NCBI RefSeq assembly: GCF_014250475.1
Contig: NZ_CP060204.1
Location: forward strand, 186,001 to 250,000
Direction of reading: 5' to 3'
Source: Selenomonas timonae
GTDB taxonomy: Bacteria; Bacillota; Negativicutes; Selenomonadales; Selenomonadaceae
Length of the DNA: 64,000 nucleotides
The position numbers were made by a program, and so were the translations under genes. The notes under the pieces are model-generated. The model was not told where the DNA came from. It was given only the letters and a program-made list of their open reading frames with translations, and did no database searches. Below, piece after piece: positions 1-64,000 of this stretch (positions within the stretch are counted from its first letter, which is position 1; each line of letters begins with the position of its first letter).

Positions 1-126
1 CCATACAACCGCAAAGGCGAGAAAACTCAGCAGGAGCACAAAGATCGGCAGGCTGACGGCAAGCTCCATCAACAGGAAGCCCCTTGCGCCGTTCGTGTCC
101 TTAGGGATTGCTTGACGCCGCTCCAT
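1..126 (-). CDS. Prepilin-like protein, partial (runs off left edge)
   Basis: Only the first 42 residues are in the window. They read as a short basic leader, then RGFLLMEL and a hydrophobic stretch, the layout of a type IV prepilin/pseudopilin N-terminus (cleavage after Gly, Glu at mature position 5 or 6). The ATG at 124-126 has a GGAGG/GAGG ribosome site and lies inside the end of the preceding pseudopilin gene (26-base overlap), so it is the last visible member of the same minus-strand operon. It is probably a minor pseudopilin of a type II secretion, type IV pilus or competence system; which one cannot be told from this fragment. Confidence 0.6.
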   Translation of the reverse strand, partial: MERRQAIPKDTNGARGFLLMELAVSLPIFVLLLSFLAFAVVW

Positions 127-496
127 GATGCCTCATCCTCCGCACAAAATCTGCATGCTCCTCATGCCCCAAATGTTCCCACGAAATCTGCAGATGCACA
201 TCGTAGAACTCATCCTGACGCGCAACGAATGTCTCGACCTGATAGAGCCGATCATTCGAGGTGACCGCTGTCAGCGCAGATAGCGGCGGTATTCCCTGAT
301 CCAGCTCCGCCTCCATCATCGAAAGCTGTGCACGTGCGACAAACGCCGCCTCCATGCGTCCGGCAGCGCGCTCCTCGAGTAATGCCGTTCGTGCAAAGAG
401 CGTGAGCGCAGCCACAACAGCAAGGACAATGATCCCGAGTACAACAGTCTCGATGAGAACCCAGCCGGCCTCCGCCTTATTCCGCCTCATCGTCAT
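101..496 (-). CDS. Minor pseudopilin-like protein
   Basis: This 131-residue product has a charged leader, the sequence AGWVLIET and a roughly 20-residue hydrophobic segment, matching the class III-type N-terminal methylation region (Gly before the cleavage point, Glu at mature position 5). The rest is soluble and not recognisable. The ATG at 494-496 is preceded by CCGAGGAGCACCTC, a good ribosome site, so the longer upstream reading is rejected. It overlaps the end of the preceding pseudopilin gene by about 20 bases, indicating translational coupling. By position and size it is probably a GspI/GspJ-like minor pseudopilin processed by the peptidase encoded two genes upstream. Family is inferred from the leader only. 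Confidence 0.65.
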   Translation of the reverse strand: MTMRRNKAEAGWVLIETVVLGIIVLAVVAALTLFARTALLEERAAGRMEAAFVARAQLSMMEAELDQGIPPLSALTAVTSNDRLYQVETFVARQDEFYDVHLQISWEHLGHEEHADFVRRMRHHGAASSNP

Positions 497-995
497 GAGG
501 TGCTCCTCGGTGCAAGCGGATCCGCGCTGCCTGGTCAATCACAACGCGCAGCGCATCCTGCTCATGCCCCACAGCATAGACCCGAATCGTCATATTGCTG
601 CTCCAATCTCTTGCAATGTCCCCGTTGCGGTCAAATGCCACGCGCTTTCCATGCGCCGTCTCCTGCTCGAATCGCACAAGCGGCAGCGGCTCATGCACGC
701 GAACAGTCCCATCAAACGGTCGATGAAGTGCATAGCCATCAGTGTAAATTTCAAGACGCGGATCGCGTTTCCATGAGCGTCTTCCCTCTAGCATATAGAG
801 CTCCATCGCCGTCACACGGCTGATTGCCTGCACACGCCGAATTTCGGCGGCGAGATGCACAGCCTCGTACTCAACCGCCGCACGTGCATAGAGTGAAAGC
901 GCTGCCGGAAGCGCCGCCGCAAATACGATGCCGAGTACAGAGACTGCAACGAGCACGTTGAGAAGCGCCATGCCCTGCATTTCGACGCGCCTCAC
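477..995 (-). CDS. Pseudopilin, GspH-like
   Basis: This 172-residue protein starts with a short leader, then QGMALLNVLVAVSVLG and a hydrophobic helix, typical of a prepilin N-terminus, although mature position 5 is Asn rather than the usual Glu. The C-terminal part has the Gly/Asp-rich, beta-strand look of GspH/FimT-type minor pseudopilins (FDRNGDIARDW, then RIRLHRG). The GTG at 993-995 is chosen because GGGGAGGTG lies just upstream and because GTGA overlaps the peptidase stop codon. The TTG at 1010 would give a longer but poorly supported start. It probably sits at the tip of a secretion or competence pseudopilus. The Asn5 substitution is unusual and could reduce methylation or assembly. Confidence 0.65.
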   Translation of the reverse strand: MRRVEMQGMALLNVLVAVSVLGIVFAAALPAALSLYARAAVEYEAVHLAAEIRRVQAISRVTAMELYMLEGRRSWKRDPRLEIYTDGYALHRPFDGTVRVHEPLPLVRFEQETAHGKRVAFDRNGDIARDWSSNMTIRVYAVGHEQDALRVVIDQAARIRLHRGAPHDDEAE

Positions 996-1561
996 AAGAC
1001 ACCTCCCCAATAGAGCTGCCAGATCTGCGCGCCCGCGACAAAGGCGACATAGCCGCCAGCTGCGAGGAAGGGACCGAAGGGAATCCCATCACGGCGCTTT
1101 TTTCTCCCCGTCGCAAGGAGGAACACCGCCGCAATTCCGCCGAGCATAAAGGCGATCCAGACGGCAATCAGCGCCGATTCCCATCCCAGCCAAACGCCGA
1201 GCGTCGCAGCAAGTTTTACATCACCGCCGCCAAGGCCGTCGCGTGCGGCAATATATAGGCAATAAAATAAGACGCCGCAAAGCGTCCCACCGATGAGAGC
1301 CTCCCGCAGGGAAAGCAGCCCCGCCAGCACCGGAACAAAGCCGAAGACAGCAAAGGGCAATGTAATCACATCATAGAGCATACCATCTCTGAGGTCAAGA
1401 TAGGAGAGCCAGAGGAGCACCGCAGAAAAAAGACTGCCGCAGAGGCTGCGCAGCGTGACACCGCCGAAGAACAGAATGCCAATCACGGAAAGCAGCCAAA
1501 GAACAGCAAGCGGCACGAGGGCAGTTCGTGCGGGAAAAAGCTCATGCAGCTCTTCCTGCAT
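992..1561 (-). CDS. Prepilin peptidase (A24 aspartic leader peptidase), short form
   Basis: An integral membrane protein of about 189 residues with several hydrophobic segments. The two catalytic Asp regions of A24 prepilin peptidases are present: YLDLRDGMLYD and GGGDVK. The N-terminal cysteine-rich methylase domain of full-length PilD is absent, so this is the short form, which would cleave prepilin leaders at the inner membrane. GGGAGG lies 7 bases before the ATG at 1559-1561 and decides the start. It lies between a GspG-like and a GspH-like gene, so it probably processes the four pseudopilins of this operon. Confidence 0.85.
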   Translation of the reverse strand: MQEELHELFPARTALVPLAVLWLLSVIGILFFGGVTLRSLCGSLFSAVLLWLSYLDLRDGMLYDVITLPFAVFGFVPVLAGLLSLREALIGGTLCGVLFYCLYIAARDGLGGGDVKLAATLGVWLGWESALIAVWIAFMLGGIAAVFLLATGRKKRRDGIPFGPFLAAGGYVAFVAGAQIWQLYWGGVL

Positions 1562-1574
1562 CCTCATGCCTCCC

Positions 1575-1964
1575 TTACTCCTTCGTACGATATTCCTCCG
1601 CTGTCCGTCCCGCACAAGTCGCACGCCAGACATTGTTCTTCTGCTCGATCTTGTACGTCGCCTTTTCCATGGACTCTTCCTTTCCGCCGACGAGCACATT
1701 GCCTGAGGGCGGCTTGAGATTCTTGAGATCGGTTACATACTCTGCCAGATCGTCAAGATTCGAGGGATTTTTCCCCTTTGCCGTCTGATACAGCACGATT
1801 GCCGTGTCGAGCGCCGTAAGATCCGCCTGCACCTTCACCGTGTTCGCCGTCGCAATCGCAGACGTGAAACGCGGCACGGCAATCGCGAGGATCACCGCCA
1901 AGATCATCACGGCAAGCAGTGTCGAAAGCAGGGAAAATCCGCGTTGCGTATGTGCGGACTGCAT
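1575..1964 (-). CDS. Major pseudopilin, GspG/PulG-like
   Basis: A 129-residue protein beginning with a short leader and QRGFSLLSTLLAVMIL, a prepilin cleavage region (Gly before Phe). The Glu usually at mature position 5 is replaced by Ser. A long amphipathic helix and a small C-terminal domain (LVGGKEES, then ATYKIEQKNN) follow, as in major pseudopilins and competence pilins such as ComGC. It starts 4 bases after the ilvB stop with only a weak ribosome site, so translation is probably coupled. The missing Glu5 is odd for a major subunit. Type II secretion versus competence pseudopilus is not decided by the window. Confidence 0.7.
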   Translation of the reverse strand: MQSAHTQRGFSLLSTLLAVMILAVILAIAVPRFTSAIATANTVKVQADLTALDTAIVLYQTAKGKNPSNLDDLAEYVTDLKNLKPPSGNVLVGGKEESMEKATYKIEQKNNVWRATCAGRTAEEYRTKE

Positions 1965-1968
1965 GCGT

Positions 1969-3633
1969 TTACTTAAAGTCGACAAACTCGTCAATGCGCG
2001 CACCGCCCTTCGCCATCGGTTCCACGAAACTGCGCCATACATCCATCACGATGACACGCGGGTGCGCAACGTCCTCAAGTGCATCCTTCAGCGCCGCCGC
2101 GAACTCCTCCTGCGTGGAGACGCGCACCGCCTTGATGCCGAAACTCTCCACGTATTTCACGTAGTCCATCTCGTGATCCAGCTCACAGGCAATATAGCGC
2201 TCGTCGTAGAGCACCTTCTGCAGCTGACGGATCATGCCAAGCCCACGGTTGTCGACAATGATCGAGAGCACGGGGAGACCGAGACGCGCGATCGTGTAGT
2301 ACTCGTTGCCCGTCATCTTGATGCCGCCGTCACCCGCGATGTGGATGACACGCCGCTGATTTCCCCACGCGAGCTGTGCACCCATCGCGGCGGGCAGTCC
2401 GTAGCCCATTGTACCGAGACCGCCCGAGGTCAGCCACGTTCGCGGCTCCTCCACGCGCAGGTGGAGTGCCGCCCACATCTGGTGCTGCCCCACATCGGTC
2501 GCATAGGCATATGCCTTGCCACGCGTATTCTGCGCGACCTGATTCAGCGCCCACGGCACGGTCAGGCGACCGACATGGTAGTCGTAGTCGTATTCCTCCT
2601 GCCACGTGCGGATCTGCTCCCACCACGCACCGAGATCGCCCTTCGGCGTCTGCCGCATGAGCAGCTTTAGGATCGTCCGCATATCGCCCGCGAGACCGAG
2701 GCTGTTCTCGATGTTCTTGTCAATCTCAGCGGGGTCAATGTCGATGTGAATAAATTTGCGGTTCGCCGTATACTTACTGAGGTTGCCCGTCTGACGGTCA
2801 GCAAAGCGGCTGCCGATCGCAATAACGAGATCGGCGGCACCAATGGCATAGTTCGCCACCTTTTCCCCGTGCATCCCAGCGAAACCAAGCATCTGCGGAT
2901 GCGTGCTTGAAACGGCACCCATGCCCATGAGCGTATGCACGACGGGCAGATGGTATTTTTCGATGAATGCGGTGACCTCTTCCGAGGTACCCGCCGAGAT
3001 CACGCCGCCGCCCACAATCACGAGCGGACGCTCGGCAGCTATAATCTCCGCTGCCGCCTCCGCCGCGCAGATGATAAAGTCCGCGTCGGGCTTCCCCGGT
3101 GTACGCTCCTGCGGCTTCTCGGGTGTATAGGCTACCTCCTCGAAGAAGAGATTGCGCGGAACATCGAGGAGTACGGGGCCGGGACGCCCGCTGCGCGCAA
3201 GGTCGAATGCCTGACGGATCGTCGGCACGAGGTCGGCAGCATTCTTGATCTTATAGTTGTGTTTCGTTACGGGCATCGTCACATCGAGGATATCTGTCTC
3301 CTGAAAGGCATCGCGTCCGAGCATGGCGATGTCGACCTGCCCCGTGATCGCGACCACGGGAATCGAGTCCATGTACGCCGTCGCAAGACCCGTCACGAGA
3401 TTCGTCGCGCCCGGCCCTGACGTGGCGATGCAGACACCGACACGTCCCGTCGCACGCGCATAGCCGTCCGCCGCATGCGCGGCATTCTGCTCATGCGTTA
3501 CGAGAACCTGACGGATCGCATCCTGTGCATAGAGCGCATCATAAAGCGGCAGGATCATCCCGCCGGGGTATCCAAACAACGTGTCCACGCCCTGCTCGCG
3601 CAGACATGCCAAGACCGCCTCCGCACCTCTCAT
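1969..3633 (-). CDS. ilvB: Acetolactate synthase large (catalytic) subunit
   Basis: A 554-residue ThDP enzyme condensing two pyruvates to acetolactate, or pyruvate with 2-oxobutyrate, in branched-chain amino acid synthesis. Visible signatures are the N-terminal GYPGG and the activating Glu in THEQNAAHAADGYAR, the AHAS-type central region GRDAFQETDI, and the C-terminal ThDP/Mg motif beginning GDGG and ending with DNRGLGM. Length is normal for IlvB. The regulatory subunit IlvN is not adjacent. Instead the gene is followed after 4 bases by pseudopilin genes, an unusual operon. The start has AGGAGAG upstream and a promoter at 3675-3704. Confidence 0.93.
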   Translation of the reverse strand: MRGAEAVLACLREQGVDTLFGYPGGMILPLYDALYAQDAIRQVLVTHEQNAAHAADGYARATGRVGVCIATSGPGATNLVTGLATAYMDSIPVVAITGQVDIAMLGRDAFQETDILDVTMPVTKHNYKIKNAADLVPTIRQAFDLARSGRPGPVLLDVPRNLFFEEVAYTPEKPQERTPGKPDADFIICAAEAAAEIIAAERPLVIVGGGVISAGTSEEVTAFIEKYHLPVVHTLMGMGAVSSTHPQMLGFAGMHGEKVANYAIGAADLVIAIGSRFADRQTGNLSKYTANRKFIHIDIDPAEIDKNIENSLGLAGDMRTILKLLMRQTPKGDLGAWWEQIRTWQEEYDYDYHVGRLTVPWALNQVAQNTRGKAYAYATDVGQHQMWAALHLRVEEPRTWLTSGGLGTMGYGLPAAMGAQLAWGNQRRVIHIAGDGGIKMTGNEYYTIARLGLPVLSIIVDNRGLGMIRQLQKVLYDERYIACELDHEMDYVKYVESFGIKAVRVSTQEEFAAALKDALEDVAHPRVIVMDVWRSFVEPMAKGGARIDEFVDFK

Positions 3634-3674
3634 ATGTGCGCACTCTCCTCTGATTTATACACAGTTGCACTCGT

Positions 3675-3704
3675 ATTATACCATAGGCCAACGAATTAGA
3701 GCAA
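3675..3704 (-). promoter_or_regulatory. Promoter of ilvB-pseudopilin operon
   Basis: Reading the minus strand, TTGCTC and TATAAT are separated by 18 bases, about 40 bases before the ilvB start. No T-box or leader-peptide attenuator fits in the short leader. Confidence 0.5.
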
Positions 3705-3899
3705 GCTGTGCATGCGTCCAATCTCGCGAATTTCTTCGACCGACATCTCCGACATGCATGACCTATCTCACCTATTGGTTTTCAGAATATACGATCGTTT
3801 CTATTATAGCATAGTTTTACGTACAGGAACAGATAAACAAATCACATATTTCCACGCCTCACAAAAATTTTTCCTCGTTTTCCCCGCGCAAACTTCCCC

Positions 3900-3929
3900 T
3901 TTACAGACCTTCCCCATCTACGGTATAAT
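3900..3929 (+). promoter_or_regulatory. Promoter of the PTS gene
   Basis: TTTACA and TATAAT with an 18-base spacer. It would start transcription near 3936, giving a leader of about 110-140 bases that contains the terminator-like hairpin at 3976-4013. Confidence 0.5.
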
Positions 3930-3975
3930 TACCATATATTATGTTATAGTTTCCGCGTTTCATCACACACAAGCA

Positions 3976-4013
3976 GCATCAAGGAGCTTCACAATCTTCC
4001 TGATGCCTTTTTG
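3976..4013 (+). terminator. Leader attenuator hairpin before the PTS gene
   Basis: GCATC-A-AGGA pairs with TCCT-GATGC and is followed by CTTTTTG. It is an intrinsic terminator between promoter and coding region. In Bacillus, ptsG is controlled by such a terminator through the GlcT antiterminator; the GlcT target (RAT) consensus is not obvious here, so the regulator is unknown. Confidence 0.5.
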
Positions 4014-4077
4014 TTTGTATTGTCCAAAAGGGGAGGGCGTACAACGGATGGATGCGGAGGGGAAAGGGGTCACAGAG

Positions 4078-6234
4078 ATGAAAGATGAAATTTTTAGTGT
4101 GCTCCAGCGGGTTGGGCGCAGCTTCATGCTGCCCGTCGCGATTCTGCCGATTGCAGGTATTCTGCTCGGCATTGGCGCATCGTTCACCAACCCCACGACG
4201 ATCGAGACGTACGGTCTCGGCGGCGTGCTCGGCGCGGGCACGGCACTGCACTCGCTGCTCTCGATCATGGCGAGCGCGGGCAGCACGATCTTCGGCAATC
4301 TGCCGATCATCTTTGCGGTCGGCGTCGCCATCGGTATGGCAAAGGCGGAGAAGGAGGTCGCGGCGCTCTCGGCGATGATTGCCTTCTTCGTCATGCACAC
4401 CGCCTGCAATGCGATGCTGAAAATCGGCGGGCAGATCCTGCCGGACGGCTCGATTGCGCCGCACGTGCTCGAGGGCACGATTGCTGCCTCCTGCGGCATC
4501 ATGTCGTTCCAGATGGGTGTCTTCGGCGGCATCATCGTCGGCATTGGCGTCGCATGGCTGCACAACAAATATCACAAGATTGTTCTGCCGAATGCACTCT
4601 CCTTCTTCGGCGGCTCGCGCTTCGTTCCGATCATCTCGACGATCGTCTTCCTCTTCGTCGGCATTGCAATGTACTTCCTCTGGCCGCTCGCACAGCAGGG
4701 CATCTTCGCCCTCGGCAGCCTCGTCACGGGCACGGGCTACATCGGCACGCTCATCTTCGGCATCATCAAGCGTGCACTCATCCCCTTCGGTCTGCATCAC
4801 GTCTTCTACCTGCCGTTCTGGCAGACGGGCGTCGGCGGCTCGATGATGATCGACGGTCAGCTCATCCAGGGCGGTCAGAACATCTTCTTCGCACAGCTCG
4901 CCTCGCCAAACGTCGCGCATTTCAGCGCAGACGCAACGCGCTACTTCTCCGGTGAGTTCATCTTCATGATCTTCGGTCTGCCGGGTGCGGCGCTCGCGAT
5001 GTACCACTGTGCGCGTCCCGAAAAGAAGAAGATCGCAGGGGGACTTCTCCTCTCGGCAGCGCTCACCTGTATGCTCACGGGTATTACAGAGCCAATCGAG
5101 TTCTCCTTCCTCTTTGTCGCACCCGCGCTCTTTGCCGTGCAGGTTGTACTTGCAGGTGCGGCGTATATGATCGCACACATGTTGAACATCGCCGTCGGAC
5201 TCACGTTCTCGGGCGGTCTCCTCGACTTCTTCATCTTCGGTATTCTGCAGGGTGAGGCAAAGACGAGCTGGATGTACGTCATCCCCGTCGGCATCATCTA
5301 CTTCTTCCTCTACTATTTCATCTTCCGCTGGATGATTACGCACTTCGGCTTCAAGACGCCAGGTCGCGAGGACGACGATGAGGAGACGAAGCTCTATACA
5401 AAGGCGGACTACAAGGCACGCGAGGGTGCGGGCGGCGCATCGGGCGATGCAGGATTTGACGCAAAGAGTGCGGCGATTGCGCGCGGTCTCGGCAGCAAGC
5501 GCAACATCACGTCCGTCGACTGCTGCGCGACGCGTCTGCGCTGCTCCGTCGCGGACTCATCGCTCGTCAATGAAAAGCTGCTCAAGGCGACGGGCGCGGT
5601 CGGCGTCATCGTCAAGGGCACGGGCGTACAGGTCATCTATGGGCCACAGGTCGCCGTCATTAAGTCGAACCTCGAGACCTATCTCGCAACTGCCCCCGAA
5701 GTCGAGCCGGAGGACGATGTGCCCGCAGCAGCACCCGCAGAGGAAAAGCCGGCAGAGACGCCTGCAGCCGCTCCCGCCAATGCGGCAAAGCGCACGCTAT
5801 ACTCCCCCGTCACGGGCACGGTGCACCCGATCACGGAGGCACCGGATGAGGCGTTTGCGAGCAAGATGATGGGCGACGGCTTCTTCATCTACCCGAGCAA
5901 AGGCGAGGTGCTTGCACCCGACGACGGCGAGGTCGTCTTCGTCTTCGATACGAAGCACGCCATCGGCATGAAGAGTGCGGATGGTACGGAGTACCTGCTC
6001 CACATCGGTGTAGATACGGTCGCGCTCGGCGGGCAGGGCTTCACAGTCTTTGTCGAGTCGGGACAGCATGTGAAGAAGGGCGACAAGCTCATGGAGTTCG
6101 ACATCGACTACATTCGTGAAAATGCAAAATCCGATGCCTGCCTTGTGATCTTCACAGGACTGCCCGAGGGCACGAGCATCGAGATGACCGCCGAGGGCGA
6201 AGTCACGGCGCTCGATCCAGTTGCCAAGTTCTGA
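4078..6234 (+). CDS. ptsG: Glucose-type PTS permease, EIICBA fusion
   Basis: Single-chain PTS transporter of about 718 residues. The IIC membrane domain comes first (MLPVAILPIAGILLGIG near the start, HHVFYLPFW, and the conserved GITEPIEF). IIB follows with DCCATRLR; the second Cys, residue 483, aligns with the phosphorylated Cys. IIA is C-terminal with LLHIGVDT; the His is residue 642. It imports and phosphorylates a hexose, most likely glucose, using phosphate from HPr. IIC resembles PtsG (KTPGRED linker) more than NagE, but substrate assignment is inference. ATG 4078 follows AAAGGGG by 9 bases; an in-frame ATG at 4048 with GGGAGGG upstream is a credible alternative adding ten residues. It is monocistronic. 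Confidence 0.9.
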   Translation: MKDEIFSVLQRVGRSFMLPVAILPIAGILLGIGASFTNPTTIETYGLGGVLGAGTALHSLLSIMASAGSTIFGNLPIIFAVGVAIGMAKAEKEVAALSAMIAFFVMHTACNAMLKIGGQILPDGSIAPHVLEGTIAASCGIMSFQMGVFGGIIVGIGVAWLHNKYHKIVLPNALSFFGGSRFVPIISTIVFLFVGIAMYFLWPLAQQGIFALGSLVTGTGYIGTLIFGIIKRALIPFGLHHVFYLPFWQTGVGGSMMIDGQLIQGGQNIFFAQLASPNVAHFSADATRYFSGEFIFMIFGLPGAALAMYHCARPEKKKIAGGLLLSAALTCMLTGITEPIEFSFLFVAPALFAVQVVLAGAAYMIAHMLNIAVGLTFSGGLLDFFIFGILQGEAKTSWMYVIPVGIIYFFLYYFIFRWMITHFGFKTPGREDDDEETKLYTKADYKAREGAGGASGDAGFDAKSAAIARGLGSKRNITSVDCCATRLRCSVADSSLVNEKLLKATGAVGVIVKGTGVQVIYGPQVAVIKSNLETYLATAPEVEPEDDVPAAAPAEEKPAETPAAAPANAAKRTLYSPVTGTVHPITEAPDEAFASKMMGDGFFIYPSKGEVLAPDDGEVVFVFDTKHAIGMKSADGTEYLLHIGVDTVALGGQGFTVFVESGQHVKKGDKLMEFDIDYIRENAKSDACLVIFTGLPEGTSIEMTAEGEVTALDPVAKF

Positions 6235-6249
6235 TATTTACGTTTCACC

Positions 6250-6284
6250 AAAAAGCAGCTTGTTTTCGGACAAGCTGCTTTTTC
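6250..6284 (+). terminator. Terminator of PTS gene
   Basis: A ten-base-pair stem (AGCAGCTTGT with ACAAGCTGCT) flanked by A and T runs, directly after the PTS stop codon. Confidence 0.85.
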
Positions 6285-6309
6285 TGTGGTATTTGTGACT
6301 TGAGAAACA

Positions 6310-6337
6310 TTTCCAAAGTGGGATTCTATGTTATAAT
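6310..6337 (+). promoter_or_regulatory. Promoter of MetE-like gene
   Basis: TTTCCA, 16 bases, TATAAT. The -10 box is perfect and the -35 weak. It lies about 35 bases before the start codon, so the leader is short and leaves no room for an S-box riboswitch. Confidence 0.4.
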
Positions 6338-6372
6338 AACGCAAGCACAATAATACAATAGGGGGAATTTCA

Positions 6373-7485
6373 ATGAACAATACAAAGGCACCATTTCGCT
6401 ATGACATCGTCGGAAGCTTCCTGCGCCCCGTTGCGCTCATGAAGATGCGTGAGGCATTTGCAAACGGGAATGCCACAGCAGAAGATCTGCGCCAAGCAGA
6501 GGACGCGGCGATTCGCGATCTCGTCGCAAAGGAAAAGGAAGTCGGGCTCTGTGCCGTCACGGACGGGGAGTTCCGCCGCCGCTACTGGCATCTCGACTTT
6601 CTCGCGGCACTCGGCGGCGTGGAGGAGATCGGTGCCGCGCATTGGTCGGTCGCGTTCAAGGGCGCACAGCCAAAGGCGGCAACGGTAAAAATTGTGGACA
6701 AGGTGGACTTCGGAGCGCATCCGTTCCTCGACCACTTCCAGTTTTTGAACGATCTCGCAGGGGATGCCATCGCAAAGATGACAATCCCCTCGCCAAGCAT
6801 GCTGCACCTTATCTGCTGCGTGCGTGCGACGGACTACGCACCGATTCCGCGCTACGAGAAGGAGGATGCGCTCTTTGAGGACATCGCCCTTGCCTATCAG
6901 AAGGCAATCCGTGCTTTCTACGAGGCAGGCTGCCGCTATCTGCAGCTCGACGACACATCCTGGGGCGAGTTCTGCGATCCCGAAAAGCGTGCGGCATATG
7001 AGGCGCGCGGCTTCAACCTCGACCGCATCGAGCGTGCCTACGTGGCGATGATCAACCGTGCACTGGAAGCAAAGCCTGCGGACATGACGATCACCATGCA
7101 CATCTGCCGCGGCAATTTCCGCTCGACATGGTTTTCCTCGGGCGGCTACGAGCCCGTCGCGGAGATTCTCTTCGGCGGCTGCCGTGTCGACGGCTTCTTC
7201 CTCGAGTATGACTCTGACCGCGCGGGTGGATTCGCACCGCTCGATCACATCAAGGATCAGCGTGTCGTGCTCGGACTTGTCACCTCGAAGTCGGGCGCAC
7301 TCGAAAAGAGGGAGGATATCATCGCACGCATCCATGAGGCGGAAAAGCACGTCCCGCTCGATCAGCTCTGCCTCAGCCCGCAGTGCGGTTTCTCCTCAAC
7401 CGAGGAGGGCAACATTCTGACAGAGGAGGAGCAGTGGAACAAGCTGCGCTTTATCAAAGAGGTCGCGGAATTGGTTTGGAAATAG
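6373..7485 (+). CDS. Cobalamin-independent methionine synthase-like protein (MetE C-terminal domain family)
   Basis: A 370-residue protein equivalent to the catalytic C-terminal barrel of MetE alone, as in the YxjG/YxjH family. The zinc ligands of MetE are recognisable: His243 and Cys245 in MHICRGNF, Glu278 in FFLEYDS, Cys338 in LSPQCGFSS. DGEFRRRYWHLDF near residue 55 is typical of the family. It probably transfers a methyl group to a thiol such as homocysteine; without the N-terminal folate domain the donor is uncertain. The start has GGGGG upstream. It is monocistronic, bounded by terminators on both sides. Another C1/thiol enzyme lies at 54.9-55.9 kb. Confidence 0.85.
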   Translation: MNNTKAPFRYDIVGSFLRPVALMKMREAFANGNATAEDLRQAEDAAIRDLVAKEKEVGLCAVTDGEFRRRYWHLDFLAALGGVEEIGAAHWSVAFKGAQPKAATVKIVDKVDFGAHPFLDHFQFLNDLAGDAIAKMTIPSPSMLHLICCVRATDYAPIPRYEKEDALFEDIALAYQKAIRAFYEAGCRYLQLDDTSWGEFCDPEKRAAYEARGFNLDRIERAYVAMINRALEAKPADMTITMHICRGNFRSTWFSSGGYEPVAEILFGGCRVDGFFLEYDSDRAGGFAPLDHIKDQRVVLGLVTSKSGALEKREDIIARIHEAEKHVPLDQLCLSPQCGFSSTEEGNILTEEEQWNKLRFIKEVAELVWK

Positions 7486-7513
7486 AAAACTTCATCGTGT
7501 AAAGTGCAAAACG

Positions 7514-7554
7514 GCGACGCATCAGTCATCTCGACCGATGCGTCGCTGTTTTTT
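7514..7554 (+). terminator. Terminator of MetE-like gene
   Basis: A ten-base-pair perfect stem (GCGACGCATC with GATGCGTCGC) followed by TG and a run of six T. Confidence 0.85.
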
Positions 7555-7564
7555 CTATGCGTAT

Positions 7565-8301
7565 TTATTTGATAAACCCAACCTGCCTGCAAATCTCTGC
7601 GCAGGCTTTTTCCTTGCGTTCGTTGAAGATCACCTTGTTCTCCTCGAAGATGTTGCGCCCGTGACTGTCAATGGAGACGATGAGGGGGCCAAACTCCTTC
7701 ACCTTGCACGTCCAGAGTGTCTCCGGCATGCCGAGGTCGAGCCAGTTCGCATCGACAATCTCCTCGACGCATTCGGCGGCGACAACGGCGCAGCCCGCAG
7801 GGAAGACGCAGTGCAGCCGCCGCCCGCCATGTACGTATGGATCTCGATGTCGTCACGCTCGGGCACGATCTCCCAGAAAATCGAGGGAATCTGCTTGCCG
7901 ACGTTCTTGCCCGTGTTGAACTCGTCAAATGTCTCCACGACGTTGTGGCGCAGCGGTGCCTCTGCCGTCGCCTGCACGACCGCCGCGTGCAGGATCCCCT
8001 CCATCTCAGCCATGTATGGGAAGTTCGACCCGCATTTGAGAAGGAATTGCGCTGCACCCGTGTCCTGACAGCTCGGACGGTTCAGCTTCATCGCCAGTTC
8101 CTGATTCTTCTCCATCGTCTCATAGATGGACTTCGCGAGTGGTGCATCCTCCTGCGCTGCCAGCTCTGCAATCTTTGCCCGCACATCATCCGGCAGGCGC
8201 TTGCCCGTGTACGCCACGAATTTGGCAAGCACGTCGGTCATGCGCGCGCGAAAAAACGTTACCTTCCGCGCGCCGTCAATATCTTCCGTGAAGAGCTGCA
8301 A
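7565..8301 (-). pseudogene. Fumarate hydratase/L-tartrate dehydratase: alpha N-terminus joined out of frame to beta C-terminus
   Basis: On the minus strand, 8241 down to about 7816 encodes a good match to the alpha subunit of class I [4Fe-4S] fumarase/tartrate dehydratase (NRPSCQDTGAAQF, PLRHNVVETFDEFNTGKN, ending YMAGGGC). At about 7810-7816 the frame shifts and the sequence becomes the beta subunit C-terminus ([14 protein letters not shown], then [27 protein letters not shown]), ending at TAA 7565. The alpha C-terminal part and most of beta, roughly 200 residues, are missing. The short shared GGCTGCAC sequence at the joint suggests a deletion. The 5' end is also abnormal: the open frame begins with a TTG directly beside a terminator hairpin and no promoter or ribosome site is seen. 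It cannot make a working enzyme. An assembly collapse is the alternative. Confidence 0.85.
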
Positions 8302-8305
8302 GCGT

Positions 8306-8355
8306 TCTGCGCAAAAGCCCCGCTCCCTCAGTGGGAAACGGGGCTTTTGCGCAGA
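8306..8355. terminator. Strong bidirectional terminator, 17-bp stem
   Basis: Arms 8306-8322 and 8339-8355 are perfect inverted repeats (TCTGCGCAAAAGCCCCG and its complement) with AAAA/TTTT inside the stem. It lies downstream of the rhodanese genes and directly abuts the dehydratase remnant. Confidence 0.7.
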
Positions 8356-8409
8356 GGCATCGGTGTGTGTACCTCGCTTTATTTTATCAAAAGGCCGCGA
8401 TTCAACAAA

Positions 8410-8826
8410 TCACTTCACAACCTCTCCGTGCCAGTCCTTGATGCCGCCCATCTCTACAATATTTGTATAGCCCATGTTCGCGAGCTTCTGCGCAGCCTGC
8501 ATGCTGCGCGCACCGCTGCGGCAGTAGACGAAGATGCGCTGATTCTTATCGGGCAGCTCCTTCGGCGGCGTCGTATTGATGGACTCATTCGGCACATTGA
8601 TTGCGTTCGGGATATGCCCGCCCGCGTATTCGCCCGCCGTCCGCACGTCGAGAATGATATAGTTCTTCTCCTCCGCCATCATCTTCGCCGCCTCGTCGGA
8701 GGTTATACGCTGAAATGCCGCCATGCCATGATCCTTTCCGTCAGTTGCCTCGGAGGGCTGGGCGCCCCCACATCCACAGATACCGAGTGCCAGAACACCA
8801 AGGAGCAACGCTACAAATAATTTCAT
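8410..8826 (-). CDS. Rhodanese-domain lipoprotein
   Basis: A 138-residue protein with a lipoprotein signal peptide (lipobox ending ICGC, Cys19) and a single rhodanese domain. The active-site loop is CRSGARS in YCRSGARSMQAA; family signatures LDVRTAGEYAGGHIPNAINVP and GGIKDWHGE are clear. As an exported lipid-anchored protein it would act outside the cytoplasmic membrane in sulfane-sulfur transfer or thiosulfate/cyanide metabolism. The exact donor is unknown. AAGGAAG upstream supports the ATG. It lies 35 bases downstream of a paralogue of the same architecture and is probably co-transcribed with it. Confidence 0.88.
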   Translation of the reverse strand: MKLFVALLLGVLALGICGCGGAQPSEATDGKDHGMAAFQRITSDEAAKMMAEEKNYIILDVRTAGEYAGGHIPNAINVPNESINTTPPKELPDKNQRIFVYCRSGARSMQAAQKLANMGYTNIVEMGGIKDWHGEVVK

Positions 8827-8861
8827 ATTAAAACTTCCTTACAACAAAACAACCAATAAAT

Positions 8862-9266
8862 TCACTTCTCGATTTCCCCGTGCCAATCCTGAATGCCGCC
8901 GATCTCGACGATGTTCTTGTAGCCCATATGCGCGAGACGGTTCGCGATATTCATGCTGCGAATCCCCTTGACGCAGTACACGAAGATCATCTGATTACGA
9001 TCGGGCAGCTCCTTCGGCGGATCTTCGCCGAACTGCTCCATCGGGATGTTGATCGCATGCGGGATATGCCCTGCCGCATACTCCTCGGGCGAGCGCACGT
9101 CGAGGATCAGATAATCCTGCTCCCGCTGCATGAGCACCTGCGCCTCATCGGCGGTGATGCGGCGATACTTCGCCTGCTCCTTCCGATCCTCTGCCGCATC
9201 TCCGTCACAGCCGAGGATGGAGAGTGCCGTCGCAAGGAGCACGAGGACTGCCAAGATCTTTCTCAT
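8862..9266 (-). CDS. Rhodanese-domain lipoprotein (paralogue)
   Basis: A 134-residue lipoprotein (lipobox SILGC, Cys20) with one rhodanese domain. The active-site loop is CVKGIRS, keeping Cys and Arg but differing from the CRSGARS of its neighbour, so the two tandem copies probably differ in substrate. LDVRSPEEYAAGHIPHAINIP and GGIQDWHGE are near-identical to the neighbour, indicating local duplication and divergence. GGGGGGA precedes the ATG. Upstream, separated by a terminator, is a TauE/SafE-family transporter, a combination that suggests sulfur compound handling. Confidence 0.87.
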   Translation of the reverse strand: MRKILAVLVLLATALSILGCDGDAAEDRKEQAKYRRITADEAQVLMQREQDYLILDVRSPEEYAAGHIPHAINIPMEQFGEDPPKELPDRNQMIFVYCVKGIRSMNIANRLAHMGYKNIVEIGGIQDWHGEIEK

Positions 9267-9275
9267 AGATTTCCC

Positions 9276-9298
9276 CCCAAAACACCGCAGAAGCGGTG
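9276..9298 (-). terminator. Terminator between exporter and rhodanese genes
   Basis: CACCGC-AGAA-GCGGTG hairpin; on the minus strand it is followed by TTTTGGGG. It lies just after the TauE-family stop codon. Confidence 0.55.
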
Positions 9299-9300
9299 AT

Positions 9301-10059
9301 CTATCGAAAGAGTATCATAATCGAACCGCCGATCGTCGGCAGAGCAACGATCCAGAAGCGCAGTACGGGCAGCGGTGCGAGATGGGTCAGCTTCGCCCCC
9401 ACGAACGAGCCAACCGAAAGTGCGACGAGCGTCTGGATAAACAGCCACGGCTCGAGCTGTCCGTAAAGAACATAGCCGATGCCGCCGCTGATCGAGATCG
9501 GCACGATGATCATCATCGTCGTTCCAATTGCCTGCAGGAGCGGCACGCCGAAGACGACCATGAGTGCAATCTGAATGTACGCTGCCGAGCCGATGCCAAA
9601 CGCGCCTGAGAGCACGCCGCAGACAAAGCCGACAGGCAGACCGTAAAGATAGAGACGCCGCCCCGTCAGGAGTTCCTCACGCACGGAAATCTGCCGCCCG
9701 AGCCACTCTGCCTGATAGATGCGCAGGTAGAGGAGAAATGCACTTGAGAGGAGCATAAGCCCCGTAAAGAGACTCAGATTCGGTGCCTCGATATGGTTCG
9801 AGAGCACCGCCCCAATCAGCGCACCGACGAGACCTCCCGTGCCAAGCACTGCACCCGTCAGCGGCACGACCTCGCGCTCGCGGTAGTGACTGATCGCGCC
9901 CGAGAGCGTTGTAAACGCCATTGAGCCGAGCGCAACCGCAAGCGCCTGATGAATGGGAATGCCAAAGCCAACGACGAGCAGCGTGATGATGACACCGCTG
10001 CCGCCTGCTCCGACAAAACCAATGATCCCCCCCATGAGGAGCATGGACAGAAAGAGCAT
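9301..10059 (-). CDS. TauE/SafE (DUF81) family sulfite/sulfonate exporter-like permease
   Basis: A polytopic membrane protein of 252 residues with the duplicated DUF81 layout: an N-terminal GFVGAGGSGVI segment and a second half beginning GFVCGVLSGAFGIGSAAYIQ. Family members export sulfite, sulfoacetate or related anions; the substrate here is not known. The ATG at 10057-10059 is preferred because GGTGGAG lies 7 bases upstream; a GTG at 10080 would add seven residues. Downstream rhodanese lipoproteins make sulfur oxyanion handling plausible, although a terminator separates them. Confidence 0.8.
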   Translation of the reverse strand: MLFLSMLLMGGIIGFVGAGGSGVIITLLVVGFGIPIHQALAVALGSMAFTTLSGAISHYREREVVPLTGAVLGTGGLVGALIGAVLSNHIEAPNLSLFTGLMLLSSAFLLYLRIYQAEWLGRQISVREELLTGRRLYLYGLPVGFVCGVLSGAFGIGSAAYIQIALMVVFGVPLLQAIGTTMMIIVPISISGGIGYVLYGQLEPWLFIQTLVALSVGSFVGAKLTHLAPLPVLRFWIVALPTIGGSIMILFR

Positions 10060-10138
10060 AGCATTCTCCACCGGGGGCACAGCAAGCTGCGCCCCTATAA
10101 TATAAAAGGAGCTGCACAGCAGCTCCCATTCATTGCGA

Positions 10139-10213
10139 TGGTGACGCCTATGGGATTCGAACCCATGAACCCGCCGTGAGAGGGCGGTGTCTTAACCACT
10201 TGACGAAGGCGCC
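10139..10213 (-). tRNA. tRNA-Glu (CTC anticodon)
   Basis: On the minus strand GGCGCCT opens and AGGCGTC closes the acceptor stem, the T loop reads GGTTCGAATCC, and the anticodon stem CCGCC/GGCGG encloses CTCTCAC, giving anticodon CUC (Glu, GAG). The CCA end is encoded. It is the second of two identical copies 5 bases apart. Confidence 0.93.
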
Positions 10214-10218
10214 GATTT

Positions 10219-10293
10219 TGGTGACGCCTATGGGATTCGAACCCATGAACCCGCCGTGAGAGGGCGGTGTCTTAACCACTTGACGAAGGCGCC
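10219..10293 (-). tRNA. tRNA-Glu (CTC anticodon), tandem copy
   Basis: Identical over its whole length, including encoded CCA, to the copy at 10139-10213. Both lie directly downstream of gltX on the same strand, so the charging enzyme and its tRNAs could share a transcript. Confidence 0.93.
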
Positions 10294-10365
10294 ACATATG
10301 TCAACAGGAGGTACTATATCATAGAATTTACCAAAACGCAAGCGATTTTTTCGCCGCGCTCCGTT

Positions 10366-11838
10366 TTATGAGGAAAGCTGTGCCAGAGCCGCCTCAAGAC
10401 GCGCGAGTCCCGCCTCCCTGCCGAGGATGGCAAGGATCTCGGTCGCACCGCCCGGCGTCACCGCCTGACCCGCAGCCGCAATGCGCAGAACCCACATGAC
10501 CGTGCCCTTCTTCCAGCCCTCACGCTCTATGCACTCCTCGAGCAGTGCATAGAGGAGATCATTCTCCCAGCGCTCTGCGGGCAGCGCCGCAAGGATCGTA
10601 ATGAGTTCGGGCAGTAGTTCTTTTGCCGCCTCCGGCGTCACCTTGTTGCGCTTATTCTCGTAGAGATGCACGTCAAAAGGCGGCGTCTCGATCAGGAATG
10701 CAATCGCGGGGCGCACGTCGCCAAGCTTTGTGACGCGCGTGCGCAGCAGGGCGGCAATCGCCCCCCACTGCTCCTCGAGATGCGCGGGCAACTCACCTGC
10801 AAATGGACGCGCGGCTGCGGCAAACTCCTCATCCGTCATCGCCTTGAAGTACTCGCCGCTCATCCAGCCGAGCTTGTCATAGTCAAAGACGGCGGGCGAC
10901 TTCGACAGCCCCTCGAGCGAAAATGCTTCGATCAGCTCGTCCATCGAGAAGACTTCCTGATTCGTTGTCTTCGGACTCCACCCGAGGAGTGCGACATAGT
11001 TCACAATCGCCTCGGCGGGGTAGCCCATCTGCACGAGATCGTCAAAGCTCGTCGCGCCGTGCCGCTTCGAGAGCTTGCTCGTCTTACCCGTCGCATCGTC
11101 GCGCCCCATGACGGGCGCGAGATGGACGAAGACGGGAGCTTCCCAGCCGAACGCCTCATAGAGGAGCACGTGTTTCGGCGTCGAGGTGATGAACTCCGTC
11201 CCGCGGATGATGTGCGATACCTCCATGAGGTGATCGTCGATCACATTTGCAAAATTATAGGTTGGCATGCCGTCGCGCTTCAGGAGTACCTGATCCTCGA
11301 GCTCCGTGTTCGGAATTGTGACATTGCCGTGCAGAACGTCGTAGAACGTCGTCTCCCCGACGAGCGGCATTTTCTGACGAATGACGTATTCCTCGCCGCG
11401 CGCTAGATGTTCCTCCACCTCAGCGGGGCTGAGGTCGCGGCAGGTGCGTGGATATCCGCCGAAGGACTTCTCGCCGTCTGTGGGCTCCGCTTCCTCCGTA
11501 TGATGACAGAAGCAACGGTAGGCATGGCCGCTCTCCACGAGCTGTTCCGCATATTTCTTATAGATCTCCATACGCTCGCTCTGCACATAGGGACCGTAAT
11601 CGCCGCCGATATCGTCGGGTCCTTCGTCGGGCACAATACCTGCCGCATCCAGCGTGCGGCGAATGAAGTCCACCGCATCTGCCACATAGCGATTGCGGTC
11701 GGTGTCCTCTATGCGCAGGATGAACGTCCCGTCATTTGCCCGCGCAAACAGATACGCATAGAGCGCCGTGCGCAGATTGCCAATGTGCATATAGCCCGTC
11801 GGACTCGGTGCGAAACGCGTGCGAACCTCTGTCATCAA
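10366..11838 (-). CDS. gltX: Glutamyl-tRNA synthetase
   Basis: A 490-residue class I aminoacyl-tRNA synthetase. FAPSPTGYMHIGNLRTALY carries the HIGH-type motif and KTSKLSKRHGA the KMSKS-type motif (KLSKR). The bacterial GluRS layout (catalytic domain, then helical anticodon-binding C-terminus) and length are normal. A Cys/His cluster, YRCFCHH near residue 108, recalls the zinc-binding SWIM-like insert of some GluRS. GGAGGA lies 9 bases upstream of the first of two ATGs. Two tRNA-Glu genes follow at once downstream. Whether it also charges tRNA-Gln for the amidotransferase route is not decided here. Confidence 0.95.
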   Translation of the reverse strand: MMTEVRTRFAPSPTGYMHIGNLRTALYAYLFARANDGTFILRIEDTDRNRYVADAVDFIRRTLDAAGIVPDEGPDDIGGDYGPYVQSERMEIYKKYAEQLVESGHAYRCFCHHTEEAEPTDGEKSFGGYPRTCRDLSPAEVEEHLARGEEYVIRQKMPLVGETTFYDVLHGNVTIPNTELEDQVLLKRDGMPTYNFANVIDDHLMEVSHIIRGTEFITSTPKHVLLYEAFGWEAPVFVHLAPVMGRDDATGKTSKLSKRHGATSFDDLVQMGYPAEAIVNYVALLGWSPKTTNQEVFSMDELIEAFSLEGLSKSPAVFDYDKLGWMSGEYFKAMTDEEFAAAARPFAGELPAHLEEQWGAIAALLRTRVTKLGDVRPAIAFLIETPPFDVHLYENKRNKVTPEAAKELLPELITILAALPAERWENDLLYALLEECIEREGWKKGTVMWVLRIAAAGQAVTPGGATEILAILGREAGLARLEAALAQLSS

Positions 11839-11863
11839 TCTAGTTCCTCCAAAACTTCAAAAA

Positions 11864-12487
11864 TCAGCCGCGCAGATAGCTGCACAGAGCGCGGAACATG
11901 ATGAGCGAGCTCATCGCACCGGGGTCTTCGATGCCGATGCTGCGCGGACCTATGAGCGCAGCTCTCCCCCTGCGCGCCGCGATTGTCTTCGTGTACTCCG
12001 CACCTGCACGCCCCTCGTTGAGCGCCTCCTCAAGGCACTCCCGCAGACTCTTCCCGTCCGCATTCTCCGCGCGAAACGCATCGCGGATCGGAATGAGCGT
12101 ATCGAGCATTGTCTTGTCGCCGCGCTCGGCGCGCCCGCGCCGCTGAATCGCCTCAATTCCCGCAGTGAAGAGCTTCTCGAAGCTGTGCACATCGAGTCGC
12201 GTCTTATCGTTCACTGCCTCACTCGCACGCACGAATCCGATGCCGTAGAGCGGCCCTGCCGCACCGCCGACATTCTCGATGAACGCGCGTCCGATGTGAT
12301 GAAGCACATCCTTCACCGGCGCATCTGCAGGCAGCTCCGCCAGGCGTTCCCTCGCCGCCGTGAAGCCGCGCGCCATGTTCAGACCGTGATCCCCATCTCC
12401 GGTCTTGGCATCCACCGCCGTCAAATAATCCTTCTGCGCCATAATTGCGGTGATGACCACATTGACTGCGTCGCGAACATTTGCCAT
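11864..12487 (-). CDS. dhaL: Dihydroxyacetone kinase L subunit (DhaL family)
   Basis: A 207-residue protein with the DhaL nucleotide-binding Asp motif (KTGDGDHGLNMARG near residue 28) and the downstream GGAAGPLYG signature. DhaL binds ADP/ATP and phosphorylates dihydroxyacetone covalently held by DhaK, taking phosphate from DhaM in PTS-dependent systems. No dhaK or dhaM is in the window, so this is an orphan or its partners are elsewhere. The ribosome site is weak. It is 25 bases upstream of gltX on the same strand, so the two may be co-transcribed. Confidence 0.85.
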   Translation of the reverse strand: MANVRDAVNVVITAIMAQKDYLTAVDAKTGDGDHGLNMARGFTAARERLAELPADAPVKDVLHHIGRAFIENVGGAAGPLYGIGFVRASEAVNDKTRLDVHSFEKLFTAGIEAIQRRGRAERGDKTMLDTLIPIRDAFRAENADGKSLRECLEEALNEGRAGAEYTKTIAARRGRAALIGPRSIGIEDPGAMSSLIMFRALCSYLRG

Positions 12488-12617
12488 CTCATCGCACCAT
12501 CTTTCCCGAAATTAGAGTTTTCCATATTCTCATATGTATTATTATAGCACGGTATTTTCCATAGGAAAAGAGGCTTCCGACATTTCGGTGAAGCTTTCCG
12601 AAAAGACAGATTTCAAA

Positions 12618-12629
12618 TTGTTGCAACAA
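12618..12629. promoter_or_regulatory. 12-bp palindrome upstream of the RNA promoter
   Basis: TTGTTGCAACAA is a perfect palindrome within a longer near-palindrome, located 26 bases upstream of the -35 box at 12656. It could be a binding site for a dimeric regulator; none is identified. Confidence 0.3.
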
Positions 12630-12655
12630 ATTGTTATTCCTGTATTTGTCAAGTC

Positions 12656-12684
12656 TTGCGACGTACTTTTTTTTATGCTATCAT
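12656..12684 (+). promoter_or_regulatory. Promoter of structured RNA
   Basis: TTGCGA, 17 bases, TATCAT. It predicts transcription starting around 12691-12694, at the beginning of the folded region. Confidence 0.5.
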
Positions 12685-12690
12685 AATGGA

Positions 12691-12925
12691 CAAGAAGGTG
12701 AGCCTTAGGTGTGCGTATGCCTTAGCAATGTCTAACCTACAGATCTTTTAGGGAATCCGAATTGATTCCGGTGAATGCGACGCTCCTCCGGAGAACGCGG
12801 TAGTCGGACTTAGGGTACCCACCTGCTTTACGCAGGTATAGACATATAAGTCATACGGCATTTCAGACCCCTCTCTTGTGGTCAGAGTGGAACTGCCCTT
12901 GCGGCGGCTCTGTTCTGACCTTTTT
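12691..12925 (+). ncRNA. ssrS: Probable 6S RNA
   Basis: This 528-base gap has no gene but holds a promoter, a highly structured region and a terminator. Pairings seen are CGTATG/CATACG and ATGTCTA/TAGACAT closing the ends, TCCGA/TCGGA with an inner CTCC-TCC-GGAG hairpin at the distal end, and a small ACCTGC-TTTAC-GCAGGT hairpin on the 3' strand. This rod-like shape with a 3'-side hairpin in the central bubble and a length near 190 before the terminator matches 6S RNA, which binds the housekeeping RNA polymerase. No covariance model was run; identification rests on architecture and remembered sequence features. The terminator is included in the span. Confidence 0.6.
12880..12925 (+). terminator. 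Terminator of the structured RNA
   Basis: GGTCAGA pairs with TCTGACC, the stem is extended inward with GU pairs around CTTGC, and TTTTT follows. Confidence 0.8.
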
Positions 12926-13016
12926 GTATGCCTTCATGCGTGCATATTGGCAGGATTTTTTTAAAAAGAAACGAATACATAGAGATAGTATACGTTAGTT
13001 TGCGAGGGAGATCGAA

Positions 13017-15548
13017 ATGCCGGATCTGGATAAAACGAACGAAGAGATGACTGCAGACACATCCGCAAAGAAACGCGGGCGTCCGAAAAAGCGCGTGCAG
13101 GAGGAAACGGAGGATACCGCTGCCAAAAAGCGCGGCCGCCCAAAAAAGGATGAGACCGCAGCGATGCATCCTGCACCACGCCGCGAGCGCCCCACAGAGC
13201 TTGTCTTTGCGCTCGACATTGGCACGCGCAGCGTCATTGGAATCGTCGCCGAGCAACGCGACGGCCTGCTCCACATCCTCGCTACCGAGCGCATGGAGCA
13301 CAAGACGCGCGCCATGCTCGACGGACAGATTCACGACGTACCGCAGGTCGCCGCCATCATCCGCGAGGTCAAGCGCCGCCTCACCGAGCGCACGGGGGCA
13401 CTCAGCAGCGCCGCCGTCGCCGCCGCAGGACGCGCGCTCTACACGATGACCGCCGAGGCAGAGCAGGACATTACGGGCACGATCACGCCCGCACAGCAGC
13501 GCGACCTCGACTTTGCGGGTGTACAGGCGGCACAGAAGAAGCTCGCCCATTCGCACACAGTTGACGACCCGACACGCTACTACTGCGTTGGCTACAGCAC
13601 GATCCGCTACACGCTCGACGGCAATGAGCTCAAGACACTCGTCGGTCAGCGCGGCAGACACGCACAGGCGACTGTCATTGCGACATTCCTCCCGCGGCAG
13701 GTTGTCGACTCCATGCAGTCGGCACTGCGCGAGACCCATCTCGAGATGCGCGCGCTCACGCTCGAGCCGATCGCAGGCATCAACGTCCTCATCCCGCCCA
13801 CGATGCGCCATCTGAACCTCGTCCTCGTGGACATTGGCGCGGGTACCTCCGACGTCGCCATCACTCGTGGCGGCTCCGTCATTGCCTACGGCATGGTGCC
13901 GATGGCGGGCGACGAGATCACGGAGGCGATTTCACGCGAGTACCTCCTCGACTTCAACATTGCTGAGGACATCAAGCGCAAGGCAGCGGACGGGCAGGAT
14001 GTCTCATTCACGGACATCCTCGGCATGAAGCTCTCGCTGACTGCAGAACAGGTTGTCGCTGCAATCAAGCCGGGCGTGGAGAACCTTGCAAACGCAATTG
14101 CAAAGCAAATTCTCGAGCTCAACGGCGAGCCGCCGCAGGCGGTCATGCTCGTCGGCGGCGGTGCGCTCACCCCCATGATGCCTGAGCTTGTTGCAGCGGC
14201 GCTCGGTATACCCGAGGCGCGCGTTGCCGTGCGCCAGCCCGACGAGGTGGACGGGGTTGCAGAGCTGCCCGAAGAACTCCACGCCCCCGATGCGGTTACG
14301 CCGCTCGGCATTTTGAAGATCGCATCCATCAACACCCTGCATTTTCTCGCCGTCTGGATCAACGACATCGAATACAGTCTCTTCAACTTCCGCGAGCTCA
14401 ACGTCTCCGATGCTCTGCTCGCAGCGGGCATCAGTCTGCGCAAATACAACGGGCGTCCCGGCATGGGGCTGATGATTACCGTGAACGGGGAGCGCCGCAG
14501 CTTCCCCGGCACGATGGGTACGCTCGCGCAGATCACAATCGACGGCAAAAGTGCGAGTCTCGACTCGTCCATCCACGACGACTGCCGCATCAAGCTCGTC
14601 GCGGGAGAGAACGGAACGCAGCCTGAGGTACGTCTCAGCGAAATCATCGGTACGATCGACAGCTATACTGTCGTCCTCAACGGAGAGGAGACGGCGGTCA
14701 CTGCAAGCATCCTTGTCAACGAGAGCGTTCCCGAAGGCGACCCAATCCTGCGCGACGGCGATGTGATTGTCTCACGGCGTGAGCGCACGCTCGGCGAGGT
14801 ACTGCGCGCAGCGAACCTCCCGCCCACGGGGCGGCGCATCTCCTATACGCTCAACGGCGAGGCGCGCCGTTTCTCCACGCAGCCACATATCACACTGAAC
14901 GATGTCCCCGCACCGCTCTCCACCATGCTGCACGAGGGCGATATCATCGAGTACGAGGAGACCGCGATTCCGACCGTCGAATCCGTGCTCGACCTCTCCG
15001 CCACCTCCTATGCGACGATCACATACGAGGGGCGGGAGCACAATGTGCCCGCGTCCGGCTTTGCCCTCACGATCAATGGGCATGAGGCATCTCCCGGCAC
15101 CATTGTCGAGGACGGCGCTGTCATCACCTATCAGAAGGGTACGGGCAGCGCAAACGTCAGCGAGGCGCTCCTCGCCGTCGGCTTCACACCGCCGCCAGCA
15201 ACGAGCCGCGTCACCTTCACCCTCCTCGTCAACGGGGCAAAGGCAGACTTCACGAGTCCAATCCGTACGGGTGACACTCTCGAGGTAGCATTCACGCCGC
15301 TCGAGTCGCTGAACGCCTCATCGGAGACAAAGGACACGAATACGCCCGCAGCAAGCGCCATCCTGGGCAGCATCGCGGCACGCGCAGGCATCGTGCAGGA
15401 TAGTGCGCGCATGGCGGACGTGCAGGATAGTGCGCGCATGGCGGACGTGCAGCAGGACACACCATCTCCTGCACAACCGACAGAAACGACAGAATCGACA
15501 CAGAACAGCGGTACCATCACCATCGATTCCCTGATGCGGTACGATTGA
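13017..15548 (+). CDS. FtsA-like cell division ATPase with AT-hook-like N-terminus and C-terminal repeats
   Basis: An 843-residue protein, about twice the length of FtsA. Residues 18-25 and 37-44 are two KKRGRPKK motifs, the AT-hook/GRP DNA minor-groove signature. Residues about 60-440 form an actin-fold FtsA/PilM-type ATPase: LDIGTRSVIGIV (phosphate 1), LVDIGAGTSDVAI near 272 (phosphate 2), VMLVGGGALTPMMPEL near 377 (adenosine), with an SHS2-like insert. After that come about four similar beta-rich segments of 80-95 residues, each with a NGE/NGK turn and a GDxI end, then a disordered tail. The usual C-terminal membrane helix of FtsA is not evident (the end is SLMRYD). GAGGGAGATCGAA precedes the ATG. 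Related long forms occur in Negativicutes; their role is inferred to be division or envelope linked. Confidence 0.75.
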   Translation: MPDLDKTNEEMTADTSAKKRGRPKKRVQEETEDTAAKKRGRPKKDETAAMHPAPRRERPTELVFALDIGTRSVIGIVAEQRDGLLHILATERMEHKTRAMLDGQIHDVPQVAAIIREVKRRLTERTGALSSAAVAAAGRALYTMTAEAEQDITGTITPAQQRDLDFAGVQAAQKKLAHSHTVDDPTRYYCVGYSTIRYTLDGNELKTLVGQRGRHAQATVIATFLPRQVVDSMQSALRETHLEMRALTLEPIAGINVLIPPTMRHLNLVLVDIGAGTSDVAITRGGSVIAYGMVPMAGDEITEAISREYLLDFNIAEDIKRKAADGQDVSFTDILGMKLSLTAEQVVAAIKPGVENLANAIAKQILELNGEPPQAVMLVGGGALTPMMPELVAAALGIPEARVAVRQPDEVDGVAELPEELHAPDAVTPLGILKIASINTLHFLAVWINDIEYSLFNFRELNVSDALLAAGISLRKYNGRPGMGLMITVNGERRSFPGTMGTLAQITIDGKSASLDSSIHDDCRIKLVAGENGTQPEVRLSEIIGTIDSYTVVLNGEETAVTASILVNESVPEGDPILRDGDVIVSRRERTLGEVLRAANLPPTGRRISYTLNGEARRFSTQPHITLNDVPAPLSTMLHEGDIIEYEETAIPTVESVLDLSATSYATITYEGREHNVPASGFALTINGHEASPGTIVEDGAVITYQKGTGSANVSEALLAVGFTPPPATSRVTFTLLVNGAKADFTSPIRTGDTLEVAFTPLESLNASSETKDTNTPAASAILGSIAARAGIVQDSARMADVQDSARMADVQQDTPSPAQPTETTESTQNSGTITIDSLMRYD
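15393..15452 (+). repeat. 27-bp tandem duplication inside the FtsA-like gene
   Basis: A 27-base unit starting GTGCAGGATAGTGCGCGC occurs twice perfectly, followed by a 6-base partial third unit. It adds nine residues in frame to the disordered tail and looks recent. Confidence 0.9.
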
Positions 15549-15558
15549 ACCGACATAC

Positions 15559-15604
15559 AAAAAGAGCAGCGAACGCAGGACTTCCTGCACTCTCTGCTCT
15601 TTTT
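15559..15604. terminator. Bidirectional terminator between FtsA-like gene and lpxL
   Basis: AAAAAGAGCAG pairs with CTGCTCTTTTT; the inner part also pairs. It serves the two convergent genes. Confidence 0.85.
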
Positions 15605-15623
15605 CAGTTGTTCAAATGGATCG

Positions 15624-16490
15624 TTACTTCCGCAGGGATTTCCAGCGGTCGTGCAGCCAGAACCACTCCTCGGGATATGTCCGGATCCATTCTTCGATAC
15701 GTGTATTGACAATCTGTGTCACGCGCAGGACATCCGCCGCGCGGTCATCCGTCTTCTCGACCAGAATGGGAGGATCGACGGTGAGGATATGATGCCCGTT
15801 CGGCTCACGATGGATAAAGACGGGAAAGATCGGTACCCCACAGCGGCGGGCAATCGCCGCCGCACCCGTGAACGCATTCGTCGGCTGCCCGAAGAAGTCG
15901 ACAATGACACCGTCGCGCAGGCTCGGATCCTGATCGCTGATGAGCCCGATGATCCACCCCGAATCGATCATGCGGAACATCTCACGCACGCCCGTTTGAT
16001 AGGTGATGTGCATGCCGACGAGCGCACGGTACTCGTTGATGAAGCGATCCATGCCCTGAGCGCTCTGCTTTTTTGCCACCCCAACGATAGGAAGTCCCGC
16101 ACAGGCGAACGCGCCGCCCATCAGCTCCCAGTTGCCGCTGTGCGAGGTGGCAAAGATCGCCCCCTTGCCTGCCGCAGCTGCTGCACGCACCTCATCGACC
16201 GCGCCCGTCATCGTAACGTATTCGCTCATACGGGGCTTTATGACAGGAAAGCGCAGCACCTCCATCAGCATCGGGCCGAACCGCAGCGTACTCGCGCGCG
16301 CAATGCGCTCCGCCTCCGCCTTGGGAAGATGAAGACAGCGCGTGACCTGCTCGCGTGCAAGCCGCTTGCGCTTTGCAGGGACAAAGATCCATGCGAGCCG
16401 TGCCACCCCCTCCCCGAGTGCCATCGCAGCGCCGTGCGGCAACAGGCAGATGAGGCGGCTGAGAATCTTCATCACATAGTAGGAGAACAT
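15624..16490 (-). CDS. lpxL: Lipid A acyltransferase (LpxL/HtrB family)
   Basis: A 288-residue membrane-anchored acyltransferase. An N-terminal hydrophobic segment precedes the catalytic HxxxxE motif, seen as SHSGNWELMGG near residue 116. ISDQDPSLRDGVIVDFFGQP and the C-terminal YPEEWFWLHDRWKS are characteristic of LpxL/LpxM-type late acyltransferases, which add a secondary acyl chain to lipid A from acyl-ACP at the inner membrane. It starts 1 base after the lpxD stop codon, completing a lipid A pair at the end of the outer membrane cluster. Position of acylation cannot be told. Confidence 0.9.
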   Translation of the reverse strand: MFSYYVMKILSRLICLLPHGAAMALGEGVARLAWIFVPAKRKRLAREQVTRCLHLPKAEAERIARASTLRFGPMLMEVLRFPVIKPRMSEYVTMTGAVDEVRAAAAAGKGAIFATSHSGNWELMGGAFACAGLPIVGVAKKQSAQGMDRFINEYRALVGMHITYQTGVREMFRMIDSGWIIGLISDQDPSLRDGVIVDFFGQPTNAFTGAAAIARRCGVPIFPVFIHREPNGHHILTVDPPILVEKTDDRAADVLRVTQIVNTRIEEWIRTYPEEWFWLHDRWKSLRK

Positions 16491-16491
16491 C

Positions 16492-17517
16492 TCAGCTCTT
16501 CCCGCGCAGACCCTCGAGCTCCTTTTCGAGGGTCTTTATTTTTTTTACCATCTCGGGCAAACGCCGGATCGCCGCCTGTACACGCAGCCACTCCGCGTGC
16601 GGCTGCACAGGGAATCCCGCGCAGAAGACCCCCTCGGGCATGTCGCCGATGATGCCCGAGCGCGCGGCGTAGACCGAATTCGCACCGATATTGATGTGAC
16701 CGACCGTGCCGACCTGCCCGCCGAATGTGACGTTGTGCCCGACCTTCGTCGAGCCGGAGATACCCGTCTGCGCAACGATGAGACAGTTCGCGCCGATGCT
16801 GCAGTTATGTCCGATATGCACGAGGTTGTCGATCTTCGTCCCCTTGCCGATGACGGTTGCACCGAGGGTCGCGCGGTCGATGCCGACGTGCGCGCCGATT
16901 TCCACATCGTCGTCAATGACGACGCCGCCGACCTGTGGTACCTTTGTATGCACGCCCGCCTCGGTCGTAAAGCCGAAGCCGTCCGCACCGATGACGGCGC
17001 CGCTGTGAATCGTGCAGCGCGCCCCGATGCGGCAGTGCTCGCGCACAGTCGCGCTCGGATAGATAACCGTATGATCGCCGATCACAGAGTACTGCCCGAC
17101 ATAGGCATGGGGATAGACGGTCACACCCGCGCCGAGGACGGCGTGGTCGTCGATGTAGGCAAAGGGCAGGATCGTGACGCCCTCCCCAATCTGAACGTCC
17201 GCACCAATATACGCCTCGTCACTGACACCGACAGCGTGCTCAATGGGCGGAGTAAAGATTGTCAACAGCTTTGCAAACGCCGCCTTTGGCTCTGCAACAA
17301 AAATGACGGGACACGAAAAGCCCTCCGTGCCCGTCGGCAGGAGGAGTGCGCCCGCCTGTGCCGCGGTGCGTGCCGCATCGATATGCGGCGGAACGGCAAA
17401 GGCGAGATCGTCCGCCCCCGCCTCATCCAGCGCGGCGAGACTGCGAATCACGCGATTGCCGTCACCGCTGACCGTGCCGCCGATGAGCGCTGCAATCTCA
17501 TTGACTGTCTTTTCCAT
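16492..17517 (-). CDS. lpxD: UDP-3-O-(3-hydroxyacyl)glucosamine N-acyltransferase
   Basis: A 341-residue LpxD. The N-terminal uridine-binding domain (residues 1-100) is followed by left-handed beta-helix hexapeptide repeats and a C-terminal coiled helix. Catalytic His region DNLVHIGHNCSIG and GADGFGFTTEAG are present. It adds the N-linked 3-hydroxyacyl chain in lipid A synthesis. The ATG at 17515-17517 is preferred because AAAGGAG is 7 bases upstream; an ATG two codons earlier is only 1 base from that site. It lies 12 bases after an OmpH-like gene, the arrangement common in Gram-negative bacteria (skp-lpxD). Confidence 0.95.
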   Translation of the reverse strand: MEKTVNEIAALIGGTVSGDGNRVIRSLAALDEAGADDLAFAVPPHIDAARTAAQAGALLLPTGTEGFSCPVIFVAEPKAAFAKLLTIFTPPIEHAVGVSDEAYIGADVQIGEGVTILPFAYIDDHAVLGAGVTVYPHAYVGQYSVIGDHTVIYPSATVREHCRIGARCTIHSGAVIGADGFGFTTEAGVHTKVPQVGGVVIDDDVEIGAHVGIDRATLGATVIGKGTKIDNLVHIGHNCSIGANCLIVAQTGISGSTKVGHNVTFGGQVGTVGHINIGANSVYAARSGIIGDMPEGVFCAGFPVQPHAEWLRVQAAIRRLPEMVKKIKTLEKELEGLRGKS

Positions 17518-17529
17518 GCTCATGCTCCT

Positions 17530-17964
17530 TTATTGGAGTTTTCCAATCACTTCGTCGGTGATATCCACACCGCCCGTGAAGACGGTCGGTGTTTTCTCAG
17601 AGCCTGCATCCAGTACAATGTCCAGATCCTTCGCTTTGGCAATATCCTGCACCGCTACGTTCAGCTTCTGCTCGTACTGGGTCATATACATCTGATTGAG
17701 CCCCGCCATCTTGCGCTGCGTCTCCATCTGGAGCTGCTGCGCCTCCTCGGTGGTCATAGCCGGGTTCGCCTCGAACTTCGCCTGCGCCTCCTGCTGCGCC
17801 TCCATGAGCTTCTCATTCGCCTCGGTGACGACCGCCTTGATCTGGGGCGCCTCCGTCTGCACGCGCTCGCGATCCATAGTGCCGATATGAACCTGACCGC
17901 AGCCGGCAGCAAACATACTCGCGGTAAGAAGGACGGCGGCAGCCGCCTTGCTTGTATACTTCAT
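17530..17964 (-). CDS. OmpH/Skp-like periplasmic protein, probable lipoprotein
   Basis: A 144-residue protein with an N-terminal signal ending FAAGC, a plausible lipobox, and a helical, Gln/Glu/Ala-rich body (TEANEKLMEAQQEAQAKFEA) ending in a short beta element (DIVLDAGSEKTPTVFTGG). This is the OmpH/Skp pattern: coiled-coil arms plus a small trimerising body. Skp chaperones unfolded outer membrane proteins to the Bam complex. It is the third Skp-like gene in the cluster. The ATG at 17962-17964 has GGAAAGGAC upstream; the longer reading is unsupported. Lipid anchoring would be unlike classical soluble Skp. Confidence 0.75.
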   Translation of the reverse strand: MKYTSKAAAAVLLTASMFAAGCGQVHIGTMDRERVQTEAPQIKAVVTEANEKLMEAQQEAQAKFEANPAMTTEEAQQLQMETQRKMAGLNQMYMTQYEQKLNVAVQDIAKAKDLDIVLDAGSEKTPTVFTGGVDITDEVIGKLQ

Positions 17965-18002
17965 CTGTAAATTAGTCCTTTCCATCGTTAAAAAGGGGCA
18001 TT

Positions 18003-19058
18003 TCATTGTGCCGCAGCGGGCTCAATGCGCTCCATCTCACGCACCATCTCTGCCGTCAGATCCACTGTCGCAGTGCCGATGATCGGCGCATAGCTACGCA
18101 GGGAAAAAGCCTCGGTATCCGGCAGGAGCGTCATCGCATCTGCCTCGGGAGAAGCGAGCACGAGGGAAAGATGATGCTGCAGGGCGAGCTTCGCCGCACG
18201 GCTACGCACGTCGCGCATGACCTCCGCCTCGAGGGCATCCACCTCCGCACGCACGGCGGCAAGGCGCATGGCACGCGCAGAGACAGCAGACTTGCCCTCC
18301 TGTGCCGCGAGCGCGCGCTCCATCTCCTGTGCGCTGCGCTCCTCCACCTCTGCCTTCATGCGCTCCGCTTCTGCCTTCTGCGCATCCACGGTCTCCTGTG
18401 CACGCTTCGTCCACGCCGCCTGCTGCGGCTCGATGCGTGCGGCGACGCGCGCGCGAATCTCTGCCTCCCACTGACGGTGAAGCGCCATCTGCCGCGCGCC
18501 GCGTTCCTCTTTCAGCAGCTCACGCTGACGATCCCACACGGCGCGTTCACGTGCAAGCTCCTCCTCCGAGACCTGTGGTCCGTGCATGGCACGCTGGTTG
18601 TCGATCTTGAGGTTGATATTCAGGATGGCGTTCAGATACTCGTCGTCAATCGCCTTCTTGCGTGCCTCGTAGTCCGCCTCCGTCTGCTTGCGATAGACCT
18701 CGGTCAGACGCTTCTGCTCGCGCTCGAGCTCCACGCGTGTCGAGATGACGACCTGTGCGTTCTTCTGCCAGACGGAGTCCTCAAACGGCGCCGGGTCGGT
18801 CTCTGGCGGCTTGATCTCAGGCGTCTTCGGCAGGTCGCGCAGGAGCATTGTGAGCGTTCGCTCCTCGGCGCGCAGTGCCGTGAGGCGTTCATAGGAGGGG
18901 TGTGCAGCAAGTACCTCTGCAATCCGCACGGTACCGATCTCGCGCTCCTCCATAGGCACTTCACGCTCCGGCATAAGGAGAAAGACTGCGAGGAGGACGA
19001 GGAGGCACGCGCCGCCCGCTAGAATTTCCCTGCGTTTCGACTGCCACAGCTTTCCCAC
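18003..19058 (-). CDS. Membrane-anchored coiled-coil protein, OmpH-related
   Basis: A 351-residue protein with one membrane segment (about residues 13-29, then LLMPEREV) and a very long charged coiled coil (about 95-290, rich in Glu, Arg, Ala). The C-terminus (ALQHHLSLVLASPE, then DLTAEMVREMERI) resembles the end of OmpH/Skp proteins, as does the start after the membrane segment (VRIAEVLAAHPSYERL). It looks like an enlarged, inner-membrane-tethered Skp relative that could reach across the periplasm. GTG start with GGAGGT upstream. It lies between two ordinary Skp-like genes. Function is inferred from position. Confidence 0.6.
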   Translation of the reverse strand: MGKLWQSKRREILAGGACLLVLLAVFLLMPEREVPMEEREIGTVRIAEVLAAHPSYERLTALRAEERTLTMLLRDLPKTPEIKPPETDPAPFEDSVWQKNAQVVISTRVELEREQKRLTEVYRKQTEADYEARKKAIDDEYLNAILNINLKIDNQRAMHGPQVSEEELARERAVWDRQRELLKEERGARQMALHRQWEAEIRARVAARIEPQQAAWTKRAQETVDAQKAEAERMKAEVEERSAQEMERALAAQEGKSAVSARAMRLAAVRAEVDALEAEVMRDVRSRAAKLALQHHLSLVLASPEADAMTLLPDTEAFSLRSYAPIIGTATVDLTAEMVREMERIEPAAAQ

Positions 19059-19090
19059 AGCGCACCTCCGTCCACATTTACCAGTTTATA

Positions 19091-19120
19091 GAACCACTGA
19101 TAAATTCAGTGATTCCTAAA
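19091..19120 (-). repeat. Possible remnant of the MITE-like element
   Basis: CACTGATAAATTCAG joined to TGATTCCTAA resembles the two termini of the 170-bp element at 50.0 and 50.7 kb fused with the interior lost. It is short, so chance is possible. Confidence 0.35.
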
Positions 19121-19148
19121 AAATATACCGAGCAGAGCTCTGCCCGGT
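19118..19148 (-). terminator. Terminator-like hairpin inside the outer membrane cluster
   Basis: On the minus strand ACCGGGCAGA and TCTGCTCGGT pair around GC, followed by ATATTTTTT. It separates the skp-like gene at 19171 from the downstream coiled-coil, skp, lpxD and lpxL genes and may attenuate transcription. Confidence 0.6.
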
Positions 19149-19170
19149 ACCTATGTACATTCCCTGCGAA

Positions 19171-19635
19171 TTACTTGCTCAGCTGCTTGACGACATCCTG
19201 CGTGATGTCCTGCCCGCCGTATACGACTGCGCCCTTTTCGATGACGACGGAGAGCCCCTTCTTCTCAGCGACAGCCTTAACTGCGTCCTGGATGCTCTTC
19301 TCAATGGGCTCCATCAGCTCCTCATTCTTCTGCTGGAGACGCTGCATCGTCTGCTGGTAGTAGTCCGACTTCTCCTGGTCGTTCATATTCGCCGACTTCG
19401 CCTCAAAATCCGCCTGTGCCTCCTGCGACGCCTTCTGCATCTCAGCGTTTGCCGCTGCAAGCTGCGGGTGCTGGCTGCCGACCTGACGATAGTCCACCAC
19501 GCCGACGGAGGACGTTGCCGCCGAGGCGATGCCCGAGCCGCTCTGCGTAAGTGCGAGTGCTACCACCGAGCCGACGAAGACGACGGCGATAAGAATGCTG
19601 ATAATCTTAACCTGCTTCTGCTGCAATTTGATCAT
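19171..19635 (-). CDS. skp: OmpH/Skp family periplasmic chaperone
   Basis: A 154-residue protein with an N-terminal hydrophobic signal or anchor (residues 10-30) and the full OmpH pattern: VGVVDYRQVGSQHPQLAAANAEMQ, then a long helical arm, then KGLSVVIEKGAVVYGGQDIT. Family members are trimeric periplasmic holdases that carry beta-barrel proteins to BamA. AAGGAG precedes the ATG. bamA is encoded about 4 kb upstream on the same strand. This is the most canonical of the three Skp-like genes here. A terminator hairpin follows it. Confidence 0.85.
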   Translation of the reverse strand: MIKLQQKQVKIISILIAVVFVGSVVALALTQSGSGIASAATSSVGVVDYRQVGSQHPQLAAANAEMQKASQEAQADFEAKSANMNDQEKSDYYQQTMQRLQQKNEELMEPIEKSIQDAVKAVAEKKGLSVVIEKGAVVYGGQDITQDVVKQLSK

Positions 19636-19722
19636 GAATAAATCTCCTTTTCTGTCAGACCTGTCGGTTAACCAATCAACCGAACGCTCCCATTATAGCA
19701 AAGAGCGCCATGCAGTTCAATA

Positions 19723-20121
19723 TTATTTTGTCGCACGATATGCAACCATCGGCATCTCCGAAAACTCCATATCCGTGATTTTTGGGCAGCTCAGCGGATG
19801 GTTCAGCCAGTTCTCATGCGTAAAGGTCACATCCACGGTCTTTGGCCCATCCTGAAAGCGATAGGTGGAACTGTAGACACCGTCTACAATGCTCTGCTGG
19901 ACGAGAGTCGCCTTGCCGTACATCCCCTCCATATCGCTGAGCGTCAGATCCGGCGGGAGGCTGTCGAAATTCTCCTTCGTGATGACATTCTGTGCATCGA
20001 ATTCCGCTTGCAGAGCCCCGGGTCCCGGTGCACGCTCCGCCGTCTTTGCGCCGCAGCCCGCGATGAGCATGGACGAGGCGGCAAATGCTGCTGCCACAAG
20101 ACAAAGTTTGCTGACGTTCAT
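19723..20121 (-). CDS. Lipoprotein, possibly BamE/SmpA-like fold
   Basis: A 132-residue protein with a clear lipoprotein signal (lipobox MLIAGC). The mature part contains ITKENFDSLPPDLTLSDMEGMYGKA followed by YRFQDGPKTVDVTFTHENW. A helix, a G-rich turn and paired strands in this order recall the BLIP/BamE (SmpA/OmlA) fold, but similarity is weak. GGGAG lies 7 bases before the second of two ATGs (20119-20121), chosen as start. Being in the bamA cluster, a role as an accessory lipoprotein of outer membrane assembly is possible but unproven. Confidence 0.55.
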   Translation of the reverse strand: MNVSKLCLVAAAFAASSMLIAGCGAKTAERAPGPGALQAEFDAQNVITKENFDSLPPDLTLSDMEGMYGKATLVQQSIVDGVYSSTYRFQDGPKTVDVTFTHENWLNHPLSCPKITDMEFSEMPMVAYRATK

Positions 20122-20212
20122 CATAACACTCCCTCTTTCCGATAAAACTCTCCAAAACACCTTTTTATCATACACTATTCCAGACGTTCATTCAAGAAGA
20201 AAAAAGAACTCC

Positions 20213-21670
20213 TCACGGCTGCACCGCCCGTCGATAGAGACGCAGTTTCGTCCGCCCCTCGTGCGGCAGTGCGCCGAGCTCTTCCCAGCCCTGCGCCGCA
20301 AGATTCTCCTCAAACGCATCGAACGCATGACGCTCCACGACGAGATACACCGTCCGATCGCGGGGCAGCTCATCCAGCGGCAGGAAAGGCATGACATTCT
20401 TGCTGTTCCAGCTCATCTCCTTCGGCGCACGCGCCGCAATCTCCTCTCGCGAGGCAAGCTCATACATCGTATGCCCCGTATAGTACGGCACCGTAGCCGT
20501 ATAGTCGCCGTAGCAGACGAGAAGATCATCCGCCCGCATCGTCTGCGCGAGGATTGCCGCCGCCTCCTTCCCACTGAAATGTCCGTCGCCCTCAGAGTAG
20601 TTCGTCACCACGAAGACCACGGCGAGATAGAGCCCCATGCCGAGGATCGCTCCGGCTTTCAGCACGCGCGTATTCTTTGCGAGGAGGCGTGCCGTCAGAA
20701 TCGCCGTTGGCAGGAATGCGGGGAAACTGTACGTCGGGTACTTCGTCGCCATGAACTGAAAGAACACGGGCACGACAATCGCCCAGACAAGGAGAAACAG
20801 CGTGCGCGTGTCAATTACAGGACGCACGCACCACGCACGATAGAGCGCGAGCGGCAGGGCGAAGCTCCACGGAAACATCCCGATAAAGTAGATGCCGAGA
20901 TAGAAGTACCAGACGTCCCACTTTGCATGCTCGGACACCGTTGCACGCAGGACATTGTGAATGCCGAGGAAGGTGTTCACGAAATCCGCCCCGTGTGCGA
21001 AATACATATAGACGTACCACGGCGCGCAGACCGCCGCAAAGACGAGCAAACCGCTGGGGATGCACATACGTCCGAGTGCGGAGAGATCGCGCCGCAGTAA
21101 AAGGAATACGAGGATCACAAGCCCAGGCAGAAGGATGCCGATCGGTCCCTTCGTCAGTACGGCGAGCCCCGCACAGATATACGCGATATAGAAATATTTT
21201 CGCTCCTGCTCATAGTAGCCGACAAAAAACGCCGCAAGTGTCCCGCCAAAGAAAACAAAGAGGCTCATATCCGTGAGGATCAGCTTTGCGAGCACCGAAT
21301 AGAGAACGCCCGTCCCGAGGATGATCGCCGACCAGAACGCCGTCCGCTCATCGTAGAGCCGCCGCGCAAAGGCATAGGTCAAGACGAGCCCCGCCGCAGC
21401 GAAGAGCGCGGGGAAGAAGCGTGCGGCAAAGTCCGTCACGCCGAAGACGGAGAACGCTGCAATCAGCTCCCAATAGAAGAAGATCGGCTTATCGTACCAA
21501 TAGTTCCCGTAGATCTGCGGGGAGAGGTAATCTCCCGCTGCCAACATCTCCTTCGCCGTCTGTGCGTAGTTCACCTCGACAGGTGCCGTCACGGCGAGTG
21601 CCCCGTTGCCCCAGAAATAAAGTACAACAAGGCACAGGATCGCAACGCCGCTCGTCAACCGCTCATTCAT
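20213..21670 (-). CDS. PMT/ArnT-family glycosyltransferase (GT39/GT83), polytopic
   Basis: A 485-residue integral membrane protein with about a dozen hydrophobic segments. The first loop carries PVEVNYAQTAKEMLAAGDYLSPQIYGNYWYDKPIFFYW, split here as the conserved acidic and DKP motifs of the PMT/ArnT superfamily, which transfers a sugar from a lipid-phosphate carrier to lipid A or protein. The gene start overlaps the stop of a DPM1/ArnC-type transferase that would make the lipid-linked donor. Together they could modify lipid A or core, as ArnC/ArnT do, but the sugar is unknown. Confidence 0.8.
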   Translation of the reverse strand: MNERLTSGVAILCLVVLYFWGNGALAVTAPVEVNYAQTAKEMLAAGDYLSPQIYGNYWYDKPIFFYWELIAAFSVFGVTDFAARFFPALFAAAGLVLTYAFARRLYDERTAFWSAIILGTGVLYSVLAKLILTDMSLFVFFGGTLAAFFVGYYEQERKYFYIAYICAGLAVLTKGPIGILLPGLVILVFLLLRRDLSALGRMCIPSGLLVFAAVCAPWYVYMYFAHGADFVNTFLGIHNVLRATVSEHAKWDVWYFYLGIYFIGMFPWSFALPLALYRAWCVRPVIDTRTLFLLVWAIVVPVFFQFMATKYPTYSFPAFLPTAILTARLLAKNTRVLKAGAILGMGLYLAVVFVVTNYSEGDGHFSGKEAAAILAQTMRADDLLVCYGDYTATVPYYTGHTMYELASREEIAARAPKEMSWNSKNVMPFLPLDELPRDRTVYLVVERHAFDAFEENLAAQGWEELGALPHEGRTKLRLYRRAVQP

Positions 21671-22616
21671 TGCCTTCCTCCCTTTGCTCCCCCATACGCC
21701 GATTATCAGACGAAATCAGATAGAGCGGACGATTCTTTACCTCTTGCAGAATGCGCGCAATATACTCGCCGCAGACACCGAGCATCATCATCTGCATGCC
21801 GCCGAAGAAGAGACTGCATACAACGATCGTCGACCAGCCCGCCACTGTCTCGCCACGAAGTGTCTCATAGAGCACATGGAGAAAGAGCAGAACTGCGAGC
21901 AGTGCCGAGCATATGCCCACGTAGAAGGCAGCGCGCAGCGGCTGCACCGAGTAGGCAAGAATGCCATCGAGTGCGAACGAGATCATCTTGTGCAGGGAGA
22001 ACTTTGACTGCCCCGCAAAGCGCTCCGGCGCGACAAACTCCACGCTCGTCTTGCGGAATCCCATCGCACCCACGATTCCGCGAATGAAGCGCGCGTGCTC
22101 GTGATAGCGGCGCAGTGCAAGCACCGCCTTGCGATCCATCAGGCGGAAATCCGACCCCCCCTCCTGAATCTCCACATCGGTCATCGCGTTGAGCAAGCGG
22201 TAGTAGTATTTCGACGTAAGACGCTTAAATATGGATGCGCCCTCCGTCGTCAGACGCACCGTCTGAACAATCTCATAGCCCGCCTCCCACTTCGCAAGGA
22301 GGACGGGCAGGAGCTCCGGCGGGTGCTGCATATCGCCGTCCATCGTGATCACCGCGTCCCCGTCTGCATGATCCGTGCCGCAGGTCAGCGCGACCTGATG
22401 CCCCGCATTGCGCGCGAGGAAGATCGACTGCACATGCGGGTCGCGCTCCCCCATTTCGCGCAGAATCTCGCGGCTGCGGTCACGGGAACCGTCGTCGATA
22501 AAGAGGATCTCGTACGCATAGGGCAGCGTTTCCATCACCTTTTCCACGCTCTGCACAAAGTGCGCAATATTGTCCTCCTCGTTGTAGACCGGAACCACAA
22601 TCGAAACACGCTTCAC
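21663..22616 (-). CDS. GT2 family polyprenyl-phosphate glycosyltransferase (ArnC/DPM1-like)
   Basis: A 317-residue protein with a GT2 domain (VSIVVPVYNEEDNI, FIDDGSRDRS, MDGDMQHPPELLP) and two C-terminal membrane helices, the layout of ArnC/GtrB enzymes that transfer a sugar from a nucleotide onto undecaprenyl phosphate on the cytoplasmic side. The start is ambiguous: two adjacent GTG codons follow AGGGGGTGAA; the second (22614-22616) has the better spacing. A 39-base longer reading would overlap the previous gene. Its product would feed the ArnT-like enzyme encoded next. EGGSDFRLMDRK is typical of the family. Confidence 0.85.
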   Translation of the reverse strand: MKRVSIVVPVYNEEDNIAHFVQSVEKVMETLPYAYEILFIDDGSRDRSREILREMGERDPHVQSIFLARNAGHQVALTCGTDHADGDAVITMDGDMQHPPELLPVLLAKWEAGYEIVQTVRLTTEGASIFKRLTSKYYYRLLNAMTDVEIQEGGSDFRLMDRKAVLALRRYHEHARFIRGIVGAMGFRKTSVEFVAPERFAGQSKFSLHKMISFALDGILAYSVQPLRAAFYVGICSALLAVLLFLHVLYETLRGETVAGWSTIVVCSLFFGGMQMMMLGVCGEYIARILQEVKNRPLYLISSDNRRMGEQREEGNE

Positions 22617-22627
22617 CACTTCACCCC

Positions 22628-23935
22628 CTAGAAATTTCCAATCAGACGTAGCCACCTGTCATGACCGTCTGCAAGCGCTGCAACGCTGAGGAAATCATGC
22701 ATCTTGTACCGCAGCTCCCACTCCCATGCGCCCGTATCCGTCCACTGCTCGTAACGCACGAGCCAGCGCGGATGGAGCGCATAGCTCCCCGCGACAGAGA
22801 GGCGGTCATCGCGCAGATCGTAGCGCAGATCACCCGTGAAATGCGGGAATAGTTCACGCGCATAGCCGACGCGCCAGTCAAAGCGCACATCCTCGGGCGC
22901 GGCATCGGTCTCCGCATAGAGTTCATCGCGCGCACTCAGCATCTGTCCTGCATGCAGGCGCACGTGCAGGTCGCGCCGATCCCAGCCGCGATTCTCCGAG
23001 GTGCGCCCGATATCGAGCCAGCCCGTCAGACGAAGACGATAGCGCATCGTATCCGTGCGGCTCATGACCGCCATGCGCTCCCCCGGCGTGATCGTCACCT
23101 GTGAGGTGAGATGGAGTCGGCGTAGTCCTCCCGCGCCATCCAGACTATCTGCCAGCTGCTGTTCAAACACGGAACAGTGACGCGCAACAAAGGCGACAGG
23201 CACGCCGACAAGGCGATTCGCCGCCGTCTCCATCGCCCTGCGCTGCGTGAGCAGCGTCACGTTCGGTATCGTATCCGAACGCATCGAGAGATCCACGATC
23301 CGCACAACGGGCAGACGTGGATAGACGGTGAGACGCACCTGTGCCGTCTGATCGACATCGATATCGTAGTCCGCGCGGAACTCCGGCAGATGTTCGTCCA
23401 TATAGGCGTTCAAGCTGCGTTTCAGCGCCCCCGTCGCCCAGTCCGTCGCCGCAAGCGGCAGCCCCACAAGAGCATCCGAAAAGACCGTGCTGACACCCGC
23501 AAGGTCTGCGCGCACAATCTCCTCAACGGCGGCTGGCATGCCCTCCACCGCCATCTGTACATGAACACCCTGGATCGTATCCGCCCACGGTGCAAGGTGG
23601 ATTATGACCTCCGTCCGTTGCGCAGGACGCACATCGACCCCAGTTACCGTGTAGCCGACGAGCAGACGGTCAAAGACCGTGCCGATGATCTCCGCCTCCT
23701 CCAACGCAGAGACCGTCGTAATCACGCGCCCCTCCATACGCTCTGCCGCGATTGCCGCAACTGTGCGCTCCATGCGCGCTCGCACAATGGAGGGAATCTC
23801 CCGCTCACCTACAACAATAGCCGCAGTCTCCTCCACGCGGGAGGACTCTGCGGCATATGTGTGGGCAAAACACCCGAAAGCTGCAAAAATGAGGAGGGCG
23901 ATCGCCCAGATGCGCCCAGGCACAAGAGCCTGCAT
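22628..23935 (-). CDS. Exported protein of unknown function, probable outer membrane protein
   Basis: A 435-residue protein with a signal peptide (about residues 1-28). The N-terminal half alternates alpha and beta (VDVRPAQRTEVIIHLAPWADTIQGV), not unlike POTRA-type or secretin-like modules. The last 130 residues are alternating amphipathic strands with many Arg/Tyr/Trp and a terminal Phe (WLRLIGNF), the outer membrane beta-signal pattern. I do not recognise a family. It starts 2 bases after the bamA stop codon with a weak ribosome site, so translation is probably coupled to BamA. A role in envelope assembly is inferred from position only. Confidence 0.6.
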   Translation of the reverse strand: MQALVPGRIWAIALLIFAAFGCFAHTYAAESSRVEETAAIVVGEREIPSIVRARMERTVAAIAAERMEGRVITTVSALEEAEIIGTVFDRLLVGYTVTGVDVRPAQRTEVIIHLAPWADTIQGVHVQMAVEGMPAAVEEIVRADLAGVSTVFSDALVGLPLAATDWATGALKRSLNAYMDEHLPEFRADYDIDVDQTAQVRLTVYPRLPVVRIVDLSMRSDTIPNVTLLTQRRAMETAANRLVGVPVAFVARHCSVFEQQLADSLDGAGGLRRLHLTSQVTITPGERMAVMSRTDTMRYRLRLTGWLDIGRTSENRGWDRRDLHVRLHAGQMLSARDELYAETDAAPEDVRFDWRVGYARELFPHFTGDLRYDLRDDRLSVAGSYALHPRWLVRYEQWTDTGAWEWELRYKMHDFLSVAALADGHDRWLRLIGNF

Positions 23936-23937
23936 TA

Positions 23938-25878
23938 TCAGAACGTGCCGCCGACGCGGAAGTGAACGCGGCCGCCCTGCGAACCACGACCGTAGTCAAG
24001 GCGCAGCGGACCGATCGGCGTGTTGAGCCCGAGCCCGATGCCGATGCTCCCGTACATATTCTCCGGCGTAAAGCCATCGCTCCATGCGCCACCGTAGTCC
24101 GCAAAGAGTGCGCCCGTCACCTTCGACACGATCGGGAAGCGGTATTCAATCGAGGCGAGCGCCATGCGTGTCCCGCGGAACTGATCCTCGCGGTAGCCGC
24201 GGATCGTATCCTGACCGCCCATGCGGAACTGGCTGTACTCCGAGATCGAGCCGCGGCTGATGCCGTACTGCCCGCGCAGAACAAAGACCTGCGAACGCCC
24301 CGCCTTGAGGTAGTGGGTATCCCCTGCAATGTACTTCTGGTAGTTGAAGTCACCACCAAAACCTGCGAACTCTGCCGAGAGAGAGGCACGCGCCCCCATC
24401 GTCGGCTCGTAGACATTATCGCGCGTATCCGTCACGTGCTCGAACGTTACGCTGCGCGTTGTGCCGAAATTGCTGTTAATCCAAGCCGTATTGTTGCTGC
24501 GGTTGCCCGCGTTGCCCGTCTCCGTATGCTTCACATACTTGTCCTGACGGTTGCGGAGCGTGACGAAATTCGTCGAATACTCGCTCATGGGACGGCTGAT
24601 CGTCACCTCACCGCCCGAGTACTTGCGCATGAACGACTCCTTGTGGTTGCCGTCCTCATCGTAGTCATCGTACTCATATGTGCGGTTGTAGATGCGCAGC
24701 GTACCTGCCGTCTCCTTCTTGTCGAGCCATGGACGGCGGTACATGAACGTATAGCCGCGCGCATCCGTATCATCGCCGCTGATCTCATAGGTGATGCTGA
24801 TCGTATCGCCCATCCCGCGGAAATTCGTGTCACTGACGCTCAGCGTCCCAACCATGCCGTCAGCGCTTGAGTAGCCTGCACCGATGCCGAACGAACCCGT
24901 GCGCTTCTCCTTGACATCAATCTCCATGACGACCGCATTCGGCTCAACGCCGGGGTTCATCTTGACATTGACATCCTCGAAGAAGCCAAGGTTGTAGACA
25001 CGCTGCATGCTGCGGCGCGCCTGATTTGCATTGAACGGCTCACCGACCTTCTGACGCATCTCATGCAGGATGACGTATTCCTTCGTCTTTTTGTTGCCCT
25101 TGACCTTATAGCCCTCGAGTGTGCCCTCGCTGATCTTGATCGTGAGCGTGCCGTCCTGCGCGATGTTGAGATCCGTGATCTTTGCAAGAATGTAACCATC
25201 CGCACGGTACTTCTCCTGGATCGCCTGCACATTCTCCTGCAGCGTGCGCGAATTCAGCAGCTCACCGTTCTTGACCGTGATGAGCTCCATCAGAGACTCC
25301 GTGGATTCGACCGTGTTGCCCTCAATCTTCACTTCCTTGAGCTCTGGATTCTCGAGCACATTGTAAGTCAGGACAACGCCCTCGGGTACCTGCTCAAAGG
25401 TCGGATAGAGATCGTAGAAATAGCCCGTTGCGTAGATCGCATCGCGATCCTTCACCAGCCCCTCCTCGGTCACAGCGTCACCCACGTGCATCGTGAGTGC
25501 AGCGCGCGCCGCCCCTTCTGTCGCCTCCGTCGCACCGTTGAACTTGATCTCCATAATCGTCTTGCCCACCTGCGCTGCAAGGTAGTTCGTGATCTCATCC
25601 TCAGCGGGACGCTTTGCCGCCCACGCGGCAGCACGCTCATCCGAGGACGTGGGCGCAGATGTGGTCGTCAGCGCGGGTGCATTCGCAACCGGAGCGTCCG
25701 CAGTGTTGCTTACGGCAGATGGCGCAGCATCGCTCAGCACGGGTGCCTCTGTCACCACAGCGGCACTCTCCTGCGCAGTCCCCTCCTCTGCGGCAAAGCC
25801 ATGTGGCAACGCCGCGGCGGACACGCCGACGCCAAGCGCGACGGCGAGTGTGAGTCTCTGATATCTCTTGCTGTTCAA
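23938..25878 (-). CDS. bamA: Outer membrane assembly factor BamA
   Basis: A 646-residue Omp85 protein: signal peptide (to about residue 29), a low-complexity Ala/Thr/Ser linker (30-95), three POTRA domains (about 105-175, 176-250, 251-330) and a 16-strand barrel. The barrel has the lid-lock motif GYREDQFRG in the sequence TIRGYREDQFRG and ends GGTF with the C-terminal Phe. It folds and inserts beta-barrel proteins into the outer membrane. E. coli BamA has five POTRAs, so this is a short periplasmic arm. Start codon is TTG with AGGAGG 8 bases upstream. Neighbours tamB, skp and tolC support the role. Confidence 0.95.
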   Translation of the reverse strand: MNSKRYQRLTLAVALGVGVSAAALPHGFAAEEGTAQESAAVVTEAPVLSDAAPSAVSNTADAPVANAPALTTTSAPTSSDERAAAWAAKRPAEDEITNYLAAQVGKTIMEIKFNGATEATEGAARAALTMHVGDAVTEEGLVKDRDAIYATGYFYDLYPTFEQVPEGVVLTYNVLENPELKEVKIEGNTVESTESLMELITVKNGELLNSRTLQENVQAIQEKYRADGYILAKITDLNIAQDGTLTIKISEGTLEGYKVKGNKKTKEYVILHEMRQKVGEPFNANQARRSMQRVYNLGFFEDVNVKMNPGVEPNAVVMEIDVKEKRTGSFGIGAGYSSADGMVGTLSVSDTNFRGMGDTISITYEISGDDTDARGYTFMYRRPWLDKKETAGTLRIYNRTYEYDDYDEDGNHKESFMRKYSGGEVTISRPMSEYSTNFVTLRNRQDKYVKHTETGNAGNRSNNTAWINSNFGTTRSVTFEHVTDTRDNVYEPTMGARASLSAEFAGFGGDFNYQKYIAGDTHYLKAGRSQVFVLRGQYGISRGSISEYSQFRMGGQDTIRGYREDQFRGTRMALASIEYRFPIVSKVTGALFADYGGAWSDGFTPENMYGSIGIGLGLNTPIGPLRLDYGRGSQGGRVHFRVGGTF

Positions 25879-25950
25879 AGGCGAAACCTCCTAGATATGT
25901 GCGCCTTGGCGCACTATTTCAATCCGACCGCAATGCGGGGAAATGATCGA

Positions 25951-26493
25951 CTACTCTCGTAAAATTTTTCCGCCGACCTGCATGAGTCGCTGCATATCGG
26001 CATCGGGCATCTGCGGACGCTGCGCGGGCGCTGCGCTCTGCACAGATGCCTGTGCAGTCACGGTCGCAGTGGCGGGCTGTGTCTGCGGCTGCACGCGCTC
26101 CGCATCCGCCGCAGGCATCTCCTTCGACAGTGCCTCTGCGGGCGCTGTCTTCGTTAGCGGCGCTGCATCCTCCACGGCATCCACCGCAGCTACGGGCACA
26201 TCCCGCTCCGTGCGGTGCACGGGCGGCGGCATCGCCATCTCCTCTGCAGGCGGTGTGCCCCACACGAAGTATGCGAGCCCAACTGCCGCAGCAGCCGTCG
26301 GCAGCAACCAAAGGGCAAGGCGTCTCAGACGCGCACGGCGATCCGCTGCAATACGCGCAAGCTCTGCGCGTGCAAGCATGAGTTTCAGGTCGCCCGCAAG
26401 ATCGTCTTCGCCCGCGAGCGCATGCTCTGCGCCCGTAAGCCAGTCCCGTGCCGCACGGATAGATTTCGCGCGCTCTCTGCGGTCTGCGGCCAT
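25951..26493 (-). CDS. Single-span membrane protein, possible anti-sigma factor
   Basis: A 180-residue protein: an Arg/Glu-rich cytoplasmic N-terminus of about 55 residues (two helices, DDLAGDLKLMLARAELARI), one membrane segment (about 60-80, LWLLPTAAAAVGLAYFVW), and an Ala/Pro-rich extracytoplasmic C-terminus ending MQRLMQVGGKILRE. No family recognised. The topology and its position directly downstream of a sigma factor gene are those of a membrane-bound anti-sigma factor. ATG at 26491-26493 has AGGAGG at 6-base spacing. The alternative is an unrelated envelope tether. Confidence 0.45.
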   Translation of the reverse strand: MAADRRERAKSIRAARDWLTGAEHALAGEDDLAGDLKLMLARAELARIAADRRARLRRLALWLLPTAAAAVGLAYFVWGTPPAEEMAMPPPVHRTERDVPVAAVDAVEDAAPLTKTAPAEALSKEMPAADAERVQPQTQPATATVTAQASVQSAAPAQRPQMPDADMQRLMQVGGKILRE

Positions 26494-26580
26494 CACCGTA
26501 CCTCCTTTCGGAATTATACTACACTCTATAGGATGGATTCAAGATGTTAAAATTAAAACGTAGTACTAAGTGCTAAGAAA

Positions 26581-27207
26581 CTACCAATGCTGCATAAAGC
26601 GCGAGAGCATCCCGCGAATGCGACGAATTCCGTTTTTTTGCAGACGGTAGATCTGCGCCGGCGTCACGCCAAGCGACTCCGCCATTGTCTGCGCTCGTGC
26701 GCCACCGATCGTCACACCCTCGAGCACAAGGCGCTCCCGCGCAGGCAGGCGCTCCATCGCAGCGCCGAGCACGCCGACAAGCGCATGATGCTCCGCGAGT
26801 TCCGCAACTGATGGACGCTCGTCGACGAGCAGCTCCTTCGCCGTCTCGTACGCCTCCGTCTCCGCCTCGAGGCACGGCAGATCGACCCGCCCCTCACGGC
26901 GGAGAAAGTCCAGAATGCGCCCGCGCACGCGATGCACAGCGTAGAGGCTGAACGCTACGCCGCGCCTGGGATCATAGCGCTCCACCGCTTCGATCAGACC
27001 AATCGTCCCCTCCTGCACCGCATCCATCACGGCGGGCAGCGCGCGATAGGGCATGACCTCACGGAAGACGAGCGGCTGATACGACTCAATGATCCTCCGC
27101 CGCGCCGCCTCATCGCCGCGCTCCTTATAGGCGCGCCAGAGTTCCCCCTCCTCTGTCAGCGTGAGTTTCTGCACGTCGGCGAGCTTCTTTACATAATCCG
27201 AAAACAC
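26581..27207 (-). CDS. Alternative sigma factor, sigma-70 family (regions 2 and 4)
   Basis: A 208-residue protein. Region 2 spans about residues 40-105 (DAVQEGTIGLIEAVERYDPRRGV, then FSLYAVHRVRGRILDFLRR), including a FliA/SigF-like segment that binds core and the -10 element. Region 4 spans about 150-205 (LPARERLVLEGVTI, an HTH ending VTPAQIYRLQKNGIRRIR). Region 3 is reduced. The GTG at 27205-27207 is 7 bases after AGGAGG and is preferred over one two codons earlier. It lies between tamB and a single-span membrane protein next to bamA, so it may control envelope genes. Housekeeping FliA is a less likely alternative because flagellar genes are not in this operon. Confidence 0.85.
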   Translation of the reverse strand: MFSDYVKKLADVQKLTLTEEGELWRAYKERGDEAARRRIIESYQPLVFREVMPYRALPAVMDAVQEGTIGLIEAVERYDPRRGVAFSLYAVHRVRGRILDFLRREGRVDLPCLEAETEAYETAKELLVDERPSVAELAEHHALVGVLGAAMERLPARERLVLEGVTIGGARAQTMAESLGVTPAQIYRLQKNGIRRIRGMLSRFMQHW

Positions 27208-27244
27208 GGGCACACCTCCTTTTCAAAAACATAATACGACGGGA

Positions 27245-30200
27245 TCAGAACCTGAACCGTGCCTCGACGCTGATGAGCTGATCCGAGCCCTCGCGGTCAT
27301 ACGAGATGCCGAAGCGGTCATTGAAGTCATACTGAATGCCGATCCGATGCGTATCCGACGCAGCGCCGAGCCCCTGCACATAGCGCAGGAGCACGCGGTC
27401 GCCGAAATACTTTCCGATCTCGACATTGTACTCGTTCTCGTTCTGCCGCACCGCCTCGTCATCCTTTGTCTCAAAGAGCGCGCCGCTCCCACTCGAGAGG
27501 CGAAGCACATCGAGATGGAGGAAGTTCTTCACAGAGTCCTCCACCTCCGAGAGAATGCTCATCTGCAGACCGATCGAGAGCACATCCGCCGCTGTAATGT
27601 TTCCCTCGCCGCTCCGATAGGCACTGCGCAGCGTCAGCATGCGGATGATCTCCTCTTCAGACATCTCCGGGCTCGATCCGAGGCGGAAATCCATATGGTC
27701 GAGCGGCCCGTGCGCCGAGAGGAAGACGCGCGTGTGCGTAAGACGTGCCTCCGCATAGAACGCAATCTCCGGCAGGAACGACTCCGGCTGGTTGAACGTG
27801 GCCGTCCCCTCGCGGATCTTGAACACCGTCCGCAGATAGCTCACCGTATCGCCGCGCCGCACGCCAATCATGCCCGTCGTATGCGGGTGACGCGTCGTAC
27901 CGCCGAAATGCACAGAGCCCGACGGATGAATATCATAGAGGTTCGGACTGAAGAAATGCACATAGCGACCCACCGTCAGCCCCACATCGAGGATGATGTG
28001 CGGGAGCTCGTCGTCCGTCTCAGGAATCGACGGGATCGAGACGAGCGCGCGGTTGATGTCAATCGTTCCCGAGAGCTTTGGCAGGGTCTCGCCCCAGTAC
28101 TCGCCCTCATTCAGACGCAGCGTGCCGCTGAGAGGTCCCTCAAAGAACGAGGTCTTGATCTCGAGCGCATTCATCACGAATGTGAAATCATAGGAGCGCA
28201 GCTCCGTACCCGAAAGCTCCGTACGCCCCGTCAGCATATAGGTGCCCGAGCCCATCTTGCCCGTGCACTCACGCACAGAAATGCTCTCGCCGAGCGCATC
28301 AATCCGCAGCTGCATATCCGTCAGCGGATGCTCGAAATAGCGCAGCTTCACCGCGCCGCCCGTCACGCGCAGACTGCCCGTAAGACGAGGGGCGGAAAGC
28401 GTCCCATGCACCTTCAGACTGCCCTCCGTACGTCCGAGCGCCCACTCCACCTGATTGGAAAACACAGGAATGAGCGAGAGATCGGCATTGTCGAGCGCAA
28501 TCGTCAGATCGAGCTGATCGTAGGCATCCAGCGTTTCATCGCGATCCGCTGTGAGCGCACGCAGGGGCAGCGTGCCGTGCGCACTTGCCGTGTAGGCAAT
28601 GCCGTCGATATACTTCGTCACCGTCAGCTCATTCAGGCGGATCACAGAGCCGCGCAGCTGCGCCTCTCCCGCCAGCTCATCGAACGTCGCGCCATTCGTG
28701 CCGCCGTTCTTCGCCGTCAGCTTCAGATCCGCCTCCGGCTGCCGCGTCTGCCCGCCGATATGCGCCGTCAGCGACACCGTACCCGTCACCTCCTGCTCTG
28801 TACCTGCAAAGCGCGTAAACATCCCAAGCGCAATATCCGTCGCCGTAATGTCCACATTTGCCGCGCCGTCAAAATCTGCCGTACCGACAGCAGAGAAGGA
28901 ACCGCTCCCCTGCGCCCCCGAGAACTTACGGAGCGTCAGCACGCGATCCACGAGCGAGACGTCAAGCGCAACATCGCGCACGGGATAGGAGGCAATCGCC
29001 CCCTCTTCGATTGCACCCGTCAGATCGATCGACGGATTGTCCAGCGTACCGCCGAGCTGCACCGCACTCGTGATTGTTCCCGTAATGCGGCTCTCCTGCT
29101 GATTGGCAAGAGCGAGCAGCGCCGTAACATCCATTTTGTCAATATTCATCGTACCGCGCAGGGCGCGCGTCTCGGTATCATAGCGCAGACGCGCGGACAC
29201 AGAGCCCTCCGTCCCCTGACGGAAGCCCGTCCGCTCCATGTCGATGATGCCGTTCTCATAGTGGACAAAGCTGGTAATCTCGCGCAGCTCCACGCCGTTC
29301 ATCGTGATCTCGTCCGCCTTCAGTTTCCCGCGGAAAATAGGATGGGAGATCGTGCCCCCCACCTTGCCGTTGAAGACGCCATGCCCCGAGACCTCGTAGG
29401 GCAGCTTGTGCTCGAATCGCTTCATATCGAGATCGCGCACCTCAGCATCGAAATCAAGCACGCCCTGTGCGCTGATTGTGCCGTTCAGCACCATATCCAC
29501 CATCGGCGAATAGATGTGGAAGACCTGCACGCGGATGATGCCGTTATCGAGGAAGTAGTCGCCGTCCATACCTGAGAGCACCGCGCCCGCATAGCTGCCG
29601 CGATAGAAGTGAACATAGCCGACCGCATGCGGATTGTCAAGCGTGCCCGTGAACTTGATGATATTGTCGATGTTGCCCGTGATCGGCTGATCGGGCGCAA
29701 CAAGCGCCGCCACGTCCTCCATGCGCGCGCCCATCGTATCAATCTGAAGATCGATGCGCCGCTCGCCCGTAAAGCCGATCGTTCCGTTCACGAGCCAGAC
29801 CTCACGTCCGCCACGCTCCATCGAAAAATCATAGATGCCGATGCCCGAGAGCGAGCCATCTGCACGGAAAAGCAGGCTGTCAAACGGCTGATACATGAGA
29901 TCGCCATTCGTCGCGGAGACCTGCATATCGACCTGCGGATCATGAATATCGCCGTGAACCTCGCCCGAGAAATCCGCAAGCCCAGAGAAGCTGAGGCGTT
30001 CGTCGAGATAGTTCAGCAGCGCGAGATCGGCATGCGCGCCGTAGAAGCGCAGATTGAGCGCAGAGCCGCGCATAATATGCCCCTCTACCCCCAGCTCCGT
30101 TTCATTCGGCAGCTTCGCACTGAGGAAATCGATCGTCAGATCGTCCCCGCGCAGCATAAAGGACACATTCGCACGCTCCACGGGAATGTTGCGGTACACG

Positions 30201-31570
30201 CCGTCCGAGAGTGCGGCGCTGCCGAGAACCGTGAGAGCTTCCCCCATCTGCCCGTCGATGCCAAGATCGGCGTGCAGCGTACCGTCCAGCCCCTCGGGCA
30301 GGGACACTGAGAGGGAGCGCAGCCCCGCAAGTGCGACATTGTCGACCGTCAGATGCGCCGTGTAGGTATTTTTCTCCGCAGTAAACACACCTGTGCCCGA
30401 GAGCGTCCCGCCGAACGCCTCCGCCGTCAGATTTTCGAACGAAATTGTGCCGTCAGCATAGGCAGCATCCGCCGCCGCATTTCGGAAGGAGACCCCGTTC
30501 ACCGCCCCTTCCGCCGCCGTCAGTTTCCCCGTGACAATCGGCGCCGCAAGCGTCCCCTTCACGTGAAGATCTGCCGTCACAGCCCCCTGATAGGGGCTGT
30601 CCGCGAGAATGCGGTCAACGGCGAAATCCTGCGCACGCACAGTGAGATCAAGATAAGGTGCATCCGTATCGAGCCGAATCGTCCCGTCCACACGCGCGCG
30701 CTGCTCCGCCGCCTCCACTGTCGCAGCAACGAAAATTGCGCGCTCATTGAAGCGCAGTGCTGAGCTCTCCAGCTGCACCTGCGTCCCGTAAACATCTGCC
30801 GCGCCGCGCATACCGTCGATGCGGCCGTCCAGCGTCAGCACCCCGTCCACGCGATGCAGTTCCATCCGCACGGCATCTGCGTGCAGAGACGAGAGCTGCA
30901 ACTCCTCGGACAGAGAGTTTTCCGGCAGGAGGTGACGCAGCTGCATGAAATCCGTATCTGAGGAACTGAGATAGAGCTCCTGGTTCCCGCCGACATACGC
31001 GCCGCGCACACGCAGAGGTACCCCCGAAAGGGCTCCCGTCGCCTCATAGGAGACATCGCTGCGGTCGATCTCCACTGCCCCCGCAATCTCCGTCAGCTCG
31101 TACGTGCGACTATCTGTCACAATGGTCGCCGAACCGCCCTCCGTGCGGATGCGCCCCTCGAACGTGCTCGGCTGACTGTCGTCCGCGCCGATATCATCAT
31201 AATTCCACGAGCCGTCCGCGCGCTGCACAATGTCCGCATGCGCGCCCGTGAGCAGGATCTCGTCAATCGATGTTTCGGGCGATGAAAGCAAAGAAAGCAG
31301 ACGAAGCGTCACCCGTGCCTCATCGGCACGGAGCACAACCTCCGCCTGCTTATCGTAGATTACGACATCGTCCATTTTCAATTCGTGCAGAGAACGGATC
31401 TCCACCGCACCGATGTGCACAGCCGTTCCCAGCTTCTGCGCCACGAGACGCTCTGCCATCTGTCCCGCCTCAGCCATGAATGCCTGAGCGCGTACGATAT
31501 GGATGAGAACTGCTGCGCAGACGAGGACCGCGGCGATCACCGCCGCCCCGATATACGCCTTCCGTCTCAT
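27245..31570 (-). CDS. tamB: TamB-family (DUF490) inter-membrane protein
   Basis: A 1441-residue protein with an N-terminal signal-anchor (about residues 7-28) and a long series of beta-strands with recurrent GxLxxDNP-type turns, characteristic of TamB/AsmA-like groove proteins that bridge inner and outer membranes. The C-terminal DUF490 domain is clear (HTRVFLSAHGPLDHMDF, then LSIGLQMSILSEVEDSV) and the protein ends SVEARFRF. It would form a hydrophobic conduit for phospholipid, or assist barrel insertion, with BamA as the outer membrane partner because no separate tamA is nearby. The ATG lies 10 bases after the tolC stop codon. Confidence 0.93.
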   Translation of the reverse strand: MRRKAYIGAAVIAAVLVCAAVLIHIVRAQAFMAEAGQMAERLVAQKLGTAVHIGAVEIRSLHELKMDDVVIYDKQAEVVLRADEARVTLRLLSLLSSPETSIDEILLTGAHADIVQRADGSWNYDDIGADDSQPSTFEGRIRTEGGSATIVTDSRTYELTEIAGAVEIDRSDVSYEATGALSGVPLRVRGAYVGGNQELYLSSSDTDFMQLRHLLPENSLSEELQLSSLHADAVRMELHRVDGVLTLDGRIDGMRGAADVYGTQVQLESSALRFNERAIFVAATVEAAEQRARVDGTIRLDTDAPYLDLTVRAQDFAVDRILADSPYQGAVTADLHVKGTLAAPIVTGKLTAAEGAVNGVSFRNAAADAAYADGTISFENLTAEAFGGTLSGTGVFTAEKNTYTAHLTVDNVALAGLRSLSVSLPEGLDGTLHADLGIDGQMGEALTVLGSAALSDGVYRNIPVERANVSFMLRGDDLTIDFLSAKLPNETELGVEGHIMRGSALNLRFYGAHADLALLNYLDERLSFSGLADFSGEVHGDIHDPQVDMQVSATNGDLMYQPFDSLLFRADGSLSGIGIYDFSMERGGREVWLVNGTIGFTGERRIDLQIDTMGARMEDVAALVAPDQPITGNIDNIIKFTGTLDNPHAVGYVHFYRGSYAGAVLSGMDGDYFLDNGIIRVQVFHIYSPMVDMVLNGTISAQGVLDFDAEVRDLDMKRFEHKLPYEVSGHGVFNGKVGGTISHPIFRGKLKADEITMNGVELREITSFVHYENGIIDMERTGFRQGTEGSVSARLRYDTETRALRGTMNIDKMDVTALLALANQQESRITGTITSAVQLGGTLDNPSIDLTGAIEEGAIASYPVRDVALDVSLVDRVLTLRKFSGAQGSGSFSAVGTADFDGAANVDITATDIALGMFTRFAGTEQEVTGTVSLTAHIGGQTRQPEADLKLTAKNGGTNGATFDELAGEAQLRGSVIRLNELTVTKYIDGIAYTASAHGTLPLRALTADRDETLDAYDQLDLTIALDNADLSLIPVFSNQVEWALGRTEGSLKVHGTLSAPRLTGSLRVTGGAVKLRYFEHPLTDMQLRIDALGESISVRECTGKMGSGTYMLTGRTELSGTELRSYDFTFVMNALEIKTSFFEGPLSGTLRLNEGEYWGETLPKLSGTIDINRALVSIPSIPETDDELPHIILDVGLTVGRYVHFFSPNLYDIHPSGSVHFGGTTRHPHTTGMIGVRRGDTVSYLRTVFKIREGTATFNQPESFLPEIAFYAEARLTHTRVFLSAHGPLDHMDFRLGSSPEMSEEEIIRMLTLRSAYRSGEGNITAADVLSIGLQMSILSEVEDSVKNFLHLDVLRLSSGSGALFETKDDEAVRQNENEYNVEIGKYFGDRVLLRYVQGLGAASDTHRIGIQYDFNDRFGISYDREGSDQLISVEARFRF

Positions 31571-31580
31571 AGCAAACCTC

Positions 31581-33116
31581 TTATTTGTTCATCTCTGCCT
31601 CGTATGCGGCATTCGCCGCCTGTACGCGTGCCGCCGCAGCAGCACCGGCATCCGCAGGTGCACGTTCTGCAGTCGGGCGCACCTTGGCATCCTCCGGCGT
31701 TGCAAAGAGCACATCGTCATGCAGCTGTGCCGCCGCACGCGCCTCCTTTGCACGCGCACCGTCCTCCTCCGCCGCACGATACCGCACAGCATCGAGATCA
31801 ACGGGCACGCCCATCGCATTGTCAAGGCTCGCCTTGCCCGTATTGTAACTGTAGAGCGCCGTTGAGTAGTTCATGCGTGCCGTCGTCAGATTGTCTGAGG
31901 CACGCATCACCTCAAGATTCGTCCCCACGCCCGCATTGTAGCGGACGCGTGCGATGTTGTAGTCCTCCTCTGCCTGCTGCACGGCCTTCTCCGTCGTCTT
32001 GATATTCTGCTCCGCCGCACGCAGATTCAGATACGCCGTACGCACATCAAGACGAATCTGCTCATCCGTCGCTGCGAGCGCCTCCTCCGCCTTGCGGAGC
32101 GTCGCCTTTGCCGCATCGACCTGCGCCGCCGTCACACCGTTGTCAAAGATATTCCACGACGCGCTCACACCCGCCGACCACGTATTGCTGCTCGTATGGT
32201 CGTCCTTGAAGGGGTGCTCGCCCGCAATCGAGCGCGTTGCCGCCGCATTCACCGTCGGATGATAGCCCGCCTTTGCCGCGCGCACGCCCTCCTCTGCCTG
32301 CTTTACCGCATAGACCGCCGCCGCACCATCCGCGCGGTAGAGCAGCCCGTAGTCCGTGCAGTCATCCAGAGAGAGCGTATAGCCCGCATAGCGCAGTTCA
32401 TCGTTGATCGTGAGCGTCGTATCCGTCGGCACACCGATCACATTGTTCAGCGTTGCCACAGCGACCTCATAGTTGTTTCGCGCTGTCGTCAGATTCTGCT
32501 GCGCATTCGCCAGCTCCACCTCCGAGGCGAGCACGTCCGCACGCGCCACCGTACCCACACGGAACTGCGCGTTCACATCCGCGAGATGCGCCTGCAGCGT
32601 CGCCACCGTATCCTCACGCACCTTCACCAGATTACGCGCCTGCAGGATATTGAAATAATCCGTCGTCGCCGTCAGGCGGATCGACTGCTTCGTCTGCTCG
32701 AGCGCAAAGTCCGCCGAGTTCAGCCCGTAGCGCGCAGATTTGCGCTGTGCGTTCAGCGACGCGTTATAGACCGGCATCGAGATCGTGCCCGTATTGCCGT
32801 AGTTATAGTCGTAATTTTTGCCCGTCATGCGCGCCTGCGCGTACGCCTCGCCGCCAATGCGGTTCGCCGTCGCCGACCATGTCAGCGTAGGCCCCATCGA
32901 TCGGTTCGCCTGCGCGAGCGCGGCGTGCGCCGCATCCACATCCGTCAGCGCCTGCTTGATCGTACGGTTATTCTCGAGCGCCATCTGCACGCTGCGCGAG
33001 AGATCCACCTGCATTGTCTGTGCCGATGCCGTCCCCGTAAAAAGTCCGACGGCGGCGGTCAGAGCCAGAGTCCGTACCAGTCGCGCCGCAAAACGTCCCC
33101 TATTCTTCAAAGCCAT
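31581..33116 (-). CDS. tolC: TolC-family outer membrane efflux protein
   Basis: A 511-residue protein with a signal peptide (cleavage after about TASA, residue 32) and the duplicated TolC layout. Each half has a beta-hairpin and long coiled helices: ALENNRTIKQALTDVDAAHAAL in the first, FDNGVTAAQVDAAKATLR and RYNAGVGTNLEVMRA in the second. It forms a trimeric channel-tunnel for export systems. The Ala-rich C-terminal tail (about 450-511) is an extension. It is first in the outer membrane cluster, with its own promoter at 33206-33234. Confidence 0.93.
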   Translation of the reverse strand: MALKNRGRFAARLVRTLALTAAVGLFTGTASAQTMQVDLSRSVQMALENNRTIKQALTDVDAAHAALAQANRSMGPTLTWSATANRIGGEAYAQARMTGKNYDYNYGNTGTISMPVYNASLNAQRKSARYGLNSADFALEQTKQSIRLTATTDYFNILQARNLVKVREDTVATLQAHLADVNAQFRVGTVARADVLASEVELANAQQNLTTARNNYEVAVATLNNVIGVPTDTTLTINDELRYAGYTLSLDDCTDYGLLYRADGAAAVYAVKQAEEGVRAAKAGYHPTVNAAATRSIAGEHPFKDDHTSSNTWSAGVSASWNIFDNGVTAAQVDAAKATLRKAEEALAATDEQIRLDVRTAYLNLRAAEQNIKTTEKAVQQAEEDYNIARVRYNAGVGTNLEVMRASDNLTTARMNYSTALYSYNTGKASLDNAMGVPVDLDAVRYRAAEEDGARAKEARAAAQLHDDVLFATPEDAKVRPTAERAPADAGAAAAARVQAANAAYEAEMNK

Positions 33117-33205
33117 TTCCTCCTCGACCGCTGACGGGATATATCCGAACGGCGGGCTGCTCCAAACATAGTCAACACCATGAAATCGTATTGACAGGTT
33201 CTCTC

Positions 33206-33234
33206 ATTGTATCAGTTCCCCTGTTTTTTTTCAA
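33206..33234 (-). promoter_or_regulatory. Promoter of the tolC-led outer membrane cluster
   Basis: TTGAAA, 17 bases, TACAAT on the minus strand, about 90 bases before the tolC start. Confidence 0.55.
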
Positions 33235-33255
33235 ATAAATTTATCGTTAGGTGCA

Positions 33256-33289
33256 AAAGAGCCGCCGCCCGTGTGAGGGCGACGGCTCG
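33256..33289 (-). terminator. Terminator of flgE
   Basis: GAGCCGTCGCCC pairs with GGGCGGCGGCTC (one mismatch or GU) around TCACAC, followed by TTTT on the minus strand. Confidence 0.8.
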
Positions 33290-33302
33290 CAAAGTGTAGA
33301 TT

Positions 33303-35387
33303 TTACCGCTTCATACCAATCAACGTTTCGAGCATTTCGTCTCCAACCGTGATGGTCTTCGAATTTGCCTGGAATCCACGCTGCGTAACAATCATATCCG
33401 AGAACTGATCGGCAATATCGACATTTGACATTTCGAGCGCCGACGGTGTAATCGTACAGCCAAGATCCGAGGCCGTTTTCACATTCGCTGCACCGGAGTT
33501 ATTCGACTGCTGATAGAAGTTTCCTCCAATGCGTGTGAGACCTGAGGCGTTGTTGAACTGCGCGATTGCAATCTGTGCCTCCGCCTTGATCTTACCATTC
33601 GAATAAACGCCCGTGATGGTTCCTGTATTGTCAATTGTGACGTTCTTCAGAACGCCCTCGGCATTTCCATCTGTCTCCGCCTTAATCGTGCTGCTGCCGC
33701 TGTACTGTGTAAGTGCACCAAGGCTGACCGTGACTTTATGCGACTTCGGCTCCTCCGCCCCCTCACGCTTGTAAGTAAGAGAAACCGTCGCATCGCCGCT
33801 CACATAGCGTCCCGTCTGGTCAAATTTCAAGCGCGTCTTCGTAAGACTTGCACTGACCTCCATCCCATTCGCTTCCTTATAGCTGTACGTATCACTGCCT
33901 GCAAGGCTCATATCCCACTCGTTCGCACCTACCTTGCGGAAGACAAGCGGGATGCTGTGTGCGCCGCCGAGACTGTCGTAGACGGTGAAGGTTGTCACCG
34001 AGGGCGGGTAGTACATCCCGCCGACCTTGTACTCGCCATTGACCGCGCCCGTAAAGACCTGCCCGTCCTTCATGGTGAGAGTAACTTCTGTCGGTTGTTT
34101 TGATTTTCGAGTAACCGATTGAATCGTCCCCTCACTGCCATTAACGCGCCCCTTATAGATATAACGCTGATTCTTCTCCGTAACTGTGAAGGGAGCCCCC
34201 GTCGTTGCTTCATTGGCATCCAGCACCGTACCATCACTATATGTATTGGGCGTATGGATTTTCGCTCCAGCGTCAGCTTCTATTTTTTTCTTCACCAGTG
34301 AAAAGTTCACTGTCTGTCCATCCGCATATGTAAAATCCTTAGGGTTTGGAACAGTGATTTTCACGTTCGTAAACGTTTGTCCGCCAATCGTTGCCGTAGC
34401 AAGCGTCAATTCTGTTGCTCCCGGGTTTGAGCCTGAGGCTTTTACCCCTGCCGATGCTATCGTTCCAGAAATTGTAGATACATCACCGATTGCATGCGTT
34501 CCAGTTGTATGTGTGACAGAAATGGGATTCCCCGAGCTGTCGGTAATCCCATAAACAGAGGATTTATCGCCCTCATAGGTCACTTTGACATTCGCCCCAT
34601 TGGCCTCAACAGAGGTAACTGTCGACGAAAACAGCGCTTTCCCCTTCACAGGTGTGCCCGTGAGTGTAACAGTATCTGTTGTCTTAAATGGATAATCTGC
34701 AACACCATCTTCCAGCGGAATCGGTTTCGTCGTGCCTGTCATGCCAAGAGACATCTCGCCAACCGAACTCTCTGTATATGTTCCGAGAGACTTCTGCGTC
34801 CCGTCCTTATATTTCGCAACAATGCTTGCAATCTCATAGCCTTTCGTATCCGCATTGAGATTATTCAGGTAGCTTGCCGCCGTAGTCATCTGGGGCTGCA
34901 TACTCTTGCCCGCCTTGATGGTGATATTTCCAGGCTGCTCCGTCGTCACCAGTTCGCCGTTCTCTCGTGCCATCCACCCCTGTACAAATGAACCATTGCC
35001 GGGCAAAACATAATTACCCTCTGCATCGAACTCAAATGCACCATCGCGCGTATAATAAGTCCCCGTGCTGTTCTTCATGATGAAGAGACCGTTGCCTGAA
35101 AGCGCAACATCGGTGTTTTTCCCAGTTCCCTGTGCACTCGCATCGGAAAAGATTGTGTCAATGGAGGCAACGTTCATACCAAGACCAATCTGCTTTGGAT
35201 TGATGCCGCCCAGATTGCCGGTAGGTGCAGATGCACCAGAGCTCGTCTGATAAAGCGTATCTGCAAAAGTGACACGACTTGCTTTATAACCAACCGTGTT
35301 GATATTAGAGATGTTGTGTCCAATGACATCCATGCGGGTCTGATGACCTTTTAGCCCAGACACTCCTGAAAACAACGAACGCATCAT
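33303..35387 (-). CDS. flgE: Flagellar hook protein FlgE
   Basis: A 694-residue protein with the conserved flagellar rod/hook N-terminus (SLFSGVSGLKGHQTRMDVIGHNISNINTVGYK, given in part: ISNINTVGYK) and C-terminus (SNVDIADQFSDMIVTQRGFQANSKTI, in part: MIVTQRGFQANS), plus DYNG-like outer domains. FlgE polymerises into the hook joining rod and filament. It is longer than the usual 400-450 residues because of a central insert, about residues 200-480, that is Thr/Gly/Ser-rich. The insert DNA is less GC-rich than its surroundings. GGGAG precedes two ATGs. The gene is followed by a terminator; upstream is a small flagellar operon protein. Confidence 0.95.
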   Translation of the reverse strand: MMRSLFSGVSGLKGHQTRMDVIGHNISNINTVGYKASRVTFADTLYQTSSGASAPTGNLGGINPKQIGLGMNVASIDTIFSDASAQGTGKNTDVALSGNGLFIMKNSTGTYYTRDGAFEFDAEGNYVLPGNGSFVQGWMARENGELVTTEQPGNITIKAGKSMQPQMTTAASYLNNLNADTKGYEIASIVAKYKDGTQKSLGTYTESSVGEMSLGMTGTTKPIPLEDGVADYPFKTTDTVTLTGTPVKGKALFSSTVTSVEANGANVKVTYEGDKSSVYGITDSSGNPISVTHTTGTHAIGDVSTISGTIASAGVKASGSNPGATELTLATATIGGQTFTNVKITVPNPKDFTYADGQTVNFSLVKKKIEADAGAKIHTPNTYSDGTVLDANEATTGAPFTVTEKNQRYIYKGRVNGSEGTIQSVTRKSKQPTEVTLTMKDGQVFTGAVNGEYKVGGMYYPPSVTTFTVYDSLGGAHSIPLVFRKVGANEWDMSLAGSDTYSYKEANGMEVSASLTKTRLKFDQTGRYVSGDATVSLTYKREGAEEPKSHKVTVSLGALTQYSGSSTIKAETDGNAEGVLKNVTIDNTGTITGVYSNGKIKAEAQIAIAQFNNASGLTRIGGNFYQQSNNSGAANVKTASDLGCTITPSALEMSNVDIADQFSDMIVTQRGFQANSKTITVGDEMLETLIGMKR

Positions 35388-35410
35388 AATAAATCTCTCC
35401 CTCAGAAAAC

Positions 35411-35785
35411 CTATAAAATTGCAGCACTATCAATATTGGTAAAGATATTTTCCTTTGCACTTGCCTCGTCGAGCGCGGTGATAACGGTGCGGTTCTTGAC
35501 CGAGACGACCATCGCGAGCCCTCGGCTCAAGTAGACGAGTGCATCACGCACGCCCTTTGCCGCCATGCGGTCGATGGCATCATCAAGGCGCGTCAGGTCG
35601 TCTGCCGTCAGACGAACACCGCGCTGCTCAATGCGCGTCTTTGCGTGTGAGGAAAATCGTGTGCGGCTGCCAGCCGCATCGAGCACCTCTTGGAAAACAT
35701 GGTTGGGTAGAGACGTTCCCTGTCCCCTGCCGACGCGTGCGCTTCCTTGCTCGGCGCCCCCTTGTACAGCAGGATGTATCTCCAT
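35411..35785 (-). CDS. Flagellar operon protein (TIGR02530-type)
   Basis: A 124-residue soluble protein with FSSHAKTRIEQRGVRLTADDL, KGVRDALVYLSRG and the C-terminal VSVKNRTVITALDEAS followed by NIFTNIDSAAIL, matching the small conserved protein commonly encoded between flgD and flgE in Firmicutes flagellar operons. Its role is unknown. The ATG at 35783-35785 with AAAGGTG upstream is preferred; the longer open frame upstream is low-GC, lacks a ribosome site and runs into the promoter region. It is 23 bases from flgE in the same operon. Confidence 0.8.
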   Translation of the reverse strand: MEIHPAVQGGAEQGSARVGRGQGTSLPNHVFQEVLDAAGSRTRFSSHAKTRIEQRGVRLTADDLTRLDDAIDRMAAKGVRDALVYLSRGLAMVVSVKNRTVITALDEASAKENIFTNIDSAAIL

Positions 35786-35950
35786 CATTTCACCTTTCAC
35801 TTTATAACATATTTTATAACACATTTTTACACACACTATATCGTATGTTTTATATCTAAACTTAAATGAATTATAGACAGGTTTTACATCATCACGTCCA
35901 ACATATATTTTGTAGTGCCTCATAGATACACTAATGATGAGGTGATACAT

Positions 35951-36145
35951 ATGAACACAAAACTGATGATAACCAAAAGAAAACGCGGAGAGGACGGGCA
36001 CAAGACCCTGTCCATCCGCGTTCGGGAAGATATTATCAATCGACTTGACGCACTCGCTGACGAGACAGGACGCTCGCGCAACGAACTCATCGGCCTACTC
36101 CTCGACTTCGCCATCGACAACAGCGAGGTGGTTGCTGAAAAATAA
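35951..36145 (+). CDS. Small ribbon-helix-helix (CopG/Arc-type) protein
   Basis: A 64-residue protein with HKTLSIRVREDIINRLDALADETGRSRNELIGLLLDFAI, of which LSIRVREDIINRLDALA shows the strand plus helix of RHH DNA-binding proteins. It could be a repressor or an orphan antitoxin; no toxin gene is adjacent. AGGTG lies 7 bases before the ATG at 35951, so the longer open frame is not used. It is divergent from the flagellar genes across about 165 bases of AT-rich DNA and might regulate them. Confidence 0.75.
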   Translation: MNTKLMITKRKRGEDGHKTLSIRVREDIINRLDALADETGRSRNELIGLLLDFAIDNSEVVAEK

Positions 36146-36253
36146 TTTTGCTTGTATTACGAGGATAAATGAAGTAACATAACAGCAGACATAACATTTT
36201 GAAAAATCTAGGTGGGGTTCAGCCTCTAAGTTTTGCTAAAAGGAGGTATCCGA

Positions 36254-37024
36254 ATGTATGCGCATATTAAACTAAATATTCAAGACGGGATCGCGCGGAT
36301 CACGATGGATCGCCCTGCATCGAACAATGCACTCGATGCTACGATGTTCCACGATCTAATTGCAACGGTCGAGTACTGTGAGGCGGATGAGTCCGTCAAA
36401 GTCATCATCATCACGGGCGCGGGCAAGAATTTCTCTGCAGGCGGTGACATCAAGGAGATGGCGTCATTCGACTTCATCAGCTACGAACTCTCGATCCTGA
36501 CGAGCCAGGCATCGCTCGCCCTGCGTCGCTGCTCGAAGCCCGTCATCGCGATGGTGAACGGCGCAGCGGCGGGTGCGGGCTGCGGCATCGCGCTTGGCGC
36601 TGATTTCCGCATCATGACAGAGGAGAGCTGTCTGCTCACAGCGTTCTCCAGTGTCGGGCTGCCGGGCGATACGGGCTGCATCTACCATCTGAAACAGATC
36701 GTCGGACTCGCGAAGACGATCGAGCTGATGGCACTGAGTCCGCGCATCTACGGCAAGGAGGCATTCCGTCTAGGGTTGACGACGCGGCTTGCCCCCGACG
36801 GCAAGCTCGAGGAAGAGACGCAGGCGTTCGCCGAAAAACTGCTGCGCCGCCCGCTCAACGCACTCGCACTGCAGAAACAGCTCTACTACGAGGTGTTCTA
36901 CCGTGACTACATGGCGTACAGCCGCATCGAGGCGGAGAACCTCGCAAAGGCGGGCGCATCCGCCGACCACCGCGAGGCGGTGACGGCGTTCCTTGAGGGA
37001 CGAAAGCCGAAATTTAACCAATAA
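36254..37024 (+). CDS. Enoyl-CoA hydratase/isomerase (crotonase) family protein
   Basis: A 256-residue crotonase-fold protein. Oxyanion-hole segments are present: GKNFSAGGDIKEM near residue 65 and NGAAAGAGCGIALGADFRI near 105. The catalytic region reads SSVGLPGDTGCIYHL: the first crotonase Glu is Ser and the second position carries Asp, as in PaaG-type isomerases. So an isomerase or hydrolase reaction on a CoA thioester is more likely than plain hydration. GGAGGT is 7 bases before the ATG. It is monocistronic; no other fatty acid or CoA genes are near, so the pathway is unknown. Confidence 0.85.
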   Translation: MYAHIKLNIQDGIARITMDRPASNNALDATMFHDLIATVEYCEADESVKVIIITGAGKNFSAGGDIKEMASFDFISYELSILTSQASLALRRCSKPVIAMVNGAAAGAGCGIALGADFRIMTEESCLLTAFSSVGLPGDTGCIYHLKQIVGLAKTIELMALSPRIYGKEAFRLGLTTRLAPDGKLEEETQAFAEKLLRRPLNALALQKQLYYEVFYRDYMAYSRIEAENLAKAGASADHREAVTAFLEGRKPKFNQ

Positions 37025-37063
37025 AAAAGACAGCCGAGAGGCTGTCATAGAAAATCAACAAAG

Positions 37064-37108
37064 AAAAAACCTCATGAAACAACACACATTGTTCCATGAG
37101 GTTTTTTT
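37064..37108. terminator. Bidirectional terminator between crotonase gene and brnA
   Basis: AAAAAACCTCATG pairs with CATGAGGTTTTTTT, with further pairing inside. A smaller GACAGCC/GGCTGTC hairpin lies just upstream. Confidence 0.85.
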
Positions 37109-37316
37109 ACTGCCATGACATATGTAATTTTCGTCCCTGAGCCGCACAATCGGACAGATAGAGGTTGATGAGCGTCTGGTAGGGAATTCCAACCTCTGCG
37201 GACTGCGCCTTGAAGTAGGCTACCGCTTCGTTATTGATATTGATCGTGATCTGTTGTCTGAGACGTTTGGTATAGGGATTTTTTATCGCATCCGAGAAAT
37301 CATATTCTTCTTTCAT
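37107..37316 (-). CDS. brnA: BrnA-type antitoxin
   Basis: A 69-residue protein with KRLRQQITININNEAVAYFK, an RHH-type strand and helix, and the BrnA signature GIPYQTLINLYLSDCA. BrnA binds and neutralises the BrnT ribonuclease and represses the operon as a complex. It is 12 bases downstream of brnT, the usual toxin-first order of this family. A ribosome site (GGAGG) precedes the ATG. The stop codon overlaps the terminator. Confidence 0.88.
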   Translation of the reverse strand: MKEEYDFSDAIKNPYTKRLRQQITININNEAVAYFKAQSAEVGIPYQTLINLYLSDCAAQGRKLHMSWQ

Positions 37317-37328
37317 AACATATCCCTC

Positions 37329-37607
37329 CTAAAGACGTTCCCAATACTGGCTTTCCTCTCTCTTGGTTGCTTTTCGAGCTGATATGAGGCGAAGCACGTC
37401 CCCCATACGATAACAATGACAAACAACCAGTACACGGCTTGCTTTACTCATCCCCATCATGACGAATCGCTCTTCTTCCTGAGAGTGCATTTCATCATAC
37501 TTTAAGAGGGCTTCATCATCGTAGAAAACCGTCTCCGCTTCTTCAAAAGATACGCCATGTTTCTTTTGATTGGAGAGGTTTTTTGCTTCATCCCATGTGA
37601 TGTTCAT
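37329..37607 (-). CDS. brnT: BrnT-type ribonuclease toxin
   Basis: A 92-residue protein with the BrnT/DUF497 signature: TWDEAKNLSNQKKHGVSFEEA near the N-terminus, then EERFVMMGMSKASRVLVV, and ISARKATKREESQYW at the end. BrnT is an RNase that arrests translation. The ATG at 37605-37607 is favoured by homology; upstream ATGs lie in or beside the promoter, so the mRNA has almost no leader and the ribosome site is poor. It is located just after mlaD with its own promoter overlapping the mlaD end. Confidence 0.88.
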   Translation of the reverse strand: MNITWDEAKNLSNQKKHGVSFEEAETVFYDDEALLKYDEMHSQEEERFVMMGMSKASRVLVVCHCYRMGDVLRLISARKATKREESQYWERL

Positions 37608-37619
37608 CCCTATCATTAT

Positions 37620-37647
37620 ATTATACATATATTCTACCGCCCGTCAA
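37620..37647 (-). promoter_or_regulatory. Promoter of brnTA
   Basis: TTGACG, 16 bases, TATAAT on the minus strand; a second TATAAT overlaps at 37615-37620. Its upstream edge abuts the mlaD stop codon, and the predicted transcript starts within 10 bases of brnT. Confidence 0.65.
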
Positions 37648-38928
37648 TCAAAACTCCTGCCGCACGCCCGTATAGAATGCGCGCTTTTTCGAGCTGTTCA
37701 CGTCGTTCCACTCGCCGAAGAGGTAGGTGCCGCCGCGCAGTTGGTACTGCGCGCGCAAACGGAGGGTAGGATCGTTCGGGTCGTAGGCATCGGCGGAGAA
37801 TTTGAATTTCTCGCCCGCATAGGCGTCGACGCCGACGCCTGCCGCGCCCGCGACGACACCCGCACGCGCCCCAAATGAGGTACCGCGCGTGCCGACCTGT
37901 GCGTTGAATTTATCGCCGCCGCCGATGTCGTCCACGCCGAAGGTCGCATACAGCCCTTTATTTTCGCCGACATCGAGGTTGAAGTTCGTGCGCCAGTCGT
38001 CCGCCTTACCGCTGTACATGGCATCGACCTTTGGCGTGACCTTGACGTTCTGCAGACGTCCCATGAGTCCGTTCGCTTTGTCCGACATTGTGCGCGCGTT
38101 GTGAATGAGCGCGCGTGCATCCTCCTGCGTCTGCTTGTCTCCCGCGACCGCCTCTATTCCCTCTGCGATCCGCAGCATACGCTCGGAGGTCTCCGTGATA
38201 TTCGTGAGCGTCTTTTTCATATTCTCTGCGGTTTGGGGGTCAGCACCGACGGTCTCGAGGTTCGTCATGATGCGCTCGACGCTCGCCGTGGTCTGCGCGA
38301 GGTTTGCCGACATGGTGTTCATATTGGCAAGCATTTCGTGCAGATTGCCGCGATTCTCCGCCGCCATCTGCTCGAGGGTCGCAGTCAGCCCGTCGAGGTG
38401 TGCCGTCATATGCTCCATGTTGACGACGAGCTGTACCATCGAAGTCTGGAAGCCCGGTGCGCCGACGATGTTGTTGATCGACGTGAGCATTGCCTCGACC
38501 TGAATAATCATCTTGTTCAGCTCGGTGAACATGGCGTCCATGCCCATCTCGTCCGTACCATAGAGGTAGTCGCCGCCTGTGTAGAAGTCCGTGCTCGCAG
38601 ACGGCGTGATGATGACGAATTTGTCCCCCATGATGCCGGGCTGCCCAATGGTGACGGAGGAGCCACGCGGAATCTTCACACCGTCCTGAATGACGAGGGA
38701 GACGGTGACCCCCGTGCCGTCGTTCACGACCTCCTCGACGTGCCCGACGGGAACGCCCGAGAGGAGCACCTGCGCCTCGGGGTTCAGCCCGACGGCGCGC
38801 CCGAAGCCCGCATAGATCGTATAGTCATGCCCGCCGCCGAGCCGCAGTCCGCCAAAGAACATGACGACGGCAATGAGGAGCGCCGCGCCTCCGAGTGTAA
38901 ATGCGCCGACCTTTGCCTCAGCACTCAT
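37648..38928 (-). CDS. mlaD: MlaD: MCE-domain lipid transport protein with C-terminal outer membrane barrel
   Basis: A 426-residue protein. An N-terminal membrane helix (about residues 8-27) is followed by one MCE domain (35-115: AVGLNPEAQVLLSGVPVGHV, GQPGIMGDKFVII), a long helical segment (130-295) and a C-terminal part (295-426) of alternating amphipathic strands ending YTGVRQEF, with the terminal Phe of outer membrane barrels. E. coli MlaD stops after the MCE domain at about 180 residues. A fused barrel spanning both membranes has been described for Veillonella, another Negativicute. It would shuttle phospholipid between membranes. The start overlaps the mlaF stop codon (ATGA). Confidence 0.9.
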   Translation of the reverse strand: MSAEAKVGAFTLGGAALLIAVVMFFGGLRLGGGHDYTIYAGFGRAVGLNPEAQVLLSGVPVGHVEEVVNDGTGVTVSLVIQDGVKIPRGSSVTIGQPGIMGDKFVIITPSASTDFYTGGDYLYGTDEMGMDAMFTELNKMIIQVEAMLTSINNIVGAPGFQTSMVQLVVNMEHMTAHLDGLTATLEQMAAENRGNLHEMLANMNTMSANLAQTTASVERIMTNLETVGADPQTAENMKKTLTNITETSERMLRIAEGIEAVAGDKQTQEDARALIHNARTMSDKANGLMGRLQNVKVTPKVDAMYSGKADDWRTNFNLDVGENKGLYATFGVDDIGGGDKFNAQVGTRGTSFGARAGVVAGAAGVGVDAYAGEKFKFSADAYDPNDPTLRLRAQYQLRGGTYLFGEWNDVNSSKKRAFYTGVRQEF

Positions 38929-39671
38929 GCCCCTGCCTCCCTTCGCTGGTGCAGCGTACGGAAAAATGCCTGTACGCGCTCGTCTTTTATATCCTGAAAG
39001 CGCTCTGCCGTGTCCACGGCGATGAGTTTCCCGTCGTAAATCATCGCAATGCGGTCAGCGATGCGGCTTGCGCTCGCCATATCGTGTGTGACCACGACGG
39101 AGGTCACGTCGAGTTTTCGCTGCATGTCGATGATGAGTTCGTCAATCTTTGCTGTCATGATGGGGTCAAGCCCCGAGCTTGGCTCGTCGTAGAAGATGAT
39201 CTCGGGGTCTGTTGCAATCGCACGCGCGAGCCCCACGCGCTTTTTCATGCCGCCTGAGAGTTCCTGCGGCATGAGTGCTGCCGCATCGGGCAGGCCGACA
39301 AGCGCAAGTTTCTCCGCGACAATGCGCGCGATCTCCTCGTCGGTCTTCATTGTGTGCTCACGCAGCCCGAAGGCGACGTTCTCGCCGACGGTCATGGAGT
39401 CAAAGAGTGCAGAGTACTGGAAGACCATGCCCATGCGCAGACGCACGCGGTCAAGGGCGTTCTCCGTCATCGCCGCAATATTGTCCGCACCGATGTAGAT
39501 TTCTCCTGCGCTAGGTCGATCGAGTCCGATCATCAGGCGCAGGAGGGTGGATTTGCCCGAGCCGGAACCGCCGATGATGGCGATGGTCTCCCCTTTTTCG
39601 ATCGTCAGGCTGATGCCCTTGAGCGCTTCCTTGTCCCCAAATCGCTTGTGGACGTTGTTCAGTCGTATCAT
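38925..39671 (-). CDS. mlaF: MlaF: ABC ATPase of phospholipid transport system
   Basis: A 248-residue ABC ATPase. Walker A GGSGSGKST, signature LSGGMKKRVGLARA and Walker B IIFYDEPSSGLDP with the Gly-Leu-Asp-Pro typical of MlaF/Mkl-type ATPases are present. It powers MlaE-dependent lipid movement at the inner membrane. It is 12 bases downstream of mlaE and overlaps mlaD by 4 bases, forming a tight mlaEFD operon. The E. coli mlaA, mlaB and mlaC are not seen, consistent with the reduced Negativicute system. Confidence 0.93.
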   Translation of the reverse strand: MIRLNNVHKRFGDKEALKGISLTIEKGETIAIIGGSGSGKSTLLRLMIGLDRPSAGEIYIGADNIAAMTENALDRVRLRMGMVFQYSALFDSMTVGENVAFGLREHTMKTDEEIARIVAEKLALVGLPDAAALMPQELSGGMKKRVGLARAIATDPEIIFYDEPSSGLDPIMTAKIDELIIDMQRKLDVTSVVVTHDMASASRIADRIAMIYDGKLIAVDTAERFQDIKDERVQAFFRTLHQRREAGA

Positions 39672-39683
39672 GGCGCCCTCCGT

Positions 39684-40451
39684 CTAAAAAAGGAAGAACG
39701 TCAGGACGGCGTTCAGGATGAAGATGACGATGATGGAGGTGACGACGGTCTGCATGGTAGCTTTGCCGACGCCCTCCGCGCCATTCGGCGCATTCAGTCC
39801 GTAGTGGCAGCCGAGGACAGCGATGACATTGCCGAAGAAGATCGCCTTGATGAGCCCGCCCGTCATGTCGTAGATCTCGGCGAACTGCGTGATGGAGTGC
39901 GTGAATGTGTAGGGCGAGATGCCCGAGTAATGCACGGCTGTGATATAGCCGCCGAGAACGCCGATCACATCGCCAAAGACGGTGAGGATGGGCACGACGA
40001 TCATGCACGCGAGCATGCGCGGCACGATGAGGTAGTTCACGGGACTGACCGCCATAACGCGCAGGGCGTCGATCTGCTCTGTGACCTTCATGGTGGATAC
40101 CTCCGCCGTGATTGCCGCACCGACACGCCCCGCACAGACGACGCCGACGAGAACGGGGCCGAGCTCACGCCCGATGCCGATGGCGATGACGGCGCCGATG
40201 GTGCTCTGCGCGCCGTAGCGGATGAACTCGTGTGCGATCTGGAGGGTCAGCACGACGCCCGTAAAGAGGAGGGTGAGTCCGACGATGAGGAGGGAGTCCG
40301 CACCGAGATGCGCCATCTGGTAGACGATGCTGCGCACGCGCAGGCGCTGGGTGACCTGCCGCATGGTCTCCCCGTAGAGGAGGGTGATGCGGCCGATGTT
40401 CGCAAGATGCGTGAGGACAATGTGCCCCACCAGCTCAAATATGCGCTGCAT
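39684..40451 (-). CDS. mlaE: MlaE: permease of phospholipid transport system
   Basis: A 255-residue polytopic protein with the MlaE/YrbE family core: GRELGPVLVGVVCAGRVGAAITAE, then TEQIDALRVMAVSPVNYLIVPR. Five or six membrane helices. It forms the inner membrane channel with MlaF and MlaD. The ATG at 40449-40451 with GGAGGG at 5-base spacing is preferred to one seven codons upstream. It is first in mlaEFD, 25 bases after the rnhA stop codon, so the operon may continue from upstream genes. Confidence 0.93.
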   Translation of the reverse strand: MQRIFELVGHIVLTHLANIGRITLLYGETMRQVTQRLRVRSIVYQMAHLGADSLLIVGLTLLFTGVVLTLQIAHEFIRYGAQSTIGAVIAIGIGRELGPVLVGVVCAGRVGAAITAEVSTMKVTEQIDALRVMAVSPVNYLIVPRMLACMIVVPILTVFGDVIGVLGGYITAVHYSGISPYTFTHSITQFAEIYDMTGGLIKAIFFGNVIAVLGCHYGLNAPNGAEGVGKATMQTVVTSIIVIFILNAVLTFFLF

Positions 40452-40476
40452 TGATTCCCTCCTATCCTTCATTTAT

Positions 40477-41157
40477 TTATCGAGAAAGCTTCTCCGCCTC
40501 CGCGCGTGCGAGTTCATCGCAGCGCTCGTTGCGCTCGTTGCCCGCGTGTCCCTTGACCCAGTGGAACCGGACGCGGCGCGCGGCAAATGCCGCATCGAGC
40601 TGCATCCAAAGATCCTGATTGAGCACGGGTTCGCCGTCCGCCTTCTTCCAACCGCGCTTCTTCCACGCGGGCAGCCAGAACTTCGTAAAGGCGTTCTTCA
40701 GATACTGACTGTCCGTAAAGAGCGCGATGCGCGCGCCCTCGGGCACGGCAGACAGCGCCTCGAGCGCCGCCGTCAGCTCCATGCGGTTGTTCGTCGTCTC
40801 TGGGTCGCCGCCGCTCTTCTCCGTGACCGCGCCCGTTGCGACAGTCTCAATGACGGCAGCCCAGCCGCCCGCGCCCCCGGGATTTCTGAGGCAAGAGCCA
40901 TCCGTGTGGATGATATAGTCTGCATCAATCGACTCTGCGGGCGCAGGGGCTGCACTCTTTTTCCCTATACACAGCGTGCCCACGTTCGCACGAGATGCAC
41001 CGCCCTCTCCCGCAAGCCAGTCACGAGCCTCTGCTTCCGTCATAAAGCCCTTGTAGACTGCGCCCTGAAAGCCCTGTACCTGCGCCGCACACTCCCCCCA
41101 GACGGTGAACAGCCCCGTTTTGCGCCCACGCTTTACGGCGTAATATTTCTTTGCCAC
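40477..41157 (-). CDS. rnhA: Ribonuclease HI with N-terminal hybrid-binding domain
   Basis: A 226-residue protein. Residues 1-50 are a viroplasmin-like RNA/DNA hybrid-binding domain (KYYAVKRGRKTGLFTVWGEC). Residues about 78-224 are RNase HI with the four catalytic acids: Asp in IHTDGSCLRNPG, Glu in NRMELTAALEAL, Asp in LFTDSQYLKNAF, Asp in ERCDELAR, plus the HWVKGHAGN loop. It degrades RNA in hybrids such as R-loops and primers. GTG start with AAGGGA upstream. The fused form resembles eukaryotic RNase H1 and occurs in many Firmicutes. Confidence 0.95.
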   Translation of the reverse strand: MAKKYYAVKRGRKTGLFTVWGECAAQVQGFQGAVYKGFMTEAEARDWLAGEGGASRANVGTLCIGKKSAAPAPAESIDADYIIHTDGSCLRNPGGAGGWAAVIETVATGAVTEKSGGDPETTNNRMELTAALEALSAVPEGARIALFTDSQYLKNAFTKFWLPAWKKRGWKKADGEPVLNQDLWMQLDAAFAARRVRFHWVKGHAGNERNERCDELARAEAEKLSR

Positions 41158-41168
41158 AAATTTTCCCT

Positions 41169-41789
41169 TTAATATGAATAACGATAGCCGATGGAGAAGC
41201 CCACACCGTTGTAGCCGGGGTTGCGCGTGCGCTGACCGTTCGAGACGTGATGACCGAGGTAGGCGACGCTGAGCGCGTTGCGGTCATTGAATTTGTACGT
41301 CACACGCGGGCCGATACGCCACATGAAGCCGTAGTTGCGTGTATGCGCGGGGTGCATGTCGTTGTAGACGAGGACAGCGCCCGTCGCGTCAAGGGATGCC
41401 TCCCATTTCGATCCGAGCGGCTTCGTCCAACGTATCATGTAAGCAGGACCCGCACCGACCGCAGACGAGTCGAGGCGCACGTCGGGCGTGTCCTTCTCCG
41501 CCCATGAGCCGACGGCACGCGAGACGGTCACGCCCCAGTGGAGCGACATCCCATGCATCTCTTTGTACTGGCGGAAGGCGTGTATGTTATAGAGGTCGAT
41601 ATAGCGCCGCTCGCCGCGATGCTCCAGATAGTCCATCTGGATCTCCGCCTTCTTGTCCTTTGCCTCCGCTGAGCCCATGTGCATCTCCATCGCATTGTCG
41701 TCTGAGCTCGGCGCTGCATGCACCGCAGCGGGCAGTACGAGTGCGCCGACGAGCGCAAATGCCGCAAGCGTTTTGTTTTGGAATCTCAT
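41169..41789 (-). CDS. Lipid A 3-O-deacylase-like (PagL/acyloxyacyl hydrolase family) outer membrane protein
   Basis: A 206-residue protein with a signal peptide (to about residue 25), then an eight-strand-barrel-like pattern and an aromatic end (GYRYSY). YLGHHVSNGQRTRNPGYNG matches the PagL active-site strand, where His and Ser form the H-x-S-N motif and NPG follows. The PagL Glu of the triad is not evident, so catalysis is plausible but not certain. It would remove an acyl chain from lipid A in the outer membrane. GGAGG precedes the ATG; it is followed 11 bases later by rnhA. Confidence 0.7.
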   Translation of the reverse strand: MRFQNKTLAAFALVGALVLPAAVHAAPSSDDNAMEMHMGSAEAKDKKAEIQMDYLEHRGERRYIDLYNIHAFRQYKEMHGMSLHWGVTVSRAVGSWAEKDTPDVRLDSSAVGAGPAYMIRWTKPLGSKWEASLDATGAVLVYNDMHPAHTRNYGFMWRIGPRVTYKFNDRNALSVAYLGHHVSNGQRTRNPGYNGVGFSIGYRYSY

Positions 41790-41793
41790 TGCG

Positions 41794-42348
41794 TTACCTC
41801 CAACGTGTGAAAAGCTCCGCCTCGATGCCGAGGCGGTCGAGTATCTTTCCCACCATCATGTTGACAAGATCGTCCAGTGTCTCAGGACGATGATAAAAGC
41901 CCGGTGCTGCGGGCATGATGACCGCGCCCGCGCGTGCAAGCCGCAGCAGGTTCTCGAGATGAATCTCGTGCATGGGCGTCTCGCGCGGCACGAGGAGGAG
42001 CCGCCGCCCCTCCTTCAGCGTCACGTCCGCCGCACGCGTGAGGAGATCATCCGTCACGCCGTGGGCAATTGCGCCCGCGGTCTTCATCGAGCAGGGCAGG
42101 ACGACCATTGCGTCCATACGAAACGAGCCGCTCGCAATCGCCGCGCCCACATCCGCATTCGGGTAGAGAACATCAACGCGCCGCGTGAGCTCCGCCTCCG
42201 CAACGCCGCATTCGTAGTCCAAGACGCGCAGCCCGCTCGCTGTAACGACTGCGTGCACCTCAATGCCCTGCGCACGCAGTACATCGATCAGGCGGAGGGC
42301 ATAGATACTGCCGCTCGCGCCCGTGATGCCGACGACGAGGCGCTTCAT
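41794..42348 (-). CDS. ubiX: Flavin prenyltransferase UbiX
   Basis: A 184-residue protein with the UbiX signatures [14 protein letters not shown] at the N-terminus, [26 protein letters not shown], and [24 protein letters not shown], then [10 protein letters not shown]. It makes prenylated FMN for UbiD-type decarboxylases. No ubiD is in the window. The start ATG overlaps the serS stop codon (ATGA), indicating coupled translation. In anaerobes it usually serves menaquinone or aromatic acid decarboxylation. Confidence 0.95.
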
Positions 42349-43616
42349 CGAATGACCGTGACGCCGCCCATATACGGGACGAGCGCCTTCGGCACGAGGA
42401 CGGAGCCGTCTGCCTGCTGATTGTTCTCGAGGATTGCCGCAACCGTGCGGCCGACGGCAACGCCCGAGCCGTTCAGCGTGTGGAGGAACGCCGGCTTTGC
42501 CCCACGCTCAGGACGATACTTGATATTTGCGCGGCGCGCCTGATAGTCCGTGCAGTTCGAGCAGGACGAGATCTCACGGTATTTATCCTGCGCAGGCATC
42601 CAGACCTCGATATCATAGGTCTTTGCCGAGGTAAAGCTCATGTCGCCCGTGCAGAGCTGCACAACGCGATACGGCAGTTCGAGCGTTTTCAACACATCCT
42701 CCGCCGCCTCCACCATCGTCTCGAGCTCGTCCCAGCTCGTCTCGGGCGTGACAAATTTGATCAGCTCCACCTTGTTGAACTGATGTTGACGGATCAGCCC
42801 GCGCGTGTCACGTCCCGCACTCCCCGCCTCTGCGCGGAAGCACGCTGTATAGGACGTATAGTATTCGGGCAGCTGCTCCGCGTCCAGAATCTCGTCGCGG
42901 TGATAGTTCGTCGTCGGCACCTCTGCCGTCGGCACGAGGTAGTAATCGAGCCCTTCGAGCTTGAACATATCCGCCGCGAACTTCGGCAGCTGCCCCGTCC
43001 CGACCATGCTGTCGGCGTTGACGATGTACGGCGCAAGCATCTCCGTATAGCCGTGCTTCTCCGCGTGGAGATCCATCATGAAGTTGATGCACGCGCGCTC
43101 AAGGCGCGCTCCGAGTCCCTTGTAGAACGTGAATCGCGCACCCGTGACCTTTGCCGCGCGCTCCGCATCGAGCACGCCGAGTCTCTCGCCGATGTCCCAA
43201 TGTGCCTGCGGCTCGAAGTCAAATGTGCGCGGCGTGCCCCAGCGGCGCACCTCGGGATTCTCCGTATCATCCTTGCCGATCGGCACGTCGGCTTTCGGCA
43301 TATTCGGAATCTGCAGCAGGAGGTCGCGCAGCTTCGCCTCCACCTCGCGCAGATCCTCGTCGAGCGCCGTGATCTCATCGCCGAGAACGCGCATCTCCGC
43401 GACCACATCGTCTGCACTCTCACCCGCCTTCTTGCGCACGCCGATCTCCTTCGAGACGGCATTGCGGCGCGCCTTCTTCTCCTCGACATCCTGCAAAATC
43501 GTGCGGCGGCTCTCCTCAAGCGCCGTGAACGACGAGAGATCGAGAGAATTGCAGCGGTTCTTCAGCATTTCCTGCACCGCAGGCAGATTCTCGCGCACGA
43601 ATTTCATATCCAACAT
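42345..43616 (-). CDS. serS: Seryl-tRNA synthetase
   Basis: A 423-residue class II synthetase. The N-terminal long antiparallel coiled coil that grips the tRNA-Ser variable arm spans about residues 30-105. Motif 2 ([22 protein letters not shown]) and motif 3 ([19 protein letters not shown]) are present. Length is typical. It has a good sigma-A promoter at 43653-43681 and a short leader, so no T-box is possible. Divergent from mutY. Confidence 0.97.
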
Positions 43617-43652
43617 GTGAAATCACTCCATCAATATAATTTGTTATCTGCT

Positions 43653-43681
43653 ATCATAGTACAAAGCCCGCCTTTTGTAAA
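43653..43681 (-). promoter_or_regulatory. Promoter of serS-ubiX
   Basis: TTTACA, 17 bases, TATGAT on the minus strand, about 35 bases before the serS start. Confidence 0.6.
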
Positions 43682-43751
43682 GAAAAGCCCGCTTCTTCAT
43701 CCATGTTTCACACAGACATAGTAAAATCGAGACGAAAAGGAGAGCTTTTTA

Positions 43752-44858
43752 ATGAAAATTTTACCGTGGTCGGGTGATTCCATCTTTCCCGCCCTCTGCA
43801 ATACACTGCTTGCGTGGCGCAAATCCGCCCCCGACGTGCGCGACCTGCCGTGGCGCGACGAACCGACGCCGTATCACGTCTGGATCTCCGAGATCATGCT
43901 CCAACAGACGCGCGCCGCCGTCGTGCGCGCCTACTATCTGCGATTCCTCGATGCACTGCCGAGCGTCCGCGACCTCGCCGCCGTGGATGACGATGCGCTC
44001 ATGAAGCTCTGGCAGGGGCTTGGCTACTACAGCCGCGCGCGCAACCTCAAACGCGCGGCGCAGGTGATCGTCGCAGAGCATGGCGGCGTCCTGCCAAATG
44101 ACTTCGACGCGCTGCTCGCCCTTCCCGGCATCGGTCGCTATACAGCGAGCGCGATCGCATCGTTTGCCTACGGTGCGCCGCGCCCCGCCGTAGACGGCAA
44201 CTTCCTGCGCGTCGCCACGCGTGTCACGGCGAATCCCATCGACATTGCAAAGGACGCGACGAAGCGCGCGCTCGAAGCCGCACTCATGCCGTCCTATCCG
44301 AGCGGCAAGGACGCAGGTCTCCTCAACGAGGCATTTATGGATCTCGGCGCGACGATCTGTCTCCCGAACGGCACGCCGCTCTGCCACGCCTGCCCCACTG
44401 CACGCCTCTGCCTTGCGCATGACCGCGTTGCAGAGCAGGACTATCCCGTCAAAACTGCACTCAAGGCGCGCCGCAAGGAACAGCGCACCGTCCTCCTCCT
44501 CTCCTGCGGCGAGCAGATCGCCATACGAAAAAGACCCGCGAAGGGTCTCCTCGCGGGTCTCTGGGAATACCCGAATCTGGACGGCAAACTCTCGAAGAGT
44601 GCCGTGCGCACGCATCTCGAGTCGGAGGGCTATCATGTCCTCGACATCGCACCGCTCCCGCCCGCGCGCCACATCTTTTCACATATTGAATGGAGTCTGA
44701 CGGGCTGGGCGGTCAGCGTCGCAGAATGGAACGAACCGCCGCTGATGGCGGCAGAGGAGATAGACGGCGCGCCCGCCCCACTTCTCTGGGTGCGCCGTGA
44801 GGAACTTGCGGACAAGTACAGCATCCCCGCCGCATTCGGTTATTTTACACCGCAATAG
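43752..44858 (+). CDS. mutY: A/G-specific adenine glycosylase MutY
   Basis: A 368-residue DNA glycosylase that removes adenine opposite 8-oxoguanine. The HhH-GPD domain (about residues 25-200) has the catalytic Glu in SEIMLQQTRAAVV, the HhH hairpin LLALPGIGRYTASAI and the Asp in AVDGNFLRV. The [4Fe-4S] cysteines are 203, 211, 214 and 220; the first gap is seven residues rather than the usual six. The C-terminal NUDIX-like domain (about 235-365) has RPAKGLLAGLWEYPN and RHIFSHIEW, which recognise 8-oxoG. AAAGGAGAG precedes the ATG. Confidence 0.95.
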   Translation: MKILPWSGDSIFPALCNTLLAWRKSAPDVRDLPWRDEPTPYHVWISEIMLQQTRAAVVRAYYLRFLDALPSVRDLAAVDDDALMKLWQGLGYYSRARNLKRAAQVIVAEHGGVLPNDFDALLALPGIGRYTASAIASFAYGAPRPAVDGNFLRVATRVTANPIDIAKDATKRALEAALMPSYPSGKDAGLLNEAFMDLGATICLPNGTPLCHACPTARLCLAHDRVAEQDYPVKTALKARRKEQRTVLLLSCGEQIAIRKRPAKGLLAGLWEYPNLDGKLSKSAVRTHLESEGYHVLDIAPLPPARHIFSHIEWSLTGWAVSVAEWNEPPLMAAEEIDGAPAPLLWVRREELADKYSIPAAFGYFTPQ

Positions 44859-44873
44859 CAGCATACAGGAACA

Positions 44874-44910
44874 GCCCGTCAAGATGCCAATGCATCCTGA
44901 CGGGCCGTTT
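44874..44910. terminator. Terminator between convergent mutY and hutW-like genes
   Basis: GCCCGTCAAGATGC pairs with GCATCCTGACGGGC (one mismatch), followed on the plus strand by CGTTT. Confidence 0.7.
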
Positions 44911-44922
44911 ATCTATAATATA

Positions 44923-46575
44923 TTACACAGCTTTTCCAAGTTCACGCGCGGAGGTGCGCATGACGGTATTGAGGTCGGGGGCGGAGTCGCCTGCGGAGCG
45001 CTCCTTCTCCCGCTCTTTTTCGATGAGGTTCTTGAGCATCTGCATATGTGGATGGTTCTCCATCTCGGGCGTGGGTTTGCCCGCGAGCGCCGCCGCCATC
45101 TGCGGAGGCATCCCGTCCGGGAACATTGCCTCGAGCATGGAGCGCACAGATTTCGGAATCATATCCTGCAGGGCGACGTTTTCCTTGCGGAGCTTTACAT
45201 CGTCCTCCTGCGTGAGTGCATACGCCTCGAGGAAGCCCTGGATGAGGTTGTCATGCCAGAACTCGCCCGCGAGCGTCAGGCGGAAGCCTGTCGCCGTGCG
45301 CGTGACGAGACCGTTCTCCTCCCATGCGGAGAGAAGCGGTGCAAGCTCCGTGAGGAGGTCGACGCCGTATTTCTTCTCGAAGAACGGCGCGTAGAGGTAC
45401 CCGTGCTCGATCTGATCGCCGATCTCGCTGTGCATGCGGTGTTCATCCGCCTGCTCGCCCATGAACTGGAATGGCTTCGAGCCCTCCTCGACCATCTTCT
45501 CATACGGTGCAAGCGCACCGTGGTTGCGCCACATGAACGAGCCAATAAAGCCGCCCGCACCCGAGCCAAAGGCGAGCACATCGTTGCCGCGCTTTGCCAG
45601 TGTGTTGTAAAGGCTGCGCTCGCGGTGATCCGTCGTCCAATGCGTCGTGTCGATGCGGCGTGCCATCGGGTACTCCGCGACAATCTCAAGCCCACGACGA
45701 AAGTATTCGGACTGCTCCTCCGTCGTCGGGAGCATGGGCAGATCACCCGACTCGATGCGGCGTGCCAGTTCGCTCGACGGGAAGACGTTGAGCTGGTAGA
45801 GGTCGCCGCCCGCAATCCCGATCTCGAACTGCGTGCGCACGTCGTTCTCCCAGACCTCCATCGACTGATAGGGCAGCCCATAGATGAGATCGGCGATGAC
45901 GACAGCGCCCTGCTTCTCCACCATGCGGCGGAGCGTTGCGATAACCGTATCGCGGTCGTCGATGCGCCCGATGGACTGACGGACGCGCGTGTCAAAGGAC
46001 TGCACGCCGAGGGAGAAACGGTTGATGCCCGCGTTCAGCGCCGCCTCGACCTTGCTCTCCGAGAGGTCATGAATGCGTCCCTCGAGCGTGATCTCACAGT
46101 CGCTCGTGAGCGGCAGACGCTCGCGCACAGCGCGCACGAGGCGCGAGAGATCGGCGTCAGAGAGCGCCGTCGGCGTACCGCCGCCGAAGAACACCGCCTG
46201 AAAAGGCGCGCCCTGCACATACGGTGTATCCGCCGCCGCATCCAGCTCGTCGAGAAGCACATCGACGTAGTGATGCGCCGCCTCTTCGCGCGTGAAGTTC
46301 TGGAAGAAACCGCAGTAGCTGCATTTCTTGTCGCAGAACGGAATGTGAATGTAGACGGCGCGCTCATCGGCGGGATCGGGCGTCGTGTTCATCAGTTCCT
46401 GCCAGACACTCGCGTGCTCCGCCTTGTCCATAATCATGCGCTTGCCGCCCGCACCTGGGTGCACAACACGCTTCTTCGTAAAGGCACAGCCGAGCGGATT
46501 CGCCGACTTCGTGCCGAGCAGCCAGCCGCGTGCTTCCTCGGGGAGACCCGCGAGCTTCGTTTCAAACGTATTCAT
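44923..46575 (-). CDS. hutW: Radical SAM haem-degradation enzyme, ChuW/HutW family
   Basis: A 550-residue radical SAM protein. The cluster motif is FCDKKCSYCGFFQNF (CxxxCxxC near residue 81). FFGGGTPTALSDADLSRL, CEITLEGRIHDL and INRFSLGVQSFDTRVR are the HemN-like core in its ChuW/HutW version. These enzymes open haem anaerobically by radical methyl transfer, giving anaerobilin and releasing iron. After the catalytic domain an HTH-like C-terminus continues and about 90 extra residues follow (from near 460), rich in Met and charged residues. The start overlaps the flavodoxin stop codon (ATGA), so the reductant is encoded with it. HemN or HemW are less likely because of the ITLEGR pattern. Confidence 0.8.
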   Translation of the reverse strand: MNTFETKLAGLPEEARGWLLGTKSANPLGCAFTKKRVVHPGAGGKRMIMDKAEHASVWQELMNTTPDPADERAVYIHIPFCDKKCSYCGFFQNFTREEAAHHYVDVLLDELDAAADTPYVQGAPFQAVFFGGGTPTALSDADLSRLVRAVRERLPLTSDCEITLEGRIHDLSESKVEAALNAGINRFSLGVQSFDTRVRQSIGRIDDRDTVIATLRRMVEKQGAVVIADLIYGLPYQSMEVWENDVRTQFEIGIAGGDLYQLNVFPSSELARRIESGDLPMLPTTEEQSEYFRRGLEIVAEYPMARRIDTTHWTTDHRERSLYNTLAKRGNDVLAFGSGAGGFIGSFMWRNHGALAPYEKMVEEGSKPFQFMGEQADEHRMHSEIGDQIEHGYLYAPFFEKKYGVDLLTELAPLLSAWEENGLVTRTATGFRLTLAGEFWHDNLIQGFLEAYALTQEDDVKLRKENVALQDMIPKSVRSMLEAMFPDGMPPQMAAALAGKPTPEMENHPHMQMLKNLIEKEREKERSAGDSAPDLNTVMRTSARELGKAV

Positions 46576-47072
46576 GCCAGTGCCTCCTTTGCCGCCGCAA
46601 TCACCTGTGCGAAGTCATTTTCATCGGGGTGGCTTGCCGCCGCCGCATAGCGCGCCGCATTCTCCTCGGTAAACGCATGCACATTGTCCTTCGGCATGCT
46701 CTTGAACATCTCGATCAGCATCGGGTCGATCGCGCCCTGCACGAGAATTGCCCCGAGAATCTCATTCGATGGATCGAAGAGTGCGCGGATGTTCGCAATG
46801 CACTTCTCCGCGTGCTCCGAGTCCGGCTCCGCGCCGAGCGTGCCATAGAGGAAGACGCGCCGTCCGCGCAGGCTCTCGATGTACTTCTTCGCACCTGCGT
46901 CCGCCGTTCCGCGGTCGATCCACGTGCCGACGCAGAGATCTGCGCCCTCGGGCACCGCCGACGTATCCTTCACGCTGTGGCAGGTCGCGCCGAGCGCCTC
47001 CGCCAACTGCTTTGCAACCTTCTCTGTATTCCCCGTGCGCGAGGAGTAGATGACAGTAACTTCATTCGCCAT
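46572..47072 (-). CDS. Flavodoxin family protein (BilS-like)
   Basis: A 166-residue flavodoxin. The FMN phosphate loop is YSSRTGNTEKVAKQLA; VGTWIDRGTADAGAKKYI and LYGTLGAEPDSEHAEKC are typical of the flavodoxin-like subgroup associated with haem/bilin reduction (BilS) and anaerobic haem use. It would deliver electrons to the HutW-like enzyme encoded next with a 4-base overlap. AGGAG precedes the ATG. Upstream is a 350-base AT-rich gap with a palindrome that may be an iron-responsive site. Confidence 0.8.
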   Translation of the reverse strand: MANEVTVIYSSRTGNTEKVAKQLAEALGATCHSVKDTSAVPEGADLCVGTWIDRGTADAGAKKYIESLRGRRVFLYGTLGAEPDSEHAEKCIANIRALFDPSNEILGAILVQGAIDPMLIEMFKSMPKDNVHAFTEENAARYAAAASHPDENDFAQVIAAAKEALA

Positions 47073-47182
47073 AATTCATTCTCCTAAATATATCAATGTG
47101 AATATCATCTTTGCTTGATTCATATAATATAACAGCACATCTAAAAAATCAAGTGCTTTTGCAAAAATCATAAATAATAATT

Positions 47183-47197
47183 ATGAATCAAATTCAT
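47183..47197. promoter_or_regulatory. Palindrome in AT-rich gap upstream of flavodoxin/hutW operon
   Basis: The 47073-47427 gap has no gene and is strikingly AT-rich compared with flanks. It holds ATGAAT-CAA-ATTCAT and, just before it, CATAA-N7-TTATG, patterns reminiscent of Fur-type operators, without a full Fur consensus. They are about 110 bases upstream of the flavodoxin start. Confidence 0.35.
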
Positions 47198-47390
47198 GTT
47201 TGTGGATTTATCCACCGTCACTATAAATATCTATATTCTTTCTCAATTATATTCTCAACTATAGCATTCTTATTGAGAAAATCACATTCATATTTTCTTC
47301 AGAGTTCACGATCTTCAAATTTTTATAGTTTATCTTATATGTATTCACAATTTCTCTTTACATATAATTTTTCATTATGAAAAAGCAACA

Positions 47391-47415
47391 AAAAACACCG
47401 CCGAAGCGGTGCTTT
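47391..47415 (-). terminator. Terminator of DUF134/NifX-domain gene
   Basis: On the minus strand GCACCGC-TTCG-GCGGTGT is followed by a run of T. Confidence 0.8.
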
Positions 47416-47427
47416 CCTATGATGATC

Positions 47428-48207
47428 TCAGTGCGCGCCGTGCTCGCCATGCGCGTGGTGATGTCCGCAGTGTCCGCCGTGCTCTCCATGTGCATGGTGG
47501 TCGCCATGACCGCAGCCATGTTCACCATGCTTGCCGTGCTGGTGACGGTGCTTGCATTTGCCGCCATCCGCATTCGGCACGAGCGTCCCCGCGAGATGCT
47601 GCTTCACAGCCTCATCCGCATCCCCCTTCACGCCCGAGACGAGCTGGATGCCCGCCTCGGCAAGCGCCGTCTGTGCACCCGCACCGATGCCGCCGCAGAT
47701 GACGAGATTCGCCTGCGCTGTGTGAAGGAACGCCGCAAGCGCGCCATGCCCCTCGCCGACCGTGTCCACAATCTCCTCAGCCACATCGGTTGTAACATCG
47801 TAGAACTTAAACTGCTTCGCCCTGCCGAAATGCTGCTCGATCTGACCGTCTGTATATGGTACTGCAATTCTCATTGTATGCTCTCCTTTTTCTTTCATAC
47901 GGGGCATTGCCGCCTCCTCGATCTCATACACGCCGCCCGCAATGCGGATGCGCTTCCCGCAGACGATTGCGTCCGCGAGCTTGTATCGTGCGGACTCGTA
48001 GATGCCCGTCACCGTCGCGCGGGACACGCCCATCGTTGCGGCGCATTCCTCCTGTGTCCGACGGCAGTAGTCGATCTGTCGGATCGTCTCGAACTCGTCC
48101 AGCCCGAGAATGACGGTCTCATCCTGCTCCTCCTCCGCATCCTCCGGCGCAAAGCTCCAAAAGTCCGGATAGCTGCATATGCGTCTGCATCTCTTTGGTC
48201 GCGGCAT
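47428..48207 (-). CDS. DUF134 HTH regulator fused to NifX/NifB-type domain with His-rich tail
   Basis: A 259-residue fusion. Residues 1-105 are a DUF134 helix-turn-helix domain (MPRPKRCRRICSYP, DEFETIRQIDY, then MGVSRATVTGIYESARYKLADAI). Residues 110-215 are a dinitrogenase Fe-Mo cofactor (NifX/NifB C-terminal) domain (RIAVPYTDGQIEQHFGRAKQF, NLVICGGIGAGAQTALAEAGI). Residues 217-259 are a His/Gly tail with about 17 His and 3 Cys, a likely metal-binding region. DUF134 and NifX-like proteins are often separate neighbours in anaerobes. It probably senses or buffers a metal or Fe-S species and may regulate its own and the divergent gene through the palindrome at 48221. GGAGGGG precedes the ATG. 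Confidence 0.8.
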   Translation of the reverse strand: MPRPKRCRRICSYPDFWSFAPEDAEEEQDETVILGLDEFETIRQIDYCRRTQEECAATMGVSRATVTGIYESARYKLADAIVCGKRIRIAGGVYEIEEAAMPRMKEKGEHTMRIAVPYTDGQIEQHFGRAKQFKFYDVTTDVAEEIVDTVGEGHGALAAFLHTAQANLVICGGIGAGAQTALAEAGIQLVSGVKGDADEAVKQHLAGTLVPNADGGKCKHRHQHGKHGEHGCGHGDHHAHGEHGGHCGHHHAHGEHGAH

Positions 48208-48220
48208 AGCCCCTCCATTT

Positions 48221-48234
48221 CTGTCATATGACAG
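48221..48234. promoter_or_regulatory. 14-bp operator-like palindrome CTGTCATATGACAG
   Basis: A perfect palindrome between the predicted promoter and start codon of the DUF134 gene, where binding would block transcription. A related half-site, CATATGTCA, occurs at 48259-48267 across the -35 box. Autoregulation by the DUF134 protein is the simplest reading. Confidence 0.55.
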
Positions 48235-48239
48235 TTATT

Positions 48240-48268
48240 ATATTAACAAAGTTTTCGGCATATGTCAA
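48240..48268 (-). promoter_or_regulatory. Promoter of DUF134/NifX-domain gene
   Basis: TTGACA, 17 bases, TAATAT on the minus strand; an overlapping TATAAT lies 3 bases further downstream. Confidence 0.5.
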
Positions 48269-48342
48269 TTATCTCTTTTCTCAGCTTGACAAGTATGATA
48301 GTATAGAGGTAAGAATCCATTATATTTTGGGAGGAAATGGTT

Positions 48343-48567
48343 ATGAAAAAGATGATTGCAGGACTATTTGCGGGGCTCATCCTCGCCACAGGTGCACAGG
48401 CAATCGCCTATGGCTGCGAGGACGGCGCATGCGAGCTGCCGCAGCGTCAGAACACTGCGTACTGCTACGATAACGGCGGCGCATACTGCTACGGCGACCG
48501 CACACAATCGGAGCGCAGTGAGCGCACATATGCACGCGGCGGCTGCGGCTGCGCGCGCGGACGCTGA
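48343..48567 (+). CDS. Small exported Cys-containing protein of unknown function
   Basis: A 74-residue protein with a signal peptide (MKKMIAGLFAGLILATGAQA, cleavage after about residue 20) and a mature part of about 54 residues with seven Cys (YGCEDGACELPQ, YCYDNGGAYCYGD, GGCGCARGR). It could bind metal or form disulfides outside the membrane. ATG 48343 is 8 bases after GGGAGG; the ATG two codons earlier is too close. It is divergent from the His-tailed metal-domain regulator and shares its control region, so a common metal stimulus is possible. No family recognised. Confidence 0.7.
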   Translation: MKKMIAGLFAGLILATGAQAIAYGCEDGACELPQRQNTAYCYDNGGAYCYGDRTQSERSERTYARGGCGCARGR

Positions 48568-48586
48568 GCGAGCGAAGAGAGAAAAG

Positions 48587-48629
48587 ACGGGTCTGACGGA
48601 GAAAAAACCTCCGATCAGTCCCGTTTTTT
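48587..48629 (+). terminator. Terminator of small exported protein gene
   Basis: ACGGG-TCTGA-CGGAG pairs with CTCCG-ATCAG-TCCCGT, followed by TTTTT. It also lies at the end of the convergent methyltransferase gene. Confidence 0.85.
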
Positions 48630-48638
48630 ACGCAGATA

Positions 48639-49889
48639 TTACCGTTTTACAAAAATGACAGTGCCCTTGGTGACGGAGATCAGTTCCGCCGCCATGCCGA
48701 TGCGGTTGATGTGCTCGGCGTACAGACTGTCGTCGTCGGGCACCTTGCGCGCCGTAATCCGTGCAATGCGTGCACAGACCTCGTAGGCATCCAAGGGACA
48801 GTCACGATAAGATTCTCCAAATTGCTCTGGGTTCAGAGAGGTCTCCAAGTCCTCGAGAATGTAGACACCGCCGCTTGGCAGCACGTCAAAGAGCGTAAAC
48901 AACGCCAGAAGCTGGTGGCTCACAATGTGGGACGCGTCATCAATGATGATCTGCGGTCGAATTTCCTTGAGTTTTGCAACCCGTTCCGGATCGGAAAGAT
49001 CCGCTTGGATAATATGAATACGCTCATCTGCATACTGACTGCAACGATCCGCAATGTCAACACCATAAATCTCTGCATATGGAAAATATTCCTGCCACAT
49101 ACGCAAGCTCGCACCATTGAATATGCCGAGTTCAAGAAGTCGTGTCGGCTGCAATCGAAATTTTTCCAGAAAAAAAGCATATTTATTAAGATAGTTATGC
49201 TCCATACTGCACTTGTCCGTGCGATATTTCAGACCAATGGCATCAAGCATTGAAAGGCCATCAAAATATCCTCGCGGCAATTCATCGTCAATGGTGACGT
49301 GCTCTCCACGCTTCGTATTAAACAAGGTGACTGACGAAACGGTATCTATCGACTCACCTCGTACAAACATCACAGCAACGAGGCCATTGCCTTCATCAAC
49401 AGCAGTCTTCTCTGGGATGCAATTATGAAACAAGTCCTCCAGTGACTCTAGATCATAACGCCATATATCCTCATAGGTGTGTAATTCTCTCCGCGCCGAA
49501 ATATCATGTGGCGTCCTTGCTGTCACAAAAATCTTTCCACCCACATGACATACCTCTTGCAGCTGTCGAACACCTTCACGAATATTTCGAGTCTTCTCCA
49601 TTCCACTAAGAACGATAATTAAGTCATAGCGAAGCGCACCGATTGCCTCCTCCGTATCGGTAAGATCGCAAAAAGAGTCCTGAAAATAGGGGTCAAACAG
49701 CATGACATTATCACATCGTGCCGCGCCTAAGTGGAGCAATCGCTTATTTAGCAGAGGGGCATAGTTCCCCCCCGAAATGTACGAGCCACCGACAACAAGG
49801 CAATTCTTCCCGATAATGTCTTTCTCTTGAAACACATCGTGTTTCCATAAATATTCGACAAATGCCTCTCCCATCAATAACATATCCAT
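48639..49889 (-). CDS. Two-part protein with C-terminal class I SAM methyltransferase
   Basis: About 416 residues. The C-terminal half has the layout of macrocin-O-methyltransferase/cephalosporin hydroxylase-like enzymes: YRTDKCSMEHNYLNKYAFF, LLELGIFNGASLRMWQEYFP, YGVDIADRC, QIIIDDASH and VYILEDLETS. The N-terminal half also looks Rossmann-like (NCLVVGGSYISGGNYAPLLN, DLIIVLSGMEK) without a clear SAM motif. It probably methylates a sugar or surface glycan; no substrate evidence. The start is unsure: ATG 49887-49889 or two codons later, both after AAGGGAG; the 20-codon longer reading lacks a ribosome site. DNA is less GC-rich than neighbours and a mobile repeat lies upstream, so transfer is possible. 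Confidence 0.65.
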   Translation of the reverse strand: MDMLLMGEAFVEYLWKHDVFQEKDIIGKNCLVVGGSYISGGNYAPLLNKRLLHLGAARCDNVMLFDPYFQDSFCDLTDTEEAIGALRYDLIIVLSGMEKTRNIREGVRQLQEVCHVGGKIFVTARTPHDISARRELHTYEDIWRYDLESLEDLFHNCIPEKTAVDEGNGLVAVMFVRGESIDTVSSVTLFNTKRGEHVTIDDELPRGYFDGLSMLDAIGLKYRTDKCSMEHNYLNKYAFFLEKFRLQPTRLLELGIFNGASLRMWQEYFPYAEIYGVDIADRCSQYADERIHIIQADLSDPERVAKLKEIRPQIIIDDASHIVSHQLLALFTLFDVLPSGGVYILEDLETSLNPEQFGESYRDCPLDAYEVCARIARITARKVPDDDSLYAEHINRIGMAAELISVTKGTVIFVKR

Positions 49890-50011
49890 CCGCTCCCTTA
49901 ATTTTTTCATACAAACATTTTTCGGAAACAGCAATCCAATGAACTTCATCCCTATAGGTCTTCATGTATTCTACTTTTCCTTGCTTGCATCCAGCATATC
50001 ATTTCTTAAAA

Positions 50012-50179
50012 TTAAGGAATCGCTGATAAAATGAAGTCCGTCAGATTGGCGTAGATTTTTCGTCCGATTGAGGAGGCAAACCGGACGCAGAGTGATGCTC
50101 TGTGGAGGATTTGCCGACAAAAATCGGGCAAAAAAGATGCGCTAAGATGGCGGTGCTGAATTTATCAGTGCTTCCTTAA
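50012..50179 (+). repeat. MITE-like structured repeat, copy A
   Basis: 168 bp bounded by TTAAGGAA and TTCCTTAA, with imperfect terminal inverted repeats (AAGGAATCGCTGATAAA against AAGGAAGCACTGATAAA). The interior has a GTCCG/CGGAC stem and a CAGAG-TGATG-CTCTG hairpin. No coding capacity. It occupies the gap between the methyltransferase and the small acidic protein gene; the rest of that gap shows nothing else clear. Confidence 0.8.
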
Positions 50180-50367
50180 TATCGTATTTGTCATTTTTTG
50201 TATGAAGGATACTGCCAAAAATTGTACCGCGAAAAACTGGATTTGACAAGACACTGTACGAAGCCCCTGCCTCCACCTCATAAACAAGGCAGGATACGTA
50301 CAATCGATGTTGAATAATTAGTGTATCCTACAATCTTTCCACAATCAAAAATGAAAGAGAGAATGCG

Positions 50368-50721
50368 ATGCCTGCACAAAAGACAGTTCTCAAACAAAAA
50401 GAAGTACCGCCAACGAAGCCGCTTGCAGGGTGGAAAAAGCTGCTGCTCGCCCTGTTCGGCAGTTATCTCGCGGCAAAGTTCTTCGGCATCCTCCTGCCCA
50501 ATGTCAGCGCCGCGGGGCTGTCCTCTCATGCGGACAAGGACAATCAGGCATTCCCCTCAAACAATACCACAGATGAGTATTCGGATGATACGTGGGACTA
50601 TCCTGCTGAAGACAGATATGAGGACGAATACATCTATGAGAAAGATGAGCCTGTAGACGACCCGCTCTATGACGATTGGGATGATTGGAATGAGGGCTAT
50701 GATGACGATCATTTCAGATGA
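50368..50721 (+). CDS. Small membrane-associated acidic protein, unknown
   Basis: A 117-residue protein: a basic N-terminus, one hydrophobic segment (WKKLLLALFGSYLAAKFFGILL, about residues 22-43; quoted in part as LLLALFGSYLAAKFFGILL) and a very acidic, Asp/Tyr/Trp-rich tail (DDPLYDDWDDWNEGYDDDH). No family recognised. GAGAG precedes the ATG. The gene is framed by two inverted copies of the same 170-bp repeat, at 50012 and 50732, so it could have been moved with them. Confidence 0.55.
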   Translation: MPAQKTVLKQKEVPPTKPLAGWKKLLLALFGSYLAAKFFGILLPNVSAAGLSSHADKDNQAFPSNNTTDEYSDDTWDYPAEDRYEDEYIYEKDEPVDDPLYDDWDDWNEGYDDDHFR

Positions 50722-50731
50722 ATCGGCTTAT

Positions 50732-50901
50732 TTAAGGAAGCACTGATAAATTCAGCGTCGCCATCTTAGCGCATCTTTTTTGCCCGCACTTCGTCGGCAA
50801 ATCCTCCACATAGCCTTTGCTATGCGTCCGGTTTACCTCCTAATTCGGACGAAAAAATCTACGCCAATCTGACGGACTTCATTTTATCAGCGATTCCTTA
50901 A
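50732..50901 (-). repeat. MITE-like structured repeat, copy B (inverted)
   Basis: 170 bp, the reverse complement of copy A at roughly 85-90% identity by eye, bounded by TTAAGGAA and TTCCTTAA. The interior hairpin reads CATAGC-AAAG-GCTATG where copy A has CAGAG-TGATG-CTCTG: both arms changed together and pairing is kept. GTCCG/CGGAC is also kept. Confidence 0.8.
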
Positions 50902-50967
50902 TATGATAGCATAAACCTCGATAATACTATTGGATAGACTTGTATTCCACGGATTGGAGCTGGTGAA

Positions 50968-51708
50968 ATGGGCACAATGCAGATTTCGAGCAAGCCGCCG
51001 TTCCTGCACGGCGAGAATGCGGCGAGCAAAGCACAGAACGGAAAGCCAAGTACAGTGGCGCAGGTGCTGAACCATGCGGTCGAGGTCTATATCAGCGCAA
51101 AGGGGAAGTCCCTGAGCGAGAGCGCCGAGATGGAGGAGGATCTGACGCCTGCCGAGGCGGCGCTTGCGGCGAATGATAAGGAGCTCGCCGACAAAAAGGC
51201 AAAGAAAGCACAGGCGGCGGAAATCGAGCAGCGCATTCAGACAGATACAAGCCTCACGGACGAGGACAAGGCAAAGCTGCAAAAGTGCGCAGATGAGTTG
51301 AAGCGCGCGGGCATGACGGACGAGGACAAGCTGAGCGAGCTGCACGGCAAGGTGGAGAAACTCGACAAGCTTGTGACAGATGATGTTGTCACTGGCGAAG
51401 ACATCCGAGAAATCGAAGGACAGCGCAGTCTGTACCAGTCGCAGATTGGTCGTCTGGAATCCGAGATGAAGGCGAAAGAGCACCACAATATGAAGCTGCG
51501 CGGTCAGGCGATCCAGGAACGGGCTGATCGTGATGCAGAGATCACAAAGGCGCAGGAGAAGGAGCGAGCAGAACTCGAGGCATTGCAGCCAGGTTCTCTG
51601 TCCGCACTCGCCGCGCTGAGGGAATACCAAAAGACCGCCGCTGGAAAGAAGAATGCGGATCGGAGTATGGTCGTCGTTCCAACGAATAAGAATGCGGCGG
51701 ATGCATAG
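50968..51708 (+). CDS. Coiled-coil protein of unknown function
   Basis: A 246-residue soluble, highly charged protein (Lys/Glu/Ala-rich) predicted to be mostly helical, with coiled-coil heptads over about residues 55-200 (AALAANDKELADKKAKKAQ, IGRLESEMKAKEHHNMK). A short N-terminal segment reads VAQVLNHAVEVYISAKGKSLSES. No signal peptide or membrane span. No family recognised; N-terminus and size recall cytoplasmic phage or flagellar accessory proteins, without real support. GGAG lies 8 bases before the ATG. It sits between a mobile repeat and a bidirectional terminator, alone in its transcription unit. Confidence 0.55.
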   Translation: MGTMQISSKPPFLHGENAASKAQNGKPSTVAQVLNHAVEVYISAKGKSLSESAEMEEDLTPAEAALAANDKELADKKAKKAQAAEIEQRIQTDTSLTDEDKAKLQKCADELKRAGMTDEDKLSELHGKVEKLDKLVTDDVVTGEDIREIEGQRSLYQSQIGRLESEMKAKEHHNMKLRGQAIQERADRDAEITKAQEKERAELEALQPGSLSALAALREYQKTAAGKKNADRSMVVVPTNKNAADA

Positions 51709-51721
51709 GAATTTTTGACAT

Positions 51722-51761
51722 GAAAACGAGGTTGTTGCACAAAAGCGACAACCTCGTTTTC
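51722..51761. terminator. Bidirectional terminator
   Basis: GAAAACGAGGTTGT pairs perfectly with ACAACCTCGTTTTC; it serves the coiled-coil gene and the convergent ABC operon. Confidence 0.9.
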
Positions 51762-51769
51762 ATATGTAT

Positions 51770-52534
51770 TCAGATCAGTGCTGCTGGCTCATACTCCTCG
51801 GGGAGGACGCGGCGGAGGAAGCGGCGCGTACGCTCCTCGCGCGGCGCGGTAAAGATCTCGTGCGCGCTTCCCTCCTCGACGATGACGCCGTCCGACATGA
51901 ATATGACGTGCGTCCCGACCTCCTGCGCGAACTTCATCTCATGGGTTACAACGATCATCGTCGTCCCCTCCTCGGCGAGTGTCTTCATGACCTGTAAGAC
52001 CTCGCCCACAAGCTCGGGATCGAGCGCGGATGTCGGCTCATCAAAGAGGATGACATCAGGCTTTGCGGCAATCGCGCGCGCGATGCCGACGCGCTGCTGC
52101 TGACCGCCCGAGAGCTGCGACGGGTAGTAGTCCGCGCGGCTCTCCATGCCGACCTTGCGCAGTGCTTCCATCGCGATCTCATGCGCCTCGCTCTTCGGAA
52201 TCCCGCGCCCGACGGTCAGCCCGAGGGTGATATTTTCGAGTGCGGTCTTATTCGCAAAGAGGTTGTAGTTCTGAAAGACAAATGCCGTCTTCTTCCGCAC
52301 ATCTGCAATCTCGCGATCCGACGCCTCCGCGAGCGATACCTGCATCCCGTGAAAGTCCATCGTCCCGCCGTCGGCGCGCTCGAGGAAATTGAGGCAGCGC
52401 AGGAAGGTGGTTTTGCCCGAGCCGCTGGGACCGAGAATGACGACGACATCCCCCTTCTCGACGCTGAGGCTGACGTCCTTTAGCACCTCGGTTTCTCCGA
52501 AATTCTTACGCACATTCTGAACGTGCAGCAGCAT
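51770..52534 (-). CDS. Polar amino acid ABC transporter, ATPase
   Basis: A 254-residue GlnQ/TcyC-type ATPase: Walker [11 protein letters not shown]-loop [17 protein letters not shown], signature [16 protein letters not shown], Walker [13 protein letters not shown]. It energises the two permeases encoded just upstream. ATG 52532-52534 is 7 bases after AGGAGG and preferred to a GTG two codons earlier. It is last of a four-gene operon in order binding protein, permease, permease, ATPase. Confidence 0.95.
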
Positions 52535-52546
52535 ATGCACCCCTCC

Positions 52547-53254
52547 TTAATTCTGACCACGGAATGCCCCAACGCGCCGTTCCGCCGCCGCGAACAGCAG
52601 CTGAACAATGGTGCAGAGCACGAGATAGACGATGAAGACATCGAGATATGCCTCGATGTAGTTGTAGCCATAGGACGCGGCGATCTTGCCGACCGCCATG
52701 ATGTCCTTGACCGTCATGAGGAACGCGAGCGACGTACCCTTGATGAGGTTGACCGTGATGTTCGCAATGCTCGGCAGCGCCACGACGAGCGCCTGCGGGA
52801 GGATGACGTGCAGATAGGTCTGAAACGCCGTCAGCCCGCCCGCGAGTCCCGCCTCAAGCTGTCCCTTCGGAATTGCGAGCAGTGCCGCGCGGAACGCCTC
52901 CGTGAGGAGGGCAATCGTGTTGATGGTAAAGATAAAGACGGCGTAGTAGAATGGATCGACCGCCTCGAATATATTGATGTCCAGCCCCAGATCGCGAACG
53001 ATCTCGTTCACAATGCTCGGCAGGAGACTGTAAAGCAGGAGTATCTGCAAAATGAGCGGCGTTCCGCGCACAAAGGAGACATAGCCGCGCACGAGTCGTC
53101 CGCCCACGCGCGCCCCGCGCACGCGCAGGACAGCGAAGTAGAAGGCGACGGGTGCCGCGAGGAGAAGCGAGAGCGCCGTCAGAGAGAGAGTCACACCCGC
53201 GCCCTGCCAGACGAGCAGGAAGGTTTCCTGCATGAAGTCAAGATCCAGCTCCAA
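52547..53254 (-). CDS. Polar amino acid ABC transporter, permease
   Basis: A 235-residue HisM/TcyM-type permease with about five membrane helices. The cytoplasmic EAA loop reads EAFRAALLAIPKGQLEAGLAGGLTAFQ (core EAGLAGGLTAF). FVRGTPLILQILLLY is typical. TTG start, supported by GGAGGAGGGG with 6-base spacing and by a 17-base overlap with the previous permease gene; the next ATG is seven codons on. Together with its neighbour it forms a heterodimeric channel. Confidence 0.93.
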   Translation of the reverse strand: MELDLDFMQETFLLVWQGAGVTLSLTALSLLLAAPVAFYFAVLRVRGARVGGRLVRGYVSFVRGTPLILQILLLYSLLPSIVNEIVRDLGLDINIFEAVDPFYYAVFIFTINTIALLTEAFRAALLAIPKGQLEAGLAGGLTAFQTYLHVILPQALVVALPSIANITVNLIKGTSLAFLMTVKDIMAVGKIAASYGYNYIEAYLDVFIVYLVLCTIVQLLFAAAERRVGAFRGQN

Positions 53255-53996
53255 CTGCGTCCCCTCCTCCCATTTCCTGCCCCTTCGCTACGGCGGAGAG
53301 GCTCGTCCCTACATCCAGCCGCTTCTCGATCCAGCCAAAGATCTGCTCGAGCACGAGGACGAGCACCCAGTAGATCAGCATGGCGGCGAGATAGACCTCA
53401 ATGCCGTACGCCCCGAAGTTCTGTGCGATGATGAGATTGCCCTTGCCGATGAGGTCGATCAGCCCGATGGTATAGGCGAGCGAGCCCTCCTTCAGCAGGT
53501 TGATGGTCGCATTGCCGAAGTTTGGCAGGGCGACAATCGCCGCCTGAGGCAGCATGACGTGACGGAACGCCTGGAACGGCGTCAGTCCCGCGCTCACCGC
53601 CGCCTCGTACTGTCCGCGCGGCACTGCCTTATATGCCGCACGGAACACCTCCGAGATGTACGCGCCAAAGAGCAGGGTGAACGTGATGATCGCAAAGACG
53701 GCACGGTGCAGCCCGTTCATATCGTAGTCAAATACGGCAAATGCGAGTTTCGGCAGACCGTAGAACACGATGAAGAGCAGGACGATGGACGGCGTGCAGC
53801 GCATGACGTAGACATAGCTGACTGCCGCCCATCGCAGGGGTGCGGTGCCGCTGAGATTCGCCCATGCGAGCGCGCCGCCGAGCAGCGAGCCAAGTGCGAT
53901 GCTGATGAAGCCCACGAGAAGGGTTACATCGAGATATGTGAGGAGCTGCGGCAAAACCTGCCCAATCATCCCTATGTCAAATGCCCGTGTTTCCAT
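53238..53996 (-). CDS. Polar amino acid ABC transporter, permease
   Basis: A 252-residue permease with about five helices. VYVMRCTPSIVLLFIVFYGLP and the EAA loop EVFRAAYKAVPRGQYEAAVSAGLTPFQ (core GQYEAAVSAGLTPF) mark the HisM/GlnP family. The C-terminal tail after the last helix is Gly/Ala-rich and overlaps the next gene. GAGGGGG precedes the ATG. Similar in plan to TcyL/TcyM cystine permeases. Confidence 0.93.
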   Translation of the reverse strand: METRAFDIGMIGQVLPQLLTYLDVTLLVGFISIALGSLLGGALAWANLSGTAPLRWAAVSYVYVMRCTPSIVLLFIVFYGLPKLAFAVFDYDMNGLHRAVFAIITFTLLFGAYISEVFRAAYKAVPRGQYEAAVSAGLTPFQAFRHVMLPQAAIVALPNFGNATINLLKEGSLAYTIGLIDLIGKGNLIIAQNFGAYGIEVYLAAMLIYWVLVLVLEQIFGWIEKRLDVGTSLSAVAKGQEMGGGDAVGAGS

Positions 53997-54014
53997 CCCG
54001 TGTGCCCCCTCTCA

Positions 54015-54875
54015 TTAGTTTAGATATGCAGACAGACTCTCCCCGAAATATTTCTGCTCGAGCTCTGCAATCTTTCCCTCGGCGCGCAGCTCCTCGATCG
54101 CCTTGTCATACTCGTCCGCAAAGGCCTGTTCCTTCTTGTTGAAGATCGGATAGGTCGGAATCCCCTTGTAGCGGATGTAGGTCAGTTTGTCGCTGAATGC
54201 GTGGTAGGGGGCATCCTCCTTCTCGATGTTGTTCTTATAGCTCAGTTCGACCTCGAGGTAGCCGTCATAACGCCCCTCCATGACCCAGCTGTATGCGTCC
54301 GCATTCTGGAAGGACTCGGACGAGGTCAGCTTGATCTCATTGCCGGGGTTCTCCTTGTTGTATGTGTCAATGACCATATAGCGTGCGTCCTGCGGCGCGA
54401 TCGGCACGAGCTTGCCGCTGAACTTCGCAAAGGACGGGAGATCCACAATCTCATTCGCCGTGTCCTTGCGGATCGCAAGACCGATCACGCTTGCACCGAT
54501 ATTGTTCTGCGGGAAGACATACTTCTTCTTGCGCGCGTCCGTAATCCAGATGCCCTTCGTGCCGACCGTGTACTTGCCCGACTCTACGCCGATCAGGAGA
54601 TCGTCATCCGAGGTCGGCACGAATTTGAACTCGTACTGTGGCAGCTTCTTCGCTACTTCCTTCATCACAGCGACCTCGAAGCCGTCCGACTCACCTTGCT
54701 CATTCACATAGTCATAGGGGACATAGTAATTCGTATGCGCGACCGTGATCGTCTTCTTGCCATCTGCGGACTTTGCGCCGTCTGCGCTGTCCTTGCCGCA
54801 GCCCGCGAGCCCTGCGGCAAGTGCCGCTGCGAGGAGGCCCGTGAGTGCCGCCTTGCCGATTTTCTTGAAGTCCAT
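54015..54875 (-). CDS. Amino acid ABC transporter substrate-binding lipoprotein (probably cystine type)
   Basis: A 286-residue lipoprotein (signal then GLAGC) with the family-3 periplasmic binding fold: GESDGFEVAVMKEVAKKLP, GKYTVGTKGIWITDARKKKY, then DEYDKAIEELRAEGKIAELEQKYFGES. Overall plan resembles TcyJ/TcyK cystine-binding proteins, but ligand choice is inference supported by the sulfur enzymes next door. The second of two ATGs is 7 bases after GGAGG. First gene of the importer operon, 16 bases after the methyltransferase gene and probably co-transcribed. Confidence 0.88.
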   Translation of the reverse strand: MDFKKIGKAALTGLLAAALAAGLAGCGKDSADGAKSADGKKTITVAHTNYYVPYDYVNEQGESDGFEVAVMKEVAKKLPQYEFKFVPTSDDDLLIGVESGKYTVGTKGIWITDARKKKYVFPQNNIGASVIGLAIRKDTANEIVDLPSFAKFSGKLVPIAPQDARYMVIDTYNKENPGNEIKLTSSESFQNADAYSWVMEGRYDGYLEVELSYKNNIEKEDAPYHAFSDKLTYIRYKGIPTYPIFNKKEQAFADEYDKAIEELRAEGKIAELEQKYFGESLSAYLN

Positions 54876-54890
54876 CATACTTCCTCCCTG

Positions 54891-55898
54891 TCAGACAGCG
54901 CCTGCTGCGCTGCGTACCCAGTCAAAACGATTCCAGTCAATATCACGCGGAACGGTGCAGTCCGCACCGAGGAGGACGCCTGTGCGCCCTGCCGCCGCAA
55001 GAATGCGCGCCGTCTCCGCCTCAACCTCTGCGCGTGTGCCGCTGTAGAGGATATCCGTTGCAAGGTTGCCGAACCCTCCGAGGAGAGCGTGCGCGGGGAA
55101 GATCTTGCGTCCCTCTTCGAGCGGTACACCCTCGACCACCGCCGCCCAGTTGATTGTCTTTGCATCGTAGTCACGATACCACTCGAGCTCGTTGCGATGC
55201 CCCGCATAGCCGCAGATGTGGAGGATATTGTAGGGGCTTGCCGCATTCGCGACGCGCAGGATCTCCTTCTCGCCCGGCGCGAACACCTCCTCATAGACGG
55301 CGCGGTCTGCGCCCTCGCCGACGAGGTTCTGCAGGCTGAAGTAGATTCCCGTCACGCCCGCCTCGCGGATGATGCGGTCGGCGAGCTTCGCGAGATCGGC
55401 GGAGATGACGTCGAACGCAGCCTTCACCGCCGCCTTGTCTTCGCGCACGAGGCGGGCGAGGAATGCCTCATCCTCGGCGAGTGTGCCCGGCTGCATGAAC
55501 TTGATCGTCGTGCCCGCGCAGAAGAGATTGTAGAATGTCGCGATGTCACTGCCGTAACGCCGTGTAATCTCCTTTGCATAGGCGACCTGCCGTGTAAAGA
55601 AGGGATGATCGTCGGGCAGCGGCTGAACCTTCGCCAGCTCCGCCGCCGTCTTCGCCTTCTGCACGACGGGATTCGGATAGGAGAAGAAACCGTCCGTCAT
55701 AATCTTGACGAAATCCGGCTGTGCCTCCTCGATGAAGCGAAGCTCTCCGTCGAGCACCTTCTTCTCGAGTTCGGGATGCGCGTATGCGTCCGCGTGAATC
55801 TCATCGTCGAGGAAGTGGAACCAGAAGCCCGCAGGCACGCGCTCCACGGGTTTACAATCCATCGCGTTCAATACCAATTCTTTCTTTGAGATTGCCAT
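54891..55898 (-). CDS. Uroporphyrinogen decarboxylase-fold methyltransferase (MtaA/CmuA-like)
   Basis: A 335-residue URO-D family protein. RVPAGFWFHF near the N-terminus and the zinc-ligand pattern of methylcobamide:thiol methyltransferases, His and Cys in LHICGYAGHRNE and a Cys in LLGADCTVP near the C-terminus, point to methyl transfer to a thiol rather than haem synthesis. True HemE residues are not conserved. ATG 55896-55898 has AAGGGG upstream; the longer frame is rejected because it crosses the promoter at 55959-55987. It leads the transcript that continues into the ABC importer, and faces two sulfur PLP enzymes. Confidence 0.8.
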   Translation of the reverse strand: MAISKKELVLNAMDCKPVERVPAGFWFHFLDDEIHADAYAHPELEKKVLDGELRFIEEAQPDFVKIMTDGFFSYPNPVVQKAKTAAELAKVQPLPDDHPFFTRQVAYAKEITRRYGSDIATFYNLFCAGTTIKFMQPGTLAEDEAFLARLVREDKAAVKAAFDVISADLAKLADRIIREAGVTGIYFSLQNLVGEGADRAVYEEVFAPGEKEILRVANAASPYNILHICGYAGHRNELEWYRDYDAKTINWAAVVEGVPLEEGRKIFPAHALLGGFGNLATDILYSGTRAEVEAETARILAAAGRTGVLLGADCTVPRDIDWNRFDWVRSAAGAV

Positions 55899-55958
55899 AT
55901 TATCCCCTTCTTTTTTTACACCTATAGCATATCTTGCATATATGTTTTTCTTGCACAT

Positions 55959-55987
55959 ATCATACAGGTAAATATCTTAGTTGTCAA
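55959..55987 (-). promoter_or_regulatory. Promoter of methyltransferase-ABC operon
   Basis: TTGACA, 17 bases, TATGAT on the minus strand. Confidence 0.65.
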
Positions 55988-56009
55988 GTATGTTTTATAT
56001 ATTTTCTTG

Positions 56010-56038
56010 TTGACACGAAATAGAGGGGCGCTTATAAT
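56010..56038 (+). promoter_or_regulatory. Promoter of the PLP enzyme operon
   Basis: Consensus TTGACA, 17 bases, TATAAT. It leaves a leader of about 75 bases with a small CGAGG-CACA-CCTCG hairpin. Only 22 bases separate it from the divergent -35 box, so one regulator could act on both. Confidence 0.75.
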
Positions 56039-56120
56039 TGATGAAAACGTAGCGCATACACGAGGCACACCTCGCGATGAACGCACCTGCAACAAGAAAG
56101 GGTCTGAAGGAGGACATATG

Positions 56121-57275
56121 ATGAAAGATTTTTCTGCCGAGGTGCATGGCTGTCACCACTATGACGCAACGGGCGCACTCACAACGCCCGTCTATCTGTC
56201 CGCGACGTTCCGCCATCCCGCATTTCGCCGGAGCACGGGCTACGACTACGGACGCATGGCGAACCCGACGCGCAGCGCGCTCGAAGAGGCGATTGCACTC
56301 CTTGAGGGCGGAGGGCGCGCGTGGGCACTCTCTTCGGGCATGGCGGCGATCAACCTCGTCTTTGCCCTATGCAAAGCGGGCGATCACGTGCTCCTGCCCG
56401 AGGATCTCTACGGCGGCACGGTACGTCTTGCAAATGACATCTACCGCCGCTACGGCATCGACTTCGAATATATAGATATGCGCGACACCGCACACATCCG
56501 CGCAAAGATGCGGAGAGAAACGAAGATTGTCTTCGTTGAAACACCGTCGAATCCGATGATGTTCGTCACCGACATTCGCGCAGCAGCAGAGGTCGCACAC
56601 GCATATGGCGCACTGCTCGTCGCGGACAATACATTCCTCTCACCGCATTTCCAAAAGCCGTTGCACCTCGGCGCGGACATCGTTCTCGAGAGCGGCACAA
56701 AGTACCTATGCGGCCACAACGATGTGATCTGCGGCTTCCTCGCTGTAAAGGATGCGGACTCCGATCTTGCAAGGGAAATCGAGCTCCTCGTAAAATCCGA
56801 GGGGCCAAACCTCTCTCCGATGGACTCGTGGCTCATGCTGCGCAGCCTGAAGACGCTCGGCGTGCGCGTCGAGCGTCAAGCGGAGAGTGCGCTCACCATC
56901 GCCCAGTGGCTGCGCACACTGCCCATGGTCACGGATGTCTACTATGTGGGTCTCCCCGATCACCCGCAGCACGCGCTCCATCAGTCCCAGAGCACGGGCT
57001 GCGGCGGTATGATCTCATTCAAAGTGAAAACGCCCGCCATCGCACAAAATGTTCTCGCGCATCTGAGGCTCATCGCATTTGCCGAGAGTCTCGGCGGCGT
57101 CGAGAGCCTCCTCACCTATCCCATCGTGCAGACACACGCGGAGATGCCGAAGGATCTCATTGAGCGCACGGGACTGGACGACCGTCTCCTGCGCCTCTCC
57201 GTGGGGCTTGAGGACGTGGAGGATCTGAAGGAGGATCTCGAACAGGCACTCAAGAAGGCTACTCAGGAAGGATAA
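56121..57275 (+). CDS. Cys/Met metabolism PLP enzyme (cystathionine gamma-synthase/lyase family)
   Basis: A 384-residue fold-type I PLP enzyme. YDYGRMANPTRSALEEAIALLEGG and ALSSGMAAI near the N-terminus, VETPSNPMM, VADNTF and the Schiff-base Lys in ESGTKYLCGHNDVICG are diagnostic. Members include MetB, MetC, methionine gamma-lyase and homocysteine-forming sulfhydrylases; these cannot be separated by eye. The second of two ATGs (56121) is 7 bases after GGAGG; the long N-terminal extension is rejected because it covers the promoter. malY-like gene follows 5 bases later. Confidence 0.9.
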   Translation: MKDFSAEVHGCHHYDATGALTTPVYLSATFRHPAFRRSTGYDYGRMANPTRSALEEAIALLEGGGRAWALSSGMAAINLVFALCKAGDHVLLPEDLYGGTVRLANDIYRRYGIDFEYIDMRDTAHIRAKMRRETKIVFVETPSNPMMFVTDIRAAAEVAHAYGALLVADNTFLSPHFQKPLHLGADIVLESGTKYLCGHNDVICGFLAVKDADSDLAREIELLVKSEGPNLSPMDSWLMLRSLKTLGVRVERQAESALTIAQWLRTLPMVTDVYYVGLPDHPQHALHQSQSTGCGGMISFKVKTPAIAQNVLAHLRLIAFAESLGGVESLLTYPIVQTHAEMPKDLIERTGLDDRLLRLSVGLEDVEDLKEDLEQALKKATQEG

Positions 57276-57280
57276 TAAAT

Positions 57281-58450
57281 ATGCCCATCAACTTTGACGA
57301 AATCATCGACCGCAGGAACACCTCCTGTCTGAAATACGACTTCGCCGCTGAGCGCGGCTACCCTGCAGACATTCTGCCATTCTGGGTCGCGGATATGGAC
57401 TTTCGCACGCCCACCCCTGTGATTGATGCGCTGAAAGCACGCGCAGAGCACGGCATCTTCGGCTATACGCAGGTGAAGGACGACTATGTCATCGTCCTTC
57501 AGAACTGGTTCCGCACGCGCCATGACTGGGCCATCGAGCGCAGCGACCTCATCATCACGCCCGGTGTCGTCTTTGCCATCGCAAACGCCATCCGTGCATT
57601 TACGAAAAAGAGCGATGCTGTACTCATTCAGCAGCCCGTCTACTACCCGTTCGCGAACATGATTCGCCAGAACGAGCGCATCCTTGTCGATAGCCCCCTC
57701 CGCCTCATCGAGGGGCACTACGAGATCGACTTTGAGGACTTCGAGCAAAAGGTCATCGAGCACAGCGTCAAACTCTTCATCCTGTGCAGTCCGCACAACC
57801 CCGTCGGACGTGTCTGGACGCGTGCGGAGCTCGAGCAGCTCGCCGCGATCTGCCTGCGCCACAACGTCATCGTCGTTGCGGACGAGATTCACGAGGAGTT
57901 CGTCCGCCCCGGCTTCCGTCACATCCCGTTCGCCGCGATCTCCGATGAGGCGGCGGCGATCACCGTCACCTGCACCTCGCCAAGCAAGACCTTCAACCTC
58001 GCGGGCCTTCAGATCTCGAACATCTTCATTCGGGACAAGGAGCTGCGCCACCGCTTCAAGGAGGAACTGAGCCGCACGGGCTACGACGAGCCGAACACGC
58101 TCGGGCTTGCGGGCGCAAAGGCAGCGTACGAGTATGGCGCAGCGTGGCTCACGGAGCTCCTCGCCTATCTGGAAGAGAACAATGCACGCACAAGGGCATT
58201 CCTCGCGCAGCACCTCCCGAAGGTGACGCTCATCGAGCCCGAGGGGACGTATCTCCTCTGGCTCGACTTCTCCGCCTATGGGCTTTCGGATGAGGAACTC
58301 AACGCAAAGATCATCCGCGACGCGTATCTCTGGCTCGACGACGGCCCCATCTTCGGTGCGGGCGGCAGCGGCTTTCAGCGCATCAATATCGCCTGTCCAT
58401 GGGCAACCCTCGAACAGGGACTCAAAAATCTCGCCGAGGCATTTGCCTAA
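57281..58450 (+). CDS. patB: MalY/PatB-type cystathionine beta-lyase/aminotransferase
   Basis: A 389-residue PLP enzyme of the MalY/PatB class: NTSCLKYDF and LPFWVADMDF at the N-terminus, CSPHNPVGRVW, VVADEIHEEF and the Schiff-base Lys in SPSKTFNLAGLQ. These proteins cleave C-S bonds of cystathionine, cystine or cysteine conjugates, giving thiol or sulfide, pyruvate and ammonia. It forms an operon with the preceding Cys/Met enzyme, 5 bases apart, and faces a probable cystine importer. Regulation through the shared divergent promoter region is likely. Confidence 0.92.
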   Translation: MPINFDEIIDRRNTSCLKYDFAAERGYPADILPFWVADMDFRTPTPVIDALKARAEHGIFGYTQVKDDYVIVLQNWFRTRHDWAIERSDLIITPGVVFAIANAIRAFTKKSDAVLIQQPVYYPFANMIRQNERILVDSPLRLIEGHYEIDFEDFEQKVIEHSVKLFILCSPHNPVGRVWTRAELEQLAAICLRHNVIVVADEIHEEFVRPGFRHIPFAAISDEAAAITVTCTSPSKTFNLAGLQISNIFIRDKELRHRFKEELSRTGYDEPNTLGLAGAKAAYEYGAAWLTELLAYLEENNARTRAFLAQHLPKVTLIEPEGTYLLWLDFSAYGLSDEELNAKIIRDAYLWLDDGPIFGAGGSGFQRINIACPWATLEQGLKNLAEAFA

Positions 58451-58458
58451 TATCGCAC

Positions 58459-58501
58459 AAAAAATGGGAGACACCGCATCTTCACGGTGTCTCCCATTTT
58501 T
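58459..58501. terminator. Bidirectional terminator
   Basis: AAAAATGGGAGACACCG pairs perfectly with CGGTGTCTCCCATTTTT; it separates convergent patB and the pel operon. Confidence 0.92.
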
Positions 58502-58505
58502 ATGT

Positions 58506-59525
58506 TCATTCATTTTCTCTAAAATACTGCCACGCGTCCATAACATCAAGAAACGCGCCGTCGAAACCCGCCGCCATAATCATATCGAGGTAGGCGTTTG
58601 GGCTGCCGTAGAGGAGATCGTGCCACTCCTGCGACCAATAGCGTGCCTTGTAGCTGCCCGGCCACTCCGGGTTTGCCCCCGCGAGCCAGTGCGGACGCTC
58701 ATTCGTCCACGCGCTCTGCCAGTAGGGGCGATAGTCCGCCGCCTCGCCGACGCTCATATATGAGAGGAGGAGGCGCTGCCCGCCGTGCGCCTTGCGTTTC
58801 AGCCGCGCGGTCTCCTCGCGCGTGAGCGGACGGTCATCATAGTAGAGGTCGACGATGAGGAGATCGTAGTTCGTCGCCGCAAGCGCGTTGATGTAGGATT
58901 CACGTGTCTTGAAATGCTCGGGATTCAGCAGCACGAGGAAATTCTTCACCTGTTTTAACTGCGTGACATCGTCCGCATTCTCGTGCATTGGACGACGGTC
59001 GGGAATTACATTGAGGAGGCGGTCGCCGCCGTCGGCGACATAGCCCTCCGCAGCGCCCAGCTCCTGCACATGTCGGAGCTTCTTGCCCTTGACATAGTCG
59101 AGGACAAAGACCTGCTTGCCCGCGAGCAGCGGCTTGCGGAGCATTGCCGCGAGAAATTCATCTGTCTCGCTGTCATGGCGCTCCGCCTTCTCCCCGTCCT
59201 CTTCGTAGCCGTCATAGAAGCGAGACTCCATAAAAAATCCGTCAAGCGCACGAATGAGGCGTGCGACATTCTCCTCCGAATTGTATTCTGTCACCTCGAG
59301 GAGCCCTGTGGGACCGTTGCCGACAAGGAGGAATGTGGGGATGCGCCCCCGTGCATAGACGCCGAGCTGCTCCGTGAGATCGACCATCGCCGTCTCCGGC
59401 GTGAATGCCTTCTCCGTTGGAGCGCCCTGCACCGCATCGCATGCCGCATGCGGCAGCTGCTGCAGCCCAAATATCCCCGCAGCTCCCACGAGAAGCGCCG
59501 CAACGCCCTTTTTGATCTTTCCCAT
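58506..59525 (-). CDS. GH114-like exported glycoside hydrolase (PelA-type hydrolase domain)
   Basis: A 339-residue protein with a signal or anchor segment (MGKIKKGVAALLVGAAGIFG) and a TIM-barrel resembling TM1410/GH114: FVLDYVKGKKLRHVQ, DLLIVDLYYDD, LLSYMSVGEAADYRPYW, HWLAGANPEWPGSYKARYW and AGFDGAFLDVMDAWQYF, with conserved Asp/Glu at strand ends. GH114 domains cut galactosaminogalactan and Pel-type polymers, and PelA contains one. It lacks the PelA deacetylase domain. The ATG at 59523-59525 with AGGAGGG is used; the long upstream frame is a shadow of the neighbouring gene. Last gene of the pel operon. Confidence 0.78.
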   Translation of the reverse strand: MGKIKKGVAALLVGAAGIFGLQQLPHAACDAVQGAPTEKAFTPETAMVDLTEQLGVYARGRIPTFLLVGNGPTGLLEVTEYNSEENVARLIRALDGFFMESRFYDGYEEDGEKAERHDSETDEFLAAMLRKPLLAGKQVFVLDYVKGKKLRHVQELGAAEGYVADGGDRLLNVIPDRRPMHENADDVTQLKQVKNFLVLLNPEHFKTRESYINALAATNYDLLIVDLYYDDRPLTREETARLKRKAHGGQRLLLSYMSVGEAADYRPYWQSAWTNERPHWLAGANPEWPGSYKARYWSQEWHDLLYGSPNAYLDMIMAAGFDGAFLDVMDAWQYFRENE

Positions 59526-59541
59526 AAGCCCTCCTGTGTTT

Positions 59542-61539
59542 TTACAAGCTCTCCTGATACCAGAGGATAAAGCCCCAGCCGTTGTAGCCAAAGCCACCCT
59601 CATCACGGCGGACATAGCGCTCCGCCTGAAAGGTGAAATTCCTGCGCTCCGTGATCTTCCACTCCACGCCCGCGACGAGGGAACGGCGGCTGAATCCACC
59701 GCCCGTATTGAGTGCCGTGCGCAGCGGATCAGAGGTGTTGTTGACGTGCGCATAGTGCGCCATGAGCTGCCACGTGAGTTTATCCGAGATACGGTGACGC
59801 ACCCCGAGCCCATAGTACTGGCGCGCAACCGACTGCGAGGTGATGCCGCTCGCCGCCTCGGTCAGGGCGTAGATGGTATAGAATTGCAGCTCGTTCTTCT
59901 TCGAGATCTGCTGATTGTGAAAGAAGCGCAGCTCCCACTCATCACCGTCACGATAGTGGTTCTTTCCCGTAATCGTGCCGTTGTCCGTATCTGCCGCATC
60001 CTGCTCGGAGTGCTCAGTGGAGCTATGGTAGAGCTGCACCATGTACTGCCTCTTCTCTCCCGCATGGAGATATTCCACTTCCTGTGAGAAAATATTGCCC
60101 GGCGAGACATGTGCGCTCGGCACTTCCTTCGCGTAGTCATAGCCACTGCGCATGGCGTAGCTCAGCCGCCCCGTCAGGTGGTCACGCTCGGTGATGAGAT
60201 GGACAACCTCAATGCTCGGAATGTACTGCCATCCTGCACCAAAGTCCGTAAAACGCGCAAGCCCCTCCGGCACAACAGCATAGCGTGCAAAACGACTCTG
60301 CCCCGTCGGTACATTCAGCGCAAAGCCATAGTTGACACGATTGACCTTTTTCTCGTTCCGCAGTGTAACACTCAGCTGCGTATCTGTCCATCCGGAAACG
60401 CTGCCGTTCTCATAGCCCGTATCCGACTTCACGTAGCCTGTCGAAAGCCCATAGTCCAGCTTCGTCCTGCCCGCATGGGTGCGTGCGAAGTAGGAGAATG
60501 GCAGATAGAGCTGATGCCCCGCATGGTCGCCATGCCAGGCATAGTATTCGAGCCCCGTCTGATAGCCCTTGCCCTCGCCGAGGTACTTCAGCGCGTGCTC
60601 GCTCTGTGCGAGCTGCTTCTGTGCCGTCACCTCGTCACGCGCAGCCTCGGATGCCCACGCCCGTGCCTCGCGGTCGTAGTTCTCCGCCTCGACGCGGTCG
60701 CTCTGCAGCTGTGTGAGATCTGCCGTGCTCGCGGTCAGTTCCTGCTGATATTCCGCAACCAATTCGCGCGCGTCGCGCTCGGCATCCTCCGCCATCTCAC
60801 GTGCCGCCGTCAGCGCGTCAAAATGTACCTCCACAGCATCGAGTGCCGCCTGCGCCGCCGTCAACTGCGCCGAGATGGCATCGATCTGCGTCGTACCGCC
60901 TTCCACCCCCACGCCAACAGAACCGCCCGCCAGTGCCGCCTCAACCATGATCTGCGCATCCATGATGCGGTTCTGCTCATAGCCGACTTCGCTGAGAACG
61001 CGTGCGACGACCTCCGCGCGGCGAGAGCCGGCGGCACTGCCTGTGCCCGTATCCGTGAGACGACTCTCCTGCGCACTCAGCGCGTTGACCTGAGCGCGCT
61101 GTGCATAGACCTGCGGCGCATAGTCCGCCTCCGCCTGCTGTGCGGCGATCGCCTCTGCCGTGCGTGCTGCGCTCGCCTCCTCGGCAACTGAGAGGGCAGT
61201 ACGGACAGCAGCAAGATGGTCCTCGGCAGCTCTGAGATTCTGCCCGACGAGGACGATGTTTTTCGCCGCATCTTCCGTTGCCGCGCGCGCCTCCGCGAGA
61301 TTTGCACGCGCATTCTCGAGATCGGTCTTCACCTGTGCGAGAGCGTTCACCGCTGCATGATAGGAGCGGATCTCCGCCTCCACATTCGACATATAGGAAA
61401 AGTAGCCCGGCACATCATGCAGCGTGTCGTGACTCGCTGCCAGTGCATCGTCCGCCATCGCCCCGAGGCAGAGCGCGCACACCGCCGCAGAACGCAGGAG
61501 GGCATTGCGGCGCTGCAGCGCCTTTCGCATCATCCTCAT
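59542..61539 (-). CDS. Coiled-coil plus beta-barrel outer membrane protein of the pel operon
   Basis: A 665-residue protein: signal peptide (cleavage near ADDALAA, residue 34), a long Ala-rich coiled coil (about 45-330), and a C-terminal region of about 320 residues of alternating amphipathic strands rich in Tyr, Trp and Arg, ending with LWYQESL. The final Phe/Trp beta-signal is imperfect. It looks like a 14-16 strand barrel carrying a periplasmic helical arm. In Proteobacteria, Pel leaves through PelB (TPR plus barrel) with PelC; neither is evident here, so this could be the functional replacement. Start ATG 61537-61539 overlaps the pelG stop codon (ATGA). No family recognised. Confidence 0.65.
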   Translation of the reverse strand: MRMMRKALQRRNALLRSAAVCALCLGAMADDALAASHDTLHDVPGYFSYMSNVEAEIRSYHAAVNALAQVKTDLENARANLAEARAATEDAAKNIVLVGQNLRAAEDHLAAVRTALSVAEEASAARTAEAIAAQQAEADYAPQVYAQRAQVNALSAQESRLTDTGTGSAAGSRRAEVVARVLSEVGYEQNRIMDAQIMVEAALAGGSVGVGVEGGTTQIDAISAQLTAAQAALDAVEVHFDALTAAREMAEDAERDARELVAEYQQELTASTADLTQLQSDRVEAENYDREARAWASEAARDEVTAQKQLAQSEHALKYLGEGKGYQTGLEYYAWHGDHAGHQLYLPFSYFARTHAGRTKLDYGLSTGYVKSDTGYENGSVSGWTDTQLSVTLRNEKKVNRVNYGFALNVPTGQSRFARYAVVPEGLARFTDFGAGWQYIPSIEVVHLITERDHLTGRLSYAMRSGYDYAKEVPSAHVSPGNIFSQEVEYLHAGEKRQYMVQLYHSSTEHSEQDAADTDNGTITGKNHYRDGDEWELRFFHNQQISKKNELQFYTIYALTEAASGITSQSVARQYYGLGVRHRISDKLTWQLMAHYAHVNNTSDPLRTALNTGGGFSRRSLVAGVEWKITERRNFTFQAERYVRRDEGGFGYNGWGFILWYQESL

Positions 61540-63008
61540 GCCTTCTCCATCCTTTCGAGATCGGGAAGCTCCTCCCCGTACAGCCAATTTGCAATCGTGT
61601 AGAAAATCCCCGCATTCGCCTGGTAGAACACAGGCTGCGCACAGAACACATAGTAGTTGATCCCGTGCCCGAAACGGATGAGCGCCCATACGGCGTACGC
61701 AAGCGCAAGGGCAGTGGCGAGGAAGAAGCCGAATCCGTAGCTTTTCTCTCCCAGCCAGAGACTCATCATACCGAAGACGAAATTGCCCCCGGCCGCGAGC
61801 GCGCCGATCCGCCAGACGCTGCTCTGAAAATCGAAGTACTCCAGCATGATCATGAGCACCTGCAGTGCACCCGTAAAGAATGCCGCAAAGAGCATGACAC
61901 TGAACATATTCACGGAGTTATAGTCCAGCGCCGCAAACGAGAGCACATAGTTGCCGAACGCCAGGAATACGAGGGTGAATACGAACTGGAACTCAAACGC
62001 CTGCCGCAGCTCAAACCACATGACGTAGAGCAGATCCTTGCGCGTATCCTCAATCAGGTGGAGGTTGCCGCCGCGCGTAATCGCATTGAAGTAATGCACA
62101 TAGCGCTCGTAAAAATGCGTCTCCACCTTCACGACAAACATGGCCGTGAGCGGCAGAATCGACAGCAGCGCATAGAACACGACGACATCATAGCGCGGCG
62201 CATAAAGGAACGTATCCTCAATCAGCACGCCCCACGGCCCCTGCCAAATGATGATGTTCGGCAGGAAGAGTCCGAGTGTATAGCCAAATGCCCCGATGAA
62301 GAGCCGCCCATGCCGCCCAAGGTAGGGCAGGAAGGCAAAGAGCATCCCATCGTGCGGAAGCCCGAACCGGCTCGTCACATACAGGAAAAAGAAAAGCACG
62401 AGTGCGCCCATCCCCACATCCATTCCGAGCAGTGCTGCCGCCGCGGGCGGAAGATAGGCACCGTGCAGGAGGAATGCCGCCAGTGCGAGACTGATCAGAA
62501 CGCCGCCGAGATAGCCGAGGATCAGATACTTGAACTTCTTCACCGCCGTGAGGTAGACGCTGCCGACCCAGACGAGCAGCAGCAGCGAGAAGAAGATGTG
62601 AGACAGCAGCTTCAGCTCAAACGCGAGCGGCTTGCCCCAGAAGAACAGCACGGAGGCAATCGTCCCGAGCGTGAGCAGGATCGCGCTCATGCCAAACATG
62701 GAGGGTGTCACGTCGCGGTAGTGCTGCACCGTGATACAGTCCGCAAGATAGCGCGTCAGGACGATCGTAAAGCCGCACGAAAGCAGCTGCGAGAATACAA
62801 AGGAGTAAACGACCGCCCCCAAAAAGACCGCCGACTCATCTGCACCCGCATTGAAGACCTGAAAGAGCATCTGAACCGCGAGCACCATGCCGGCGAGGAG
62901 CGCAAACGGCCCCGATGTGACCAGCGCGGAGTAGGAATACGCCTTGATATGTCCCGCTGCCGTACGCGCCCGAAACAGACGCTTGAGTTCAAATCCGACG
63001 CCCGCCAT
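61536..63008 (-). CDS. pelG: PelG: exopolysaccharide Pel membrane transporter
   Basis: A 490-residue protein with about 12 membrane helices. The N-terminus MAGVGFELKRLFR, the HIKAYSYSALVTSGPF stretch and GYLGGVLISL are typical of PelG, a MOP/MATE-like component that with PelD/PelE/PelF synthesises and exports Pel across the inner membrane. AAGGAGGG is 5 bases before the ATG at 63006-63008, inside the end of pelF (20-base overlap). The long upstream frame is a shadow of pelF. Confidence 0.9.
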   Translation of the reverse strand: MAGVGFELKRLFRARTAAGHIKAYSYSALVTSGPFALLAGMVLAVQMLFQVFNAGADESAVFLGAVVYSFVFSQLLSCGFTIVLTRYLADCITVQHYRDVTPSMFGMSAILLTLGTIASVLFFWGKPLAFELKLLSHIFFSLLLLVWVGSVYLTAVKKFKYLILGYLGGVLISLALAAFLLHGAYLPPAAAALLGMDVGMGALVLFFFLYVTSRFGLPHDGMLFAFLPYLGRHGRLFIGAFGYTLGLFLPNIIIWQGPWGVLIEDTFLYAPRYDVVVFYALLSILPLTAMFVVKVETHFYERYVHYFNAITRGGNLHLIEDTRKDLLYVMWFELRQAFEFQFVFTLVFLAFGNYVLSFAALDYNSVNMFSVMLFAAFFTGALQVLMIMLEYFDFQSSVWRIGALAAGGNFVFGMMSLWLGEKSYGFGFFLATALALAYAVWALIRFGHGINYYVFCAQPVFYQANAGIFYTIANWLYGEELPDLERMEKA

Positions 63009-64000
63009 GCGGTCCCTCCTTCGCTGCGTGTTCATACGCCTGCCGGTAAGAGGCAACGAACTGTTCATAGGTGTAGCGCGCCTGCGCCCGCGCAAAGCCG
63101 GCTGCCGCCATCGTGCGCCGCAGCTCATAGCTGCGAGCCAGACGCACAATCTCATATGCCATTGCCTCGTAGTCCATCGGTGCGACCACCGCGCCCGCAG
63201 AACCAAATGCATCGCCGTCGCCATAGATCAGCTCACGGCAGCACCCTACATCTGTTGCCACGTAGGGGCGGTGCGCCGAGAATCCTTCGAGCACGGCGAG
63301 CGGCTGACCCTCGCTGATGCTCGAGAGCACCATGATGTCGATCTGCGGCAGATAGTCCGCCACTGGAACCGAGCCGGTGAACGTCACATCCTCGAGTCCC
63401 AGCATGCGGATCGTCCGATGACAGACCGCAGCATAGTCCGGATCCTCGTCCATGCCGCCCATGATGATGAGCCGCGCATCCGGCAGCTCGCGCTTGACGA
63501 CCGCAAAGGCGCGCAGGAGGGTCAGGATATCCTTGATCGGCACAACGCGCACCACCGCCCCGATTGTGATCGGCTCGCCGTGATCCGTGAGCTCCGGAAC
63601 ACCGGCAAAGCGCTCCATATGCACCCCGTTTGGGACAATGCTGATCTTTTCCGGCGCGCAGCCGAGATCTGCGGCAATCCTGCCGTTATGTCCGAACAGC
63701 GTATAGAGATGATCCGCAGCATGGTAGGAAAGGCGCGCGAGATAGTAAAAATAGCGGATCCAGATGCCCTTGAAGTCCGTCTTTGCCCAGTCGCTCTTGA
63801 TGATCTCCGCCTCGCGCTCGCGCGCATAGACGCCGTGCTCTGTGATGATGAACGGCTTTTGATGCAGCTGTGCCGCGAGTCCGCCGATCACGCCGCAGTA
63901 TCCCGTCGCAACACTGTGATAGACATCGGCCGCGGGCAGCTTCTGCTGCATGAGATAAAAGAGCGGCAGGAGCATCGAGCGCATCGTCCAAAAGAAATCG
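62989..64000 (-). CDS. pelF: PelF: GT4 glycosyltransferase of Pel synthesis, partial (runs off right edge)
   Basis: The last 337 or so codons of a GT-B glycosyltransferase; the frame continues open to the window edge (residues DFFWT before MRSML). ITEHGVYAREREAEII, VPNGVHMERFAG, VVRVVPIKDILTLLRAF, LSSISEGQPLAVLEGFSAHRPYVATDVGGC-like region (SISEGQPLAVLEGF, ATDVGCCREL) match PelF, the cytosolic enzyme using UDP-GalNAc/GlcNAc type donors. Its N-terminal domain lies outside the window. Directly upstream of and overlapping pelG. Confidence 0.9.
   Translation of the reverse strand, partial: DFFWTMRSMLLPLFYLMQQKLPAADVYHSVATGYCGVIGGLAAQLHQKPFIITEHGVYAREREAEIIKSDWAKTDFKGIWIRYFYYLARLSYHAADHLYTLFGHNGRIAADLGCAPEKISIVPNGVHMERFAGVPELTDHGEPITIGAVVRVVPIKDILTLLRAFAVVKRELPDARLIIMGGMDEDPDYAAVCHRTIRMLGLEDVTFTGSVPVADYLPQIDIMVLSSISEGQPLAVLEGFSAHRPYVATDVGCCRELIYGDGDAFGSAGAVVAPMDYEAMAYEIVRLARSYELRRTMAAAGFARAQARYTYEQFVASYRQAYEHAAKEGPHGGRRI

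Follow-up and report, generated by a model that had tools for sequence, protein, structure and literature searches.

A sigma factor and a candidate membrane anti-sigma factor between tamB and bamA, kept or lost together, point to an undescribed outer-membrane control circuit

How the building of the outer membrane is regulated in the two-membraned Firmicutes is, to our knowledge, an open question, and a sigma factor gene of Selenomonas timonae that lies among outer-membrane assembly genes asks it directly: does this sigma factor, with the membrane protein encoded beside it, form a regulatory pair for the outer membrane? The locus was analysed in a window of 64,000 nucleotides, which is the whole stretch of DNA considered here. 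A sigma-70 family factor of 208 amino acids is encoded at 26581..27207 on the minus strand, with a GTG start and an AGGAGG 7 nt before it. It is followed by a gene for a protein of 180 amino acids, a putative membrane anti-sigma factor referred to below as the partner (25951..26493, minus strand; ATG start, with an alternative GTG start possible at 26496). The upstream neighbour of the sigma gene is tamB (27245..31570, minus strand) and the downstream neighbour of the partner is bamA (23938..25878, minus strand). Open reading frames and Pfam matches for tamB, bamA and tolC (31581-33116) bore out the preliminary description of this DNA, which had placed the sigma gene within a tolC-tamB-bamA cluster, between tamB and bamA. 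Just upstream of tolC, the interval 33303-36001 holds flgE and a second gene read as flagellar.

The partner had been described as having a short charged N-terminus inside the cell, a single membrane span and a Pro/Ala-rich outside part, and this topology was recovered. The structure model (mean pLDDT 74, pTM 0.36) contained a helix at residues 2-26, a turn, a second helix at 30-78 that runs through the membrane span, an unstructured stretch at 79-163 and a final helix at 164-178. On the minus strand of the window, alignment and model place a cytosolic helical hairpin, the putative sigma-binding domain, at 26347..26487; the model and the charge distribution place the transmembrane segment at approximately 26257..26319. 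The Pro/Ala-rich outside linker, without regular structure in the model, spans 26002..26256, and the C-terminal helix, with the majority consensus QxLMQxAGKxLR in the alignment, spans 25957..26001. The net charge is +4 ahead of the span and -2 beyond it, the outside part is 34% Pro+Ala, and the inside flank was the more positive one in 30 of 31 partners, the exception being that of locus L046. Cysteine was absent from 18 of these 31 proteins. Positions conserved in at least 90% of the 31 partners were concentrated in the hairpin (10 of 38 positions), with one in the N-terminal tip (of 10), one in the C-terminal tail (of 19) and none in the juxtamembrane part, the span or the linker. All eight invariant residues, W17, L18, A21, L35, L39, A40, A42 and E43 (numbered as in alignment A1, one lower than when counted from the ATG start), fall within the hairpin and are therefore located where a sigma-binding domain must be. 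The C-terminal tail was conserved in the partners of Negativicutes and, on our reading of the loci, unrecognisable in 8 of 10 partners from the ANGP1 phylum.

No Pfam family matched the window partner, and its two NCBIfam matches were both far below the cut-offs (best E 2.3e-4, 20.7 bits against 150). When all 31 partners were scanned with Pfam, seven families matched one or two proteins each at E 0.02-0.1. NrsF was the sole anti-sigma family among the seven (2 of 31 partners, best E 0.03), and the scan assigned none of the 31 to a catalogued anti-sigma domain, whether of the zinc type, RseA or others. A Foldseek search with the model gave a best match at E 4.0, and a search of solved structures with the partner profile gave six matches, the best to vinculin (E 0.07). 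Another, 1ufb (E 0.12), is presumably a HEPN-type protein; no HEPN family appeared in the Pfam scan of the 31 partners, and the solved-structure matches were therefore taken as chance. The partner nevertheless has the general features of a membrane anti-sigma factor: its gene lies beside a sigma gene, its single span is oriented with the N-terminus inside, and its cytosolic domain is conserved.

The sigma search from the window returned 48 loci, of which 40 (L007-L046) were taken as orthologs and eight were excluded as matching only part of the sigma protein. The orthologs came from Selenomonas, Centipeda, Mitsuokella, Pectinatus, Anaeroglobus, Megasphaera, Colibacter and Veillonella, from metagenome bins and from two ANGP1 bins, a close named relative being Selenomonas sp. 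FOBRC6 at 99% identity. The tamB gene lay upstream of sigma in 39 of the 40 loci, and the exception, L046, begins 402 bases before sigma. Sigma was followed by the partner and then by bamA in 34 of the 40, an arrangement that is not due to chance. The remaining six belong to Veillonella species, in which tolC-tamB-sigma is followed by a gene read as thrS; all six Veillonella genomes searched had kept both genes unlinked, with the partner elsewhere and directly before bamA. The preliminary description had proposed looking for the pair beside bamA in other genomes, and the 19 pair-carrying genomes of a Bacillota sample answered clearly: sigma adjoined tamB in 19/19, the partner adjoined and preceded bamA in 19/19, and sigma adjoined the partner in 18/19, the exception (G150) having about 3 kb with a gene read as HD-GYP in between. 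The partner also followed sigma in all ten ANGP1-phylum loci examined.

Co-occurrence was measured with separate profiles, the partner profile being run blind to position over the same 299 Bacillota genomes as the sigma profile. Sigma orthologs scored at least 212 bits and all other proteins at most 108, and the same 19 genomes carried both genes while 280 carried neither. A sample of 200 Negativicutes genomes, which shares 10 genomes with the phylum sample, contained 162 with both, 37 with neither and one with the partner alone; this last genome (G330) is 74% complete, and by script comparison the two positive lists were otherwise identical. The co-conservation across Negativicutes that had been suggested as a check was thus found. 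In the ANGP1 phylum 34 of 43 genomes carried both (one partner, in G535, counting only at E 0.0016), eight carried neither, and one (G508) carried a truncated sigma match alone. The pair had been introduced as a Negativicute feature, which is correct for that class and too narrow overall, as further families of Bacillota and the ANGP1 phylum have it too.

The outer membrane does not require the pair, since Omp85 was found in 76 of the 299 Bacillota genomes, including all 19 carriers, and 57 of the 76 lacked it. By profile, neither sigma nor partner lay beside bamA in ten examined loci of such pair-less genomes, eight of which had a recognisable tamB. Among the Negativicutes with neither gene are one genome of genus g2, alongside nine with the pair, two of g220, alongside one with it, the two sampled from g5, and genera in families f135 and f145 that have pair-carrying relatives. 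Such genomes lie inside pair-carrying genera and families, so that joint loss of sigma and partner has probably happened more than once. Both tamB and bamA were retained in two pair-less loci examined (L112 and L225), and in G272 they lie about 40 nt apart at the site where the pair would be expected.

The co-occurrence and the cytosolic conservation, both read from sequence, strongly support the partner as a candidate membrane anti-sigma factor, and we consider it likely that sigma and partner are a cognate pair whose dedicated task is outer-membrane biogenesis, the partner acting as the anti-sigma factor. The partner could instead be an inner-membrane-anchored accessory factor of the BAM machinery, found beside sigma only because both belong to one outer-membrane gene cluster. 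Its fixed position before bamA, which persists even in the Veillonella genomes where sigma is elsewhere, and the conserved outside tail in Negativicutes agree with such a role. An accessory factor would not be expected to vanish with sigma, as the partner does in three samples with one incomplete genome as the exception, while tamB and bamA persist in the two pair-less loci, nor to have its best conserved part in the cytosol. We therefore regard the accessory role as unlikely: the joint absence, the retention of both genes when unlinked and the conserved cytosolic hairpin fit an anti-sigma factor better. Several points weigh against the sigma/anti-sigma reading itself: neighbours in one old cluster could stay together without interacting, no catalogued anti-sigma family in Pfam or NCBIfam fits the partner, its best Foldseek match is poor, most Omp85-bearing genomes of the Bacillota sample lack the pair, the tail is mostly unrecognisable in the ANGP1-phylum partners, and the genus of the window shows no sign of autoregulation.

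The preliminary description had called the sigma a two-region factor, and both regions were present. The window protein matched Sigma70_r2 at E 1.2e-16 and Sigma70_r4 at E 4.6e-4 (20.1 bits, below the cut-off of 24.1) in Pfam, which identifies it as a member of the sigma-70 superfamily; the ortholog at L034 matched Sigma70_r4 over the cut-off (E 1.8e-8). The top NCBIfam match was to the sigma70-ECF superfamily (E 1.6e-25, over its cut-off). Region 3 was not found by Pfam in the window protein, in L034 or in L045, the positive control being FliA of the same genome (L004), which matched Sigma70_r3 at 1.2e-8. A region 1.2-like start was added to the described architecture: Pfam r1_2 matched it in L034 only (E 4.9e-4, below the cut-off), and the structure model (mean pLDDT 86, pTM 0.52) and alignment A2 give a layout of region 1.2-like start, region 2, short linker and region 4.

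The sigma had further been called FliA-like. By profile, the nearest solved proteins were 6pfv (E 1.9e-31, titled as a WhiG complex) and the FliA structure 6pmi (E 9.2e-28). In a tree of 47 rows, 24 sigma orthologs formed one group (92/89), which adjoined FliA of the same genome (92/82, on a long branch and with few rows). 'FliA-like' is thus half right, with a tentative kinship to the group 3 sigmas: region 3 was not found, the window sigma scored 68.5 bits against the NCBIfam FliA_WhiG cut-off of 189.6, and L004 scored 248.3 bits. FlgM is likewise encoded elsewhere in the genome (25.8 bits, cut-off 25). The partner, unlike FlgM, has a membrane span; FlgM was not among the families matched by the 31 partners, and the profile comparison gave a probability of 0.3%. 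With true FliA and FlgM as separate genes, the sigma and partner are not a FliA/FlgM pair, and this identity was rejected. The factor resembles the ECF (group 4) sigmas in having no detected region 3, a sigma70-ECF superfamily score over the cut-off and an adjacent gene for a membrane protein, but differs from ECF sigmas with membrane anti-sigma factors in its region 1.2-like start and in the absence of a known anti-sigma family from its partner. Among the other sigmas of the genome, L005 scored over the NCBIfam SigH cut-off. Two tandem RpoD genes (L001 and L002, at G000:C1 766624 and 767788) both scored over the RpoD cut-off, and a further small sigma-like protein (L006, G000:C1 489466) had a weak helix-turn-helix match (HTH_16) and no NCBIfam assignment.

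An alternative is that the proteins are a true sigma/anti-sigma pair with a regulon other than outer-membrane assembly, for example flagella, a surface layer or general stress, and that the cluster position is merely inherited. In its favour are the grouping with FliA in the tree, the profile nearness to WhiG and FliA, and the placement of flgE immediately upstream of tolC, seen in the window and in 4 of 9 other regions from the genus. The flagellar gene was beside tolC in none of seven other Negativicute regions examined (L131-L134, L139-L141), FliA and FlgM have their own genes, and the adjacency of tamB to sigma and of the partner to bamA holds in two phyla, all of which make a different regulon improbable. 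It is very improbable that the sigma is a degenerate or scaffold protein with no working transcription role and the partner its co-factor, as the sub-cut-off region 4 of the window protein might imply, given that many region 2 residues are invariant among 32 orthologs (alignment A2), that the model is confident across regions 2 and 4 and that region 4 exceeds the cut-off in L034.

The intergenic regions of the locus were searched for promoter-like elements. A promoter-like TTGAAT-N18-TATAAT precedes the partner gene (26513..26542, minus strand) and was aligned in 11 of 11 Selenomonas and Centipeda sequences, the window included. A second, TTGAAA-N17-TACAAT, precedes tolC (33206..33234, minus strand) in an alignment of ten sequences, its second box reading TACAAT in seven and TAAAAT in three. 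Both look sigma-A-like. The partner gene in the genus of the window lacks a GATTATA core, and the wider core pattern [CGT]GA[TC]T[AG]TA does not occur in the sigma-partner gap of the window. There is thus no sign of autoregulation in this genus, and such a reading is not supported.

Other families have a different conserved block of 25 nt in the sigma-partner gap, with the consensus AATCTGGCCTCTTCCCAKGAYTATA. This element, which resembles a promoter and stands ahead of the partner gene (L212-L224, and gaps in L172-L207), was clear in 17 of 55 gaps. Allowing three mismatches, the consensus was found in 13 of 18 genomes, a count that is not a frequency, since 17 of the 18 had been picked for carrying the element in the gap. 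Each of the 13, which span nine family codes, had one copy, by its coordinates always between sigma and partner, with no second copy at this stringency, and the reversed pattern used as a control gave one match. The core [CGT]GA[TC]T[AG]TA, a pattern settled on when part of the data had already been seen, was present in 17 of the 36 other gaps counted, where 300 shuffles gave a mean of 1.4 and a maximum of 5. For this count 40 gaps had been taken (six in which none was read, three set at a fixed 200 nt with the end of sigma not found, and one too short), and two near-duplicates were removed beforehand. In the six Veillonella genomes whose partner and bamA are apart from sigma, the core also lies upstream of the partner, 29 nt from its start. 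It was rejected as a marker of a wider regulon, as five 15-kb cluster regions held 19 matches, five of them the partner site, against 17.7 expected from base composition; the claim is accordingly limited to the partner site. At that site we see a candidate promoter from which sigma would transcribe the partner-bamA unit; alternatively, some other regulator may bind there. Among the remaining matches to the core, two are intergenic, near the end of L226 and of L229 and downstream of a gene read as fabZ; a third is in L225, from a pair-less genome.

The RpoE/RseA envelope stress system is a two-gene pair with a membrane anti-sigma factor in an outer-membrane context. The present pair had been proposed as its counterpart, which is tenable as an analogy in these same three respects and does not extend to family membership: RseA matched none of the 31 partners scanned, and the window sigma differs from RpoE in its region 1.2-like start and its grouping with FliA.

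The tamB/bamA/ompH locus is the same as that described for the diderm gene clusters of Negativicutes and Halanaerobiales, and the portions available of these descriptions do not mention a sigma/partner pair (PMC5007114, PMC5491611). The available text of the 2016 cluster paper reports hypothetical proteins and tamB/bamA/skp synteny without the pair, and no word starting with 'sigma' was counted in it (PMC5007114). The accessible part of another paper gives the gene order mlaEFD-tolC-tamB and has 'sigma' only as the name of a supplier (PMC10665443). TamB and BamA of Veillonella parvula carry the consecutive locus tags Vpar_0526 and Vpar_0527 in the excerpt available (PMC5491611), so that the pair does not lie between the two genes there, and V. 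parvula seems to be without it at this locus. The sigma/anti-sigma candidate at the BAM locus is real and conserved, and the open-licence literature searched, as far as its texts were available, yielded no prior description of it. That it is kept or lost together across many diderm relatives of the Firmicutes points to an undescribed outer-membrane control circuit.

The partner has bamA as its constant neighbour and a long, flexible outside part whose tail is conserved in Negativicutes, which suggests that the signal it senses is the state of outer-membrane assembly. We infer a circuit in which, at rest, the helical hairpin of the partner would bind sigma, tethering it at the inner membrane and so inhibiting it, while the flexible linker and C-terminal tail would probe the periplasm, probably for the state of the BAM/TAM machinery. 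A failure of assembly would change the state of the tail, the partner would be cleaved or would release sigma, and the freed sigma would direct RNA polymerase to a regulon of envelope genes. For many Negativicutes, the partner-bamA unit would itself be a candidate for such control. More tentatively, the pair could be an ancient outer-membrane surveillance switch of the diderm Terrabacteria, one that arose independently to do the work of sigmaE/RseA and was lost several times, apparently also in Veillonella parvula. It would combine a region-3-less sigma of the FliA lineage with a new family of membrane anti-sigma factors (a hairpin sigma-binding domain, a long disordered reach and a BAM-sensing tail) and have its own promoter type feeding back on bamA; taken as a whole, we hold this possible but rather less than probable. 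A regulator that two phyla have kept between tamB and bamA would suggest an old diderm toolkit that included outer-membrane quality control, and the pair would help to trace how this control was later lost or rewired in several lineages.

Further features of the cluster were noted around bamA. The window BamA has an Ala/Thr-rich N-terminal stretch ahead of its POTRA domains, and the bamA open frame in G174 has 839 codons. Directly after bamA, 22628-23935 encodes a protein of 435 amino acids without a Pfam match over the cut-off, relatives of which occur in 31 of the 40 sigma-ortholog loci. Between this gene and ompH, two genes at 20213-22655 were read, from the open reading frames alone, as ArnC-/ArnT-like glycosyltransferases of lipid A modification.
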